The position numbers and the translations under genes are program-made. Shown here in pieces: positions 1 to 64,000 of a DNA stretch of 64,000 nucleotides (position 1 is its first letter; each line of letters starts with the position of its first letter). The stretch comes from Citrobacter sp. R56. Its GTDB lineage: Bacteria; Pseudomonadota; Gammaproteobacteria; Enterobacterales; Enterobacteriaceae. The stretch covers positions 2,418,001 to 2,482,000 of the forward strand of contig NZ_CP069159.1 in NCBI RefSeq assembly GCF_016811995.1. Direction: 5' to 3'. The notes under the pieces were generated by a model that saw only the letters and a program-made list of their open reading frames with translations, was not told the origin of the DNA and ran no database searches.

Positions 1-1
1 A

Positions 2-919
2 GCGTTATTTATTGCCGTTATTTTAAACCCGGTCGTACAACGGATGGTCAAATTACGCATCCCCCGCGTGCTGGCGGTATCATTACTGGTCGTCATCATT
101 GTGATGGCGATGGTGCTCCTGCTGGCGTATCTGGGAACCTCATTAAATGAGCTCGCACGAACGCTGCCGCAGTACCGTTCGTCTTTGATCATCCCACTGA
201 AAAGTATTGAGCCGTGGTTACAACGCGCAGGAATTGGCGTTTCTGTGGATGAACTGGCGAAATATATTAATCCTAACGCGGCCATGACGCTGGTCACTAA
301 CTTGCTGACCCAACTCTCTAACGCCATGTCGTCTATCTTTTTACTTCTGTTAACTGTCGTCTTTATGCTGCTGGAAGTGCCACAACTGCCCGGCAAGCTA
401 AAACAGATGATGGCTAACCCCGCAGAAGGCATGTCTGCCATTCAGCGCGCAATTGACAGCGTTTCGCATTATCTGGTGCTGAAGACCGCCATCAGCATTG
501 TCACGGGTCTGGTCGCCTGGGGAATGTTGGCGGCACTGGATGTACGTTTTGCTTTCGTCTGGGGGCTGCTGGCCTTTGCGCTGAACTATATCCCTAATAT
601 TGGCTCCGTACTGGCGGCGATTCCACCTATCGCTCAGGTGCTGGTGTTCAGCGGATTTTACGACGCGCTTGTTGTGCTGGCGGGATATCTGGCGATCAAC
701 CTGGTGTTCGGTAACATCCTTGAACCTCGAATCATGGGGCGTGGATTAGGCCTTTCGACGCTGGTGGTGTTTCTCTCATTGATTTTCTGGGGATGGCTGC
801 TCGGTCCCGTTGGTATGTTGCTTTCGGTGCCGCTGACCATCGTCGTTAAAATCGCCCTTGAGCAGACAACAGGCGGTCAGAGCATTGCGGTTTTGCTTAG
901 CGACCTCAATAAAGCCTGA
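2..919 (+). CDS. tqsA: AI-2E family transporter TqsA, 5' truncated by window edge
   Basis: This is an inner-membrane protein of the AI-2E (PerM-like) family; E. coli TqsA is reported to export the quorum signal AI-2. The reading frame is open from base 2 ([12 protein letters not shown]), so the coding region begins before the window and about 39 N-terminal residues are missing compared with the roughly 344-residue E. coli protein; the ATG at 44 is internal. Long hydrophobic segments alternate through the protein, and the family signature around NYIPNIGS and the [12 protein letters not shown] stretch near the C-terminus are present. It converges on pntB, with a hairpin terminator between them. 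Confidence 0.93.
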
Positions 920-922
920 TAT

Positions 923-948
923 AAAAAACGGCCTCCGCAGAGGCCGTT
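923..948 (-). terminator. Rho-independent terminator of pntAB
   Basis: A perfect 9-bp stem (AACGGCCTC / GAGGCCGTT) with a 4-base loop lies just past the pntB stop. Six A residues on its left side give a U-tract for leftward transcripts. It lies between convergent tqsA and pntB, so it may act in both directions. Confidence 0.85.
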
Positions 949-975
949 CACATCATTGCCGAATGGCAGCTATCT

Positions 976-2367
<1,392 letters not shown>

Positions 2368-2374
2368 TTACCCC

Positions 2375-4429
<2,055 letters not shown>

Positions 4430-5374
4430 ATGAAGCTTAAGAACACTCTCCTGGCGTCCGCACTTCTTTCTGCGACTGCTTTTTCTGTAAATGCAGCGAC
4501 AGAACTGACGCCGGAGCAAGCGGCAGCACTTAAACCTTATGACCGTATCGTGGTCACCGGTCGTTTTAATGCCATTAGCGATGCGGTGAATGCTGCATCC
4601 CGCCGTGCAGATAAAGAAGGTGCAGCCTCTTTTTATGTTGTTGATACATCTGACTATGGCAGTGGCGGTAACTGGCGCGTCGTAGCCGACCTCTATAAAG
4701 CCGATGCTGAAAAAGCGGAAGCCTCCAAAAATCGCGTGATTAACGGCATTGTAGAATTACCAAAAGATCAGGCCGTTGCGCTGGAACCGTATGACACCGT
4801 GACGGTGCAAGGTTTCTTCCGTAACCAACCGGAAGTCAATGACGCGATCACCAAAGCAGCAAAACAGAAAGACGCTTACGCCTTCTTTATCGTTCGCCAG
4901 ATTGATGCCAACCAGGGCGGCAATCAGCGTATCACCGCGTTCCTCTACAAAGCGGATGCGAAAAAACGTGTGATTCAGAGCACTGACGTGATTCCGGCTG
5001 ATTCCGAAGCGGGACGCGCGGCACTGGCCGAGGGCGGCGAAGCGGCGAAGAAAGTTGAAATTCCGGGCGTTGCAGCAACCGCTGCGCCAAGCGCTGATGT
5101 GGGTCGCTTCTTCGAAACACAATCGACCAAAGGTGGACGTTACACTGTCACGCTTCCGGACGGAACGAAAGTCGAAGAGTTGAACAAAGCAACGGCCGCC
5201 ATGATGGTGCCTTTCGACAGCATCAAGTTCACGGGCAACTACGGCAACATGACGGAAGTCTCGTATCAGGTTGCTAAACGTGCCGCGAAAAAAGGTGCCA
5301 AGTACTACCACATCACTCGCCAGTGGCAAGAACGTGGTAACAACATGACCATCAGCGCCGATCTGTATAAATAA
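4430..5374 (+). CDS. ydgH: Periplasmic DUF1471 (YdgH/BhsA/McbA) protein YdgH
   Basis: A secreted protein of 314 residues with a cleavable signal peptide (cleavage likely after SVNA, residue ~22). It contains three copies of the small YdgH/BhsA/McbA domain, seen as repeats of the pattern PYD-(R/T/S)-(I/V)-x-(V/F)-x-G followed by a segment ending in ITADLYK-like residues (RVVADLYK, RITAFLYK, MTISADLYK). Proteins of this family are linked to envelope stress and envelope homeostasis; the molecular activity is unsettled. It is transcribed alone and ends at a strong hairpin. Confidence 0.93.
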   Translation: MKLKNTLLASALLSATAFSVNAATELTPEQAAALKPYDRIVVTGRFNAISDAVNAASRRADKEGAASFYVVDTSDYGSGGNWRVVADLYKADAEKAEASKNRVINGIVELPKDQAVALEPYDTVTVQGFFRNQPEVNDAITKAAKQKDAYAFFIVRQIDANQGGNQRITAFLYKADAKKRVIQSTDVIPADSEAGRAALAEGGEAAKKVEIPGVAATAAPSADVGRFFETQSTKGGRYTVTLPDGTKVEELNKATAAMMVPFDSIKFTGNYGNMTEVSYQVAKRAAKKGAKYYHITRQWQERGNNMTISADLYK

Positions 5375-5393
5375 GGTGCATCAGTAGCAAAAT

Positions 5394-5420
5394 AAGGCGG
5401 CTTTTTGCCGCCTTTAGTAT
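5394..5420 (+). terminator. Terminator of ydgH
   Basis: Perfect 8-bp stem AAGGCGGC / GCCGCCTT with a five-T loop, starting 19 bp after the ydgH stop and followed by a T-rich stretch. Confidence 0.85.
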
Positions 5421-5561
5421 TTTTAATCATAAATCTTTCCATGATTATTGCATGCGCTCTCTTCTCTCCGTAAAATCCCGCGCCTTGAGATGCTTTCGCT
5501 ATTTTTATGCATTTTGGCAAAATAATTATTCTCCCACTCTCGTTTTTACAACTGGATATCG

Positions 5562-6944
5562 ATGGAAAAGAAACTGGGTCTGAGCGCGCTCACCGCGCTG
5601 GTACTAAGCTCAATGCTTGGCGCAGGTGTTTTCAGTCTGCCGCAAAACATGGCGGCAGTTGCCAGCCCGGCGGCATTATTGATTGGTTGGGGTATCACCG
5701 GCGCAGGCATTTTACTGCTGGCCTTTGCCATGCTGATCCTGACGCGTATTCGCCCCGACCTGGATGGCGGGATCTTCACCTACGCGCGTGAAGGATTTGG
5801 CGAGCTGATTGGCTTCTGCTCCGCGTGGGGATACTGGTTATGCGCCGTTATCGCCAACGTCTCCTATCTGGTGATTGTCTTTTCGGCCCTCAGCTTCTTC
5901 ACCGATACGCCTGAGCTGCGTCTTTTTGGCGACGGCAATACCTGGCAGTCAATCATCGGCGCATCCGTGCTGCTGTGGGTGGTTCACTTTCTTGTGCTGC
6001 GCGGCGTGCAAACGGCGGCAAGCATTAATCTGGTCGCCACACTGGCAAAACTCCTGCCGCTCGGACTGTTTGTCATCCTGGCGTTCATGTTGTTTAAGCT
6101 CGACACCTTCCGTCTCGATTTTACCGGTCTGGCGTTGGGCGTCCCGGTCTGGGAGCAGGTGAAAAACACCATGCTGATCACGCTCTGGGTGTTTATCGGC
6201 GTGGAAGGTGCGGTCGTTGTTTCCGCGCGCGCCAGAAATAAACGCGACGTTGGACGCGCCACGCTGCTGGCAGTCATCTCCGCGTTGGGCGTTTATCTGC
6301 TGGTAACCCTGCTCTCTCTCGGCGTGGTTGCCCGTCCGGAACTGGCGGAGATTCGTAACCCGTCCATGGCCGGTCTGATGGTCAAAATGATGGGACCGTG
6401 GGGCGAAATCATTATCGCCGCGGGGCTGATTGTCTCGGTGTGCGGTGCGTACCTGAGCTGGACCATTATGGCGGCGGAAGTGCCATTCCTGGCCTCAACG
6501 CACAAAGCGTTCCCGCGTATTTTCGCGCGTCAGAACGCTCAGGGCGCCCCGTCAGCGTCACTGTGGTTAACCAATATCTCAGTTCAGGTTTGTCTGGTCC
6601 TGATTTGGCTCACAGGTTCCGATTACAACACGCTGCTGACCATTGCCTCAGAGATGATTTTGGTGCCTTATTTTCTGGTTGGCGCCTTCTTGTTGAAGAT
6701 TGCCACGCGTCCTCTTCATCAGGCCGTGGGTGTCGGTGCCTGTATTTATGGTTTATGGTTGTTGTACGCGTCCGGCCCCATGCATCTGTTATTGTCGGTG
6801 GTGCTTTATGCGCCAGGACTGCTGGTTTTCCTCTATGCACGCAAAACACATACGCATGATAATGTGTTAAACCGTCAGGAAATCGTCCTGATTGGCCTGC
6901 TGTTAATGGCTTCGGTTCCAGCGACGTGGATGTTGGTGGGGTAA
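5562..6944 (+). CDS. ydgI: Basic amino acid/polyamine antiporter (APA family), YdgI
   Basis: A 460-residue integral membrane transporter of the amino acid-polyamine-organocation superfamily, most like the arginine/ornithine antiporter ArcD2 and lysine transporter group. About 12 hydrophobic segments are visible, beginning with the first-helix glycine motif SSMLGAGVFSLP that forms the substrate site in this superfamily. The substrate is not proven: arginine/ornithine exchange is the usual database guess. The start at 5562 gives the family N-terminus although its ribosome site is weak. It precedes folM by 37 bp and could share a transcript. Confidence 0.9.
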   Translation: MEKKLGLSALTALVLSSMLGAGVFSLPQNMAAVASPAALLIGWGITGAGILLLAFAMLILTRIRPDLDGGIFTYAREGFGELIGFCSAWGYWLCAVIANVSYLVIVFSALSFFTDTPELRLFGDGNTWQSIIGASVLLWVVHFLVLRGVQTAASINLVATLAKLLPLGLFVILAFMLFKLDTFRLDFTGLALGVPVWEQVKNTMLITLWVFIGVEGAVVVSARARNKRDVGRATLLAVISALGVYLLVTLLSLGVVARPELAEIRNPSMAGLMVKMMGPWGEIIIAAGLIVSVCGAYLSWTIMAAEVPFLASTHKAFPRIFARQNAQGAPSASLWLTNISVQVCLVLIWLTGSDYNTLLTIASEMILVPYFLVGAFLLKIATRPLHQAVGVGACIYGLWLLYASGPMHLLLSVVLYAPGLLVFLYARKTHTHDNVLNRQEIVLIGLLLMASVPATWMLVG

Positions 6945-6981
6945 GAATCGCCCCATCGTTTGATACCAAAAGGAGATTACG

Positions 6982-7704
6982 ATGGGTAAGCATCCGTCCT
7001 TGCCAATTCTTATCACCGGTGGAGGCCGTCGTATCGGCCTCGCCCTCGCGTGGCACTTCCTGAATCAACAACAGCCGGTCATTGTGAGTTACAGGACGCG
7101 CTATCCTGCCATTGCGCTTTTAGAAAAGGCCGGTGCGGTATGCATTCAGGCCGATTTTTCAACCGATGAACGCGTGCTGAGCTTTGCGGAAGAGGTCAAA
7201 GCACAGACTGACGGATTGCGCGCGATTCTGCATAATGCCAGCGCCTGGAGGCCAGAAACGCCCGATACGCCGCTCTGTGATGTGTTGTCATCAATGCTGC
7301 AGATCCACGTCAATACCCCCTACCTGCTCAACCACGCCTTAGAAAGTCTGTTAGTCGGTCGCGGACATGCCGCCAGCGACATTATTCACTTCACCGATTA
7401 CGTTGTGGAGCGCGGCAGCGATAAGCACATTGCCTATGCGGCCAGTAAAGCGGCGCTGGACAACATGACCCGCTCATTTGCCCGAAAACTGGCCCCGGAC
7501 GTCAAGGTTAACGCCATTGCCCCTTCACTCATTTTATTCAATGAAGGCGATGATGCGGCGTACCGCGAGCAGGCGCTGGATAAATCACTGATGAAAACAG
7601 CGCCAGGTGAAAAAGAGGTCATCGACGTCGTTGATTACCTGCTCACCAGCGGCTTTGTGACAGGACGTAGTTTTGCCGTTGATGGCGGGCGCCACTTACG
7701 TTAA
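6982..7704 (+). CDS. folM: Dihydromonapterin reductase FolM
   Basis: A short-chain dehydrogenase/reductase of 240 residues that reduces dihydromonapterin to tetrahydromonapterin with NADPH and has weak dihydrofolate reductase activity in E. coli. Visible are the cofactor loop TGGGRRIG near the N-terminus, the NAS (HNASAW) motif, and the catalytic YxxxK (YAASKAAL, Tyr at about residue 152). A clear AAAAGGAG ribosome site precedes the ATG. The stop codon overlaps the convergent ydgC by four bases. Confidence 0.95.
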   Translation: MGKHPSLPILITGGGRRIGLALAWHFLNQQQPVIVSYRTRYPAIALLEKAGAVCIQADFSTDERVLSFAEEVKAQTDGLRAILHNASAWRPETPDTPLCDVLSSMLQIHVNTPYLLNHALESLLVGRGHAASDIIHFTDYVVERGSDKHIAYAASKAALDNMTRSFARKLAPDVKVNAIAPSLILFNEGDDAAYREQALDKSLMKTAPGEKEVIDVVDYLLTSGFVTGRSFAVDGGRHLR

Positions 7705-8036
7705 TGCAGCTTTATCCAACAGACGATCAGCAGCCAGGCGCTTACCCCCCAGCATAAGACCGAGCCGCCAAGGGCGACCGGTAAGCGCATAAAGCCGGTG
7801 AAGTACCACAATGAAACCAGATACACAAAATAGGGAATGATCGACCACATACTAAACACGATGGTCGTACGTAACGCCTCTACCCCGCGCTCACTGGCCA
7901 CAATATAGTGTGCAATAAGCGCAAACGTTGGAAACAGAGGGATTAACCCGGCGATATAATAATTTTTTGTTTTTGCCAGCACACCGATCAACACCACCAC
8001 CAGCGCACCCAGCGCGGCTTTTATAACGAGTCCCAT
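7701..8036 (-). CDS. ydgC: Inner membrane protein YdgC (GlpM family)
   Basis: A 111-residue hydrophobic protein with about four membrane helices (MGLVIKAALGALVVVLIGVLA..., GLIPLFPTFALIAHY). It belongs to the GlpM-like family; no biochemical function is established. It is convergent with folM, sharing four bases, and divergent from rstA, with which it shares a ~120-bp control region. Confidence 0.88.
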   Translation of the reverse strand: MGLVIKAALGALVVVLIGVLAKTKNYYIAGLIPLFPTFALIAHYIVASERGVEALRTTIVFSMWSIIPYFVYLVSLWYFTGFMRLPVALGGSVLCWGVSAWLLIVCWIKLH

Positions 8037-8090
8037 TCCTCTGCCTTAACACATCGATAACATCAGTCTCTAGCATAACGGAAGCGATCT

Positions 8091-8107
8091 CGTTTAGAAA
8101 AGATTAA
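8091..8107 (+). promoter_or_regulatory. Candidate PhoP box upstream of rstA
   Basis: Two half-sites CGTTTA and GATTAA are spaced by exactly 5 bp, as in the (T/G)GTTTA-N5-(T/G)GTTTA PhoP box. rstA is a known PhoP target in enterics. The second half-site is imperfect and no well-placed -10 lies about 12 bp further on (a TATGTT lies at 8131), so this is only moderately supported. Confidence 0.35.
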
Positions 8108-8153
8108 TAGCAGCGAAAACAGCGGCGGTGTATGTTGTCGTTTTATATTCATA

Positions 8154-8897
8154 ATGAATGATATGAACACCATCGTATTTGTCGAAGATGAACCCGAAGT
8201 CGGCTCGCTGATTGCTGCCTACCTGGCCCGGCATGATATTGAGGTCATCGTTGAGCCTCGGGGCGATCGGGCTGAAGAGGTTATTCTGCGCACGCAACCC
8301 GATCTGGTGTTGTTGGATATCATGCTGCCGGGCAAAGACGGCATGAGCATTTGCCGCGACCTGCGCGAGCGCTGGCGTGGCCCCATCGTTCTGCTCACCT
8401 CGCTGGATAGCGATATGAATCATATCCTTGCGCTGGAAATGGGCGCCTGCGACTACATTCTGAAGACCACGCCACCTGCCGTGCTGCTGGCACGCCTGCG
8501 TTTGCATCTACGTCAGAGCGAACAGTCCGCCCATTCGAAAGGCATCCAGGATGCCATTGTCGCACCGCATAAAACGCTACGTTTTGGCACGCTCGCCATA
8601 GACCCCATCAACCGTACGGTGGTGTTATCAGGTGAGCCGGTTTCACTTTCCACAGCAGACTTTGAGCTTCTTTGGGAACTGGCAACGCATGCCGGGAAAA
8701 TAATGGATCGCGATGCGTTGCTGAAAAACCTACGGGGCGTAAGTTATGACGGGCTGGACCGCAGTGTGGACGTGGCGATTTCCCGTCTGCGGAAAAAATT
8801 GCAGGATAGCGCCACCGAGCCTTACCGAATTAAAACGGTTCGCAACAAAGGCTATTTGTTTGCTCCCCATGCCTGGGAAGATGCGCAACATGATTGA
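8154..8897 (+). CDS. rstA: Response regulator RstA
   Basis: OmpR/PhoB-type response regulator of the RstBA two-component system. The receiver domain (residues ~4-120) has the acidic pocket VEDEPE and the phospho-acceptor Asp at about residue 55 (LVLLDIMLPGKDG), plus the conserved LLTS and ILK motifs. The C-terminal winged helix covers ~140-240 and ends with RIKTVRNKGYLF. The E. coli protein begins at the second ATG (8163, MNTIVF), so 8154 or 8163 may be used. It ends APHAWEDAQHD, five residues longer than the E. coli form I recall. Here it is separated from rstB by a 5-kb insertion. Confidence 0.96.
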   Translation: MNDMNTIVFVEDEPEVGSLIAAYLARHDIEVIVEPRGDRAEEVILRTQPDLVLLDIMLPGKDGMSICRDLRERWRGPIVLLTSLDSDMNHILALEMGACDYILKTTPPAVLLARLRLHLRQSEQSAHSKGIQDAIVAPHKTLRFGTLAIDPINRTVVLSGEPVSLSTADFELLWELATHAGKIMDRDALLKNLRGVSYDGLDRSVDVAISRLRKKLQDSATEPYRIKTVRNKGYLFAPHAWEDAQHD

Positions 8898-8905
8898 TCG
8901 TTACA

Positions 8906-8946
8906 ACGTCACATCTGAACCAAAGAAGGCTTTCTGATTGTGACGT
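8906..8946. repeat. Imperfect inverted repeat at left island edge
   Basis: ACGTCACA (8906-8913) and TGTGACGT (8939-8946) are perfect inverted 8-mers around a partly paired interior (AAAG ... CTTT). They lie nine bases after the rstA stop. No T-tract follows, so a terminator role is doubtful; it may mark the island junction. Confidence 0.4.
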
Positions 8947-9063
8947 CAGTTGCTCCCCCTTTTTACACTCGACCGGCTGCGATGAGCGGACGTTAGCCTC
9001 ACGCGGATATCATCCGTTTGTCGGGGGCTGTCTAAACGGGAATGGCTCGGATTACAGGAACAC

Positions 9064-9546
9064 TTAGATTTTAAGTGCAGCAAGGATTGCGGCTTCCATT
9101 TTCTCTGGGGTGGTGAACGGTGCAAAACGCTTGATCGGTTTGCCGTCGCGCCCGATCAGGAACTTAGTGAAGTTCCACTTGATTCGCCCACCCAGTACGC
9201 CTGGCAATTCTGCTTTCAGGTAACAAAACACCGGGTGCGTAGCGGCGCCGTTGACCTCCACTTTCTCGAACATCGGGAAGCTCACACCGTAGTTGATGTA
9301 ACAGGTCTGAGCGATTTCGTCGGTGCCGCCGGGCTCCTGCTTACCGAACTGGTTGCAGGGGAAACCAAGCACTACCAGCCCCTGGTCGGCGTACTTCTTG
9401 TAGAGCGCTTCAAGTCCTGTGTATTGCGGCGTGAAGCCACAATGACTGGCGGTATTAACCACCAGAACCAGTTTACCCGCGTAGTCGGCCATAGAGATGA
9501 GCTGACCACGCAGGCTGGTGGCAGTCAGTTGATGAAAAGTGGTCAT
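9064..9546 (-). CDS. Glutathione peroxidase family protein (cysteine type)
   Basis: A 160-residue thioredoxin-fold peroxidase of the glutathione peroxidase family, expected to reduce peroxides using thioredoxin or glutathione. The active-site triad is visible: Cys36 in NTASHCGFTPQY (a Cys form, not selenocysteine), Gln in the FPCNQF motif (~residue 72) and Trp in KWNFTKFL (~125). It is shorter than E. coli BtuE (183 residues) and lacks the BtuE insertion before the Trp motif, so it is a different branch and I do not call it btuE. It sits between rstA and the AT-rich unknown genes, facing rstA, and is the first gene of the island. Confidence 0.88.
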   Translation of the reverse strand: MTTFHQLTATSLRGQLISMADYAGKLVLVVNTASHCGFTPQYTGLEALYKKYADQGLVVLGFPCNQFGKQEPGGTDEIAQTCYINYGVSFPMFEKVEVNGAATHPVFCYLKAELPGVLGGRIKWNFTKFLIGRDGKPIKRFAPFTTPEKMEAAILAALKI

Positions 9547-9593
9547 GTCGGAATCCTCAAAGCAGTGGCGATTTAGTAATACACTGTCGCAAA

Positions 9594-9872
9594 TTAATTA
9601 CGTTTAGATTGAGACAAAGTTTGATAAATTTTCCCTGCAAAATAAACCGTTGTAATAGCGAGAATGATGGAGAGGATACCCATAAAAATCATCACTGATA
9701 GAAGAGGATTTATTACGCCACCAAAACTTGTTACATACCCCAACCAGGAAAGATGTTCGGGACTAAGTATACGAAAAATGAACTCAGGAATTATTAGAAA
9801 AAAAATAATAACAGTCGAGATGTAAATGAATGCCTTCCGTTTTTTTCCCGCCATCCTACTTGCCCTCGTCAT
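9594..9872 (-). CDS. Small two-helix membrane protein, unknown
   Basis: I do not recognise this protein. It has up to 92 residues, with a basic N-terminus (MAGKKRKAF), one helix at about residues 14-34 (FIYISTVIIFFLIIPEFIF) and another at about 50-80 (LLSVMIFMGILSIILAITTV), then a short polar tail ending QSKRN. The ATG at 9854 has a GAGGG sequence 8-12 bases upstream and may be the true start; that at 9872 has none. It is AT-rich compared with rstA and rstB and is divergent from the 236-residue gene at 9922. The topology would suit an immunity or accessory membrane protein, but nothing proves this. Confidence 0.55.
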   Translation of the reverse strand: MTRASRMAGKKRKAFIYISTVIIFFLIIPEFIFRILSPEHLSWLGYVTSFGGVINPLLSVMIFMGILSIILAITTVYFAGKIYQTLSQSKRN

Positions 9873-9921
9873 CAGTATTGATCAATTATGAGGCAAAAAT
9901 GATACAGCATGGAGTAATAAA

Positions 9922-10632
9922 ATGTCACAGACCTATTTTCAACTACAGATGCAGTCCAAAAGACAATTAGCAATAGACCTCACAAACTCTCTACGCAGCA
10001 TCCACGGAAATCTGATATCCACAATCAACAGCGCTAAAATGGGCACACAACGCCTGATCAACTATGGTTCCTGCGTTATCCCTGATGAATACTATCGCAG
10101 CGCGTGCCGTGACATGATGCGTGAAGATGAGAGATTGCTTTTGGCTGTAGGTGAGATTTTTAATCGCCAGGACGTCACTGTCGATATGGTTTCCATTTAT
10201 TTTAAGAAAACTCTTAAAATAATCGATAACAACAAAGCTAATGATCTCGTGTCATTCCTACACGAAAAACTAGGGTTTGCAGCTAACAAAGCGGCTGGCA
10301 AAGTTAGCAACATGTCACTGGCAATAACTATTGCAAAATTAATTATTAGCTCAGGTAACTTTAAGGAAACTCATATCAACATGGTTAATAAGTTTGCGTC
10401 ATGGTTTATTAGTGGCGCATCAATATATGGCAATGCTCAATTAGCTGCCTCAGCAGCAAATAAGTTAAAATTCCAGGACTCCGAGTATTATAATTTACTT
10501 TATAAAGAAAATTTAGAAATGCTTTACTTCACAATTGAACCGTTCATGACAAAGATAATTTATCAAATAGAGTCAGGAGATAACAGGCCTGAAATTATAG
10601 CCGATGCTTTGTATGAGATACTGAAGAAATGA
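9922..10632 (+). CDS. Unknown helical protein, first gene of a two-gene unit
   Basis: I cannot assign a family. The 236 residues are predicted by eye to be almost all helical, with a charged N-terminal half (RSACRDMMREDERLLLAV) and two weakly hydrophobic, Ala/Ser/Gly-rich stretches at about residues 130-150 (NMSLAITIAKLIISSG) and 165-190 (SWFISGASIYGNAQLAASAA). There is no signal peptide. A GGAG ribosome site lies nine bases before the ATG. Its stop overlaps the next start as ATGA, so the two proteins are very likely co-translated. Base composition is clearly more AT-rich than the core genes, suggesting acquisition. Amphipathic segments plus a small membrane partner resemble toxin/immunity pairs, which is a hypothesis only. 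Confidence 0.65.
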   Translation: MSQTYFQLQMQSKRQLAIDLTNSLRSIHGNLISTINSAKMGTQRLINYGSCVIPDEYYRSACRDMMREDERLLLAVGEIFNRQDVTVDMVSIYFKKTLKIIDNNKANDLVSFLHEKLGFAANKAAGKVSNMSLAITIAKLIISSGNFKETHINMVNKFASWFISGASIYGNAQLAASAANKLKFQDSEYYNLLYKENLEMLYFTIEPFMTKIIYQIESGDNRPEIIADALYEILKK

Positions 10633-10805
10633 AGAAACTGATTCTATGGCTATTGCAGTCTTTTTTTTACCTTGTGCCAGTCATAGTGAGTGTGATTGGT
10701 GCTTATTTCATTGTTCGTTTCATTCCGTTTTATCCAAGGGTTTTCGTTGTACTTTGGGTTATTATTGTTGCTTACCTATATGTAAGATACAGCAAATGGG
10801 TTTAG
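10629..10805 (+). CDS. 58-residue membrane protein coupled to the upstream unknown gene
   Basis: A short open frame starting MKKLILWLLQSF and ending VRYSKWV. It has two clear membrane helices (LVPVIVSVIGAYFIVRFI and VFVVLWVIIVAYLYV) separated by a tight FYPR turn. The start overlaps the stop of the 236-residue gene (ATGA), the classical sign of translational coupling. The function is unknown; small two-helix partners are common as immunity or anchor proteins, but no family was recognised. Confidence 0.6.
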   Translation: MKKLILWLLQSFFYLVPVIVSVIGAYFIVRFIPFYPRVFVVLWVIIVAYLYVRYSKWV

Positions 10806-11192
10806 CCCTTTTAATCAGAACAGATAGTCGGCCTTGAGCGAGGAGCGGACGTCGCTGTCTGTTCACTGAACCAATTCGGTAATTGCCAGCTCAGCAACTT
10901 CTAATGTAGTGGATGCTGTATCATTGCTGTCGAGTGACACTGTTGTTGAGAGACCGCTCCACGCAATTATCCATTTGAGTTGACGCTCTCTATCCAGACC
11001 AGACATTTCTGGTAACAAATCTCAGTCGTTGTTTAAATATACCTGGCACAGTGGACTGGTGAGCTTTCTCAAAGCTTAAATTTTTAGTTCCCTATATCAC
11101 GTGGTTTTGCTTGTTGCCGGATTTCAACTCTTGAACAAACATCAGTGCTATTGCCCGTAAATTCAACACAACGCGGCAAGCAAATTTGCGAG
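10806..11192. other. Island spacer, 387 bp
   Basis: Apart from the small open frame at 10863-11006, I see no gene here. The stretch 11007-11192 is AT-rich, without repeats or hairpins that I would call. Confidence 0.5.
10863..11006 (-). CDS. Possible 47-residue ORF or gene remnant
   Basis: An open frame from ATG at 11006 to TGA at 10863 encodes a protein that starts MSGLDRERQLKWIIAWSG and ends LEVAELAITELVQ. Its amino acid composition looks protein-like, with a helical tail, but there is no clear ribosome site and the frame is stopped only five codons upstream of the ATG. It may be the end of a decayed phage or plasmid gene. No family was recognised. Confidence 0.3.
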   Translation of the reverse strand: MSGLDRERQLKWIIAWSGLSTTVSLDSNDTASTTLEVAELAITELVQ

Positions 11193-12341
11193 TCAAGGCG
11201 TCGTGGCTAATTCTGATACGCGAAGGGGTTTACATAACCAGGCTGTCAGCGCGCAGGCTGTGAGAACAAGCCCCAACTGTTGTACCAGACCAGCGACTCC
11301 CAGCATTACACCTAGCAGTAAATAGTAGGTCAATCCGAATAATGCTCCGGCAGTTCCCGCTTGCTCCCGATAGTGACGTAGAGCATTGCTCAGTATATTA
11401 GGTATCGCAATCCCATAGGCGACGACAACTCCGGTAACAGGCATTAAAATCCACGGCGAATTCTGTAAGCTCCATGCGACAAGACTGGATAACAGGGCCA
11501 AACTACAAGCATGACGAACCAATTGCGCAGGTTCCAGGCCTGTGACCAGTAACTTCCGGTTCAGAAGACTTCCAGATAGCGAGGCAATCGCCAGTAGTAA
11601 TCCCGTCCACCCAAATGCTCTGGCTCCCCAACCCAACTGCTCGAAAAGAAACGGTGCCAGGCTGTAATAACTGAAGATCATTGCATTGAACAGTGAAACC
11701 AGCATTGCATTTCGCCAAAGCGAACTGTCACACGCCATGCGGACAGCCAGACAGCCCATACGAGGTGTTATTGTATTTAACGGCCGTGTTTCCGGCAGCA
11801 TAAAGGCAGTAAGTACCAGCAGCAATATCGCCAGCAACGACAGTGCAATAAATACCCCAATATGACCGTAAATACTCACAATCCAGCCCCCGCTCACCAA
11901 ACCAAACACCGGACTGACTGCCAGTGCAGCCCCCATGATAGAAAATACGCGAGCCAGGTTCGTGGATTCATAACTGTCCCGTAACATAGTCTGCACCACG
12001 ACAGATCCTGCAGCAGCACCCAGAGCTGACAACATGCGAGCCAATAACAACATATTAAAATCTGTAGCAACTATCGCCATCACGGCTCCTGACCCATAGC
12101 AGGTCAGGCCAAACATCATGGCAAGACGTCTACCAATGCGATCACTCAACCAACCCCATAGTGCTACACCAATAGCAAAGGCGACAAAGTAAACTGAAAG
12201 TGTCTGAGCGGTACGTTCACTGCTCACATTGAATGTAAGAGCAATGTTTGGTAACGCCGGGCTGTAGATCGTTTCCACGAGTTGCGGAAACATGATCAGC
12301 AGAGTTAACAACCACAGTGGCGGTCGGTTAATAGTATTCAT
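11193..12341 (-). CDS. MFS efflux transporter, Bcr/CflA-like
   Basis: A 382-residue major facilitator with twelve hydrophobic segments. It resembles drug:H+ antiporters of the Bcr/CflA (DHA1) group: the loop 2-3 motif A appears as GWLSDRIGRRLAMM, helix 5 has the antiporter-like PVFGLVSGGWIV, and helix 1 is followed by the ETIYSPALPNIA pattern with D/E-x-YxPALP typical of this group. The substrate cannot be told from sequence. The gene is divergent from an AraC-type regulator, with 97 bp between the starts, an arrangement typical of an inducible efflux gene with its own activator. Confidence 0.85.
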   Translation of the reverse strand: MNTINRPPLWLLTLLIMFPQLVETIYSPALPNIALTFNVSSERTAQTLSVYFVAFAIGVALWGWLSDRIGRRLAMMFGLTCYGSGAVMAIVATDFNMLLLARMLSALGAAAGSVVVQTMLRDSYESTNLARVFSIMGAALAVSPVFGLVSGGWIVSIYGHIGVFIALSLLAILLLVLTAFMLPETRPLNTITPRMGCLAVRMACDSSLWRNAMLVSLFNAMIFSYYSLAPFLFEQLGWGARAFGWTGLLLAIASLSGSLLNRKLLVTGLEPAQLVRHACSLALLSSLVAWSLQNSPWILMPVTGVVVAYGIAIPNILSNALRHYREQAGTAGALFGLTYYLLLGVMLGVAGLVQQLGLVLTACALTAWLCKPLRVSELATTP

Positions 12342-12438
12342 AGCGATGCTTCAATAATGAGGGAATAGATACCATTATTGCGGAAAGGAAGTGGTCACAT
12401 TACAATCATAAGGACTAAATATATAAAATATCGGACAA

Positions 12439-13221
12439 ATGGCTAAAATTAATCCGGATCAATTTTTTGACGCAGATAGCTTCGATACCCCAGTAATCGG
12501 TATTGCAGCCGATCTGGGGCTGCATGATTCTGGTCGACACAGCCACCGTCGCCATCAATTGCTATTTTCTGCTGCGGGTTGTATCACTATTGAGCTGGAA
12601 AAAACCTTATGCCTACTTCCACCGCGTCGTGCTGCCTGGATCCCCGCAGGCACTGTTCATCGTGCCATGATGCGTGGCGTTATGGCTTACCGCTCTCTGT
12701 ATTTTTCAACTACGCTACCATTTCCTGATATGCCATTACAGGTTGTAGCGGTAAATCCTCTCTTTTACGAAGTCATTGAACGGATGGCATTTTGGTCATG
12801 GGACATGCCTGCGAGTCAACAGACCAGCCTGATCACCGTATTTAGTGAAGAGCTACACACAGCGCGTAGTGAGAACTGGAGTTTACAGTTTCCCTCAGAT
12901 CCGCGTCTGTGCTCATGGCTGGACAGCGTGCGCAGGGGCGAATTACCTCCACGACTGAGCCAACTGGCGCATCGAGTTGGTGCATGCGAGCGCACGATTA
13001 GTCGAATTTTTATCAGAGATACGGGGATGAATTATCAGAGCTGGCGACAACAATGGCGATTGCTGAAGGCAATGGAATTGGTTGCTGATGGAGCTAATAT
13101 AAATCAAATTGCGCAGCAACTGGAATTTGTCAGCGACAGTGCATTCATCGCATTTTTCCGTCAGCATACAGGTATAACACCAAAACATTATTCAAATAAG
13201 GCGCGAACCGGAGGTGAGTAG
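12439..13221 (+). CDS. AraC family transcriptional regulator
   Basis: A 260-residue regulator with an N-terminal cupin-like effector domain (residues ~10-110; RHSHRRHQLLFSAAGC and the AAWIPAGTVHRA motif) and a C-terminal AraC DNA-binding domain (~160-255) with two helix-turn-helix units: LAHRVGACERTISRIF and IAQQLEFVSDSAFIAFFRQHTGITPKHY. The cupin signature is like that of NimR and similar short AraC regulators that control a neighbouring MFS pump. By position it most likely controls the divergent gene at 11193-12341. Confidence 0.88.
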   Translation: MAKINPDQFFDADSFDTPVIGIAADLGLHDSGRHSHRRHQLLFSAAGCITIELEKTLCLLPPRRAAWIPAGTVHRAMMRGVMAYRSLYFSTTLPFPDMPLQVVAVNPLFYEVIERMAFWSWDMPASQQTSLITVFSEELHTARSENWSLQFPSDPRLCSWLDSVRRGELPPRLSQLAHRVGACERTISRIFIRDTGMNYQSWRQQWRLLKAMELVADGANINQIAQQLEFVSDSAFIAFFRQHTGITPKHYSNKARTGGE

Positions 13222-13521
13222 AACACGTTCAATATTAAATAATGACTCACTTCTATTTTACATTACGTACTTTCCATCTAAACAAGACCGTTTCGTTAAG
13301 AGGTAAGTACTGTCCGATTAAAAAGCGACCTTAGCGTGGAATATTTCTGTTTTCCCGGCAGCCCCAAAGGCAACGCCCGCTCCTGGCACTTAGCAGACAG
13401 GCCAGGAGCATGACATCAGTTATGAGCGAGGAGCGGGAATAGAGAATTTGGAAGAGTGAAACCCAGAATCTGCATTTTGTTTTTATCCCGCGGCACTGCG
13501 GGTAAGCAAATTGCACGTTAT
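13222..13521. other. Island spacer between regulator and integrase relic
   Basis: About 300 bp without a credible gene. A short GC-rich stretch (13370-13440) contains GAGCGAGGAGCGG, nearly repeated at 10838-10850 in the other spacer, which may be a shared relic of the element. Confidence 0.4.
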
Positions 13522-13846
13522 TCTGTGAGTTCCATTAATTCGATCTGGAACGTTGCCGTTCGTAGGGCGAACATACGACGTCGCCGTCCGTATCAGACAT
13601 GTCATACGTTTGCATGTTGGATGTTGGATGTTGGATGTTGGATGTTGGATGTTGTCAGCCGGTGCAAACCCTGCTTTTATAGCAACACAAATGGGACATG
13701 AAAACGCACAGCTGGTTTATACAGTGTACTCTGCCTGGATAAGCGCGCTTGACGGTGATCAGATTGAATTTCTGAACCAGCGTATCAGTGGATACAGTCA
13801 TGCCTCCACATGCCCCCACATGCCCCCAGGGGTCAAGGCGCACTAG
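13522..13846 (+). pseudogene. Tyrosine integrase C-terminal relic, frameshifted
   Basis: Two frames together give the C-terminal catalytic part of a phage-type tyrosine recombinase: INSIWNVAVRRANIR then YQTCHTFACWML in the first frame, then SAGANPAFIATQMGHENAQ and VYTVYSAWI (catalytic Tyr) in the next frame. The N-terminal half is absent. The junction of frames is an expanded ATGTTGG repeat (13614-13654). In addition the box II arginine of the usual QTRHTFA is Cys (QTCHTFA), so the enzyme would be dead even if in frame. It ends 29 bp before rstB and identifies the 8.9-13.9 kb segment as an integrated element that has decayed. Confidence 0.85.
13614..13654. repeat. Heptanucleotide tandem repeat ATGTTGG x 5.9
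   Basis: Five perfect copies of ATGTTGG followed by six of its seven bases. It lies exactly where the integrase sequence CWML should be followed by SAGAN; the unexpanded form would hold about 1.9 copies, so four extra copies (28 bp) shift the frame by +1. Confidence 0.95.
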
Positions 13847-13875
13847 CTAACGTATTGAACTTCCGGTAAATTATC

Positions 13876-15183
13876 ATGAAGAAGCTGTTTGTGCAGTTTT
13901 ATCTGTTGCTGTTTGTCTGCTTTCTGGTCATGACCTTGCTGGTTGGTTTAGTTTATAAATTCACTGCCGAGCGTGCGGGCAGGCAATCGCTCGACGATTT
14001 GATGAAAAGTTCGCTGTACCTTATGCGCAGCGAACTGCGCGAAATCCCCCCCAGCGATTGGGGAAAAACCCTTAAAGAGATGGACCTCAATCTCTCGTTC
14101 GATCTGCGTGTCGAACCGCTGAATAAATACAAACTGGATAGCGTCACGACGCAGCGACTGCGGGAAGGCGACATCGTCGCGCTTGACGATCAATACACGT
14201 TTATTCAGCGTATTCCGCGCAGCCACTACGTGCTGGCCGTGGGGCCGGTGCCGTATCTCTATTTTCTGCATCAGATGCGTTTGCTGGATATGGCGTTGAT
14301 GGCCTTTATCGCTATCTCCCTCGCCTTTCCGGTTTTTATCTGGATGCGGCCACACTGGCAGGAGATGTTAAGGCTGGAATCCGCAGCGCAACGCTTCGGC
14401 GAGGGACATCTCACCGAGCGGCTCCATTTTGACAATGGTTCCAGCTTCGAACGCCTCGGGATCGCCTTTAACCAAATGGCGGATAACATCAACGCCCTTA
14501 TTGCCAGCAAGAAACAGCTTATCGATGGCATTGCCCACGAGCTCCGCACTCCGCTTGTACGTTTGCGCTATCGCCTGGAGATGAGCGACAACCTGAGCGA
14601 GCAAGAGTCGCTGGCGCTGAATCGCGATATTGGTCAACTGGAAGCATTGATTGAAGAATTACTGACCTATGCTCGCCTCGACCGGCCGCAAAATGAATTA
14701 CAGCTCACGGTCCCCAACCTCCCCGCCTGGCTGATTGCCCATCTTGACGATGTGCAAAGCGTCAATCCTGAACGCAAAGTACATCTGAGTAACCTGGTAT
14801 CAGGCGATTACGGCGCGCTGGATATGCGACTGATGGAGCGCGTACTGGATAACCTGCTTAACAATGCTTTGCGCTACTGTCATTCCACCGTGCATGTCAG
14901 TCTGCTGTTAGCGGGCAACCAGGCCACCCTGCTTGTTGAGGATGATGGCCCGGGTATCGCACCCGATGCGCGTGAACGCATCTTTGAGCCGTTTGTACGC
15001 CTCGATCCCAGCCGGGATCGCGCCACGGGCGGTTGCGGACTCGGATTAGCGATTGTTCGCTCAATCGCGCTGGCAATGGGGGGAACGGTAAGCTGTAGCG
15101 AAAGCACGTTGGGCGGCGCACAGTTCAGTTTCAACTGGCCAGTCTGGCACGACATCGCCGATTTCCCCCCTGTAAGACCTTAA
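13876..15183 (+). CDS. rstB: Sensor histidine kinase RstB
   Basis: Membrane-bound kinase partner of RstA, 435 residues. There is one N-terminal helix (~10-30), a periplasmic sensor domain to ~133, a second helix (~136-156), HAMP, the dimerisation/phosphoacceptor His at about residue 221 (IAHELRTPLVRLRYRLEMS), and the ATPase boxes (NLLNNALRYC, VEDDGPGIA, GGCGLGLAIV). The start MKKLFVQF matches the family. Its upstream DNA is the integrase relic rather than rstA, and only a weak ribosome site (TTCCGGT) is visible, so its expression is probably no longer coupled to rstA. Confidence 0.96.
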   Translation: MKKLFVQFYLLLFVCFLVMTLLVGLVYKFTAERAGRQSLDDLMKSSLYLMRSELREIPPSDWGKTLKEMDLNLSFDLRVEPLNKYKLDSVTTQRLREGDIVALDDQYTFIQRIPRSHYVLAVGPVPYLYFLHQMRLLDMALMAFIAISLAFPVFIWMRPHWQEMLRLESAAQRFGEGHLTERLHFDNGSSFERLGIAFNQMADNINALIASKKQLIDGIAHELRTPLVRLRYRLEMSDNLSEQESLALNRDIGQLEALIEELLTYARLDRPQNELQLTVPNLPAWLIAHLDDVQSVNPERKVHLSNLVSGDYGALDMRLMERVLDNLLNNALRYCHSTVHVSLLLAGNQATLLVEDDGPGIAPDARERIFEPFVRLDPSRDRATGGCGLGLAIVRSIALAMGGTVSCSESTLGGAQFSFNWPVWHDIADFPPVRP

Positions 15184-15219
15184 CCGCACGGTGGTCAGGC
15201 GTGGAATGTTGTGGTATAC

Positions 15220-15242
15220 AATAAGTATGTTGTAACTAAAAT
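15220..15242 (+). other. TerB replication fork barrier site
   Basis: The segment AATAAGTATGTTGTAACTAA and the next three bases match the 23-bp E. coli TerB, as I recall it, at all positions but one. It ends 9 bp before tus, the usual place, where Tus binding also represses tus. From the G at position 6, the blocking face is on the left: forks moving towards higher coordinates are stopped. Confidence 0.93.
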
Positions 15243-15251
15243 GGTGAACAT

Positions 15252-16181
15252 ATGGCCCGTTACGATCTCGTTGAACGCCTGAATGGTACCTTTCGCCAGA
15301 TAGAGCAAGAACTGGCAGACCTGACGGAAAAGCTTGAGCAGCATACCTTGCTGATTGCGCGTGTCTTTTCCCTGCCTGAAGTGACAAAAGAGGCCGAACA
15401 TTCGCCGCTGGAAACCATCGACGTTAAACAGCATCTGGGAAAAGAAGCCGAAGCGCTGGCTTTGCGCCATTACCGTCACCTGTTTATCCAGCAACAGTCT
15501 GAAAACCGCAGCAGCAAAGCCGCAGTACGTCTTCCGGGGGTGCTTTGCTATCAGGTTGATCATGCCACGCAGGCGATGCTCGAAAATAGGATACAACGCA
15601 TCAACCAGTTAAAAACCACGTTTGAGCATCTTGTGACGGTCGAATCCGCCCTTGCGCCCAATGCGCGTTTCGAATGGGTACACCGGCATTTACCAGGGCT
15701 TATTACGCTGAATGCTTACCGTACACTGACGGTTATTCGGGATCCGGCCACTCTGCGATTTGGCTGGGCAAACAAACATATTATCAAGAATTTGCGCCGC
15801 GATGATGTTCTGGCGCAGCTGGAGAAGAGTCTCAGTTCGCCGCGTAGCGTTTACCCATGGACCCGCGAAGAGTGGCAGACCAAACTGGAGCGCGAATATC
15901 AGGATATCGCTGCCCTGGAGCAACACGCCAGACTGAAGATTAAGCGGCCGGTGAAAGTGCAACCTATCGCCAGAGTCTGGTACAAAGGGCAACAGAAACA
16001 GGTTCAGCACGCCTGCCCGACACCGCTTATCGCGTTGATTAATACGGATAACGGCGCTGGCGTACCGGATATTGGTGAATTGTTAAACTACGATGCTGAA
16101 AATATTCAGCACCGTTTTAAACCCCAGGCACAGCCGTTACGATTGATCATCCCACGGCTGCACCTGTATGTGGCGGATTAA
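15252..16181 (+). CDS. tus: Replication terminus-binding protein Tus
   Basis: Tus binds Ter sites as a monomer and stops DnaB helicase in one orientation. The 309 residues match the family length (E. coli 309). Recognised from [19 protein letters not shown], the [15 protein letters not shown] region and the DNA-contacting [26 protein letters not shown]. TerB lies immediately upstream. The stop codon overlaps the convergent fumC by four bases. Confidence 0.97.
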
Positions 16182-17581
16182 TGGCCCGGTTTCATACTGC
16201 CGACCATCAATTCCGGGCGAACCCAGCTGTCGAACTCCGCTTCTGTAAGGTAGCCTAACGCCAGGGCTGACGCTTTCAAGGTCAGCCCTTCTTTATGCGC
16301 TTTTTTGGCGATTTCTGCGGCTTTGTCATAGCCGATATGCGTATTGAGCGCCGTCACCAGCATCAGCGATTCGTTGAGTAACTGGTTGATGCGCTCACGA
16401 TTCGGCTCAATCCCCACGGCACAATGCGCGTTAAAACTCTCCATACCGTCTGCCAGCAAACGAACAGATTGCAGGAAGTTATGAATCACCATCGGACGAT
16501 AGACGTTAAGCTCAAAATTCCCTGATGCCCCGCCCATATTCACTGCTACATCATTGCCCATCACCTGGCAACACAGCATAGTCAGCGCTTCACACTGGGT
16601 CGGGTTCACTTTACCCGGCATTATCGAGCTTCCAGGTTCATTTTCTGGAATTTCAATCTCGCCAATCCCACAGCGTGGGCCTGACGCCAGCCAACGTACA
16701 TCGTTGGCAATTTTCATCAACGACGCCGCCAGCCCCTTTAACGCACCGTGCGCATGGACCAGCGCATCACAGGTCGCCAGCGCTTCAAATTTGTTCGGCG
16801 CAGTAACAAAGGGCGCGCCGCTACTTACCGCCAGTTCATCCGCCACCCGGCGGGCATACTCCGGATGGGTATTCAACCCGGTTCCGACGGCCGTTCCGCC
16901 CAGCGCCAGTTCCGCGACGTGCGGCAAACTATGCTCAATATGGTTGAGATTGTGTTCCAGCATCGCCACCCACCCCGAGATCTCCTGGCCGAGCGTCAGC
17001 GGTGTCGCATCCTGCAGGTGTGTACGACCAATTTTGACAATATCCGCAAAGGCGTGGGATTTTTCGGTGAGCGTTTTGGTCAACACCTTCAACTGTGGGA
17101 TCAACTGATTGCGCAGCGCCAGCAGCGCAGCGACATGCATCGCCGTCGGGAAGACATCGTTTGAACTCTGGCTCTTATTGACGTCATCATTCGGATGCAC
17201 TTTGCGTTCCATGCCGCGAACGCCGCCCAGCAGTTCGCTGGCGCGGTTTGCCAGCACCTCGTTCATGTTCATATTGCTCTGGGTTCCCGACCCGGTCTGC
17301 CAGATAGCCAGTGGGAACTCATCAGTATGTTTGTCAGCCAGCACTTCATCTGCCGCCTGCCTGATAGCAGAGGCTTTATCTGCCGACAGTAAGCCTAAAT
17401 CTTCGTTGACCTTTGCCGCTGCGCGCTTGGTCAGCGCCAGCGCGTGGATCAGTGAGACGGGCATTTTCTCCGTAGAAATACGAAAATGCTCCAGCGAACG
17501 CTGGGTTTGCGCGCCCCACAGCTTATCTGCCGGGACATCAATCGCGCCCATCGAATCTTTCTCGCGGCGTACCGTTACCAT
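16178..17581 (-). CDS. fumC: Class II fumarate hydratase FumC
   Basis: Iron-independent, oxidant-resistant fumarase that converts fumarate to L-malate in the TCA cycle. 467 residues, the usual length. The superfamily signature [13 protein letters not shown], the [14 protein letters not shown] substrate loop and [10 protein letters not shown] are present. I chose the ATG at 17581, preceded by AAGGAGCAGG, over an in-frame start six codons upstream. It lies downstream of fumA on the same strand with its own spacing of about 140 bp. Confidence 0.98.
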
Positions 17582-17694
17582 GACCTGCTCCTTATACAAT
17601 CATTTGATTAGGTTATGTTTCGACATGGCCCACTTGCTTGCGGTCTTAATAAGTATCAACGAAATCAGTACCGCCATTTGGTGGTTTGTGCGGT

Positions 17695-17718
17695 AAAAAA
17701 AACCGCCCCGAAGGGCGG
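17695..17718 (-). terminator. Terminator of fumA
   Basis: CCGCCC-CGAA-GGGCGG hairpin just past the fumA stop, with eight A residues on its left giving a U-tract for the leftward transcript. It suggests that fumC is mostly transcribed from its own promoter. Confidence 0.8.
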
Positions 17719-17724
17719 CTGACG

Positions 17725-19371
17725 TTACTTAACGCAGCGTGCGCACTGCGACGTCTGAATCTGTTGGAAGAAATCGTTGCCCTTATCATCGACAAGAATA
17801 AAGGCCGGGAAATCTTCGACTTCAATTTTCCAGATAGCTTCCATCCCCAGTTCAGGATATTCCACACACTCCAGACTCTTGATACTGCCCTGAGCCAGTA
17901 CCGCCGCCGGACCGCCAATGCTGCCAAGATAGAAACCACCGTGCTTATGACAGGCATCGGTAACCTGTTGGCTGCGGTTACCTTTCGCCAGCATGATCAT
18001 ACTGCCACCAGCCGACTGGAGCTGATCCACATAGGAATCCATACGTCCTGCTGTGGTTGGGCCAAGCGAACCAGAGGCATACCCTTCAGGTGTTTTCGCC
18101 GGGCCTGCGTAGTAGATAGGATGGTCTTTCACGTACTGTGGCAAACCTTCACCGTTATCCAGACGCTCTTTCAACTTCGCGTGAGCAATATCGCGCCCCA
18201 CAATAATGGTGCCGTTCAGCGACAAACGCGTCGACACCGGATACTGAGACAGTTGCTCAAGGATCGCTTTCATCGGGCGATTAAGGTCGATCCGAACCGC
18301 CTCACCTTCACCGGCCTGACGTAACGCTTCCGGGATGTATTTCCCCGGGTTGTGCTCGAGTTTCTCTACCCAGATACCTTTACGGTTGATCTTCGCCTTG
18401 ATATTGCGGTCCGCAGAACAGGAGACGCCCATTCCCACCGGACATGACGCGCCGTGACGCGGCAGACGAATCACCCGGATGTCGTGTGCAAAATACTTCC
18501 CGCCAAACTGGGCGCCCAGTCCAAGATTTTGCGCTTCAATCAGCAGCTCTTTTTCCAGTTCGACATCACGAAACGCCTGGCCGTGCTCGTTCCCTTCGGT
18601 TGGCAGTTCGTCATAGTATTTTGCCGACGCCAGTTTGACGGTCTTCAGCGTCGCTTCCGCCGAGGTGCCGCCAATCACAAAGGCGATGTGGTACGGAGGG
18701 CAAGCCGCCGTCCCCAGCGTGCGCATCTTATCGACCAGATAATTTTTCAATTTTCCGGGTGATAACAGCGCTTTGGTTTCCTGATACAGATAGGTTTTGT
18801 TCGCCGACCCGCCGCCTTTGGCGATACACAGGAATTTATATTCGTCGCCATCGACGCTGTAGAGATCAATCTGCGCAGGCAGGTTGGTGCCGGTATTGAC
18901 CTCTTTGTACATATCCAGCGCGGCGTTTTGCGAATAGCGCAGGTTGTCTTCGATGTAGGTGTTATAGACACCGCGGGCAAGCGCGGCTTCATCACCACCG
19001 CCAGTCCAGACACGTTGACCTTTTTTACCAACGATAATCGCCGTGCCGGTATCCTGGCAGGTTGGCAAGATACCTTTCGCAGCGATGTCGGAGTTACGCA
19101 AGAATTGCAGTGCGACATACTTATCGTTTTCGCTGGCATCCGGGTCATGCAGAATATCGGCCACCTGTTGCTGGTGCGCAGGACGCAGCATAAAAGAGGC
19201 ATCATGGAATGCCTGTCGGGCAACGAGGGTTAAGGCTTCCGGGTCAACCTTGAGCACTTCCTGCCCGGCAAACTCGGCAACGGAAACATGCTCACTGGTC
19301 AGTAGATAATATTCGGTGTCATCCTTTTGGAGGGGAAAAGGATCCTGATAATGGAAGGGTTTGTTTGACAT
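17725..19371 (-). CDS. fumA: Class I fumarate hydratase FumA
   Basis: Oxygen-sensitive [4Fe-4S] fumarase of 548 residues, used when iron is plentiful. The cluster cysteines appear in [11 protein letters not shown] (Cys ~105), in the [19 protein letters not shown] region and nearby; the C-terminal half is the fumarase beta domain ([38 protein letters not shown]). It is divergent from manA. A 180-bp region before it should hold the promoter. Confidence 0.98.
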
Positions 19372-19569
19372 TGTACTCTCACTTACAGCTCGGTCTGTTT
19401 ATACTCTGGGCAGATTTTCCAAAGCCCTGCTAAAAAGCAATTCACCTATCCTACACATTTTTTTAACAAAAACTGAGACAAGGACGACTTTTTACGTGCA
19501 GAGGTTACTTCCACTGGGTTTCTTGCTTTAATACACGCATTAATTTCCACATTGAAACAAGGCTTGATA

Positions 19570-20745
19570 ATGCAAAAACTCATCAACTCAGTGCAAAACT
19601 ATGCCTGGGGAAGTAAAACTGCGTTAACAGAACTCTATGGGATCGCCAATCCGTCTCAGCAGCCGATGGCTGAACTCTGGATGGGGGCGCACCCGAAAAG
19701 CAGCTCAAAAGTTCAGGATGCTCACGGTCAGACCGTCTCATTGCGCGACGTGATCGACAGTAACAAATCTGCGCTGCTTGGCGATGCGGTCGCTAACCGT
19801 TTTGGTGAGCTGCCGTTCCTGTTTAAAGTGCTGTGCGCTGCGCAACCGCTCTCCATTCAGGTACACCCCAACAAACACAATTCTGAAATCGGATTTGCGA
19901 AAGAGAATGCAGCGGGTATCCCGATGGATGCCGCAGAACGCAACTATAAAGATCCGAACCACAAACCTGAGCTGGTTTTCGCCCTGACACCATTTTTGGC
20001 GATGAATGCGTTTCGCGAGTTTTCCGAGATTGTTTCTCTGCTACAGCCGGTTTCCGGCGCACACCCGGCCATTGCGCACTTCCTGCAAGCCCCCAACGCG
20101 GAACGTCTGAGTCAACTCTTTGCCAGCCTGCTCAATATGAAGGGTGAAGAGAAATCCCGCGCGCTGGCGGTGTTAAAAGCTGCACTGAACAGTCAACAAG
20201 GCGAACCGTGGCAGACTATCCGTGTTATTTCTGAGTTCTACCCGGATGACAGTGGCCTCTTTTCACCGCTGCTGCTGAATGTGGTCAAACTGAATCCTGG
20301 CGAGGCCATGTTCCTGTTTGCCGAAACGCCGCATGCGTACCTGCAGGGCGTGGCGTTAGAAGTCATGGCGAACTCCGACAACGTGCTGCGTGCCGGATTA
20401 ACGCCAAAATACATTGATATCCCGGAACTTGTCGCCAACGTTCAGTTTGTGGCAAAACCCGCGTCGCAACTGCTGACCACCCCGGTCAAAAACGGTGCGG
20501 AGCTGGACTTCCCTATCCCGGTGGATGATTTTGCGTTTTCCCTGCATGACCTGTCGGCGCAGGAAACGGCTATCGCCCAGCAAAGCGCGGCCATTCTGTT
20601 CTGCGTTGAAGGTGAAGCGGTACTGAGCAAAGGCGAAGAGCGGTTGGTCCTTAAGCCAGGAGAATCGGCATTTATTGGCGCACAAGAGTCTCCGGTTTCT
20701 GCCAGCGGCGTGGGCCGATTAGCCAGGGTTTATAACAAGCTTTAG
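19570..20745 (+). CDS. manA: Mannose-6-phosphate isomerase
   Basis: Zinc-dependent isomerase that interconverts mannose-6-phosphate and fructose-6-phosphate, needed for mannose use and for GDP-mannose supply. The 391 residues fit the family. Zinc and active-site motifs are visible: IQVHPNKHNSEIGFAKENA, the YKDPNHKPELV signature and HAYLQGVALEVMANSDNVLRAG. I use the ATG at 19570 (MQKLINSVQNYAWG), the family start, not the in-frame ATG at 19552. Confidence 0.97.
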   Translation: MQKLINSVQNYAWGSKTALTELYGIANPSQQPMAELWMGAHPKSSSKVQDAHGQTVSLRDVIDSNKSALLGDAVANRFGELPFLFKVLCAAQPLSIQVHPNKHNSEIGFAKENAAGIPMDAAERNYKDPNHKPELVFALTPFLAMNAFREFSEIVSLLQPVSGAHPAIAHFLQAPNAERLSQLFASLLNMKGEEKSRALAVLKAALNSQQGEPWQTIRVISEFYPDDSGLFSPLLLNVVKLNPGEAMFLFAETPHAYLQGVALEVMANSDNVLRAGLTPKYIDIPELVANVQFVAKPASQLLTTPVKNGAELDFPIPVDDFAFSLHDLSAQETAIAQQSAAILFCVEGEAVLSKGEERLVLKPGESAFIGAQESPVSASGVGRLARVYNKL

Positions 20746-20846
20746 CAACATACTGAATTTTTTAACAACTCTTGCTAAGCTAGTAAGTGGCTTATAACTT
20801 ATCCAGGCGGATTCTCCCGCCTGGTTTCATTTTATGGATAATCGAT

Positions 20847-22355
20847 ATGAAAAAATCGCTGGTAGCTGCGGGAGTCATCGTTGCACTTGGCATCGTCTGG
20901 ACGGGTGGCGCCTGGTACACAGGGAAGAAACTGGAAACGCATCTTTCCGAGATGATTTCTGAGGCTAATACCCAACTTAAACTGAATTCACCGGAAGCGA
21001 ACATAGAACTCAGTTATCAGAACTACCAGCGCGGCGTATTTAGCAGCCAGTTGCAGTTGGTGGTAAAACCCATCGCAGGTAAAGAAAGTCCATGGATGAA
21101 ACCAGACCAAAGTCTGGTGGTGAATGAAGCGGTAGATCACGGTCCCTTCCCGTTCGCCCAGTTGAAGACGCTGAATCTTGTCCCTTCAATGGCGTCAGTC
21201 AAAACCACCCTGGTGAACAATGCGTTTAGTAAGCCGTTGTTTGATTTTGCCAAAGGTGAGTCACCGTTCGAAATTAACTCCCGTATCGCCTACAGCGGCG
21301 ACACGCGCTCCAATATCGCCATCAAGCCATTGAGCTACGAAAATGAAGGCGAGAAAGTGGCATTCAGCGGGGGTGATTTCCAGCTCGATGCAGACAAAGA
21401 CGGGAGCATCCTTTCTCTGACGGGTGAAGCGCAAAGCGGACTGGTTGATGCCGTCAATGAATATAACCAGAAAGTACAAATCACCTTTAATAACCTGAAA
21501 ACCGACGGTGCCAGTAGCGTCGCCAGTTTTGGCGGGCGCATAGGTAACCAGCAGCTGTCGGTAGAAAAACTGGCAATCTCAGTCGAAGGCAAAGAGATGT
21601 CGGTACTGGAAGGGATGAACATCAGCGGGAAATCCGAACTGACGCCTGATGGCAAAACCATCAACAGCCAACTGGATTACGCGCTTAAGAGTCTTAAAGT
21701 TCAGGGGCAGGATTTGGGTAGCGGTCAACTAACCTTGAAAGCGGGCCAGATTAATGCTGAAGCCTGGCATCAGTTTAGTAAGCAGTATAACGCGCAAACA
21801 CAAGCGCTGATGGCACAGCCGGACGTGGTGCAAGATCCTGACCTTTATCAGGAAAAAGTGACTGAAGCGTTTTTCACCGCCCTGCCGCTGCTGTTGAAAG
21901 GCGAACCGGTGATCACTGTTGCGCCATTGAGCTGGAAAAATGCCAAAGGTGAAACAGCACTTAATTTATCTCTTTTCCTGAAAGATCCGACAACCTCAAC
22001 CGTTGAGCCGCAATCCCTGTCGCAGGAGCTGGACCGCTCGGTTAAATCCCTCGAGGGTAAGCTGACGATCCCGGTGGATATGGCCGTTGAGTTCATGACG
22101 CAGGTCGCGAAGCTTGAAGGTTATCAACCGGAAGAAGCAGCCAGTATGGCGAATCAACAGGTAAAAGGTCTCGCTGCGATGGGACAAATGTTCCGTATCA
22201 CGACGATGCAGGATAATGCCATTGCCACCAGCCTGCAGTACGCGAACGGTCAGGTAACACTTAACGGGCAAAAAATGCCGTTAGATGAGTTCGTGGGGAT
22301 GTTTGGCATGCCGACGCTCCCTGTTCCACAAGCGCCTGCCGTACCTCAGCCGTAA
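20847..22355 (+). CDS. ydgA: DUF945 family protein YdgA
   Basis: A 502-residue protein with an N-terminal signal anchor (MKKSLVAAGVIVALGIVW) and a long hydrophilic domain of the DUF945 family, likely facing the periplasm. The function is unknown; related YihF is similar. The protein ends in a Pro-rich tail (PTLPVPQAPAVPQP). The ATG at 20847 is the family start; the open frame extends 20 codons upstream without homology. In E. coli K-12 the uid locus follows; here malI does. Confidence 0.93.
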   Translation: MKKSLVAAGVIVALGIVWTGGAWYTGKKLETHLSEMISEANTQLKLNSPEANIELSYQNYQRGVFSSQLQLVVKPIAGKESPWMKPDQSLVVNEAVDHGPFPFAQLKTLNLVPSMASVKTTLVNNAFSKPLFDFAKGESPFEINSRIAYSGDTRSNIAIKPLSYENEGEKVAFSGGDFQLDADKDGSILSLTGEAQSGLVDAVNEYNQKVQITFNNLKTDGASSVASFGGRIGNQQLSVEKLAISVEGKEMSVLEGMNISGKSELTPDGKTINSQLDYALKSLKVQGQDLGSGQLTLKAGQINAEAWHQFSKQYNAQTQALMAQPDVVQDPDLYQEKVTEAFFTALPLLLKGEPVITVAPLSWKNAKGETALNLSLFLKDPTTSTVEPQSLSQELDRSVKSLEGKLTIPVDMAVEFMTQVAKLEGYQPEEAASMANQQVKGLAAMGQMFRITTMQDNAIATSLQYANGQVTLNGQKMPLDEFVGMFGMPTLPVPQAPAVPQP

Positions 22356-22372
22356 TTTTTCAACACGCAGTC

Positions 22373-22400
22373 TGCCCGATGACATTACGCTCATCGGGCA
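22373..22400. repeat. Palindrome between ydgA and malI
   Basis: TGCCCGATGA and TCATCGGGCA form a perfect 10-bp stem with an 8-base loop between convergent ydgA and malI. The sequence resembles a REP unit or terminator; there is no good T-tract on either side. Confidence 0.6.
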
Positions 22401-22438
22401 ATTCCCTTCGCGATGGGTTCAGCCGTTGCGCCAGAACG

Positions 22439-23467
22439 TTACTTCTGAGTGATAAGTCGGGCCGAAATGGTCTGGCTACGCGACACGCTCTCTTCGTGAC
22501 CGATCTTCTGCAGGATGCGTTCCGCCAGGGTATACCCTATCTCACGGGCGGGGGTACTGGCCCAGACAATGGGCAAATCATCCAGCGCATGTTCCGCAAC
22601 ATCGGCAAACGCCGCCAACGAAATTTGCTGATCAAAATAGCGATCCACGCCGCTTTCGCCACTTTGACGACCTGCCCGCATCAACCCAAACCACGCGCCC
22701 ATCGCGATAGTTTCGTTGTAGCAGACCACCGCGCTAATGGTCGGGTTGTGTCGCAGTAATGCGGTGATTGCTTCGGCTGCCTGCTTCTGGCTGGAAACAC
22801 ATTCCAGTACCCAGTCGCTGTGAAACGGCAAACCGAATTTCAGGAGGGTTGCGCAATAGCCGCCAACGCGCTCAGCCCGGGTCAGCGATGAACTTTGCCC
22901 CCCGAGCCATGCAATGCGTTGATGTCCGTGGCGAATGAGATGCTCGGTCAGCAACTGCGCCGCCTGCATGTTATCCGGGCGGACCGTATCCACTTCATCA
23001 AGGTAACTGGCACGTGAAGCAAACACCACCGGGATCCCTTTTTCCTCTGCCAGTTGTCGCAAGGTATCGCTGCTGCCTGCCGCACCGGCAATCACCACAC
23101 CATCGACGCCCTGATTGAGCAACATAGAAAAGCGTTGCGTTAGTTGTTCGCCGTCCTGGCCGCCGTGAAGGAGAAAAACCATCCGCCCCTGCGACTCCAG
23201 CGCTTCCGTCAGCCCGGCGGTCAGTTCTGCATAAAAAGAGGCCGACAGGTCACGCACAATCAATCCAATGACGCCACTCTGCCCGCCGCGCAGCGCCGAA
23301 GCCTGACGATTGCGAACAAACCCGAGCTGTTCAATCGCCGCATTCACCCGTTCGCCGGTGGCCGACGAAATGCGGCCTTTACCGCTAAGTACTAATGAAA
23401 CGGTACTGACAGAGACACCCGCAGCCAACGCAACATCATGGATAGTAATTTTTTTGGCTATGGCCAT
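22439..23467 (-). CDS. malI: LacI-family repressor MalI
   Basis: Repressor of the divergent malXY genes and of itself. The 342 residues have an N-terminal LacI helix-turn-helix (ITIHDVALAAGVSVSTVSLVLSGKG) and a periplasmic-binding-like effector domain (VIGLIVRDLSASFYAELTAG ... HGHQRIAWLGGQSSSLT). The inducer is unknown. Two near-identical palindromic operators lie between malI and malX. The start at 23467 adds MAIAK before the family core and is accepted. Confidence 0.96.
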   Translation of the reverse strand: MAIAKKITIHDVALAAGVSVSTVSLVLSGKGRISSATGERVNAAIEQLGFVRNRQASALRGGQSGVIGLIVRDLSASFYAELTAGLTEALESQGRMVFLLHGGQDGEQLTQRFSMLLNQGVDGVVIAGAAGSSDTLRQLAEEKGIPVVFASRASYLDEVDTVRPDNMQAAQLLTEHLIRHGHQRIAWLGGQSSSLTRAERVGGYCATLLKFGLPFHSDWVLECVSSQKQAAEAITALLRHNPTISAVVCYNETIAMGAWFGLMRAGRQSGESGVDRYFDQQISLAAFADVAEHALDDLPIVWASTPAREIGYTLAERILQKIGHEESVSRSQTISARLITQK

Positions 23468-23520
23468 GAAAACTGAAAACTCCCCGAAAACGTGACCTAC
23501 CCGTGCCTTGACCGGATAGA

Positions 23521-23536
23521 GATAAAACGTTTTATC
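23521..23536. promoter_or_regulatory. MalI operator, malI-proximal
   Basis: Perfect 16-bp palindrome GATAAAACGTTTTATC, with the central ACGT typical of LacI-family operators, 54 bp before the malI start. Confidence 0.88.
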
Positions 23537-23574
23537 AATTACTTATATTTATACGCTTTATTATCATTCGGTAA

Positions 23575-23590
23575 TGTGATTTATGCCGCA
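23575..23590. promoter_or_regulatory. Possible CRP site for malX/malI
   Basis: TGTGA followed after six bases by CCGCA (consensus TCACA, three of five bases match) lies between the two MalI operators. CRP activation of malX is known in E. coli; the right half here is weak. Confidence 0.35.
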
Positions 23591-23599
23591 CTAAAATTA

Positions 23600-23615
23600 G
23601 GTAAAACGTTTTATC
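23600..23615. promoter_or_regulatory. MalI operator, malX-proximal
   Basis: GGTAAAACGTTTTATC differs from the malI-proximal operator at one base. It lies 52 bp before the malX start, 79 bp from the other operator, so looping between dimers is possible. Confidence 0.88.
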
Positions 23616-23667
23616 TTCTCGTCCCACAAACCTAAAACAGAGCCTTCTTTTCACAAGGAATCGTTAG

Positions 23668-25260
23668 ATGACGACGAGAACAACGCCAAAAATAACCTTA
23701 TGGGAGTTTTTTCAGCAGCTGGGGAAAACGTTTATGTTGCCCGTGGCCCTGCTCTCTTTCTGCGGGATCATGCTGGGCATCGGTAGCTCGCTGAGCAGCC
23801 ATGACGTTATCACGCTGATCCCGGCGTTGGGGAATCCTGTGCTACAGGCCCTGTTTACCTGGATGAGTAAAGTCGGCTCCTTTGCGTTCAGTTTCCTGCC
23901 GGTGATGTTCTGTATCGCCATCCCGCTCGGACTGGCGCGTGAAAACAAAGGCGTTGCCGCCTTTGCGGGATTCGTCGGCTATGCCGTGATGAACCTTGCC
24001 GTGAACTTCTGGTTAACCGCGAAAGGGATCCTTCCGACCACCGACGCCGCGATTCTGAAAGCCAACAACGTACAGAATATTCTGGGGATCCAGTCGATCG
24101 ACACCGGGATCCTCGGCGCGGTTATCGCAGGGATTATCGTCTGGATGCTGCATGAGCGTTTTCATAACATCCGTCTGCCGGACGCGCTGGCCTTCTTTGG
24201 CGGCACCCGTTTCGTACCGATCATCTCTTCCGTAGTGATGGGACTTGTCGGCCTGGTTATCCCGCTGGTATGGCCTGTCTTCGCGATGGGTATCAGCGGA
24301 CTGGGACACATCATTAACAGTGCCGGTGATTTCGGTCCGATGATTTTTGGTACCGGTGAACGCCTGTTGCTGCCGTTTGGTCTGCACCATATTCTGGTGG
24401 CCTTGATTCGCTTCACCGAAGCGGGCGGCACGCAGGACGTTTGCGGTCATAGCGTCAGTGGCGCATTGACCATTTTCCAGGCACAGCTGAGCTGCCCGAC
24501 CACCCACGGTTTCTCTGAAAGCGCTACCCGCTTCCTGTCTCAGGGGAAAATGCCGGCTTTCCTCGGCGGTCTGCCGGGCGCGGCACTGGCCATGTATCAC
24601 TGCGCCCGCCCAGAAAATCGTCACAAAATTAAAGGGCTGCTGATTTCCGGTCTGATCGCCTGTGTTGTCGGCGGAACGACAGAACCGCTGGAATTCCTGT
24701 TCCTGTTTGTCGCTCCCGTGTTGTATGTGATTCATGCCCTGCTGACTGGCCTTGGCTTCACCGTCATGGCGATTTTGGGCGTCACTATCGGTAACACTGA
24801 CGGCAACATCATCGACTTTGTGGTATTCGGTATTCTGCATGGCCTCTCGACGAAGTGGTATCTGGTGCCGGTGGTGGCCGCCGTCTGGTTTGCGGTCTAC
24901 TACGTGATTTTCCGCTTCGCCATTACCCGCTTTAATCTGAAGACGCCGGGTCGCGATACGGAAATTGCCAGCAATATTGAGAAAGTGGTGGCTGGTGCGC
25001 CAGGAAAATCCGGCTATAACGTTCCGGCCATCCTCGCTGCGCTGGGTGGCAGCGACAATATCGTCAACCTGGATAACTGCATTACACGCTTACGTTTGTC
25101 GGTTAAGGACATGTCGCTGGTGAATGTGCAGGCGCTGAAAGACAATCGTGCCATCGGCGTGGTACAGCTGAACCAGCACAATTTACAGGTGGTCATTGGC
25201 CCGCAGGTACAGTCTGTGAAAGACGAAATGGCCAGTCTGATGAACACCGTTCAGGCATAA
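23668..25260 (+). CDS. malX: PTS enzyme IICB, maltose/glucose type MalX
   Basis: Sugar-transport membrane component of the phosphotransferase system; in E. coli it can carry glucose and maltose. The 530 residues comprise an N-terminal EIIC domain of about ten membrane segments (GFVGYAVMNLAVN, the GTTEPLEFLFLFVAP signature) and a C-terminal EIIB domain (~445-530) with the phosphorylatable Cys in NLDNCITRLRL. No EIIA domain is attached, so an EIIA such as Crr must serve it. The first gene of the malXY operon; an AAGGAAT ribosome site precedes the ATG. Confidence 0.97.
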   Translation: MTTRTTPKITLWEFFQQLGKTFMLPVALLSFCGIMLGIGSSLSSHDVITLIPALGNPVLQALFTWMSKVGSFAFSFLPVMFCIAIPLGLARENKGVAAFAGFVGYAVMNLAVNFWLTAKGILPTTDAAILKANNVQNILGIQSIDTGILGAVIAGIIVWMLHERFHNIRLPDALAFFGGTRFVPIISSVVMGLVGLVIPLVWPVFAMGISGLGHIINSAGDFGPMIFGTGERLLLPFGLHHILVALIRFTEAGGTQDVCGHSVSGALTIFQAQLSCPTTHGFSESATRFLSQGKMPAFLGGLPGAALAMYHCARPENRHKIKGLLISGLIACVVGGTTEPLEFLFLFVAPVLYVIHALLTGLGFTVMAILGVTIGNTDGNIIDFVVFGILHGLSTKWYLVPVVAAVWFAVYYVIFRFAITRFNLKTPGRDTEIASNIEKVVAGAPGKSGYNVPAILAALGGSDNIVNLDNCITRLRLSVKDMSLVNVQALKDNRAIGVVQLNQHNLQVVIGPQVQSVKDEMASLMNTVQA

Positions 25261-25270
25261 GGATAGCGAT

Positions 25271-26443
25271 ATGTTCGATTTTTCGAAGGTTGTCGACAGG
25301 CACGGAACCTGGTGTACGCAGTGGGATTATGTCGCCGACCGTTTTGGTTGCGCCGATCTGCTGCCATTTACCATCTCGGATATGGATTTCGCCACTGCCC
25401 CCTGCATTCTTGAGGCGCTGAATCAGCGCCTGACGCACGGTGTTCTGGGGTACAGTCGTTGGAAAAACGAGGAATTTTTAGGCGCCATCAGCCACTGGTT
25501 TTTGACGCGTCACCACACCCCGATTGACCCTCAATCGGTGGTGTACGGTCCCTCCGTTATCTATATGGTGTCTGAGTTGATCCGCCAATGGTCCAATGTG
25601 GGCGAAGGCGTGGTCATCCATACCCCGGCTTATGATGCCTTTTATAAAGCCATTGAGGGGAACCAACGCACTGTTCTGCCCGTTGCACTGGAAAAACGTG
25701 GAAACGACTGGTTCTGCGACATGACAAAGCTCGAGGCCGTACTCGCTCGCCCTGAGTGCAAGATCCTGCTGCTATGCAGTCCACAGAATCCCACCGGCAA
25801 AGTCTGGACTCGTGATGAACTGGAGACCATGGCTGAACTTTGTCATCGTCACGGCGTCCGGGTTATTTCTGATGAGATTCATATGGATATGGTTTGGGGA
25901 GAGCAACCTCACATCCCCTGGAGCAACGTGGCGCGCGGTCACTGGGCGCTGCTGACCTCCGGATCCAAGAGTTTCAATATCCCGGCATTAACCGGGGCAT
26001 ACGGGCTTATCGAAGATGAAAGCAGTCGGGAACGCTACCTGAGCGCCCTGAAAGGTCGCGATGGTTTGTCTTCACCGGCAGTGCTGGCGCTCACCGCGCA
26101 CATTGCCGCCTATCAGGACGGCGCGGAGTGGCTGGATGCGCTACGCGGCTACCTGAGAGATAATCTGGACTTTATCGCGCAGTCACTGAATACTGCATTT
26201 CCGGAGCTGAACTGGCAGGCGCCACAATCCACCTATCTGGCGTGGATCGATCTTCGTCCGTTAAACATTGATGATAAGGTATTACAGGATGCGCTGATTT
26301 ATCAGGAAAAAGTCGCCATTATGCCCGGCTATACTTACGGTCAGGAAGGCCGGGGATTTGTGCGACTGAATGCCGGTTGTCCCCGCGCGAAACTTGAAAA
26401 AGGCGTTACCGGTTTAATCAACGCTATCCGGGCCGTACGCTAA
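25271..26443 (+). CDS. malY: Cystathionine beta-lyase / MalT modulator MalY
   Basis: PLP-dependent C-S lyase that in E. coli also binds and inactivates the maltose activator MalT. 390 residues. Fold-type I features: the SPQNPTGKVW motif, ISDEIHMDMVWG (Asp contacting the PLP nitrogen) and the Schiff-base Lys in TSGSKSFNIPAL; the C-terminal RLNAGCPRAKLEKG contains the carboxylate-binding Arg. It starts 10 bp after malX with an AAGGA ribosome site, so they form one operon under MalI. Confidence 0.97.
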   Translation: MFDFSKVVDRHGTWCTQWDYVADRFGCADLLPFTISDMDFATAPCILEALNQRLTHGVLGYSRWKNEEFLGAISHWFLTRHHTPIDPQSVVYGPSVIYMVSELIRQWSNVGEGVVIHTPAYDAFYKAIEGNQRTVLPVALEKRGNDWFCDMTKLEAVLARPECKILLLCSPQNPTGKVWTRDELETMAELCHRHGVRVISDEIHMDMVWGEQPHIPWSNVARGHWALLTSGSKSFNIPALTGAYGLIEDESSRERYLSALKGRDGLSSPAVLALTAHIAAYQDGAEWLDALRGYLRDNLDFIAQSLNTAFPELNWQAPQSTYLAWIDLRPLNIDDKVLQDALIYQEKVAIMPGYTYGQEGRGFVRLNAGCPRAKLEKGVTGLINAIRAVR

Positions 26444-26448
26444 CTCTG

Positions 26449-26479
26449 GTTGCGCAATGAAATTAATCATTGCGCAACA
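26449..26479 (+). terminator. Strong inverted repeat after malY, probable terminator
   Basis: A perfect 12-bp stem GTTGCGCAATGA / TCATTGCGCAAC with a 7-base loop starts six bases after the malY stop. The following bases are only moderately T-rich (ATAGATTTTA), so termination may be partial. Confidence 0.6.
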
Positions 26480-26480
26480 T

Positions 26481-26510
26481 AGATTTTACCCCCCGTTTGT
26501 TTTTATAATA
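26481..26510 (+). promoter_or_regulatory. Probable sigma-70 promoter of add
   Basis: A consensus TATAAT at 26505-26510 with a weak -35 (TAGATT) 18 bp upstream, 36 bases before the preferred start codon of add. Confidence 0.45.
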
Positions 26511-26545
26511 GCGAGCACTTTTATATTCAAAAAATGAGTGCGACC

Positions 26546-27547
26546 ATGATTGATACTTCCCTTCCGTTAACTGATGTTCATCGCCACCTTGATGGCAACA
26601 TTCGTGCCCAAACTATTCTTGATCTTGGCCGCCAGTTTAATTTGACCCTCCCCGCTCAAACACTTGAAACCCTGATCCCACATGTACAGGTAACCTCGAC
26701 AGAACCTGACCTGGTCAGTTTCCTGTCCAAACTGGACTGGGGCGTGAAAGTGCTGGCCTCGCTGGATGCCTGTCGTCGCGTGGCCTACGAGAACGTGGAA
26801 GATGCCGCACGTAACGGTTTGCATTATGTTGAACTGCGTTTTTCGCCGGGCTACATGGCCATGAGCCATCAACTCCCTGTTGCGGGCGTGGTCGAAGCGG
26901 TCATCGCTGGCGTGCAGGAAGGCAGCCGAACGTTCGGTGTTGAAGTCCGTCTGATCGGCATCATGAGCCGCACATTCGGTGAAGCGGCATGCTTGCAGGA
27001 GCTTGAAGCATTGCTGGCCCACCGCGATCGCATCACCGCCCTCGATCTGGCTGGCGACGAACTCGGATTCCCGGGCAGCCTGTTCCTGTCACACTTTAAT
27101 CGCGCACGTGACGCTGGCTGGCATATTACCGTCCACGCAGGCGAAGCGGCCGGTCCGGAAAGTATCTGGCAGGCTATCCGTGAGCTGGGCGCTGAGCGAA
27201 TTGGTCATGGCGTAAAAGCCGTTGAAGATCGTGCGTTAATGGATTTTCTGGCTGAGCAGCGTATCGGGATTGAATCGTGTCTGACCTCCAATATTCAGAC
27301 CAGCACCGTCGCATCCCTCGCCGTACACCCACTGAAAACGTTCCTTGAACATGGCGTGATGGCAAGCCTCAATACCGATGATCCCGCCGTACAAGGGGTA
27401 GATATTATTCACGAATACACCGTCGCGGCACCTGCGGCAGGTCTGTCCCGCGAGCAGATTCGCCAGGCGCAAATCAACGGTCTGGAAATGGCTTTCCTGA
27501 GTGAAGCGGAAAAACGCGCACTACGTGAAAAAGTGGCGGCGGCGTAA
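26546..27547 (+). CDS. add: Adenosine deaminase
   Basis: Zinc hydrolase that converts adenosine and deoxyadenosine to inosine forms in purine salvage. 333 residues from the ATG at 26546; an in-frame ATG at 26534 would add four residues (MSAT), and E. coli Add starts at the later one. Metal and catalytic motifs: HRHLDGN at the N-terminus, [27 protein letters not shown] and the [11 protein letters not shown] Asp pair. A REP palindrome follows. Confidence 0.97.
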
Positions 27548-27556
27548 GCGTATCGT

Positions 27557-27583
27557 TGCCGGATAAGCCACGCTTATCCGGCA
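27557..27583. repeat. REP element after add
   Basis: TGCCGGATAAGC and GCTTATCCGGCA form a perfect 12-bp stem around CAC, the typical enterobacterial REP form, between convergent add and ydgJ. Confidence 0.85.
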
Positions 27584-27602
27584 TTGCCGAAAAGAGAGAA
27601 AA

Positions 27603-28643
27603 TCAGGTAAGACTTAGCGTTGCACGGTGTTTCGCTGACTCAATACCCAGTTCAATCAGTTCCATAATTTGAATAGCCTGACTCGCCGGAACCGGATTTT
27701 CACCGTTACCGTTCAGCGCATCGCGGATACCGGCGTAATAAGCCGGATAGTTACCCGGAACAGTCAGCCAGGTCTCTTCCACACGTTCTTCACCCTCAAC
27801 ACGCGTTAACACACCGTCACGCATATCGTAGCCCCAGTCCTCTTGCGGCAGACGTTCGCCATTTTTCAGGCGTTCTTCTTGCGGATCAAGACCATATTTT
27901 ACGTAACTTCCGCGCGAACCGTGCACGATGTAGCGTGCCGATTCCGCCGCCGCCAGCATCGTGCCATGCAGAACGACCCGACGCTGTGGGTAGGCCAGCA
28001 CGGCATGGAAGTAATCGGTAGACTGCGCGCCCGGACGCAGTTGCGCGAGATCGACCGTCATACTGACAGGTAAGCCGAACAGATTAATGGCCTGATCGAG
28101 CAAATGCGGCGCCAGATCATACCAAATACCGCTGCCCGGTCCGCCCTGTTCCCGCCAGCGATCGCGAATCTGCGGACGAAAGCGGTCAAAGTGAGATTCA
28201 AAATACGCCACCTCGCCCAGCACACCATCAGCCAGCAGCGCCTTCAGCGTCAGGAAGTCGCTGTCCCAGCGCCGGTTGTGGAAAACGGAAAGCACCCGTC
28301 CCAGACTGCGGGCTAGTGAATCCAGCTCACGCGCTTGTGACAGTGTCACGGTAAACGGTTTGTCCACCACGACGTGTTTCCCCGCTTCCAGCGCCGCTTT
28401 TGCCAGCGGGAAGTGCGTGTCGTTCGGGGTGGGGATCACAATAAGGTCGATAGTCGGATCGTTGAAAAGATGTTTAGGCTCAGAGACAACCGCCACAGAA
28501 GGCCAGTCAGCCTTCACTTTTGTTTCATCACTACTGGATACCGCCGCCAGCTCCAGTCCAGGCGTCCCTACGATCAAAGGTGCATGGAAAGTTTTGCTGG
28601 CATAACCGTAACCGATTAACCCAACACGGATGTTGTCACTCAT
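27603..28643 (-). CDS. ydgJ: Gfo/Idh/MocA family oxidoreductase YdgJ
   Basis: A putative NAD(P)-dependent oxidoreductase of 346 residues. The Rossmann loop GLIGYGYASKTFHAPLI is N-terminal; VVDKPFTVTLSQARELD carries the family Lys-Pro motif and HNRRWDSDFLTLK and GGPGSGIWYDLAPHLLDQAI follow, with the catalytic His in the latter. The substrate is unknown. The start MSDNIRVG at 28643 has a GAGGCAATG ribosome region and matches the family; the frame is open 30 codons upstream. Confidence 0.93.
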   Translation of the reverse strand: MSDNIRVGLIGYGYASKTFHAPLIVGTPGLELAAVSSSDETKVKADWPSVAVVSEPKHLFNDPTIDLIVIPTPNDTHFPLAKAALEAGKHVVVDKPFTVTLSQARELDSLARSLGRVLSVFHNRRWDSDFLTLKALLADGVLGEVAYFESHFDRFRPQIRDRWREQGGPGSGIWYDLAPHLLDQAINLFGLPVSMTVDLAQLRPGAQSTDYFHAVLAYPQRRVVLHGTMLAAAESARYIVHGSRGSYVKYGLDPQEERLKNGERLPQEDWGYDMRDGVLTRVEGEERVEETWLTVPGNYPAYYAGIRDALNGNGENPVPASQAIQIMELIELGIESAKHRATLSLT

Positions 28644-28884
28644 GTCATTGCCTCTCATTACAGAACATTCACATTTCACACTATCCAATAACCACTCACA
28701 ATAGTTTAATGGCCTTACAACGACAAAGGCCATAAGTTAACTTAAGTCAAACAAATGCCACTTTACCTAAACTTGTTGTGAAAAAGTCGTTGAAATCGTT
28801 CCCGATGAACTTGCCGTCTTAAATGTTGATGGGTAACATTTGCATCCTGTGTTTATGGATAAATCAAAGCAAATGTCGTCAGTA

Positions 28885-29010
28885 ATGAATCGTCTTATTG
28901 AATTAACAGGCTGGGTTGTTCTTGTGGTCTCCGTCATTCTTTTGGGTGTAGCCAGTCATATCGACAATTATCAACCTCCAGAACCTACCGCCACCGTTGG
29001 GAAAAAATAA
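28885..29010 (+). CDS. blr: Small membrane protein Blr
   Basis: A 41-residue protein (starts MNRLIELTGWVVLVVSVIL) with one membrane helix and a short Pro-rich tail. E. coli Blr is a divisome-associated small protein whose loss raises beta-lactam sensitivity. Two more in-frame ATG codons at 28855 and 28873 would add 10 or 4 residues; the E. coli start is at 28885. No strong ribosome site separates the three. Confidence 0.9.
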   Translation: MNRLIELTGWVVLVVSVILLGVASHIDNYQPPEPTATVGKK

Positions 29011-29314
29011 ACGTCGCCGGGATCAGACGCCGTACATGGCATGACGCGAGGATGTTTACCGTTTGGTCACCCCGTGAATCCGCTGTAAATTTATCAAAAT
29101 AGGATAAATGTACCGCATCCAGACCCGACGTTTATTGCCTGTTTTAATGAAGCGCGTTACCCTTCCGGCGGGTCCTTAATTGCACCCGCCTGTTTATACG
29201 TAAGAACTATCTTATTTTGAAAATCACGTGTCGCTTAACGTTCCCTGCGCCTGGTTGTGTATTTTCATATTTACTACTCCGTTAGTGTTATTTTTTTAAT
29301 ATGGATCCCTATTT
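29011..29314. other. Spacer blr to cnu
   Basis: About 300 bp without a gene. It contains a hairpin at 29167-29190 (GGCGGGT / ACCCGCC) followed by TGTTTAT that probably ends the blr transcript, and AT-rich DNA before cnu that should carry its promoter. Confidence 0.5.
29167..29197 (+). terminator. Probable terminator of blr
   Basis: 7-bp perfect stem GGCGGGT / ACCCGCC with a 10-base loop followed by TGTTTAT; the weak T-tract makes this moderate. Confidence 0.5.
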
Positions 29315-29530
29315 ATGACTGTCCAGGATTATCTATTAAAATTCCGTAAAATCAGTTCACTCGAAAGTCTGGAAAAATTGTTCGACCATCTTAACTACAC
29401 GCTGACTGACGATCGGGAGATTATCAATATGTACCGTGCCGCCGACCATCGTCGTGCGGAATTGATCTCCGGTGGACGACTGTTTGATGTCGGTCAGGTG
29501 CCCAAATCTGTCTGGCATTACGTGCAATAA
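29315..29530 (+). CDS. cnu: Hha/YmoA-family regulator Cnu (YdgT)
   Basis: A 71-residue Hha paralogue that binds H-NS and StpA and modulates silencing of horizontally acquired genes; it also binds the cnb site of oriC in E. coli. Recognised from [28 protein letters not shown] and the C-terminal [17 protein letters not shown] with the Hha-family Asp-His-Arg core. It is relevant to the AT-rich islands in this window, which are the kind of DNA that the H-NS/Cnu complex silences. Confidence 0.95.
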
Positions 29531-29621
29531 CGAAGAGAGTAGCGATCGCCGTTAAAAGATTTATAATAATCGCCCCAAAATAGAGGGTATGCCTGTTAGC
29601 GCCAGCAAATCTGGAGAAGAT

Positions 29622-30062
29622 ATGACCACAACACCGGCACAACGCATTGGAGGCTGGTTGCTTGGCCCGTTAGCCTGGCTGTTAGTCGCGCTATTGAGCG
29701 CATCACTGGCACTGCTGCTTTACGTCACTGCGCTTGCGAATCCGCAAACGCTAAAAGCGCTGAGTGAACAAGAGACGGGCAACTTAGTGCTCTGGGGCAT
29801 TTCATTTTTGACTGCGATTGCGATGTGGTATTACACGTTGTGGCTGACAATTGCCTTCTTCAAACGCAGGCAATGTGTGCCTAAGCACTATATTCTCTGG
29901 CTGCTGATATCGGTATTACTGGCCATCAAAGCGTTTGCGTTTTCGCCAGTGCCTGATGCTTTTGCCGTTCGCCAGTTGCTGTTTCCGTTACTGGCAGCAG
30001 CCCTGATGGCACCCTATTTCAAACGTTCAGCGCGCGTAAAAGCCACGTTTGTGAACCCGTAA
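29622..30062 (+). CDS. ydgK: Inner membrane protein YdgK
   Basis: A 146-residue protein with four membrane helices and a DUF2569 type fold (GGWLLGPLAWLLVALLSASLALL, WYYTLWLTIAFFKRR, KHYILWLLISVLLAIKAFAF). No function is established. I use the ATG at 29622 behind GGAGAAG; the frame is open 11 codons further upstream. It lies 76 bp before rsxA and may be transcribed with it. Confidence 0.9.
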   Translation: MTTTPAQRIGGWLLGPLAWLLVALLSASLALLLYVTALANPQTLKALSEQETGNLVLWGISFLTAIAMWYYTLWLTIAFFKRRQCVPKHYILWLLISVLLAIKAFAFSPVPDAFAVRQLLFPLLAAALMAPYFKRSARVKATFVNP

Positions 30063-30138
30063 TAACCTTACAGTTCACCTGTTGTCGCCTGCTGTAGATT
30101 GACAGATAATAGGCGGCTTTTTTATTTCAGGCCGAAAA

Positions 30139-30720
30139 ATGACTGATTACCTGCTGCTCTTTGTCGGAACTGTGCTGGTCAACAACTTTGTACTGGTTAA
30201 GTTTCTGGGTCTTTGTCCATTCATGGGAGTTTCCAAAAAGCTGGAAACCGCGATGGGTATGGGGCTTGCAACCACGTTTGTGATGACGCTTGCGTCTATT
30301 TGCGCCTGGTTGATCGACACCTGGATTCTTATCCCGCTCGATCTCATCTATCTGCGCACGCTGGCGTTTATTTTAGTCATTGCCGTGGTCGTGCAATTTA
30401 CCGAGATGGTGGTGCGTAAAACCAGTCCAGCACTGTATCGTCTGTTGGGGATCTTTCTGCCGCTTATCACCACCAACTGCGCGGTGTTAGGTGTGGCTTT
30501 GCTCAACATCAACCTCGGTCATAATTTTCTGCAGTCGGCGCTGTACGGTTTTTCCGCGGCCGTCGGCTTCTCTCTGGTCATGGTGTTATTCGCCGCGATT
30601 CGTGAACGCCTCGCCGTGGCAGACGTTCCTGCCCCCTTCCGTGGCAACGCGATAGCGCTGATTACCGCAGGTTTAATGTCATTAGCCTTTATGGGCTTTA
30701 GTGGTTTGGTGAAGTTGTAA
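30139..30720 (+). CDS. rsxA: Electron transport complex subunit RsxA
   Basis: Membrane subunit (193 residues, six helices) of the Rsx/Rnf complex, which in E. coli helps reduce the [2Fe-2S] cluster of SoxR and switch off the SoxRS response. It is homologous to RnfA and NqrE. Recognised from [26 protein letters not shown] and [18 protein letters not shown], whose conserved cysteines bind the intramembrane iron-sulfur centre in Rnf. Its last base overlaps the start of rsxB. Confidence 0.97.
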
Positions 30721-31298
30721 TGAATGCTATCTGGATTGCCGTTGCCGCCGTGAGCCTGCTGGGTTTGGCGTTTGGCGCCATTCTGGGTTATGCCTCCCGC
30801 CGTTTCGCGGTTGAAGATGATCCGGTTGTCGAGAAAATTGACGAAATTCTGCCGCAAAGCCAGTGTGGGCAATGCGGTTATCCTGGCTGTCGCCCCTACG
30901 CAGAGGCGATTGGCAGCGAAGGTGAGAAAATAAACCGCTGCGCACCTGGCGGTGAAGCCGTCATGCTCAAAATTGCGGAATTACTGAATGTAGACCCGCA
31001 ACCCATTGACGGGGATGAACAGGAACTCATCCCGGTCCGCATGCTGGCAATCATTGATGAAAACAACTGCATCGGCTGCACGAAATGTATTCAGGCCTGC
31101 CCGGTAGACGCGATTGTGGGTGCCACCCGAGCGATGCACACGGTCATGAGCGATCTCTGCACCGGCTGCAATCTGTGTGTCGACCCTTGCCCGACCCAGT
31201 GCATCGAATTACGTCCGGTGGCTGAAACGCCTGACAGTTGGAAGTGGGATTTGAACACCATTCCCGTTCGTATCATTCCCGTGGAACAACATGCTTAA
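30720..31298 (+). CDS. rsxB: Electron transport complex subunit RsxB
   Basis: Iron-sulfur subunit of 192 residues: one N-terminal membrane anchor, a 4-Cys Fer4_19-like motif ([16 protein letters not shown], plus a later Cys) and two [4Fe-4S] ferredoxin motifs ([12 protein letters not shown] and [12 protein letters not shown]). Overlaps rsxA by one base and rsxC by eight, as in a tightly packed operon. Confidence 0.97.
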
Positions 31299-33498
31299 GT
31301 TATTCTCTGCCTTTAGAAAAGATAAGATCTGGGATTTTGACGGCGGCATTCATCCACCGGAAATGAAAACCCAGTCAAACGGTACGCCCCTGCGCCAGGT
31401 TCCGCTGGCGCCGCGTTTCGTCATTCCCTTAAAACAGCACATTGGCGCCGAAGGTGAACTGTGCGTCAACGTGGGCGATCGCGTGTTACGCGGACAACCG
31501 TTGACCCGCGGTCGCGGAAAAATGCTGCCGGTTCATGCGCCAACCTCCGGCACCGTCGTTGCCATTGCTCCCCATTCCACCGCGCATCCTTCCGCCCTGG
31601 CAGAACTCAGCGTCATTATTGATGCTGACGGCGAAGATTGCTGGATTGAACGCGAGGGCTGGGCGGATTATCGTACCCGGAGTCGTGAAGATCTGATCTC
31701 CCGTATTCACCAGTACGGCGTTGCCGGACTCGGCGGTGCGGGATTCCCGACTGGCGTTAAATTACAGGGCGGCGGCGACAAGATCGAAACGCTGATCATC
31801 AATGCGGCGGAATGCGAACCCTATATTACGGCAGATGACCGCCTGATGCAGGACTGCGCCGCCCAGGTGGTCGAAGGTATCCGCATTCTCGCGCACATTC
31901 TGCAACCGCGTGAGATTTTGATCGGCATTGAAGATAACAAACCGCAGGCCATTTCCATGTTGCGGGCGGTACTGGCTGACGCGCACGACATTTCGCTGCG
32001 CGTTATTCCGACGAAATACCCTTCCGGCGGCGCAAAACAGCTCACACAAATTTTGACCGGTAAGCAGGTTCCGCATGGCGGCCGTTCCTCCGATATTGGC
32101 GTGTTGATGCAAAACGTCGGCACCGCGTATGCCGTTAAACGTGCGGTTATTGATGGTGAACCGATTACCGAGCGCGTCGTAACGTTGACTGGCGAGGCGG
32201 TGAGTCGCCCCGGCAACGTCTGGGCAAGACTGGGCACCCCGGTTCGCCACCTCCTGGACGATGCCGGTTTTTGCCCTTCCGCCGATCAGATGGTGATTAT
32301 GGGGGGGCCGCTCATGGGCTTCACCCTGCCGTGGCTGGATGTTCCGGTCGTGAAGATCACCAACTGTCTCCTTGCGCCATCGGTCACTGAAATGGGCGAA
32401 CCGCAGGAAGAAAAAGGCTGTATCCGTTGTAGCGCCTGTGCCGATGCGTGTCCGGCCGATCTGCTGCCTCAGCAGTTGTACTGGTTTAGCAAAGGCCAGC
32501 AGCACGACAAAGCGACGGCGCACAATCTGGCGGACTGCATTGAATGCGGTGCCTGCGCCTGGGTATGCCCGAGCAATATCCCGTTGGTGCAGTACTTCCG
32601 GCAGGAAAAAGCCGAGCTCTACGCCATCAGTCAGGAAGAAAAGCGCGCCGCAGAAGCGAAAGCACGCTTCGAAGCCCGACAGGCACGACTTGAGCGTGAG
32701 AAAGCCGCGCGTCTTGAGCGACACAAAAGCGCCGCTGTGCAACCTGCTGCGAAAGATCATGATGCGATTGCCGCCGCGCTGGCTCGCGTGAAAGAAAAGC
32801 AAGCCCAGGCAATGCAACCGGTGGTTATTCAGGCGGGGGCGAAACCTGACAATAGTGCGGTGATTGCCGCGCGAGAAGCGCGCAAAGCACAGGCCAGAGC
32901 AAAACAGGCTGAAAACGGCAACATCGAAGAGAGCCGTACCGATGCAGATCCGCGCAAAGCCGCCATCGAAGCAGCGATTGCCCGCGCCAAAGCACGCAAG
33001 CAGGAACAACAGACTGCCAGTGAACCAGCCGACCCCGTAGACCCACGCAAAGCCGCCGTCGAAGCGGCCATTGCCCGGGCTAAAGCGCGTAAACAGGAAC
33101 AGCAGTCAGGCAGTGAGCCTGCCGAGCCCGTAGATCCGCGCAAAGCCGCCGTCGAAGCGGCCATTGCCCGCGCCAAAGCACGTAAGCAGGAACAGCAGGC
33201 AGTCAGCGAACCCGCTGAGCCCGTGGACCCACGCAAAGCCGCCGTCGAAGCAGCCATTGCTCGCGCTAAAGCGCGTAAGCTGGAACAACAGGCAGTCAGT
33301 GAACCCGCCGAGCCCGTGGACCCACGCAAAGCCGCCGTCGAAGCGGCGATTGCCCGCGCCAAAGCACGTAAGCTGGAACAACAGACGGCCAGTGAACCTT
33401 CCGAGCCCGTGGACCCACGCAAAGCGGCCATCGCAGCAGCGATTGCCCGCGCTCAGGCAAAAAAAGCCGCACAGCAGCAGGTTGTTAACGAGGAATAA
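31291..33498 (+). CDS. rsxC: Electron transport complex subunit RsxC with long repeat tail
   Basis: Peripheral NADH- and flavin-binding subunit, 735 residues. The N-terminal RnfC part (~1-450) has the glycine-rich [15 protein letters not shown] nucleotide loop and two ferredoxin motifs ([24 protein letters not shown]). It is followed by a charged coiled region ([22 protein letters not shown]) and then a 31-residue unit beginning [18 protein letters not shown] repeated six times up to the C-terminus. The repeats are unlike the catalytic part and probably form long helices; their number varies between strains and species. Confidence 0.96.
32947..33480 (+). repeat. 93-bp tandem repeat array inside rsxC, six copies
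   Basis: Units start at 32947, 33040, 33133, 33226, 33319 and 33412, exactly 93 bp apart, each encoding DPRKAA(V/I)xAAIARAxAxK and a linker close to [12 protein letters not shown]. The last copy is the most diverged. As the unit length is divisible by three, copy-number change keeps the frame. Confidence 0.95.
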
Positions 33499-34557
33499 AT
33501 GGTATTCAGAATCGCAAGCTCCCCTTATACCCATAACCAGCGCCAGACATCGCGCATCATGTTGCTGGTGCTTATCGCCGCATTGCCGGGGATTGCCGCT
33601 CAATTGTGGTTTTTCGGCTGGGGGACGTTGTTCCAGATAGTCCTGGCCTCAGCCAGCGCGCTGATTGCCGAAGCCATTGTGCTCCAGCTACGTAAACAGC
33701 CTGTCGTCTCGATATTAAAAGACAACTCCGCCCTGCTTACGGGTTTATTGTTGGCAGTGAGTATTCCGCCGCTCGCCCCCTGGTGGATGGTCGTGTTGGG
33801 GACTGTGTTTGCCGTCATTATTGCCAAGCAACTGTACGGCGGCCTTGGGCAAAACCCGTTTAACCCGGCGATGATTGGCTATGTGGTGCTGCTGATCTCG
33901 TTTCCGGTACAGATGACCAGCTGGTTGCCTCCGCACGAAATCGCAGCGTCTGTTCCTGGTTTTTCCGATGCGCTACAGGTGATTTTCACCGGACATACCG
34001 CCGCTGGCGGTGATATGAACACACTGCGGATGGGTATTGACGGTATCAGCCAGGCAACGCCGCTGGATACCTTTAAGACATCGCTGCATGCAGGTCACTC
34101 GGTTGAGCAGATCATGCAATACCCCATCTACAGCGGAATGTTGGCGGGTGCTGGCTGGCAATGGGTGAACCTGGCCTGGCTGGCTGGCGGCGTATGGCTG
34201 CTGTGGACGAAGGCTATCAAATGGCACATTCCCGTCAGTTTCTTGCTGACGCTTGCCCTGTGCGCTTCGTTAGGTTGGCTTTTTTCACCTCAGTCACTGG
34301 CATCGCCGCAGTTACATCTGCTCTCTGGCGCGACCATGCTGGGCGCATTCTTTATATTGACCGATCCTGTGACAGCCTCAACGACGAATCGTGGCCGGTT
34401 GATTTTTGGCGCGCTGGTCGGCTTGTTAGTCTGGCTTATCCGCAGTTTTGGCGGTTATCCCGATGGTGTGGCCTTTGCCGTTCTGCTGGCAAACATCACC
34501 GTTCCCCTGATCGACTATTACACCCGACCTCGCGTGTACGGTCATCGAAAAGGATAA
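33499..34557 (+). CDS. rsxD: Electron transport complex subunit RsxD
   Basis: Membrane subunit of 352 residues, homologous to RnfD/NqrB, with about nine helices. The FMN attachment motif is seen as [11 protein letters not shown] with the acceptor Thr near residue 187. It begins directly after the rsxC stop and is followed 3 bp later by rsxG. Confidence 0.96.
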
Positions 34558-34560
34558 ACC

Positions 34561-35181
34561 ATGCTGAAAACAATTCGTAAACACGGCATCACGCTGGCGC
34601 TGTTTGCAGCGGGTTCGACAGGACTGACCGCCGCCATCAATATGATGACAAAAACGACGATCGATGAGCAGGCCGCGTTGCAGCAAAAAGTGTTGTTTGA
34701 TCAGGTAATTCCGGCGGACCGCTACAATAATAATCTGCAGAATAGCTGCTTTGTCGTAAACAGCCCGGCATTGGGGAAAGGCGCACATCGCGTTTATATC
34801 GCCCGTATGGACGATACACCTGTTGCGGCAATTCTCGAAGCTACGGCGCCTGATGGATACTCCGGTGCAATTCGGCTGTTAGTGGGTGCTGATTTCAACG
34901 GTACGGTCCTCGGCACGCGAGTGACCGAGCACCATGAAACGCCGGGCCTGGGCGACAAAATAGAATTGCGTCTCTCCGACTGGATAACCCACTTTGCGGG
35001 CAAGAGCATCGGTGGAGAAAATGACGCGCACTGGGCGGTAAAAAAAGATGGCGGCGACTTTGACCAGTTCACCGGCGCGACCATTACGCCGCGAGCAGTT
35101 GTTAATGCGGTGAAACGCGCAGGTCTGTATGCGCAAACACTGCCTGCGCAACTCCCCCAACTCACCGCCTGTGGAGAATAA
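34561..35181 (+). CDS. rsxG: Electron transport complex subunit RsxG
   Basis: 206 residues: a single N-terminal membrane helix and a periplasmic FMN-binding domain. The covalent flavin motif S(T)GATxT is visible as [16 protein letters not shown] (acceptor Thr near residue 174), and the [12 protein letters not shown] stretch is typical of RnfG/NqrC. Part of the rsx operon. Confidence 0.96.
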
Positions 35182-35183
35182 CC

Positions 35184-35879
35184 ATGAGCGAAATTAAAGA
35201 CGTCATTGTTCAGGGGCTCTGGAAAAATAACTCCGCCCTCGTGCAGTTACTCGGTATGTGCCCCCTGCTGGCAGTCACCTCAACCGCCACCAACGCGCTC
35301 GGTTTGGGTCTTGCCACGACACTTGTACTGACACTCACCAACCTGACGATTTCGGCACTGCGTCGCTGGACACCCGCGGAGATCCGCATCCCTATCTACG
35401 TGATGATCATTGCGTCCGTGGTCAGCGCAGTACAAATGCTGATCAATGCTTATGCGTTTGGCTTGTACCAGTCGCTGGGGATTTTTATCCCTCTGATTGT
35501 GACGAACTGCATTGTGGTTGGCCGTGCAGAGGCGTTTGCCGCCAGAAAAGGCCCGGCGCTGTCGGCGCTTGACGGTTTTTCTATCGGGATGGGCGCCACC
35601 TGCGCAATGTTTGTGCTCGGTTCGCTTCGCGAAATCATCGGCAACGGAACCTTATTCGACGGTGCAGACGGTCTGCTCGGCAGCTGGGCAAAAGTGTTGC
35701 GAGTAGAAATTTTCCATACCGACTCACCGTTCCTGTTGGCAATGTTGCCGCCGGGAGCCTTTATCGGTCTGGGACTCATGCTGGCTGTGAAATACCTTAT
35801 CGATGAGAAGATGAAAAAGCGTCGTGCCGAAGCCGTTACGGCAGATTCACCAGCAGGTGAAACAGGGAATGTCTCATGA
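35184..35879 (+). CDS. rsxE: Electron transport complex subunit RsxE
   Basis: Membrane subunit of 231 residues, paralogous to RsxA ([38 protein letters not shown]), with the conserved cysteines of the intramembrane iron-sulfur centre. The C-terminus is a charged tail. The stop overlaps the nth start by four bases (ATGA), so nth is translated with the operon. Confidence 0.96.
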
Positions 35880-36511
35880 ACAAAACAAAACGTCTGGAAA
35901 TCCTGACGCGTCTTCGCGACAACAATCCGCACCCCACGACAGAGTTAAATTTTACGTCGCCGTTTGAGCTGCTGATCGCCGTTTTGCTCTCCGCGCAGGC
36001 CACAGACGTTAGCGTGAACAAAGCGACCGCGAAGCTCTACCCCGTCGCCAACACCCCTGCGGCGATGCTGGAGCTCGGCGTAGAGGGCGTTAAGTCCTAT
36101 ATCAAGACAATTGGCCTGTTCAACAGCAAAGCCGAGAATGTCATCAAAACCTGTCGGATATTGCTGGAGCAACATAACGGTGAAGTTCCTGAAGACCGCG
36201 CCGCACTGGAAGCGTTGCCAGGGGTAGGACGTAAAACCGCCAATGTGGTACTCAATACCGCCTTTGGCTGGCCGACTATTGCCGTCGACACGCATATTTT
36301 CCGCGTCTGCAATCGGACCCAGTTTGCGCCGGGCAAGAACGTTGAGCAGGTTGAAGAAAAGCTGCTCAAAGTAGTTCCGGCGGAATTTAAAGTCGATTGC
36401 CACCACTGGTTAATTCTTCACGGACGCTACACCTGTATCGCCCGGAAACCCCGTTGCGGTTCCTGCATTATTGAGGATCTCTGTGAATTTAAAGAGAAAG
36501 TCGATATCTGA
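35876..36511 (+). CDS. nth: Endonuclease III
   Basis: DNA glycosylase/AP lyase that removes oxidised pyrimidines. 211 residues with the helix-hairpin-helix [17 protein letters not shown] containing the catalytic Lys (~120), catalytic Asp in [12 protein letters not shown] (~138), and a C-terminal [4Fe-4S] cluster Cx6Cx2Cx5C ([17 protein letters not shown]). Coupling to rsx joins oxidative DNA repair with SoxR reduction, as in E. coli. Confidence 0.98.
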
Positions 36512-37123
36512 ATGACACGGAGGATGCCCTTCCTCCTTACATTCATAACGTTTTGTTACACCCTCGAGACGCCGTCATTCACCGACAATGATACCAGGTC
36601 AGAAAGCCTTTCCAATGGAATATGCTGGCTATTAAACACTCCACCAGGTTAATCGTTTTTTTGATAGCGGAAATTTCTATTCATACGTGATCAAGATCAC
36701 TTTGATAACTCGATGTGAATTTTTTTACCACTTCTTGTTAAAGTCACAATCAGTTGACCTGACCCCCTCTTTTCACTACAAAACATTACACTGGCTATTT
36801 TTCAGATAATGGCCTATTTCACTACTAAAAACCTTATATAGTAGAACATATCGCCACCATGGGGATTTCCGCCCCTTCCTGTAGAGTAATAAACTGCCTT
36901 TCTTCATTAGAAAAAATTTAACGCTACATAACATTTCGTGCGGCCGATGATTACACCAGATAAGTTAAATGTAACAGACTATTACAAACCCCTTGTCTGA
37001 CAGGGCAAGATAGTGAACATTACTTGCCGTTTCCCCTCCCACTATAACAATCGGACGGATGAACTTGACTCATCACGTACCTGAACTCCCCCGTTGATAT
37101 GGGATGTAAAAAAAGAGGTAAAA
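36512..37123. other. Long control region before dtpA
   Basis: A 612-bp AT-rich region with no credible gene. It contains a GGAGG-ATGCCCTT-CCTCC hairpin at 36519-36537 just after nth, a CRP-like palindrome at 36686-36701, and a TATAGT -10-like box at 36837-36842 with no good -35, which would suit an activator-dependent promoter. dtpA is known in E. coli to depend on OmpR and on leucine or small peptides; I cannot place an OmpR site with confidence. Confidence 0.5.
36686..36701. promoter_or_regulatory. CRP-like palindrome upstream of dtpA
   Basis: CGTGA-TCAAGA-TCACT matches the CRP consensus TGTGA-N6-TCACA at eight of ten positions, with a typical T-rich right flank. It lies 423 bp before the dtpA start, which is far for direct regulation unless transcription starts well upstream (for example at the TATAGT around 36840). 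Confidence 0.45.
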
Positions 37124-38629
37124 GTGTCTACTGCAAACAATAAACCAACTGAAAGCGTGAGTTTGAACGCATTCAAACAGCCTAAAGCGTTCTATCTCAT
37201 TTTCTCTATCGAGTTATGGGAGCGTTTCGGCTATTACGGCCTGCAAGGAATTATGGCCGTCTACCTGGTAAAACAACTGGGTATGTCAGAAGCTGACTCC
37301 ATCACCCTTTTCTCCTCCTTTAGCGCCCTGGTTTATGGACTGGTCGCTATCGGTGGTTGGTTAGGTGATAAAGTATTGGGCACCAAACGCGTCATTATGC
37401 TGGGTGCTGTCGTATTGGCGATTGGTTATGCTCTGGTAGCATGGTCTGGCCACGATGCAGGTATCGTTTATATGGGTATGGCGGCCATCGCGGTCGGTAA
37501 CGGCCTGTTCAAAGCGAACCCGTCTTCTCTGCTTTCTACCTGCTATGCGAAAGATGACCCGCGTCTGGACGGTGCATTCACCATGTACTATATGTCCGTC
37601 AACATCGGTTCATTCTTCTCCATGCTGGCAACGCCATGGCTGGCTGCCCGCTACGGCTGGAGCACGGCATTTGCACTGAGCGTTGTCGGGATGCTGATCA
37701 CGGTCGTTAACTTCGCATTCTGCCAGCGTTGGGTTAAACAGTACGGTTCCAAACCTGACTTTGAGCCGATCAACTTCCGTCATCTGCTGCTGACCATTCT
37801 GGGCGTTATCGCGCTGATCGCGATTGCAACCTGGCTGCTGCACAACCAGCAGGTCGCACGTATGGCGCTGGGCGTAATCGCACTGGGCATCGTCTTTATC
37901 TTCGGTAAAGAAGCCTTTGCGATGAAAGGTGCCGCGCGTCGTAAAATGATTGTTGCCTTCATTCTGATGCTTGAAGCCATCATCTTCTTCGTTCTGTACA
38001 GCCAGATGCCGACGTCTCTGAACTTCTTTGCTATTCGTAACGTTGAACACTCCATCCTGGGTATCGCGTTTGAACCAGAGCAGTATCAGGCGCTGAACCC
38101 GTTCTGGATCATTATCGGTAGCCCGATTCTGGCCGCTATCTACAACAAGATGGGTGATACCCTGCCGATGCCAACCAAGTTTGCTATCGGTATGGTGCTG
38201 TGCTCCGGTGCGTTCCTGATCCTGCCAGTCGGCGCGAAATTCGCTAACGAAGCAGGTATCGTATCCGTTAACTGGCTGATCATGTGCTACGGCTTACAGA
38301 GTATCGGTGAGCTGATGATTTCTGGTCTGGGTCTGGCAATGGTCGCACAGCTGGTTCCACAGCGTCTGATGGGCTTCATCATGGGCAGCTGGTTCCTGAC
38401 AACCGCAGGCGCAAACATCATTGGTGGCTATGTCGCTAACATGATGGCGGTGCCGGAAAACGTGACCGACCCGCTGATGTCTCTGGAAGTCTATGGTCGT
38501 GTGTTCCTGCAGATTGGTATCGCTACTGCGGTTATCGCTGTTCTGATGCTGCTGACAGCACCAAAACTGAACCGCATGACTCAGGACGACGATGTACGCG
38601 AAAAAGCCACCAAGGCCGCAACTGCGTAA
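37124..38629 (+). CDS. dtpA: Dipeptide/tripeptide permease DtpA
   Basis: Proton-coupled di- and tripeptide transporter of the POT/PTR family, inner membrane, 501 residues, about 14 helices. The ExxERF motif is seen as [15 protein letters not shown] in helix 1 and the GxxxADxxxG-like [10 protein letters not shown] loop follows; FYFSVNIGS-like [11 protein letters not shown] is present. I chose the GTG at 37124 ([12 protein letters not shown]) behind AGAGGTAAAA because the family begins there; the ATG at 37094 has no support. Also known as tppB. Confidence 0.95.
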
Positions 38630-38652
38630 TTTTCAGGGAAACTGATTTTAAG

Positions 38653-38683
38653 GCCGCTAACGTTAAGTTAGCGGCTTTTTTTT
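38653..38683 (+). terminator. Terminator of dtpA
   Basis: Perfect 9-bp stem GCCGCTAAC / GTTAGCGGC with a 5-base loop followed by eight T residues. Confidence 0.93.
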
Positions 38684-38733
38684 AGCCGACGTAGCACTAC
38701 CATTGGTTATACCTCAGCAAAAAGGAGTTACCG

Positions 38734-39339
38734 ATGAAATTGTTCTACAAACCGGGCGCCTGCTCTCTTGCTTCCCACATCACCCTTCGCGAGAGCGGTA
38801 AAGACTTCACGCTGGATAGCGTCGATCTGATTAAAAAGCGTCTGGAAAACGGCGATGATTATTTCGCGGTGAATCCAAAAGGACAGGTTCCTGCACTCCT
38901 GCTGGACGACGGCACGCTGCTGACTGAAGGGGTCGCCATTATGCAATACCTTGCCGATACCGTCCCCGACCGCCAGCTACTGGCACCCACCAGCAGTATT
39001 GCTCGCTACAGAACGCTGGAATGGCTCAACTACATTGCGACAGAGTTGCATAAAGGCTTTACGCCGCTGTTCCGCCCGGACACCCCGGAAGAGTACAAAC
39101 CGACGGTTCGCGCCCTTCTGGAGAAAAAGCTGCACTACGTGAATGACGTACTCAACGATGACCAATGGATCTGTGGGCCGCGTTTCACCATTGCAGATGC
39201 TTATCTGTTCACCGTGCTGCGGTGGGCGCGAGCCGTTAAGCTCAATATGGAAGGGTTAACGCATATTGACGCCTATATGGCGCGGGTAGCAGAGCGCCCA
39301 ACCGTCAAGGCGGCGCTTAAAGCAGAGGGACTGAATTAA
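38734..39339 (+). CDS. gstA: Glutathione S-transferase GstA (beta class)
   Basis: A 201-residue cytosolic glutathione transferase. The N-terminal thioredoxin-like domain holds the beta-class Cys10 ([11 protein letters not shown]) and the NPKGQVPAL cis-Pro and [12 protein letters not shown] glutathione-binding motifs; the C-terminal part is helical. An AAAGGAG ribosome site precedes the ATG. It is convergent with pdxY across a BIME. Confidence 0.96.
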
Positions 39340-39350
39340 CGATTGTTATC

Positions 39351-39425
39351 GCCGGGTGGCGTTACGCTTACCCGGCCTACAATACGGACAGACCAATGGC
39401 CCGATAAACGATAGCGTCATCGGGC
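39351..39425. repeat. BIME: two REP-like palindromes
   Basis: GCCGGGT ... ACCCGGC (39351-39376) followed by GCCCGAT ... ATCGGGC (39399-39425), lying between convergent gstA and pdxY. The core sequences are of the enterobacterial REP type. Confidence 0.8.
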
Positions 39426-39431
39426 ATTAAG

Positions 39432-40292
39432 TCAGAGCTGTGTTGCGCTAAAGTAGTGTTCCGGCTTCGCAATACGATCCTGTGCCGCAACGACCTGCAA
39501 CTCATACTCCTGCATACTCTTCGTGGCGATCATGATTTCATAGACCGCTGCCGTCACATGCTCAAGCGCTTCCTGTAGGGTTGCGCCCTGCAACAGTTTG
39601 ACTAACAGCAGGCCGCTGGTCACATCGCCGACGCCCACCGGCTGGCGAGTGCCAAAATCCACTAAGGGACGACTGATATGCCACGCTTCATGGCGGGTCA
39701 CCAGCAGCATTTCAAAGCGATCCGTACTGTAACCTGCGCGCGCCAGATGTTTCACCAGCACGATCTCCGGCCCCATCGCAATCAACTCACGGGCGGCCAG
39801 CACGGCTTCTTCAACATTATGTACAGCATGCTCGCAGAGAATTTCCAGCTCAACCAGATTTGGCGCAATGATGTCACTTGCGGGAAGCGCATGACGGACG
39901 TGGAATTCCGCCACGCCTGGGGCGACGATACACCCTTTTTCAGGATGCCCCATGACCGGATCGCAGAAATACTTCGCCTGCGGATTCGCTGCCTTAACCT
40001 GGCGAACAATCCCCAGAATATGCTCACCCTGCTCTGCTGAGCCAAGATAGCCGCTGAGTACGGCATCGCACTTCTGCAACTGATCAATCTCAGCGATGCC
40101 CTGCACAATTTCGGTTAAATGGCTGGGCGGCATGACACAACCTGTCCATTTACCGTATTGGGTGTGATTCGAAAATTGAACGGTGTTGAGTGGCCAGACA
40201 TTCGCGCCAAGACGACGCATCGGAAATTCTGCTGCACTGTTACCCGCGTGGCCAAAAACGACGTGAGACTGGATGGCGAGGATATTCTTCAT
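39432..40292 (-). CDS. pdxY: Pyridoxal kinase 2 PdxY
   Basis: Salvage kinase that phosphorylates pyridoxal to PLP. 286 residues of the ribokinase-like fold, with [20 protein letters not shown] near the N-terminus, [12 protein letters not shown], and the anion-hole motif [15 protein letters not shown] with the catalytic Asp. It follows tyrS on the same strand; a terminator-like hairpin lies between the two, so it is probably expressed by read-through as well as from its own signals. Confidence 0.96.
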
Positions 40293-40308
40293 TTTTTTAC
40301 CTGAACAT

Positions 40309-40338
40309 TAAAAATAAGGGAGTGATTTCTCACTCCCT
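40309..40338 (-). terminator. Terminator/attenuating hairpin between tyrS and pdxY
   Basis: Perfect 9-bp stem AGGGAGTGA / TCACTCCCT with loop TTTC; on the leftward transcript it is followed by TTATTTTT. It lies 14 bp past the tyrS stop. Confidence 0.75.
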
Positions 40339-40351
40339 GTTACTTAATGCG

Positions 40352-41626
40352 TTACTTCCAGCAAATCAGACAGTAGTTCTTTTTGCCACGGCGCAATAAG
40401 GTATAGCGACCAAACAAACGATCCGCATCGTTGAAGAAATATTCAGGATCGGACTGTTTTTCGCCGTTGATGGTGACAGCATTCGAGGCAATCGTTTTAC
40501 GCGCCTGACCACGAGACGGTTGCAGCTCAGAATCCACCAACGCCTGCATCAGATCGGCACCCTTTTCCATCTCAACCATCGGTACGCCATCCTGCGCCAG
40601 CTGTTCGAAGTCAGCTTCGCTCAGCGCGCTCAGCGTGCCGTTGAACAGGCTTTCGGTGATGCGTTTTGCGGCCACCAGACCTTCTTCACCATGAACCAGA
40701 CGCGTCACCTGCTCGGCCAGAACGTACTGAGCACGCGGTGCCTTACCGCTGTTTTTGTCTTCTTCTTCGAGGGCATTGATCTCTTCAATGTCCATAAAGG
40801 TGAAGAACTTCAGGAAGCGATATACGTCAGCATCTGCGGTGTTGATCCAGAACTGGTAGAACTTGTACGGGCTGGTTTTCTTCGGATCCAGCCAGACCGC
40901 GCCACCTTCGGTTTTACCAAATTTGGTGCCGTCAGCTTTGGTGATCAGCGGAACCGTCAGACCAAAGACCTGATTCTGGTGCAGACGACGCGTCAGATCG
41001 ATACCGGAAGTGATGTTACCCCACTGGTCAGAACCGCCGATCTGCAGCGCAACACCGTGCAGTTTGTTCAGGCAGGCAAAGTCATAACCCTGCAGCAGGT
41101 TATAGGAGAACTCGGTAAAGGAGATGCCCTGATCGTCACGGTTCAGACGCTGCTTAACCGCTTCTTTGTTGATCATCTGATTAACAGAGAAGTGCTTGCC
41201 GATGTCACGCAGGAAAGTCAGCACATTCATGCCGCCAAACCAGTCGTAGTTGTTCGCAGCAATAGCAGCGTTGTCGCCACAATCGAAATCGAGGAACGGT
41301 GCAACCTGTTTGCGGATTTTATCCACCCACTCCTGAACCGTATCTTCGGTGTTCAGTTTACGCTCAGCGGCTTTGAAGCTCGGGTCGCCAATCAGACCGG
41401 TCGCGCCACCTACCAGTGCGACAGGTTTGTGGCCTGCCTGCTGGAAGCGTTTCAGGCATAACAATGGAACGAGATGCCCCAAATGCAAGCTGTCAGCGGT
41501 AGGATCGAAGCCGCAATAGAGCGCGATCGGGCCTTGCGCCAGTCGCTCTGCTAACGCTTCCTCGTCCGTCACCTGGGCTACCAGCCCCCGCTCTTGCAAT
41601 TGTTTAATCAAGTTACTGCTTGCCAT
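40352..41626 (-). CDS. tyrS: Tyrosyl-tRNA synthetase
   Basis: Class I aminoacyl-tRNA synthetase charging tRNA-Tyr. 424 residues from the ATG at 41626, behind GGAG; the ATG at 41638 is four codons upstream and not used in the family. The HIGH-type motif is [10 protein letters not shown] and the KMSKS equivalent is KFGKT; an S4 RNA-binding domain forms the C-terminus (~360-424). The last residues ([10 protein letters not shown]) fit the family. Confidence 0.98.
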
Positions 41627-41752
41627 CAAAATCTCCATGTATAAAACGACTGCACCTTAGCCGGTACACGACTTTTCGCCTGATGCGAAAGAAACATAGA
41701 ATAAAGCGCCGGAATCAGGAGTACCAGCGCTTAAAACAAGAAATTTGCATCT

Positions 41753-42409
41753 TTAAGGAGCAAGCCTGTCGATTTTCCACCCGTTATTTTCGCGTTGGTA
41801 CAAAAAGCGGTCATGCAGACGGTGTTCGCCACCCTGCCAGAACTCCATTTGCTCAATGCTGACGCGAAATCCGCCCCAGAAGCTGGGCAGCGGCACTTCA
41901 CCCTGCTGGAATTTCTGCTTGAGTTCAAGGAACTTGCTTTCGAGGATGCCACGCGCGGAGATACGGCTTGATTGTTTCGAAACCCAGGCGCCAATCTGAC
42001 TGTCACGCGGGCGACTGTGAAAATACTTCACCACCTCAAGCGTGGACAGGCGTTCTGCTTTACCAATCACCATCACCTGACGTTCCAGCATGTGCCACGG
42101 GAACAACAGACTGATGCGCGGATTGTTTTCGAGTTGATGCGCTTTACGGCTACCAAGGTTGGTATAAAACACCATCCCTTTATCGTCGTAATGCTTGAGT
42201 AACACGATACGTTGATGAGGTTGACCATTTTCATCAACGGTCGCGACAACCATCGCTGTCGGATCGGCAAGTCTGGCTTCGCATGCCTGACCCAGCCAGC
42301 GTTCAAAAAGGGGTAATGGTTCGGCGGGAAGATCGTGGCGACGCAGGCCACCTTTGGTGTATTCACGGCGCAAATGCGCGATTTGCTGCAATTCGTCGTT
42401 ATCAGACAT
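41753..42409 (-). CDS. pdxH: Pyridoxamine 5'-phosphate oxidase
   Basis: FMN enzyme that oxidises pyridoxine- and pyridoxamine-5'-phosphate to PLP. 218 residues, the usual length. Recognised from [24 protein letters not shown] (FMN/substrate contacts), the [17 protein letters not shown] motif and the C-terminal signature [24 protein letters not shown] (last part). It lies upstream of tyrS and pdxY on the same strand, so three genes around PLP supply are clustered. Confidence 0.98.
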
Positions 42410-42467
42410 GATGTTCGCTACGGATTGTCAGTGGGTGGCGCTATTGTGCGCCGCCCTGCTGAAAATC

Positions 42468-42791
42468 TCAACGCTTCGGGTTTTGTAACTGGCAGTTATT
42501 TAGCATAATTCTGTCACGTTTGTAGATTGTGGCACCGTCGCCTTTTGACCAGAAGACGTAGATGCCATCCGTGTAGCGTGCGCCTGATGCGGACACACCC
42601 TGCTTGAGCGTTTGCAGTTTATTATCGTAGATAAAGCTCACCTCTTGTCGCGTATTATTCAATTTGACGGTGAGTGGTTTTTCATCACACTGGTATTCCA
42701 GCGTATCTGTTTGCATACGCTCAACAAATTGATTGTAGACACTACAACCGGTGAGCAGCATGGGCAGACAAACGAGTAAGAGTTTTTTCAT
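42468..42791 (-). CDS. mliC: C-type lysozyme inhibitor lipoprotein MliC
   Basis: A 107-residue outer-membrane lipoprotein that inhibits c-type lysozyme. The lipobox LTGC puts the acylated Cys at residue 16. The mature part has the MliC domain: [41 protein letters not shown] and YWSKG-like [12 protein letters not shown] second Cys pair is present near the end. It lies downstream of anmK on the same strand. Confidence 0.93.
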
Positions 42792-42883
42792 AGACGTATC
42801 CTGACGACTTTCCTGGTCCCGGAGGGTAAAACACCCTCCTTAACATCCTAAGTGTAACGGTATACGCTCGAAGAAAAATTCAG

Positions 42884-44005
42884 TTAACTCTGAGATCGTG
42901 GATTCGCAGGGAAAATAGCGCCCAGTACGCTCGGTTCTGAGGCCCCCGTCACTGAAGGCAGGTTTCCAGGGAGTCCGGCGAGCGTTCGCCAGGCAAGCCA
43001 GGCAAAGGCAAGCGCTTCCATATCATCACCGCTGATCCCGGCATCATCTGTACTGGTCACTTCAGTTCCAGGCAACAATCCTGCCAGACGCGCCATCAGC
43101 AACGGGTTACGGCTGCCGCCGCCGCAGACCATTAACCGCTCGCAGCAGCCGCTCAACAAAACTTGCTCTGAGATCGTTACCGCCGTCAGTTCTGCCAGCG
43201 TCGCCTGCACATCGCGAGGCTGAAGACCCGGAAATAATGAGAGATGCCGTTCTATCCAGCCGTAGTTGAAATACTCACGCCCGGTACTCTTCGGTGCCGG
43301 CAGTGAAAAATACGGGTCGCTCAGCATATTCTGCAACAGTGGGAGGATAACATTGCCCTCGCTCGCCCACTGCGCGTCTTTGTCATAGGGTTTGCCACAC
43401 TGCCGCCAGATCCACGCATCCATGAGCATATTCCCCGGTCCCGTGTCATAGCCGCGAACCGGCTGTTCGGGGATCAGCAGCGACAAGTTGGCAATTCCCC
43501 CAATATTCAGCACCATGCGCCTTTCTGTGGGATGCGCCAGCAGCGCCTGATGAAACGCAGGAACCAACGGTGCGCCCTGACCGCCCAGCGCAATGTCACG
43601 ACGACGAAAATCACCCACCACCGTTATCCCGGTGCGTGCCACGATCTGGTTGTTATCGCCAATTTGCAAGGTATGCGGCGCAATCCCGCCGGGCTCATGC
43701 CACACCGTCTGCCCATGGCAGCCAATGGCAATGACATCCTGAGGCTTCAGATTTTGCTGTACCAGCATCGCGTTGACTGCCTCGGCAAAGAGTTGCCCGA
43801 GCTGTGTATCCAACTGACCGAATTGGGAAAGCGTGAGTTGCTGCCCCTGGCAAATATCCAGTATGGCCTGTTTCAGATGAACAGGAATCGGCCAGGTCAG
43901 ACTCGCCTGTTGCGCCACCATATTTTCGTCTATTGCCGCCAGCACAACATCGACACCGTCAAGACTGGTCCCGGACATAACACCAATAAAACGGCCCGAT
44001 TTCAT
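42884..44005 (-). CDS. anmK: Anhydro-N-acetylmuramic acid kinase AnmK
   Basis: Murein-recycling kinase that opens 1,6-anhydroMurNAc and phosphorylates it to MurNAc-6-phosphate. 373 residues with the ATP loop [14 protein letters not shown] at the N-terminus, the catalytic Asp in [24 protein letters not shown] and [13 protein letters not shown]. Together with mliC it forms a small cell-wall-related cluster. Confidence 0.96.
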
Positions 44006-44141
44006 ATGTTTTCCTTTTTGGCATGGATTTCACTTATCACACTCAACCATAATATACCGGTCAATGCCACGCTTCACTGCCAGATTTTGACCGCGCGTTC
44101 AGCGCGATGAGTTTATATTCTGATAAGTCTCGCGAATGGTT

Positions 44142-44158
44142 CGTTTATACTTGGTTAA
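44142..44158 (+). promoter_or_regulatory. PhoP box of slyB
   Basis: Half-sites CGTTTA (44142-44147) and GGTTAA (44153-44158) are spaced by 5 bp, and a TATGAT -10 box begins 12 bp further on (44171-44176). This is the class I PhoP-dependent promoter layout, and slyB is a known PhoP target. Confidence 0.75.
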
Positions 44159-44170
44159 CCCAATTCTGAT

Positions 44171-44176
44171 TATGAT
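44171..44176 (+). promoter_or_regulatory. -10 box of the PhoP-dependent slyB promoter
   Basis: TATGAT, 12 bp after the PhoP box, with no separate -35 sequence, as expected when PhoP recruits polymerase. Confidence 0.6.
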
Positions 44177-44283
44177 TTTCACAATGTTCCAGTAGAACAT
44201 GTGACCTTAGGCTCACAAATGCCATATAATTTAACCATGAGGGATGCTTAAGTAGCGTTTCGTGGTGAACAGGAGATTTATAA

Positions 44284-44751
44284 ATGATTAAACGTGTGCT
44301 GATCGTTTCAATGATGGGGTTGTCTCTGGCAGGCTGTACGAACACCGATAGCCTTTCCGGGGATGTCTATACCGCATCTGAAGCAAAACAAGTTCAGAAT
44401 GTCACGTACGGGACTATTGTGAATGCTCGTCCGGTTCAAATTCAGGGTGGTGATGATTCGAATGTCATCGGCGCTATCGGCGGTGCGGTATTGGGTGGTT
44501 TCATCGGTAACACCGTCGGCGGCGGTACCGGACGCTCTCTGGCAACCGCGGCGGGCGCAGTAGCCGGTGGCGTTGCAGGTCAGAGTGTACAGGGCGCGAT
44601 CAACAAAACGCAGGGTGTGGAGCTTGAAATCCGTAAAGATGACGGCAACACCATCATGGTTGTTCAGAAGCAAGGCAGCACCACGTTCTCTGCAGGTCAG
44701 CGCGTTGTACTGGCCAGCAACGGCAGCCAGGTTACCGTCTCTCCGCGCTAA
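44284..44751 (+). CDS. slyB: Outer membrane lipoprotein SlyB
   Basis: A 155-residue lipoprotein, acylated Cys18 in the lipobox LAGC. The middle is a glycine-zipper 2TM domain (GAIGGAVLGGFIGNTVGGGTG and GAVAGGVAGQSVQGA), followed by a beta-rich tail. SlyB is strongly induced by PhoPQ and helps keep the outer membrane stable. The upstream PhoP box supports the same regulation here. A GGAG ribosome site precedes the ATG. Confidence 0.96.
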   Translation: MIKRVLIVSMMGLSLAGCTNTDSLSGDVYTASEAKQVQNVTYGTIVNARPVQIQGGDDSNVIGAIGGAVLGGFIGNTVGGGTGRSLATAAGAVAGGVAGQSVQGAINKTQGVELEIRKDDGNTIMVVQKQGSTTFSAGQRVVLASNGSQVTVSPR

Positions 44752-44777
44752 CCGAAGCGCTGATGCCGCCTGACGTA

Positions 44778-44818
44778 AGACGAGTATGTGTGGCCTGCCG
44801 GGTCACACATACGTCTTT
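44778..44818. terminator. Bidirectional terminator slyB / slyA
   Basis: Long stem with one bulge: AAGACG-A-GTATGTGTG pairs with CACACATACGTCTT around an 11-base loop; T residues follow on the right. It separates the convergent slyB and slyA. Confidence 0.75.
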
Positions 44819-44823
44819 CCGGG

Positions 44824-45264
44824 TTAATCCTGCGATTGCAACTCGATAATGTTGTGCTCAAGTTTGGCAACCAGCTTGATTAAAATGTCAATTTCCTGCT
44901 GAGAAATCCCTTCCAGAATCTCCCCACGGGTCTTATTAATCACAGCTTCCATCTCGGTAATAAGAGGCGTGGCTTTTTCCGTGAGCTTTATACGTTTCGC
45001 GCGACGATCGCTTGGACACGTCTGTCGTGAAATTAACCCTTTCTCTTCGAGCTGATCTAACGTACGTACCAGTGAAGGCTGCTCAATGCCAATCGCTTTC
45101 GCCAGTTGAATTTGCGACTGCTCCGGCGGCAATTGATGAATGTTGTGCAGCGTTACCCAGTGTGTCTGCGTCAACTCCAGAGGTTTCAGGCGATGGTCAA
45201 TCAGAGCACGCCAAATGCGCACCAACCGTGCCAGATCAGAACCTAGTGGCGATTCCAATTTCAT
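44824..45264 (-). CDS. slyA: MarR-family regulator SlyA
   Basis: A 146-residue winged-helix regulator that counteracts H-NS and controls envelope and virulence genes. Recognised from [26 protein letters not shown] and the recognition helix region [20 protein letters not shown], followed by the wing [11 protein letters not shown]. It is divergent from the ydhIJK operon across 190 bp; in E. coli and Salmonella SlyA acts on several neighbours. Its presence near two AT-rich islands is functionally plausible but not proof of control. Confidence 0.97.
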
Positions 45265-45458
45265 CTCCTTATAATTAGCTTGCTAAGTTATTATACTGAT
45301 TTTAGAATAGTGTGCAGTATTTATATTCTCAAAACAAATGTATTGCTAAATTTGCATACAGGTAGACATTTTTTCAGACATTATGCGAGAAAGACGTGCG
45401 TTGCCCCGCTCTATACTAACCCTAAAGCCACGCTTTCTAATGCAAAGGAATAGTACTT

Positions 45459-45695
45459 GTGACATTCATGTTCAACGCAACAGGATTGCCCTTACAAGAT
45501 CTGGTGTTCGGCGCATCAGTTTATTTTCCTCCCCTGTTCAAAGCGTTCGCGCTGGCATTTGTCATCTGGTTGATGATTCATCGCCTGTTACGCGACTGGA
45601 TATACTCAGGTGAAATCTGGCATCCCCTGCTGATGGATCTCTCTCTCTTTACACTTTGCGTCTGCCTGAGCCTTATTTTACTGATTGTGTGGTGA
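45459..45695 (+). CDS. ydhI: DUF1656 membrane protein YdhI
   Basis: A 78-residue protein with two membrane helices ([23 protein letters not shown] and a C-terminal helix) of the DUF1656/AaeX type. Such proteins are the first gene of AaeXAB-like efflux operons. It is followed two bases later by ydhJ. Confidence 0.92.
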
Positions 45696-45697
45696 TT

Positions 45698-46561
45698 ATG
45701 TCCCTGAAAACCATTAAATACTTTTCAACTATTGGGGTTGCTGTTATCGCCGTGCTGGCCGGCTGGTGGCTGTGGAATTATTACATGCAGTCGCCGTGGA
45801 CGCGTGATGGCAAAGTCCGGGCAGAACAAGTGAGCGTGACGCCTCAGGTCTCCGGAAGCATTATTCAACTCAACGTGAAAGATAACCAGTTCGTCAATGC
45901 AGGCGATCTTCTGTTTATCATCGACAAGACCCCTTTCCATATCGCAGAACTTAACGCACAGGCACAGTTGGCAAAAGCGCAGTCCGATCTGGCAAAAGCC
46001 AATAATGAGGCAAATCGCCGTCGGCATTTATCCCAAAACTATATCTCCGCCGAGGATATGGACACGGCGAATCTGAACGTTAAAGCCATGCAGGCCAGTG
46101 TTGAAGTCGCCAGAGCAACCCTGAAACAGGCCCAGTGGCAGCTAACCCAGACGGAAGTCAAAGCCCCGGTCGCGGGGTGGATAACCAATCTTTCGACCCG
46201 CACGGGCGATTATGCCACCACCGGCAAGCCCCTGTTTGCGCTTGTCGACAGCCACTCATTTTATGTGATCGGCTATTTTGAGGAAACCAAATTACGCCAT
46301 ATCCGTGAAGGTGCTCCAGCACAAATCACATTGTACAGCGGCAATATAAAGTTACAGGGTCACGTAGCCAGCATTGGCCGGGCCATCTACGACCAAAGTG
46401 TGGAAAGCGATTCCGGGCTGGTGCCTGATATCAAGCCCAATGTTCCGTGGGTTCGCCTGGCGCAGCGCGTCCCTGTGCGGATTGAATTTAACGCCTTGCC
46501 GCATGACGTCACGCTGGTGTCGGGCACCACATGCAGCGTGGCGATTGCTGGTCAGCGCTAA
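45698..46561 (+). CDS. ydhJ: HlyD-type membrane fusion protein YdhJ
   Basis: A periplasmic adaptor of 287 residues with an N-terminal membrane anchor, a biotinyl-lipoyl-like half-motif ([20 protein letters not shown]), an alpha-helical hairpin (~85-140) and the second lipoyl half ([19 protein letters not shown]). It is expected to work with YdhK. The start at 45698 (MSLKTIKYF) matches the family; the open frame upstream overlaps ydhI. The stop overlaps the ydhK start as TAATG. Confidence 0.94.
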
Positions 46562-48576
46562 TGAAACGCCTTCATCAGGTGTTGCAAAACGCCCCCTGGT
46601 TTAAAGCGACATCCGGGCAATGGCGATATGCCTTACGCAACACCATTGCCATGTGTCTTGCGCTGACGTTTGCCTATTATCTGAACCTGGATGAACCCTA
46701 CTGGGCGATGACCTCCGCTGCGGTTGTGAGTTTTCCTACGGTAGGCGGCGTTATCAGCAAAAGCCTGGGGCGAATCGCCGGGAGTTTGCTTGGCGCAACC
46801 GCTGCCCTGATCCTGGCGGGACATACCCTCAACGAGCCCTGGCTCTTTTTGCTGAGTATGGCCGCCTGGATTGGCTTTTGTACCTGGGCCTGCGCGCACT
46901 TCACCAACAACGTGGCCTATGCGTTTCAGTTAGCGGGTTATACGGCGGCAATCATCGCCTTTCCGATGGTTAACATTAGCGAGATCACCCAGTTATGGGA
47001 TATTGCTCAAGCCCGCGTATGCGAAGTAATTGTGGGCATTCTGTGTGGGGCGATGATGATGATGATCTTGCCCAGCACCTCTGACGGCACCGCACTGCTC
47101 ACCGCGTTAAAAAACATGCACGCGCGATTGCTGGAGCATGCCAGTCAGCTCTGGCGGCCCGAGACAACTGACGCCATTCGTTCCGCCCACGAAGGTGTGA
47201 TCGGCCAAATCCTGACGATGAATTTGTTACGCATCCAGGCCTTCTGGAGCCATTATCATTTTCGTCAGCAGAATGCCTTGCTCAATTCACTGCTGCACCA
47301 ACAGTTGCGCCTGACCAGCGTCATCTCAAGTCTTCGCCGGATGTTACTGAACTGGCCCAACCCTCCGGCGCATCTCCAGGAGGTGATTGAACAACTGCTG
47401 GTCACTCTCGCTAAACCGCAGACGGACAGCTACACCGTGGCGCGGATCATTGCCCCATTACGTCCTCTGGACAAGCAAGATTACCGGCACATCGCATTCT
47501 GGCAGCGGTTACGTTATTTCTGCCAGGTCTACTTACAGAGTAGCCATCGCTTAAACTTGCTGGAAAATGTCGCGTCGGTTGAGCAGATTAACGTGAAGCG
47601 CAGCCCCGGACTTGCGCGCCACACCGACAACGCGGAAGCCATCTGGGGTGGCTTACGTACGTTTTGCACGTTGATGGTGATTGGCGCATGGAGCATTGGC
47701 GCACAATGGGAGTCAGGTTCTGGCGCGTTAACGCTGGCGGCCATCAGTTGCGTACTCTATTCTGCCGTTGCGGCCCCGTTCAAATCGCTCTCTCTGCTGA
47801 TGCGCACGCTTATCCTGTTGTCGCTGTTCAGTTTCGTCGTCAAATTTGGGCTGATGGTACAAATCACCGATCTCTGGCAGTTTCTGTTGTTCCTGTTCCC
47901 GCTGCTCGCGACGATGCAGTTACTGAAGTTACAAATGCCAAAGCTGGCGGGGCTTTGGGGGCAGCTCATTGTATTTATGGGGTCGTTTGTCGCCGTCACT
48001 AACCCGCCGGTTTATGACCTGGCGGAGTTTTTAAACGACAACACCGCCAAGATAGCCGGGGTGGCCATCTCCTGGCTGGCATTCGCCATTCTACGCCCCG
48101 GCTCAGACGCCAGGAAAAGCCGACGTCACATTCGCGCATTACGTCGGGATTTTGTGGATCAGCTCAGCCGTTATCCCTCTCTGAGCGAAAATGAGTTTGA
48201 ATCCCTGACGTATCATCATGTTAGCCAACTCAGCAACAGCCAGGATGCATTAGCGCGACGTTGGCTATTACGATGGGGTGTGGTGTTGCTGAACTGTTCG
48301 CACGTTGTCTGGCAATTACGCGCCTGGGAGGCACGTTCAGACCCACTTTCGCGGGTGAGGGATATTTGCATCTCGTTATTGCATAACGTGATGAGCGAGC
48401 GCGGCGTTCAACAACGCCCACTCGCCACCACATTGCAGGAATTGCAGCGTATCTGCGACACGCTCGCGCACCATCATCAGCCCGCAGCACAGGAACTGGC
48501 GGCGCTTATCTGGCGACTTCACTGTTCACTTTCGCAGCTTGAACAAGCGCCACCGCAGGGTACGCTGACATTCTGA
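46561..48576 (+). CDS. ydhK: FUSC-family putative efflux protein YdhK
   Basis: A 671-residue inner-membrane protein with two blocks of membrane helices (~30-165 and ~375-520) and cytoplasmic linkers, like AaeB, the p-hydroxybenzoate efflux component. Recognised from [31 protein letters not shown] and its repeat-like second half. The start is the ATG at 46561, one base overlapping the ydhJ stop. The substrate is unknown. It ends immediately before the convergent sodC stop. Confidence 0.94.
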
Positions 48577-49098
48577 TTATTTAATCACGCCACAGGCATA
48601 ACGCGCCCCGCCACCGCCCAACGGTTTTGGCTGATCGGACATGTTATCGCCGCCCACATGGATCATCAGCGCCTTGTCTTTAACGTCATCGAGGGATGTG
48701 AGTCGCGGGGCAACGACGGGCGCTGTCGCCGTACCGTCGCTATTCACCACCAACAGGGGCAAGTCGCCCATATGGCCTGCGCCACTGGGTCCCTCATGTT
48801 TGCCGGTTTTGTGGGGATCGAGATGTCCTCCTGCGGACTCCGCGGCAGAGGCTTTCCCCTCTTTCATCGCGGGCTCGCAGCTACCGTTGGTATGGACGTG
48901 AAAACCATGTTCTCCTGCGGGTAACGCTTTAAGATCGGGGGTAAATTGCAGGCCTTTATCGGTTTCGGTGATAGTGACCGTGCCAATCGCTTGCCCGACG
49001 CCTTGCGATGTCACCAGATTCATTTCCACTTTTTCACTGTTGGCCTGCGCACCCGCACAAACCAACAGCGTCAACATTGCCAGACTCACACGTTTCAT
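48577..49098 (-). CDS. sodC: Periplasmic Cu/Zn superoxide dismutase SodC
   Basis: Secreted superoxide dismutase of 173 residues with a signal peptide (cleavage after AGAQA, ~19). Metal ligands are seen in [10 protein letters not shown], the zinc loop [15 protein letters not shown] and GHMGDLP, and the last copper His in MIHVGGDN; the two cysteines of the structural disulfide are present. It protects the periplasm from superoxide. Confidence 0.97.
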
Positions 49099-49173
49099 AG
49101 GACCTCCGTCAATTTATCTCCCCGTTAAGTGTAAACCAGCGAAATAATCTTGAGCGTAAAGTCCGTATGTTGG

Positions 49174-50070
49174 TTATGGCACGTCGTAACCGAGAGCGGC
49201 TTTGCGGATGCGGAACCATTGCTGGCGCGACATATTCAACGATTCTGCTTCAATTGCTGAACGCACCCGCTCAATTTTCCCGGAACCGATAATAGGCAAT
49301 GGCTGCGAAGGCAGTCGTAGAATCCACGCATACACCACCTGCTCGATGGATTGCGCATTGAGCTCCTCCGCAATCGTGGCAAGTTCATTACGCAGCGGTT
49401 GGTATTCGTCATCATTAAACAGGCGTCCACCGCCGAGGCAGGACCAGGCCATTGGACGAATGCGCAGTTGCTGGAGCTGATCGAGCGTACCGTCCAGCAA
49501 CAGCGGCTGGTAAACCGGCGAGATTTCCACCTGGTTTGTCGCAAGTGTGAACGGCAGGCGTGACTGCAATAACGTGAACTGTGCTTGCGTGAAGTTTGAC
49601 ACCCCAAAGTGGCTAACCTTTCCACTTTTGTGCAACTGTTTAAACGCTTCTGCGACATCATCGGCGTCCATCAACGGATCGGGGCGATGAATCAACAGCA
49701 GGTCAAGATGGTCGGTTGCCAGATTTTTCAGCGACTGTTCCGCGCTGGCAATAATATGGGAGCTATCGGTAATGTAATGACCGAGCGTATTTTCTGCCCG
49801 GGCGGTCGTGGCAATACCACACTTGGTGACAATTTGCATGCGTTCACGCAGATGCGGCGCCAGCTTCATGGCCTCGCCAAATGCCGCTTCACACTGGTAG
49901 CCACCATAAATATCCGCATGGTCAACCGTGGTAACGCCTAATTCAAGATGCTCTTCAATGAAACTCACCAACTGACGCGCGGACATATTCCAGTCCATCA
50001 AACGCCAGTAGCCCATAACGAAGCGGGAAAACTCCGGACCTTGCGGCGCAATCGTGACACGCTGAACCAT
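49174..50070 (-). CDS. ydhF: Aldo/keto reductase-family protein YdhF
   Basis: A 298-residue TIM-barrel oxidoreductase of the aldo-keto reductase family. Catalytic residues are visible as TVDHADIYGGY (Asp, Tyr) and the Lys/His positions in KCGIATTAR and LLIHRPDPLMD; the NADPH site is PIIGSGKIERV. The start at 50070 matches the E. coli protein (MVQRVTIAPQGPEFSRF); 34 open codons upstream are not conserved. The substrate is unknown. Confidence 0.94.
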   Translation of the reverse strand: MVQRVTIAPQGPEFSRFVMGYWRLMDWNMSARQLVSFIEEHLELGVTTVDHADIYGGYQCEAAFGEAMKLAPHLRERMQIVTKCGIATTARAENTLGHYITDSSHIIASAEQSLKNLATDHLDLLLIHRPDPLMDADDVAEAFKQLHKSGKVSHFGVSNFTQAQFTLLQSRLPFTLATNQVEISPVYQPLLLDGTLDQLQQLRIRPMAWSCLGGGRLFNDDEYQPLRNELATIAEELNAQSIEQVVYAWILRLPSQPLPIIGSGKIERVRSAIEAESLNMSRQQWFRIRKAALGYDVP

Positions 50071-50119
50071 AACAGCTTCCTCATCAATAGACAGGTTTTG
50101 AGTATACGCAATTACGCTT

Positions 50120-50359
50120 TTAAAAGAGTGAAGGTTGTTGCGGTTCTTCCTGCGGGTCAGGTTTGTTTGCACGCAATCTGCGCATCAGGCGCTGACGGCA
50201 TAAGCGCAGCACCTCTTGTTTTTCGGCATCGCTCATATTTTGCCAGTTAAAGCGCTCATCACGGTTGCGCAGACATCCACGGCAAAACCCACGATCATCC
50301 GACTGACAGATGCCACGACACGGGCTCTGGACGGGAAAAAACTCCAACTGCTCAGCCAC
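50120..50359 (-). CDS. ydhL: DUF1289 protein YdhL
   Basis: A 79-residue protein with the DUF1289 cysteine motif SPCRGICQSDDRGFCRGCLRN, which suggests a small metal-binding fold, followed by a basic region (EVLRLCRQRLMRRLRANK). The function is unknown. It is divergent from nemR, and the NemR operator region lies between them. Confidence 0.9.
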   Translation of the reverse strand: MAEQLEFFPVQSPCRGICQSDDRGFCRGCLRNRDERFNWQNMSDAEKQEVLRLCRQRLMRRLRANKPDPQEEPQQPSLF

Positions 50360-50481
50360 ATTCCCTCCTTAATTAAGATAGCCCTGCACCACATACTTCA
50401 TGTTGCGGCGCACCGCCTGAAGGATGATGTCTCTATGACAATTGAAGACGCTAACTGAAATTCTGGCAACTTCTGTTGCAT

Positions 50482-50497
50482 TAGACCGACTGGTCTA
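50482..50497. promoter_or_regulatory. NemR operator upstream of nemR
   Basis: TAGACC-GACT-GGTCTA, a perfect inverted repeat with 4-bp spacer, 16 bp before the nemR start; this is the known NemR box form. Confidence 0.9.
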
Positions 50498-50512
50498 TTA
50501 CACTCTTTTCCC

Positions 50513-51112
50513 ATGAACAAACAGACTGAACATGACACACGCGAACATCTTCTGGCAACAGGCGAAAAGCTTTGCATGCAGAAAGGCTTCACCGGAATGG
50601 GGTTGAGCGAACTGCTGAAAACCGCCGAAGTGCCCAAGGGTTCGTTTTATCACTATTTTCGCTCAAAAGAAGCGTTTGGCGTCGCGATGCTGGAACGCCA
50701 CTACGCGGCGTACCATCTGCGTCTGGCGACACTGCTGGAATCCGGTGCGGGAAATTATCGCGACCGGGTTCTGACGTACTACCAGGAAAACCTGAAGCAG
50801 TTCTGCCAACAGGGCAGTATTAGCGGGTGCTTAACCGTTAAACTTTCCGCTGAGGTGTGCGATCTTTCGGAAGATATGCGTACCGCGATGGACAAAGGTG
50901 CCCGGCACATTACCACGCTGCTGGCGCAAGCCCTGGAAAAAGGACGTGATAGTCACTGTTTGTCGTTTGTCGGTGAACCTCTGCAACAGGCGCAGGTACT
51001 TTATGCCCTGTGGTTAGGGGCGAATCTGCAGGCCAAAATTTCTCGTAGTGCAGCACCGCTGGAAAGCGCGCTGGCACACGTAAAAACCATTGTTGCAACG
51101 CCTGCCGTTTAA
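50513..51112 (+). CDS. nemR: TetR-family redox repressor NemR
   Basis: Repressor of the nemRA-gloA operon, released by electrophiles such as N-ethylmaleimide, methylglyoxal and HOCl that modify its cysteines. 199 residues with an N-terminal TetR helix-turn-helix (GMGLSELLKTAEVPKGSFYHYFRSKEAF, written here for its position at ~20-50) and cysteines in the ligand domain (ISGCLTVKLSAEVCDL, HCLSF). The operator overlaps its promoter. Confidence 0.96.
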   Translation: MNKQTEHDTREHLLATGEKLCMQKGFTGMGLSELLKTAEVPKGSFYHYFRSKEAFGVAMLERHYAAYHLRLATLLESGAGNYRDRVLTYYQENLKQFCQQGSISGCLTVKLSAEVCDLSEDMRTAMDKGARHITTLLAQALEKGRDSHCLSFVGEPLQQAQVLYALWLGANLQAKISRSAAPLESALAHVKTIVATPAV

Positions 51113-51137
51113 CAGGCGTTTTTATTTACCTTATCAC

Positions 51138-51152
51138 TAGTCGACCGGTCTA
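51138..51152. promoter_or_regulatory. Possible second NemR site between nemR and nemA
   Basis: TAGTCGACCGGTCTA contains a perfect GGTCTA half-site and an imperfect left half, 18 bp before the nemA start. It is close to, but shorter than, the TAGACC-N4-GGTCTA operator upstream of nemR. Confidence 0.4.
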
Positions 51153-51169
51153 CTCAGGAGTCATTCATT

Positions 51170-52267
51170 ATGTCGTCCGAAAAATTATTTACCCCACTGA
51201 AAGTCGGGGCCATTACCGCCGCAAACCGCGTATTTATGGCCCCTCTTACGCGTTTGCGCAGCATTGAACCTGGCGATATTCCGACACCGTTAATGGCCGA
51301 GTATTATCGTCAACGCGCAAGTTCTGGGCTTATCATCTCCGAAGCAACCCAGATTTCGGCCCAGGCGAAAGGTTACGCTGGCGCACCTGGGCTGCACAGC
51401 CCGGAACAGATTGCCGCATGGAAAAAAATCACTGCCGGCGTTCACGCGGAACAGGGGCATATTGCCGTTCAACTTTGGCACACCGGGCGTATTTCTCACA
51501 ACAGCCTGCAGCCAAATGGCCAGGCGCCAGTATCGGCGTCAGCGATCAGCGCAAATACCCGTACTTCTCTGCGCGATGAAAATGGTCATGCGACCCGCGT
51601 AGATACCTCAATGCCGCGCGCGCTGGAAACCGAAGAAATTCCAGGTATCGTGAACGATTTCCGTCAGGCGATTGCGAATGCGCGTGAAGCCGGGTTTGAT
51701 CTGGTGGAGCTGCATTCGGCCCACGGTTATCTGTTACATCAGTTCCTTTCTCCGACCTCAAACCACCGTACCGATCAATATGGCGGTAGCGTAGAAAACC
51801 GTGCGCGTCTGGTGCTGGAAGTGGTGGATGCCGGTATTCAGGAATGGGGCGCAGAGCGCATTGGTATTCGCGTGTCGCCGATAGGTTCTTTCCAGAATGT
51901 GGATAACGGCCCGAACGAAGAAGCCGACGCGCTGTATCTGATTGAACAACTGGGTAAACGCGGTATTGCTTATCTGCATATGTCCGAACCGGACTGGGCG
52001 GGCGGTCAGCCGTATAGCGAAGAATTCCGTCGCAAAGTGCGTGAGCTCTTCCATGGCCCGATTATCGGCGCTGGCGCATACACTCCGGAAAAAGCCGAGG
52101 ATCTGATCGCAAAAGGGTTGATTGATGCTGTGGCATTTGGTCGTGCGTATATCGCCAACCCGGACCTGGTTGCGCGTTTGCAACATAAAGCCGAACTCAA
52201 CCCGCAACGCGCAGAAAGCTTCTATGGCGGTGGCGCGGAAGGTTATACCGACTACCCTACCCTGTAA
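51170..52267 (+). CDS. nemA: N-ethylmaleimide reductase NemA
   Basis: FMN enzyme of the old yellow enzyme family, which reduces activated alkenes, nitro compounds and quinones. 365 residues. Recognised from [23 protein letters not shown], the substrate-binding [26 protein letters not shown] (in parts) and the FMN phosphate-site segment [18 protein letters not shown] near the C-terminus. Second gene of the nemRA-gloA operon. Confidence 0.97.
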
Positions 52268-52364
52268 TTTCGCATTGCGTAATCCTGCATTGATAGCGGC
52301 GTAAAAACGCCGCTATACTAAAACAACATTTTGAATGTATTGACCATTTTAAAGGGGAATAACA

Positions 52365-52772
52365 ATGCGTTTACTTCATACCATGCTGCGCGTCGGCGAT
52401 CTGCAACGCTCCATCGATTTTTACACCAAAGTGCTGGGCATGAAGCTGCTGCGCACCAGCGAAAACACCGAGTACAAATACTCTCTGGCATTCGTCGGTT
52501 ACGGTGAAGAACGTGATGAAGCGGTGATTGAGCTGACCTATAACTGGGGCGTCGATAAATACGAACTGGGCACTGCTTACGGTCATATCGCCCTGAGCGT
52601 GGATAACGCCGCCGAAGCCTGCGAGCGCATTCGTCAGAATGGCGGCAACGTCACCCGTGAAGCTGGCCCGGTTAAAGGCGGCACCACGGTGATTGCGTTT
52701 GTTGAAGATCCGGACGGTTACAAAATCGAACTGATCGAAGAGAAAGATGCCGGTCGCGGTCTGGGCAACTAA
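52365..52772 (+). CDS. gloA: Glyoxalase I
   Basis: Nickel-dependent lactoylglutathione lyase, which converts the methylglyoxal-glutathione adduct to lactoylglutathione. 135 residues with the ligands His5 (RLLHTMLRV), Glu56 ([10 protein letters not shown]), His74 (YGHIALSV) and Glu122 (YKIELIEE). It lies 97 bp after nemA and has an AAGGGG ribosome site; NemR control of both genes ties electrophile sensing to detoxification. Confidence 0.98.
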
Positions 52773-52780
52773 TGCCTGCC

Positions 52781-52807
52781 GGGCGCAGATCCTCTGCGCC
52801 CTTTTTT
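52781..52807 (+). terminator. Terminator of gloA
   Basis: Perfect 9-bp stem GGGCGCAGA / TCTGCGCCC with a 3-base loop and six T residues. Confidence 0.93.
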
Positions 52808-52826
52808 CGTTTTTTCAGCGTTGTCG

Positions 52827-53921
52827 TTATTGGTAGGATATTTCATAAACAACCGACGCCGAGACTTTGCCGCCGACAATCGTGTCGTCGGACGTTCTGT
52901 AATATCTGACTGACATCGGAATTTCATAATGGCCATCACTCGCATCACCCACCGTAAAGGATTCGTTCAGATGAACCGTTTGCGGCGTTTGTCCCCCGTC
53001 TTTGACTGACAAGATCTGAATACCCACATTTTCCGCTAGTCCGTCCCCTTTATCGCTATACAGCACGCCATTTTCAGCGTCACCGCCATTAGGATCGGTC
53101 AACGTCATATTGACGGTAGTGGTACCGGTGCAAGTGAGATTAATAGCAAAATCCACATTATCACCGACGTCACCTTTATGCGTAAGTTTGTTGGCGTTAA
53201 TGCGCGCTAAATTGACGAAGGCCGGTGTATCCGCATCAATATCGCAACCGCCGACCTTAACTGAAATAATGAAGGCTTTATTAGAAAGAATCGAACACGA
53301 ATCATGCGTATTGGTTGTCCGGGAGGACGATAAACACACTCTTGCCAACGTCACTCCGCCTTCAATAATGTAATTTCCCGGAACCAGTGGACCTGTCATG
53401 ACATAATATAGTTTATATTTTACCCCCAAAGATCCATACGATATTGCATGGTCATCTGCCCAAAGCGGCGCGGTAGGATTTTGTTGAAGTCCCTGATAAG
53501 GTTTGTTGGGATCGCCGATAGCCAGCGCAAAGCCAAATCCAACCGTATTATAGACTTCATAGACGGGTAGATTTCCTTCCGGCGACGAATATGTAGCAAC
53601 CGCCGGTTTGCCAGCTTCCGCCCAGGTAGATGACCCACTTCCTACTGCACATTCCCGTTCTGTAAAATCAAATGCTACCGCAGAGTCATCCGCGTATGGC
53701 CCGCCAATCAGTGTTCCAACCGGATAGGCTGAGGCATCGTCAGTATTGATTGAGATATTATTGGTATCTACAGAAATATCATCGGAACGAACACATAAAA
53801 AATTATAGCTGGCCCAGGCCTCTTCGGAGATCACGCACAGCAATAATGCAATAACAGACATTATTACTATTCGCAGTGAGTAGTTCCATGTTCTGTTTAG
53901 AATTAAAATAATCGCTGTCAT
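52827..53921 (-). CDS. Fimbrial tip adhesin, two-domain
   Basis: Last gene of the fimbrial operon, 364 residues. The N-terminus has a long signal region (cleavage likely after EEAWA, ~37). Residues ~38-215 form a Cys-containing domain unlike pilins, likely the receptor-binding domain; residues ~221-364 form a pilin domain (VGGCDIDADTPAFVNLARI to the end, VVYEISYQ) with the usual Cys pair (GGCD, LTCTG) and the C-terminal beta-zipper. An AGGA ribosome site lies 7 bases before the start at 53921; an in-frame ATG at residue 21 is a possible alternative. The binding target is unknown. Confidence 0.88.
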   Translation of the reverse strand: MTAIILILNRTWNYSLRIVIMSVIALLLCVISEEAWASYNFLCVRSDDISVDTNNISINTDDASAYPVGTLIGGPYADDSAVAFDFTERECAVGSGSSTWAEAGKPAVATYSSPEGNLPVYEVYNTVGFGFALAIGDPNKPYQGLQQNPTAPLWADDHAISYGSLGVKYKLYYVMTGPLVPGNYIIEGGVTLARVCLSSSRTTNTHDSCSILSNKAFIISVKVGGCDIDADTPAFVNLARINANKLTHKGDVGDNVDFAINLTCTGTTTVNMTLTDPNGGDAENGVLYSDKGDGLAENVGIQILSVKDGGQTPQTVHLNESFTVGDASDGHYEIPMSVRYYRTSDDTIVGGKVSASVVYEISYQ

Positions 53922-53952
53922 ATATTCCTGTTATCCATTGTGTGCCGGTCGT

Positions 53953-56481
53953 TTATCTGCAACTTTCCACAAACGGCTTCAGCGCCGTTTTCTTTGTTTT
54001 TTCAGATTCTGGCGCAAGCGCATAATTGACACGACACTGTTCATTTTCATCATCCCCCCATTTAATATGCAAGCTGCCTTTATCATTCGGCACACGGGCA
54101 TATATCAGGCTCCCTTGTGAAACCACCCCAACGCTGATACCGTTTTCATCAAAAACATCCGCGCCAAACGGTAGTGTGTTTCCGCCAAAATTCGCCTGAA
54201 TTAATACCGGCCTCCCCTGACGGGCATCAAACTTCGCTTTCACCACCGCACCATAGCGAGGAACAATTTTTTGCGAGGTGTTTTCCAGTTCCGCGTTTTC
54301 AGATATCCCTTTTGGATCAATAACGACATCATTTAATTGATAAGGATTGGTTGACGGAAACAGGGCGTAGCCAAAACGGTCAATGGTCACACCGGGATAT
54401 GAGGGTATCGCCGCCCCTTCAGCCCCTTTCGCCTCCACCAGGGTAAACGTATCACCCGTGTAGGGTGAGAATGTAATGCCGCCAGAATGCGCGACTAACG
54501 AACCGGACATCCCCAACGATGCGCTATGGTAATCGCGACCTTTACTGTACGTTGCGGAAAGTGAAGCGACACCACCTTTATAGGTCCCGGCAACGTTACC
54601 GCTTGTCCCTGCATAGTCGTCATGACTGCCGCTAACCGAATAAGTATACTGGTTCTGTTCACCGAGACTGCCCGAAATAATCGCCTGTTCTGAGGCCGTG
54701 CCAGATGAATCCTGGTTATAGCTCATACTGAGTTGCGGCACAGACGTCCCCATATCGTGGCTTTCCCACAATGGAATCGAGAAATTCAGAAAATAACTGG
54801 TCTGGGATGTGCCCCATTCGTCCTGACTACGACTGATATTCAGACTGTAATTCAACCATTTATAACTATTGGAATAACCGATCTGGTATTGCCGCTCTAC
54901 AGATCCTTTATTCCAATAGTTCTCCATACTGGCACTGATATATAACTGGCCCCATCCTTCCTTGAGCCCCTGGCTCAGATTAAGCGTAAAGCGGTTTTTC
55001 TGTCGCTGAATCTGAGAATCATTATTACCGTGATGCAAATCATCCAGCGTTTCCATCGCCGTGAGGTAATCCATATATCCACTGCTGGAGAAACGGTACG
55101 CGGCCAGTGTGATATTACTGTTCGTTTCATTAATCAGCTTACTGTAGCTTATCTGAAAACTTTGACCGGACATATCGCCACGATCGGGCAGATGCGCTTT
55201 GGACTGGGTGACGTCAAACGCGATTGCGCCAATGGGAAAACCTAAGGCAGCGCCCATTTTTACCGCCTGATAATCCTTGTTTGCCTGAACGCCCCCATAC
55301 CCTGTCAGAATGTTCGTGAAGCCCTGTTGCCAGGTCGCCTCCGTAAAGACAGGATCGTCCGATACGCTGTCGCTGCGCAGTTTTCCCGCACTGAGGCTGT
55401 AACGCGTACTTCCGGGGCGCAATAATTGCGACACCGAAGAATAAGGAATAGTAAAGTTCTGCTGCGAGCCATCGGCCTCCTGAATGCTCACATCCAGGTT
55501 GCCGCCATAACCGGTCGGATAGAGATCGCTAATCACAAACGCACCGGGCGAAACGGTGGTTTCATAAATCGTCTGACCGCTCTGTTTAACCGTGACCTTC
55601 GCATTCGTTTTCGCCACGCCGCGTATTTCGGGCGCATACCCGCGCTGCGATTGTGGCAACATGCGCTCATCACTGGCCACCTGCGCCCCGCTGATGGGCA
55701 ATGTATCAAACAGTTGTCCGCTGGTATTGAGTTGCCCGGCAGCCAGACGCCCCCAGATAGCAGGAATATCCCGCTGAACATAGGTATTCAGGACAGTGTA
55801 GTGCCCGCCTTGATCCTGCATCCAGTTCCAGGAGCCATTATGACGAAGATACCATGCGCCAATATTCAGACCGCTGTTGATCGAGGTGTAGAATGACTTC
55901 GACTCATAATTGCTGTTTTTTGATTCGTAGGCATTCATATTGTATCCCAGCATCAGGGCGGGGATCCCGCTGTCCCACATTGACGGGGGGACAGAACCGC
56001 GCGGAAGTTTATTGATATAGACTTGCGGGATAGAGAGACTTAATTGCTGAGCTTCACTGTCAAATTCCTGCGTTGCCTCCGGGATGATATCCTGTATACG
56101 CGTACAGTTCTTACTGTCGGTCAGTACATCCCATTGCGTGAATTTAATCTGTTCTTTTTTAAAACGGATCAATTCAAAAACATTATTCGGAATACACGCA
56201 TCAACGGCATTGTTCGCCCCGGCCCGGAACTCGATGTTCGAAATCGTTAATTGCTCAGTGTTCAGCAAGACAATAACTTTATAGATACCCGGTAATACAC
56301 TCGCGCCATTTGAAAATCGCTTCAGGTCGATAATTTTCGCGCCTGAACGGTTAACAAAAGCATCATTAAACTCATAATTCCCTGCAACGTCCATCGAGGT
56401 GGCGTCAGTTGTTGCTCCGGCAACAGCATATTGCAATGGGAGCACAATGTTAACGCAACACAGTACTTTGAATAAGCGCAT
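53953..56481 (-). CDS. Fimbrial outer-membrane usher
   Basis: An 842-residue FimD/PapC-type usher, the outer-membrane pore through which pilin-chaperone complexes pass. It has a signal peptide (cleavage near AVAGA), an N-terminal chaperone-binding domain (YEFNDAFVNRSGAKIIDLKRFSNG), a beta-barrel with plug (GYAPEIRGVAKTNAKVTVKQSGQTIYETTVSPGAF, in parts), and C-terminal domains with the conserved disulfide (EQCRVNYAL ... VESCR). The length fits the family. It lies 31 bp upstream of the adhesin gene in the operon. Confidence 0.93.
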   Translation of the reverse strand: MRLFKVLCCVNIVLPLQYAVAGATTDATSMDVAGNYEFNDAFVNRSGAKIIDLKRFSNGASVLPGIYKVIVLLNTEQLTISNIEFRAGANNAVDACIPNNVFELIRFKKEQIKFTQWDVLTDSKNCTRIQDIIPEATQEFDSEAQQLSLSIPQVYINKLPRGSVPPSMWDSGIPALMLGYNMNAYESKNSNYESKSFYTSINSGLNIGAWYLRHNGSWNWMQDQGGHYTVLNTYVQRDIPAIWGRLAAGQLNTSGQLFDTLPISGAQVASDERMLPQSQRGYAPEIRGVAKTNAKVTVKQSGQTIYETTVSPGAFVISDLYPTGYGGNLDVSIQEADGSQQNFTIPYSSVSQLLRPGSTRYSLSAGKLRSDSVSDDPVFTEATWQQGFTNILTGYGGVQANKDYQAVKMGAALGFPIGAIAFDVTQSKAHLPDRGDMSGQSFQISYSKLINETNSNITLAAYRFSSSGYMDYLTAMETLDDLHHGNNDSQIQRQKNRFTLNLSQGLKEGWGQLYISASMENYWNKGSVERQYQIGYSNSYKWLNYSLNISRSQDEWGTSQTSYFLNFSIPLWESHDMGTSVPQLSMSYNQDSSGTASEQAIISGSLGEQNQYTYSVSGSHDDYAGTSGNVAGTYKGGVASLSATYSKGRDYHSASLGMSGSLVAHSGGITFSPYTGDTFTLVEAKGAEGAAIPSYPGVTIDRFGYALFPSTNPYQLNDVVIDPKGISENAELENTSQKIVPRYGAVVKAKFDARQGRPVLIQANFGGNTLPFGADVFDENGISVGVVSQGSLIYARVPNDKGSLHIKWGDDENEQCRVNYALAPESEKTKKTALKPFVESCR

Positions 56482-56503
56482 AATAAGATCACCGGAGGAA
56501 GAA

Positions 56504-57226
56504 TTATTTTTTGACTTTAAACTTACTCAATCCACCAAAATCATTGATTGACGCATATTCGATCGAATCTACGCTACTTAACTGATTCACACCGTTGAAA
56601 TGAAAATCGCTGGTTCCACCCGGTGAAATCATCTGTCCTTGGGCAACCACTTTCTTTCCACCTGATGTATACGTCACCTCACTCAGCGTGACATAGTAAG
56701 GTGTCGGGTTAGTTGCTGTAATACCGCTACCGTTAATACTCCAGCGTAGTAAATTGGGCGCGTCATTGGCGCTGCCTTTTAGTGAATCGGGACGATAGAA
56801 AAGCTTGATACGTGTTTTGAAGGCAATATTAATCTGGCTTGCGTCAATGGAGTCTTTCGACTTTGTCGGGATAGCTAATACATTAAGATAAAATACAGAC
56901 TCTTTATCCTGCGGCAGAGTGTTTTCCGCAAGCAAACTGATCCTCAGCGTCTGTCCTTTGCCCGCATTCACCCGGTTAATGGGCGGTGTTAAGACAAAGA
57001 CCGATGCTATTTTATCAGGCGTCTCGTTTTTGACACCATTATCGATCCAGCTTTGCGCCAGAACCGGCAGGCTTCCTGTATTTTTCATTCGTACAGTCAC
57101 TTCACTCTCGCCGGCAGGATAAATAATGCGAGTCCCCTCTAACACCAGGCCTGCAAATGAAAGAGTGCTGAAACCAAACAGTGTCATCATTAATGACATC
57201 TGACATAATATTTTTAACCGTTTCAT
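56504..57226 (-). CDS. Periplasmic fimbrial chaperone
   Basis: PapD/FimC-type chaperone, 240 residues from the ATG at 57226 (MKRLKIL), with a signal peptide ending near LSFA. The first Ig-like domain has GLVLEGTRIIYPAGESEVTVRMKN and the conserved FVLTPPINRVNAGKGQTLRI, and the subunit-binding strand FYLNVLAIPTK; KTRIKLFYRP carries the conserved Arg and Lys region. It delivers pilin subunits to the usher. A GTG 12 codons upstream is possible but less likely as the start. Confidence 0.92.
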   Translation of the reverse strand: MKRLKILCQMSLMMTLFGFSTLSFAGLVLEGTRIIYPAGESEVTVRMKNTGSLPVLAQSWIDNGVKNETPDKIASVFVLTPPINRVNAGKGQTLRISLLAENTLPQDKESVFYLNVLAIPTKSKDSIDASQINIAFKTRIKLFYRPDSLKGSANDAPNLLRWSINGSGITATNPTPYYVTLSEVTYTSGGKKVVAQGQMISPGGTSDFHFNGVNQLSSVDSIEYASINDFGGLSKFKVKK

Positions 57227-57276
57227 TAAATCATTCCAGAAATAACCATTTGTTAACAACACTCTGTGTAACTTAT

Positions 57277-57834
57277 TTACTGATACGACAGTTCATAGGT
57301 GGCATTAGCGGTAACTTTACCGACGGCTGGCGCGGCATCATTACTGTAATATTGCACGATATAGGAAAGTGAACCGTTCCCACTGGCATCGATGGTAAAT
57401 TTCGACCCACCGCTCTGATCCGCATTTAAATCAATCGCAGTATTGGATTTAGCCACATCCACCAACTGCAGACTTACTTTCGTCGGATTCGCTTCTTCGT
57501 TTTTCAGGTTGCCATTGGTATCCGGCGTCCCATTCTGCACGCCAAACTGAACACCTATACCTGTCGCGCTCGCCGTACAACCCGTAACGGAAATAGCGAA
57601 AGGTGTAGGTTTTGCTGTCGTACCAACCACCGCGATGGTTTCTGTAGACACTTTATCCAGAGTCACCGTGCCATTGGCACCACCGGCATCAACTTGGGTA
57701 TCGCAGGTTGAGGCAACGACTTCTCCGGCGAATTTAATGGTTCCTTTATCTGTTGCCGCATTCGCGGTATTGATACCGGACAAACTTACTATCGCACAGG
57801 CAGACATCACCATGTATAACTTACGCAATTTCAT
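57277..57834 (-). CDS. Major fimbrial subunit (pilin)
   Basis: First gene of the fimbrial operon, 185 residues, signal peptide ending near ANAA (~26). Type 1-like pilin: Cys pair in VASTCDTQV and VTGCTAS, the alternate hydrophobic N-terminal donor strand (TIKFAGEVV) and a C-terminal beta-zipper ending YELSYQ with a penultimate Tyr-Gln type end. A GGAGAG ribosome site lies seven bases before the ATG. Low cysteine and high Thr/Ala content are typical. Confidence 0.92.
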   Translation of the reverse strand: MKLRKLYMVMSACAIVSLSGINTANAATDKGTIKFAGEVVASTCDTQVDAGGANGTVTLDKVSTETIAVVGTTAKPTPFAISVTGCTASATGIGVQFGVQNGTPDTNGNLKNEEANPTKVSLQLVDVAKSNTAIDLNADQSGGSKFTIDASGNGSLSYIVQYYSNDAAPAVGKVTANATYELSYQ

Positions 57835-58087
57835 TTATCTCTCCAACGTATAACAAGAGTGTTTATTGAGTATCATTCATCCCTAAAACTTAACACTCAC
57901 TCAGCCAGTGTTATCTGTAAGGATTTTTATGTTATTTATCGCCATTATATTTTATATTTCCGACAACTCGCATTTCCGCGCAATTTTAGCCATCATATGC
58001 AAAAGAATGACTTTAGCGTCAGTACAATAGCCATAACAACATAATAATATTATATATCAATAATAAGCCGTCGGTAATCAATGTTCA

Positions 58088-58101
58088 GTCCAGTTTTGGA
58101 C
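58088..58101. repeat. Palindrome upstream of the pilin gene
   Basis: GTCCAGTTTTGGAC, with an extra near-copy GGAC 20 bases on (ACGCGGACAC). It could be a regulator-binding site in the pilin promoter region. Confidence 0.4.
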
Positions 58102-58408
58102 AGTTCACAACGCGGACACTTTAATTAAACACAAAGTTAACCAGAGATAATATCAGGTATTAGTTCACATAATAAGCAAGTGAAATTAAATAACCCCCTT
58201 CCACCTTTCAATTAAATTGATTGCACGATCGCTTAATCCCACAACACTGAATAATGCGGATACAAAACAGGAATACAAAATATATTTTTGTACATTTGAT
58301 GAGTATGGTCACCAGCACCCTATTCCGCGCACACCCACGCTTTGCTCGGCGAGGTCATATTTTTTTGATTTTATGAACAGGCGTTCCTGCCATCTTAAGG
58401 AGAAGAAA

Positions 58409-58528
58409 ATGCCCATAAGCAGCCTGGCAGGACATCAACCTGCTCTACGGGATGTCGATATCCTGGGACGCAATACCCGATGTCCCTTTTCCCTCTACCA
58501 TTCCCGTCAGCAACAAAATTTGGCATAA
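58409..58528 (+). CDS. Possible 39-residue leader ORF before rnt
   Basis: An open frame begins at ATG 58409 behind a textbook ribosome site (TTAAGGAGAAG, nearest base four before the ATG) and ends 35 bases before rnt. The translated sequence starts MPISSLAGHQPALRD and ends HSRQQQNLA; it has no recognised domain and may be a leader or a chance frame. Its DNA can form alternative hairpins: GGACATC (58430-58436) can pair with GATGTC (58451-58456) or GATGTCC (58479-58485). Confidence 0.3.
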   Translation: MPISSLAGHQPALRDVDILGRNTRCPFSLYHSRQQQNLA

Positions 58529-58563
58529 TGCGCGCTGCAATTTTTCTGTATTAAGAGACCCTG

Positions 58564-59211
58564 ATGTCCGATAACGCTCAACTTTCCGGTCTGTGTGACC
58601 GTTTTCGTGGTTTTTATCCTGTCGTGATAGATGTCGAAACGGCTGGATTTAACGCCAAAACCGATGCGCTGCTTGAGATCGCCGCCATCACATTGAAAAT
58701 GGATGAACAAGGCTGGTTGATGCCGGACACGACGCTGCATTTCCATGTCGAACCGTTTGAAGGGGCAAACTTACAGCCTGAGGCGCTCGCCTTTAACGGT
58801 ATCGATCCGTCGAATCCACTGCGCGGTGCCGTGAGCGAGTACGACGCGTTGCACGCGATCTTCAAAATGGTGCGCAAAGGCATCAAAGACAGCGGTTGCA
58901 ACCGGGCCATTATGGTTGCCCACAACGCCACCTTCGACCACAGCTTTATGATGGCAGCGGCGGAACGCGCATCGTTGAAGCGTAACCCGTTCCATCCCTT
59001 CGTGACCTTCGATACTGCAGCACTCAGCGGTCTGTCGCTGGGGCAAACCGTGTTGTCAAAAGCCTGTCTGGCAGCAGGTATGGAGTTTGATGGCACCCAG
59101 GCGCACTCCGCCCTCTATGACACCGAACGCACCGCTACCCTGTTTTGCGAAATCGTGAACCGCTGGAAACGCCTTGGCGGATGGCCACTACCGCAGCCGG
59201 AAGACGCTTAA
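58564..59211 (+). CDS. rnt: Ribonuclease T
   Basis: 3'-to-5' exoribonuclease of the DEDD family that trims tRNA and other RNA 3' ends. 215 residues with the ExoI motif [11 protein letters not shown], Exo[14 protein letters not shown], and Exo[14 protein letters not shown]. The start at 58564 fits the family ([10 protein letters not shown]). In E. coli K-12 lhr follows; here a bidirectional terminator and grxD follow. Confidence 0.97.
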
Positions 59212-59238
59212 TCGTTTTTATCAGGCGAGCGAGCCCAT

Positions 59239-59272
59239 AAAAAAAGCGACCAGAGAATGGTCGCTTTTTTTT
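59239..59272. terminator. Bidirectional terminator rnt / grxD
   Basis: 8-bp perfect stem AGCGACCA / TGGTCGCT with A-tract on the left and T-tract on the right, between convergent rnt and grxD. Confidence 0.93.
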
Positions 59273-59283
59273 ATTTCCGCTGA

Positions 59284-59631
59284 TTACTCAGCATCAGGTT
59301 CTTCGGTTTTGTATTTTGCCGCAGTTTCTTTAATCAGTTGCTGCAACTCACCGCGCTGATACATTTCGATCAAAATATCACAGCCGCCAACCAGTTCGCC
59401 ATCAACCCACAGTTGCGGGAAGGTTGGCCAGTTTGCATATTTCGGTAATTCCGCGCGAATATCCGGGTTTTGCAGGATATCAACATAGGCAAAACGCTCG
59501 CCACAGGCAGACAACGCCTGGACAGCCTGTGCGGAGAAACCGCAGCTAGGCAGTTTTGGAGAACCTTTCATGTACAGGAGAATCGGGTTTTCAGCGATCT
59601 GGCGCTGGATTTTTTCGATAGTGGTGCTCAT
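59284..59631 (-). CDS. grxD: Monothiol glutaredoxin GrxD
   Basis: A 115-residue monothiol glutaredoxin with the CGFS active site (LPSCGFSAQ, Cys30) and the GSH-binding motifs WPTFPQLWVDGELVGGCDI. It binds a [2Fe-2S] cluster with glutathione or BolA and serves iron-sulfur trafficking. The start at 59631 (MSTTIEKIQ) is the family start; 41 open codons upstream are not homologous. Confidence 0.97.
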   Translation of the reverse strand: MSTTIEKIQRQIAENPILLYMKGSPKLPSCGFSAQAVQALSACGERFAYVDILQNPDIRAELPKYANWPTFPQLWVDGELVGGCDILIEMYQRGELQQLIKETAAKYKTEEPDAE

Positions 59632-59969
59632 TGTCTTGCTTCCTTTAACTTCTTTTACGGCAGTAGTCTGACATTGTAGCGGGTCAGACTGGCAACGGAA
59701 AATAACATTTTCATTACGCTTTACTATTTTATCCCCTGGCGCGATAAGTTGCATTCTCTATATTCCTTATCCTGCGGAACAACACGCCCTGGACTCTCCG
59801 CTGACCATTTTTAGTACGAGCTGTTGATTTTTTTTGCAGTCGCTTACGAAATGGGGTTTTAGATGATAAAAGCGATTAACTTTCTGTGCTTTTATGGATT
59901 AGAATTGACAGGTTTTGTAAATCACACGCAGGCATTATAGCCGCCTGCCATTAACCAGAGGACTGCTCA
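59632..59969. other. Divergent control region grxD / mepH
   Basis: A 338-bp region with no gene. TTGACA occurs at 59905-59910 and ATTATA at 59934-59939, but with a 23-bp gap that is too wide for a standard promoter, so none is called. Confidence 0.45.
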
Positions 59970-60800
59970 GTGGCGCGAATAAACCGAATTTCGATCACGC
60001 TCTGTGCTTTGCTTTTTTCCACACTCTCTTTCACATCCCCGGCTAATGCTTCCCGGCAAACCAGGGAGACGCCTGCTGTTTCTCATGTGACGAAAACGGC
60101 AGATAAACATAAGAACGCGACGGCCAGTAAAAAAACAACCAAAACCAGTCAGAAAACCGTCAAAAAAGCCGTTAACAAAACCAGCGTAAAAACGGCCTCT
60201 TCGTCCAAAAAACGTACTGCCACGCCAGCGAAAACCACCAAAAGCGCACATCGCCGCGTCTCTTCCACAACCGCAAAAACAGCCGCCGTCACCTGGACCG
60301 AAAAATGCACGCCACGCAAAGGCCGCAAGCCCCATTGTGTGAAGGTGAAAGAGACCGCACCAACTTCGCTTGCCGATGCGCATAAGGTCAGAGTACAGAA
60401 AGCGACCAAAACGGCAATGTCCACGTTGATGAATCAGATTGGCAAACCGTATCACTGGGGCGGCACGTCGCCACGCACCGGTTTTGATTGCAGCGGTCTG
60501 GTCTGGTACGCCTATAAAGATCTGGTGAAGTTCCGTATTCCGCGTACGGCAAATGAAATGTACCACCTACGCGATGCCTCACCGATTGAGCGTGATGAAC
60601 TGAAGAATGGCGATCTGGTCTTCTTCCGGACCCAGGGGCGCGGTACTGCGGATCACGTCGGCGTGTATGTCGGCAATGGCAAATTTATCCAGTCCCCCCG
60701 TTCAGGACAGGAAATTCAGATAACCTCATTAAGCGAAGATTACTGGCAACGCCACTATGTCGGCGCCCGCCGTGTCATGACGCCCAAAACCATTCGTTAA
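59970..60800 (+). CDS. mepH: Murein DD-endopeptidase MepH
   Basis: Periplasmic NlpC/P60 endopeptidase that cuts D-Ala-mDAP crosslinks during wall growth. 276 residues, GTG start at 59970 behind AGAGGA. A signal peptide (to ~27) is followed by a very Lys/Thr-rich linker (~30-120) and the NlpC/P60 domain with catalytic Cys in RTGFDCSGLVWYAY (~172), His in ADHVGVYVG and the third residue further on. The basic linker may bind murein. Confidence 0.95.
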   Translation: MARINRISITLCALLFSTLSFTSPANASRQTRETPAVSHVTKTADKHKNATASKKTTKTSQKTVKKAVNKTSVKTASSSKKRTATPAKTTKSAHRRVSSTTAKTAAVTWTEKCTPRKGRKPHCVKVKETAPTSLADAHKVRVQKATKTAMSTLMNQIGKPYHWGGTSPRTGFDCSGLVWYAYKDLVKFRIPRTANEMYHLRDASPIERDELKNGDLVFFRTQGRGTADHVGVYVGNGKFIQSPRSGQEIQITSLSEDYWQRHYVGARRVMTPKTIR

Positions 60801-60926
60801 TCCCTTACCCTGTTGTTTACGCAACAGGGTAAGTTCTTCTTTTGCATCACCTTTCAATTTGCTACCCTATCCTTACGTACTTTATGGCTATTGTACGTAC
60901 CCATATTAATAATAAGGAGAGAAGCA

Positions 60927-61508
60927 ATGTCGTTCGAATTACCTGCATTACCGTATGCCAAAGACGCGCTGGCACCTCACATTTCCGCTGAGACGCTGGA
61001 ATACCACTACGGCAAACATCATCAAACCTATGTGACGAATCTCAATAACCTGATCAAAGGTACCGCCTTTGAAGGTAAATCACTGGAAGAGATCGTCCGC
61101 AGTTCAGAAGGTGGCGTATTCAATAACGCAGCCCAGGTCTGGAACCACACGTTCTACTGGAACTGCCTGGCCCCGAACGCAGGTGGGGAACCAACTGGTA
61201 AACTGGCTGACGCTATCGCCGCGTCCTTCGGTAGCTTTGCTGAATTCAAAGCACAGTTCACCGATGCTGCGATTAAAAACTTCGGTTCCGGCTGGACCTG
61301 GCTGGTAAAAGGGGCTGATGGCAAACTGGCTATCGTTTCTACGTCCAACGCGGGCACCCCGCTGACCACGGATGCCACCCCGCTGATGACCGTTGACGTG
61401 TGGGAACATGCTTACTACATCGACTACCGTAATGCCCGTCCTGGCTACCTGGAGCATTTCTGGGCGCTGGTAAACTGGGAATTCGTTGCGAAGAACTTCG
61501 CGGCGTAA
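60927..61508 (+). CDS. sodB: Iron superoxide dismutase SodB
   Basis: Cytoplasmic Fe-SOD of 193 residues. Metal ligands: His27 in [10 protein letters not shown], His74 in WNHTFYWN, Asp157/His161 in [12 protein letters not shown]. The start at 60927 has an AAGGAGAG ribosome site; 38 open codons upstream are not homologous. In E. coli the sRNA RyhB represses sodB by pairing near the start codon, and the GAGAAGCAATG context here would allow it, but this was not tested. Confidence 0.98.
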
Positions 61509-61517
61509 ATACGACAA

Positions 61518-61550
61518 CGCAGAAGGGTTTCCTTCTGCGTTTTTATTTTC
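61518..61550 (+). terminator. Terminator of sodB
   Basis: Perfect 9-bp stem CGCAGAAGG / CCTTCTGCG with loop GTTT and a T-rich tail (TTTTTATTTT), just after the sodB stop. Confidence 0.93.
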
Positions 61551-61561
61551 AACTCAATCGT

Positions 61562-62728
61562 TTAGTTGGCGACATATGCCGTTTCAGGCTGCCTTCTCGC
61601 TGACACAAAGACCAGCAATAACGCCAGCCCTGCCACAATGGCGCCCATCACCGGAACAAAGCTATACCCCAGACCGCCGGAAATCACCGCGCCGCCTGCC
61701 GCCGCGCCTAACGCATTCCCAAGATTAAATGCCCCGATATTCACCGACGAAGACAACCCCGGCGCTTCACTGGCGACACGCATCACGCGCATCTGCAAAG
61801 GCGGGACGACGGCAAATGTTGCCGCACCCCACACCACCATACTGAACGCAGCCCCCAGGTCATTGCGCGCCAGGAATGGAATGGCCAGCATGATAACCAT
61901 CAACAGCAGTAAGAAACCTTTCAGAGTACCGTTGACGGAACGATCGGCCAGTTTGCCGCCTAAATAGTTGCCGATCGAAAAACCAACGCCGATCAGCACT
62001 AACATCGCGGTGACAAAGGCAGGCGTAGCATGGGCAATGTTTTGCAGAACGGGTGAAATATAGGTGTAGAGGGTGAACATTGCCCCCGCGCCCAGCACGA
62101 TGGTGAGCAGCGCAGAAAGCACCTGTGGGCGTAACAAGACAGCCAGTTCTTTACGAACATCAGGTCGTTCCCCTGCGCCGCCTTTCGGCAGAGAGAAGAA
62201 CAAACTGAGCATCGCAATCACACCCAGCCCAGCGGTCGCTAAAAACGACATCCGCCAGCCAATGGTTTCCCCAAGCCATGTGGCAGCAGGCACGCCGCCG
62301 ATGTTTGCAATGGTCAGTCCCATAAACATCGTCGCCACGGCGCTGGCCTGTTTATGTTTCGGCACCACACTGGCCGCCACGACCGAACCCAGTCCGAAAA
62401 ACGCGCCGTGATTAAGACTGGACAAAATGCGCGATAGCATCAGGGTGGTGTAATCCGGCGCAATGGCCGACAGGACGTTGCCCAGCGTAAAAATAGCCAT
62501 CAGAAAAATCAGCGCATTACGACGAGCACGGTGTGAAAGCAGCAGGGTCATCAACGGCGCGCCCACCATCACGCCCACCGCATAAGCGCTGATGAGCATC
62601 CCGGCGGCGGGAATAGAAACATTTACGCCATGCGCAATGACGGGCAACAGCCCCATCGGAGAGAATTCCGTGGTCCCAATACCAAATGCGCCAATCGCAA
62701 GCGCCAGTAAGGGGTAATTGATTTTCAT
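61562..62728 (-). CDS. ydhP: MFS transporter YdhP
   Basis: A 388-residue major facilitator of the drug:H+ antiporter-1 (AraJ-like) group with 12 membrane segments; motif-like stretches are GTTEFSPMGLLPVIA in helix 1, GAPLMTLLLSHRARRNALI (loop 2-3) and GGVPAATWLGETIGWRMSF. The substrate is unknown (arabinose or purine analogues have been proposed for relatives). The start at 62728 (MKINYPLL) matches E. coli; 12 open codons upstream are dropped. Confidence 0.92.
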   Translation of the reverse strand: MKINYPLLALAIGAFGIGTTEFSPMGLLPVIAHGVNVSIPAAGMLISAYAVGVMVGAPLMTLLLSHRARRNALIFLMAIFTLGNVLSAIAPDYTTLMLSRILSSLNHGAFFGLGSVVAASVVPKHKQASAVATMFMGLTIANIGGVPAATWLGETIGWRMSFLATAGLGVIAMLSLFFSLPKGGAGERPDVRKELAVLLRPQVLSALLTIVLGAGAMFTLYTYISPVLQNIAHATPAFVTAMLVLIGVGFSIGNYLGGKLADRSVNGTLKGFLLLLMVIMLAIPFLARNDLGAAFSMVVWGAATFAVVPPLQMRVMRVASEAPGLSSSVNIGAFNLGNALGAAAGGAVISGGLGYSFVPVMGAIVAGLALLLVFVSARRQPETAYVAN

Positions 62729-62865
62729 ACGTCGACTCCGCTGAACCGTGCCGCGAAGCGACACCCGATAAGAGCCAAAAGCATGACATCAATCACAAAA
62801 ATGATAAAGTTAACAGAATGGCAAAAGACTTTTGCTGATTTAGTAACAATGAAGGGGTAACGAGA

Positions 62866-62887
62866 TGAGGGAGAGCACGCTCCCTCA
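62866..62887. repeat. Inverted repeat downstream of ynhF
   Basis: TGAGGGAG / CTCCCTCA with a 6-base loop lies just after the ynhF stop on the leftward strand; it may end the ynhF transcript, though the T-tract is poor. Confidence 0.55.
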
Positions 62888-62894
62888 CGGTAAA

Positions 62895-62984
62895 TCAGTG
62901 CAGTGCGGCGGTCAGACCACCCGCTACGATCAGGCCCAGAACAATAATAGTGGTTACTAACGAAAACTTCAGATCGGTGCTCAT
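62895..62984 (-). CDS. ynhF: Small membrane protein YnhF
   Basis: A 29-residue one-helix membrane protein (starts MSTDLKFSLVTTIIVLGLI, ends GGLTAALH). An AAAGGAGCAA ribosome site lies before the ATG. E. coli YnhF is a small protein that retains N-formyl-Met and is stress-affected; the function is unknown. Confidence 0.92.
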   Translation of the reverse strand: MSTDLKFSLVTTIIVLGLIVAGGLTAALH

Positions 62985-63221
62985 CAAATTTGCTCCTTTT
63001 TATTCCCACACAAAAAGTGATATTGCGCATTTTTACACACTTGGATGTAAAAATCTCCCAGGATTTATATTGATAACCACTTTTAACTCTTCCCCTTTTC
63101 GTCAAGATCAGACAAAATTCCACGCTTACTTGATTAGCGTACCGGCCATTGACCCCCTCCTGACGTTTCGTGTCGTTTTCCCGGCGTGCCGCAACCCTGA
63201 TGTTGCGATAAGGGTGTGTAA

Positions 63222-63237
63222 AGGCAAACGTTTACCT
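63222..63237. promoter_or_regulatory. PurR operator purRo1
   Basis: AGGCAAACGTTTACCT, a near-perfect PUR box (consensus ACGCAAACGTTTGCGT), 44 bp before the purR start; it matches the known autoregulatory site. Confidence 0.85.
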
Positions 63238-63280
63238 ACAGTATTTTCAGGAGTTTGGATATGGTCTGGAGTGAAATGTA

Positions 63281-64000
63281 ATGGCAACAATTAAAGATGT
63301 AGCGAAGCGAGCAAACGTTTCCACTACAACCGTATCACATGTAATTAACAAAACGCGTTTTGTCGCAGAAGAGACACGCAATGCTGTCTGGGCAGCAATC
63401 AAAGAATTGCACTACTCCCCGAGTGCCGTCGCCCGCAGCCTGAAGGTGAATCACACCAAATCTATCGGCCTGCTGGCAACCAGCAGTGAAGCCGCCTATT
63501 TTGCTGAGATTATTGAAGCCGTTGAGAAAAACTGCTTCCAGAAAGGCTACACTCTGATCCTTGGCAATGCCTGGAATAATCTTGAAAAACAACGGGCCTA
63601 CCTTTCCATGATGGCACAAAAGCGTGTGGATGGTCTGCTGGTTATGTGTTCGGAATATCCAGAGTCTCTGCTCTCCATGCTTGAAGAGTATCGCCATATT
63701 CCCATGGTGGTTATGGATTGGGGCGAAGCGAAAGCTGACTTTACCGATACGGTCATTGATAACGCGTTCGAAGGCGGTTATATGGCCGGTCGTTATCTGG
63801 TGGAGCGCGGTCATCGTGAAATCGGCGTCATTCCTGGCCCGATGGAGCGTAACACGGGTGCTGGCCGCCTGGCGGGCTTTATGAAGGCGATGGACGAAGC
63901 ACTGATAAAAGTCCCGGAAAACTGGATTGTGCAGGGCGATTTTGAACCTGAGTCTGGTTATCGTGCAATGCAGCAAATCCTCTCTCAGACCCATCGCCCT
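63281..64000 (+). CDS. purR: Purine repressor PurR, 3' truncated by window edge
   Basis: LacI-family repressor that, with hypoxanthine or guanine, represses purine synthesis genes and itself. The window holds the first 240 of about 341 codons: the N-terminal helix-turn-helix [23 protein letters not shown] with the hinge helix, and most of the corepressor-binding domain. Two PUR boxes overlap its promoter and early coding sequence. Confidence 0.97.
63309..63324. promoter_or_regulatory. PurR operator purRo2 inside the coding region
   Basis: GAGCAAACGTTTCCAC lies at codons ~10-15 of purR; it corresponds to the second autoregulatory operator known in E. coli purR. Confidence 0.8.

Follow-up and report, generated by a model that had tools for sequence, protein, structure and literature searches.

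SXT/R391 elements integrate at the 5' end of prfC, and the element supplies the gene's new start region. The locus described here shares with them integration at a gene start and a new start region from the element; SXT/R391 elements are, however, conjugative and use another integrase, whereas the invader here is a lambdoid phage and its target belongs to a two-component system. SpyCIM1, which sits between mutS and mutL of Streptococcus pyogenes, is likewise a phage element parting an operon. Its hallmark is regulated excision, whereas the stretch studied here has a broken integrase and no left site, so that regulated, precise excision is not expected. The Rac prophage, whose IntR (52% identity) is, with the integrase of E. 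phage PHB10 (55%), the nearest named kin of the integrase discussed below, integrates elsewhere than rstB, at ttcA. The closest published parallel is prophage HK022 at torS/torT of Escherichia coli, where a phage promoter has been shown to drive torS (PMC6814406). In both cases a lambdoid prophage lies beside a sensor-kinase gene, int is next to the kinase and the host upstream sequence is replaced. HK022 lies between divergent genes and outside the kinase frame, and its promoter has been demonstrated (PMC6814406), whereas at rstB the core lies inside the first codons, co-directional genes are parted, the promoter is a candidate only and our window holds the scar alone. Among the literature matches listed, taken as titles and abstract beginnings from a set that subscription papers mostly lie outside, nothing concerned a prophage at rstB or a split rstA/rstB, and the passages considered from PMC11004495 and PMC12131781 do not mention the split. 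The split as such is already visible in published Salmonella Typhi locus tags: a table in PMC7285189 lists STY1651 for RstB and STY1647 for RstA, which fits the presence of intervening genes.

We analyzed a 64,000-nucleotide stretch of the Citrobacter sp. R56 chromosome (the window), in which the junction is composed as follows.

8092..8107, plus strand: PhoP-box-like element upstream of rstA (2 mismatches in the 10 core positions)
8154..8897, plus strand: rstA, response regulator (NCBIfam RstA equivalog, 468.7 bits; cut-off 330)
8979..9565, minus strand: gpx module with a glutathione-peroxidase gene (9064-9546, minus strand; Pfam GSHPx, 5.8e-41)
9594..9872, minus strand: 92-aa open reading frame of low G+C, no curated family match above cut-off
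9922..10632, plus strand: 236-aa open reading frame of a phage-associated family (phrog_26461, E 4.5e-31)
10629..10805, plus strand: 58-aa open reading frame overlapping the 236-aa frame, no family match
10837..13331, no single strand: cargo block with a Bcr/CflA-type MFS gene (11193-12341, minus strand) and a divergent AraC-type regulator gene (12439-13221, plus strand)
13441..13846, plus strand: integrase relic, two pieces from the C-terminal part of a lambdoid tyrosine integrase, with its stop codon at 13844-13846
13847..13875, plus strand: right-end scar, the 29-bp spacer from integrase stop to rstB start, containing a weak ribosome site
13876..13901, plus strand: rstB start, corresponding to the phage attachment core (at most 26 bp) from the attB/attL/attR comparison in Enterobacter
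13876..15183, plus strand: rstB, sensor histidine kinase (NCBIfam RstB equivalog, 806.5 bits; cut-off 478)

Both genes match their equivalog models over almost their full length, with scores far above the cut-offs. Since the RstA match begins only at residue 4, the true rstA start may be 8163 instead of 8154. From the rstA stop at 8897 to the rstB start at 13876 the gap is 4,978 bp, in place of the canonical adjacency of the rstAB operon. The sequence-only reading had described the two genes as split, the kinase gene as parted from the rstA promoter, the intervening genes as foreign-looking and rstB as preceded by an integrase relic 29 bp away and a weak ribosome site; each of these points was confirmed, the foreign-looking genes being the gpx gene, the small open reading frames, the phrog_26461 frame, the MFS/AraC pair and the relic itself. 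The PhoP-box-like element was called with a motif that we take to represent the PhoP box. A comparable element precedes rstA in E. coli (L039), and the element is weak evidence because 54 of 75 loci match at the same level of 2 mismatches in 10. The junction stretch occurs once in the source assembly, and G+C is 35-40% over 9500-10999. An assembly artefact is unlikely, as the same-species genome G228 and many named genomes are likewise split at this junction.

To place the arrangement among relatives we used the best 80 of 219 named Enterobacteriaceae loci encoding an RstB relative. In the 74 loci measurable on one stretch, the gap was at most 30 bp in 36, 200-700 bp in 9 and at least 700 bp in 29. 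The idea of a one-off disruption was not supported: 38 of the 74 measured named loci carry intervening DNA, of 291-6,115 bp and with differing cargo, a proportion that is not a family-wide rate because the 80 loci are those nearest to the window's RstB. Among the remaining six, the genes are 56.0 kb (L090) and about 11.3 kb (L081) apart on one contig, and on separate contigs in L023, L066, L070 and L093. Gapped genera include Citrobacter, Salmonella, Klebsiella, Raoultella, Kluyvera and Enterobacter. A broader sample of 59 genomes, in most cases a single one per genus, yielded 21 with both genes above thresholds; leaving aside the window's own genome and Citrobacter sp. Awk 4 (genes on separate contigs), 2 of 19 were split, G024 by about 5 kb and G012 by about 1.1 kb. 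For G024, one in-frame TGA is reported in RstB. In E. coli, a 603-bp junction probe matched 5,370 of 5,426 genomes, 5,365 of which carry 80% or more of it at a single place; pieces up to about 0.8 kb apart count as joined, so that a small insertion could escape.

The gap in the window is filled with modules that have copies at other loci. A 94% copy of the gpx stretch is found elsewhere in the window's own genome, and a 92% copy at another place in G228. The block with the MFS gene (TIGR00710, 205.8 bits; cut-off 200.9) and the AraC-type regulator gene (HTH_18, 4.5e-20) recurs in G228 at 96%, where it lies some 41 kb away from rstA, flanked by GGDEF-type and oligopeptidase-type genes (named by eye). 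The 236-aa frame has a 96% copy in Awk 4, beside ychF-like and pth-like genes and away from rstA/rstB; because of this location, and because no phage record matches it, the frame is not clearly supported as a leftover of the prophage considered below. Several other origins were examined for the island. No transposon or integron family was found among the scanned island proteins (for NCBIfam, among the best 25 families per protein), six island proteins had no PADLOC match that would indicate an anti-phage defence island, and 8800-14000 had no match on an E. coli chromosome. Plasmid records matched in 83 cases, none over more than 80% of the query, and among the 20 of these matches listed it was the MFS-AraC part that matched, at about 72.6%. 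An RNA gene as integration target was unsupported, with no tRNA found in the window and nothing at the Rfam gathering threshold over 8000-15400. The repeat GAGCGAGGAGCGG occurs at two module borders and gave no explanation.

Cargo also turns over among relatives. G228 has a gap of 2,577 bp with a methyltransferase-like open reading frame (called by eye) and a 206-aa integrase C-terminal frame; its right edge is 93.7% identical to that of the window, with other cargo. A cargo scan of 30 of 51 cluster representatives found NicO, SDF and ClC transporters, an APH_6_hur-type kinase, FecCD-type ABC genes, GGDEF-EAL and LysR proteins and the phage protein Lom, and in Salmonella the junction carries a porin and an amidohydrolase. 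Such variety, and the presence of the window's modules elsewhere in the genome, are what would be expected if the junction were merely tolerant of insertions through homologous recombination or other elements, the integrase relic having arrived by chance. In the same direction points the distribution of integrase remnants. With the phage integrases L103 and L104, and then those of L090 and Awk 4, as queries, the stretches upstream of rstB matched at E <=1e-3 in 15 of 45 gapped loci (one of them a query's own locus) and at E <=0.1 in 19 of 45; the other 30 of 45, Salmonella included, have no remnant at E <=1e-3, and the 0.57-0.62 kb insertion of Enterobacter/Lelliottia lacks an integrase altogether. 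Nevertheless, we consider mere tolerance unlikely, as the place and spacing of the relic are those of intact integrases in prophages that demonstrably use the rstB start, and the right edges of the gapped relatives G228 and Awk 4 are not unrelated to that of the window.

The relic matches a phage integrase at E 1.4e-21. Its nearest relative is the integrase of Awk 4 (tblastn E 6.4e-42; the two aligned pieces are 52% and 83% identical), which is nearly complete, frame-broken and likewise 29 bp before rstB (L023). Intact integrases ending 29 bp before rstB are found in Enterobacter wuhouensis L066 and Enterobacter quasihormaechei L090, and the 29-bp spacing is identical in the window, L066, L090, Awk 4 and G228; other loci carry C-terminal relics of the integrase. 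In L090, a lambdoid prophage lies within the 56 kb separating rstA from rstB, with an integrase (phrog_1, 8.4e-64) and an excisionase (phrog_539, 5.5e-21) at one end; the sampled pieces encode tail fibre J, tail fibres, a terminase small subunit, a Q-like antiterminator, RecT, excisionase and integrase. A 38-bp repeat, cggtgatatttaATGaaaaagctgtttgtacagtttta, occurs 1.4 kb past rstA and again at rstB -12, covering the rstB start. In L066, a 31-bp repeat is common to the rstB side and the contig with rstA, so that the Enterobacter lysogens have end repeats (38 bp and 31 bp) as well as a matching empty site. A pattern scan of IMG/VR for the rstB start returned 27 stretches on 25 contigs: in 20 an integrase adjoins the rstB start, 96-98% identical to that of L090 where complete, and in 7 there is a stub reading MKKLFVQF-stop. 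The subfamily is otherwise thinly represented, with identity below 60% in all 755 matching phage records. In genomes of the family, 10 of 198 pass E 1e-110 and only the rstB copy of Awk 4 (67%) clearly belongs to it, the other 11 matches being 50-55% identical. An intact integrase of the rstB type is rare.

Comparison of empty and occupied sites delimits the attachment core. Upstream, all 60 of 60 bp of the empty site of Enterobacter chuandaensis (L043) recur unchanged in the left ends L137 and L143, and 58 of 60 in L120. Downstream, right ends agree with empty sites over 171 of 174 bp in each case (L123 with L043, L124 and L127 with L097). L122, L126 and L139 are left ends similar to the empty site L097; their ungapped match of 34 of 60 is low because a 4-nt tandem unit differs. 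From the empty sites, left ends and right ends together, the core is at most 26 bp, namely rstB codons 1-8 plus 2 nt, and integration swaps the rstB leader. In L090 and L138, the left copy already carries the phage-type leader, as if that site had been used earlier.

In the window, the core sequence is present in a single copy, and no left-end rstB stub was found after rstA within 3 mismatches, the best match (9 of 26 mismatches) being at chance level. The window thus retains the integrase remnant and the right-end scar of a prophage at rstB and lacks the left-end stub. Possible stubs occur in relatives. In Awk 4, ATGAAAAAG lies 12 bp past the rstA stop, followed by other DNA; it may be a decayed left stub, nine bases being weak evidence. 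Klebsiella michiganensis L058 has a stub with 5 of 26 mismatches (minimum 10 in 20 shuffles) 15 bp past rstA, a position equal to the 15-bp spacer of empty K. oxytoca and K. spallanzanii, and in K. indica L047 the same position has 9 mismatches, by itself within chance. The Enterobacter left ends follow an insertion of their own of 0.6-1.4 kb, whereas that of Klebsiella directly follows the short spacer, so that two integrations at least are independent.

We also scored right edges against the 32-bp right end of L090, a pass being a score reached by at most 10 of 1000 shuffles. Counting the source, 34 of the 46 loci that are gapped or split between contigs passed, versus 0 of 36 adjacent loci; with the ribosome-site part removed, 19 of 46 and 1 of 36 did so. 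The right-edge stretch of L079 contains Ns. Because L038, L042, L045 and L052, the Enterobacter/Lelliottia loci with gaps of 0.57-0.62 kb and no integrase trace, also pass the full test, the right-edge likeness is suggestive and not specific. On average, the rstB start itself differs from the core at 0.69 positions in gapped loci (n=39) and at 2.11 in adjacent loci (n=36; Mann-Whitney p = 2e-6), a comparison among related loci that may be read in either direction, as integration itself copies the core.

Together, these data lead us to propose, with good confidence, that the rstA-rstB junction is the attachment site of a lambdoid prophage family and that the window carries a decayed remnant, its gap filled from other loci. 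The tyrosine integrase of the family would recombine within the first 26 bp of rstB. In Enterobacter, integration separates rstA from rstB, the old leader staying on a short rstB stub at the left end, and joins rstB to the phage right end; rstB then begins 29 bp past the integrase stop, preceded by a phage-derived ribosome-site region. In the lineage of the window, the prophage would have decayed to the integrase C-terminus and the right-end scar while genes from other loci moved in. Both the scar and the modular make-up of the cargo are observed, and one old prophage is the presumed starting event.

The kinase gene remains intact. A frame of 429-436 aa is present in 79 of 79 loci checked, and dN/dS (NG86) ranged from 0.022 to 0.074 among 13 split pairs and from 0.027 to 0.045 among 8 adjacent ones, all 21 hand-chosen and some with saturated dS. 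The rstB of split lineages has thus evolved under purifying selection, which makes it very probable that the gene is still expressed. This bears on the reading that rstB of the window has been severed from transcription and is heading to loss, to which its weak ribosome site and the lack of a plus-strand consensus promoter after 11450 would lend some colour; given the intact frames, that of the window included, and a dN/dS of 0.065 between the window and Awk 4, we regard such a fate as highly improbable. The sequence-only reading had raised the case of relatives sharing the arrangement with an rstB promoter at its 3' edge. The shared edge was found, whereas the promoter was not: the consensus scan of 8850-13950 gave no plus-strand promoter-like site from 11450 to rstB. 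It gave no plus-strand terminator-like site between araC and rstB either, and for these two reasons the simplest guess is that rstB is transcribed by read-through from araC, a weak start within the scar being the alternative. By either route, kinase and regulator would now be expressed separately. RstB may be uncoupled from PhoP, or driven from the island, as the sequence-only reading suggested.

A further question is whether the phage end matters in itself, a phage promoter driving rstB in lysogens and the wiring being fixed in split lineages. The integrase reads towards rstB, as would suit such a role, and in HK022 a phage promoter next to int drives torS (PMC6814406). A TTGG(C/T)G-16-TATAGT element occurs in L066, in L090 and in 13 of the 20 IMG/VR right ends, at a distance of 55-82 bp upstream of rstB. 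Promoter-like sites in the lysogens nonetheless numbered 1 against 2.2 expected in shuffles; the element lies inside the integrase coding sequence, so that its conservation may be coding, and the consensus scan did not find it in the window. We therefore hold this possibility only tentatively. The same reserve applies to the broader proposal that the phage family has repeatedly captured RstB, swapping its leader for the phage's own promoter and ribosome site, that several genera have fixed the change and that the PhoPQ-RstBA relay has been rewired more than once, which we put forward as conceivable and somewhat doubtful.

The decayed-prophage reading offers a concrete explanation of why a textbook two-gene operon is split in many enterobacteria. 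With the attachment core defined, naturally empty, occupied and decayed states can be compared. If lysogens do drive rstB from the phage end, lysogeny would alter a link of the PhoPQ-RstBA cascade. What has been learned about RstBA in E. coli, with its contiguous pair, may not transfer to split genera such as Salmonella and Citrobacter.

Many of the Citrobacter islands that part rstA from rstB carry a palindrome-like element, GTTACA-N-TGTCAC, immediately 3' of rstA, and a gene for a NicO-type nickel/cobalt transporter between the two genes is common to 10 Citrobacter islands. Among the compared loci (L-numbers), these features are placed as follows.

GTTACA-N-TGTCAC element: window 8901-8912; gap starts of L024, L026, L031 and L034
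NicO-type gene: rstA-rstB gap of L027, L028, L034 and other Citrobacter islands

Two repeats were found within the island of the window. A tandem 7-base repeat, TTGGATG (13610-13658), lies within the integrase relic, where its two homologous pieces break. The sequence GAGCGAGGAGCGG occurs only twice in the genome, both times in the island and close to module borders (10835-10848 and 13423-13436), and a 93% relative is found at the border of the glutathione-peroxidase (gpx) module (8979-8993). There are two copies in the same-species genome G228 and three in Citrobacter sp. Awk 4.

In seven Enterobacter and Lelliottia loci (L038, L040, L042-L045 and L052), the rstA-rstB gap holds a separate insertion of ~0.6 kb, in which no integrase trace was detected. 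Just 5' of rstB, these loci also have an inverted repeat resembling CATGAAAA...TTTTCATG. The insertion is older than the prophage integrations at those loci. On the IMG/VR contig L129, which carries the integrase, rstB runs for its first 36 codons and then gives way to unrelated DNA, a structure that may represent a chimera, a deletion or a different integration state.

Between rstB and tus, window positions 15220-15240 are identical to the TerB core, which places the prophage site, at the rstB start, ~1.3 kb from a replication fork trap.
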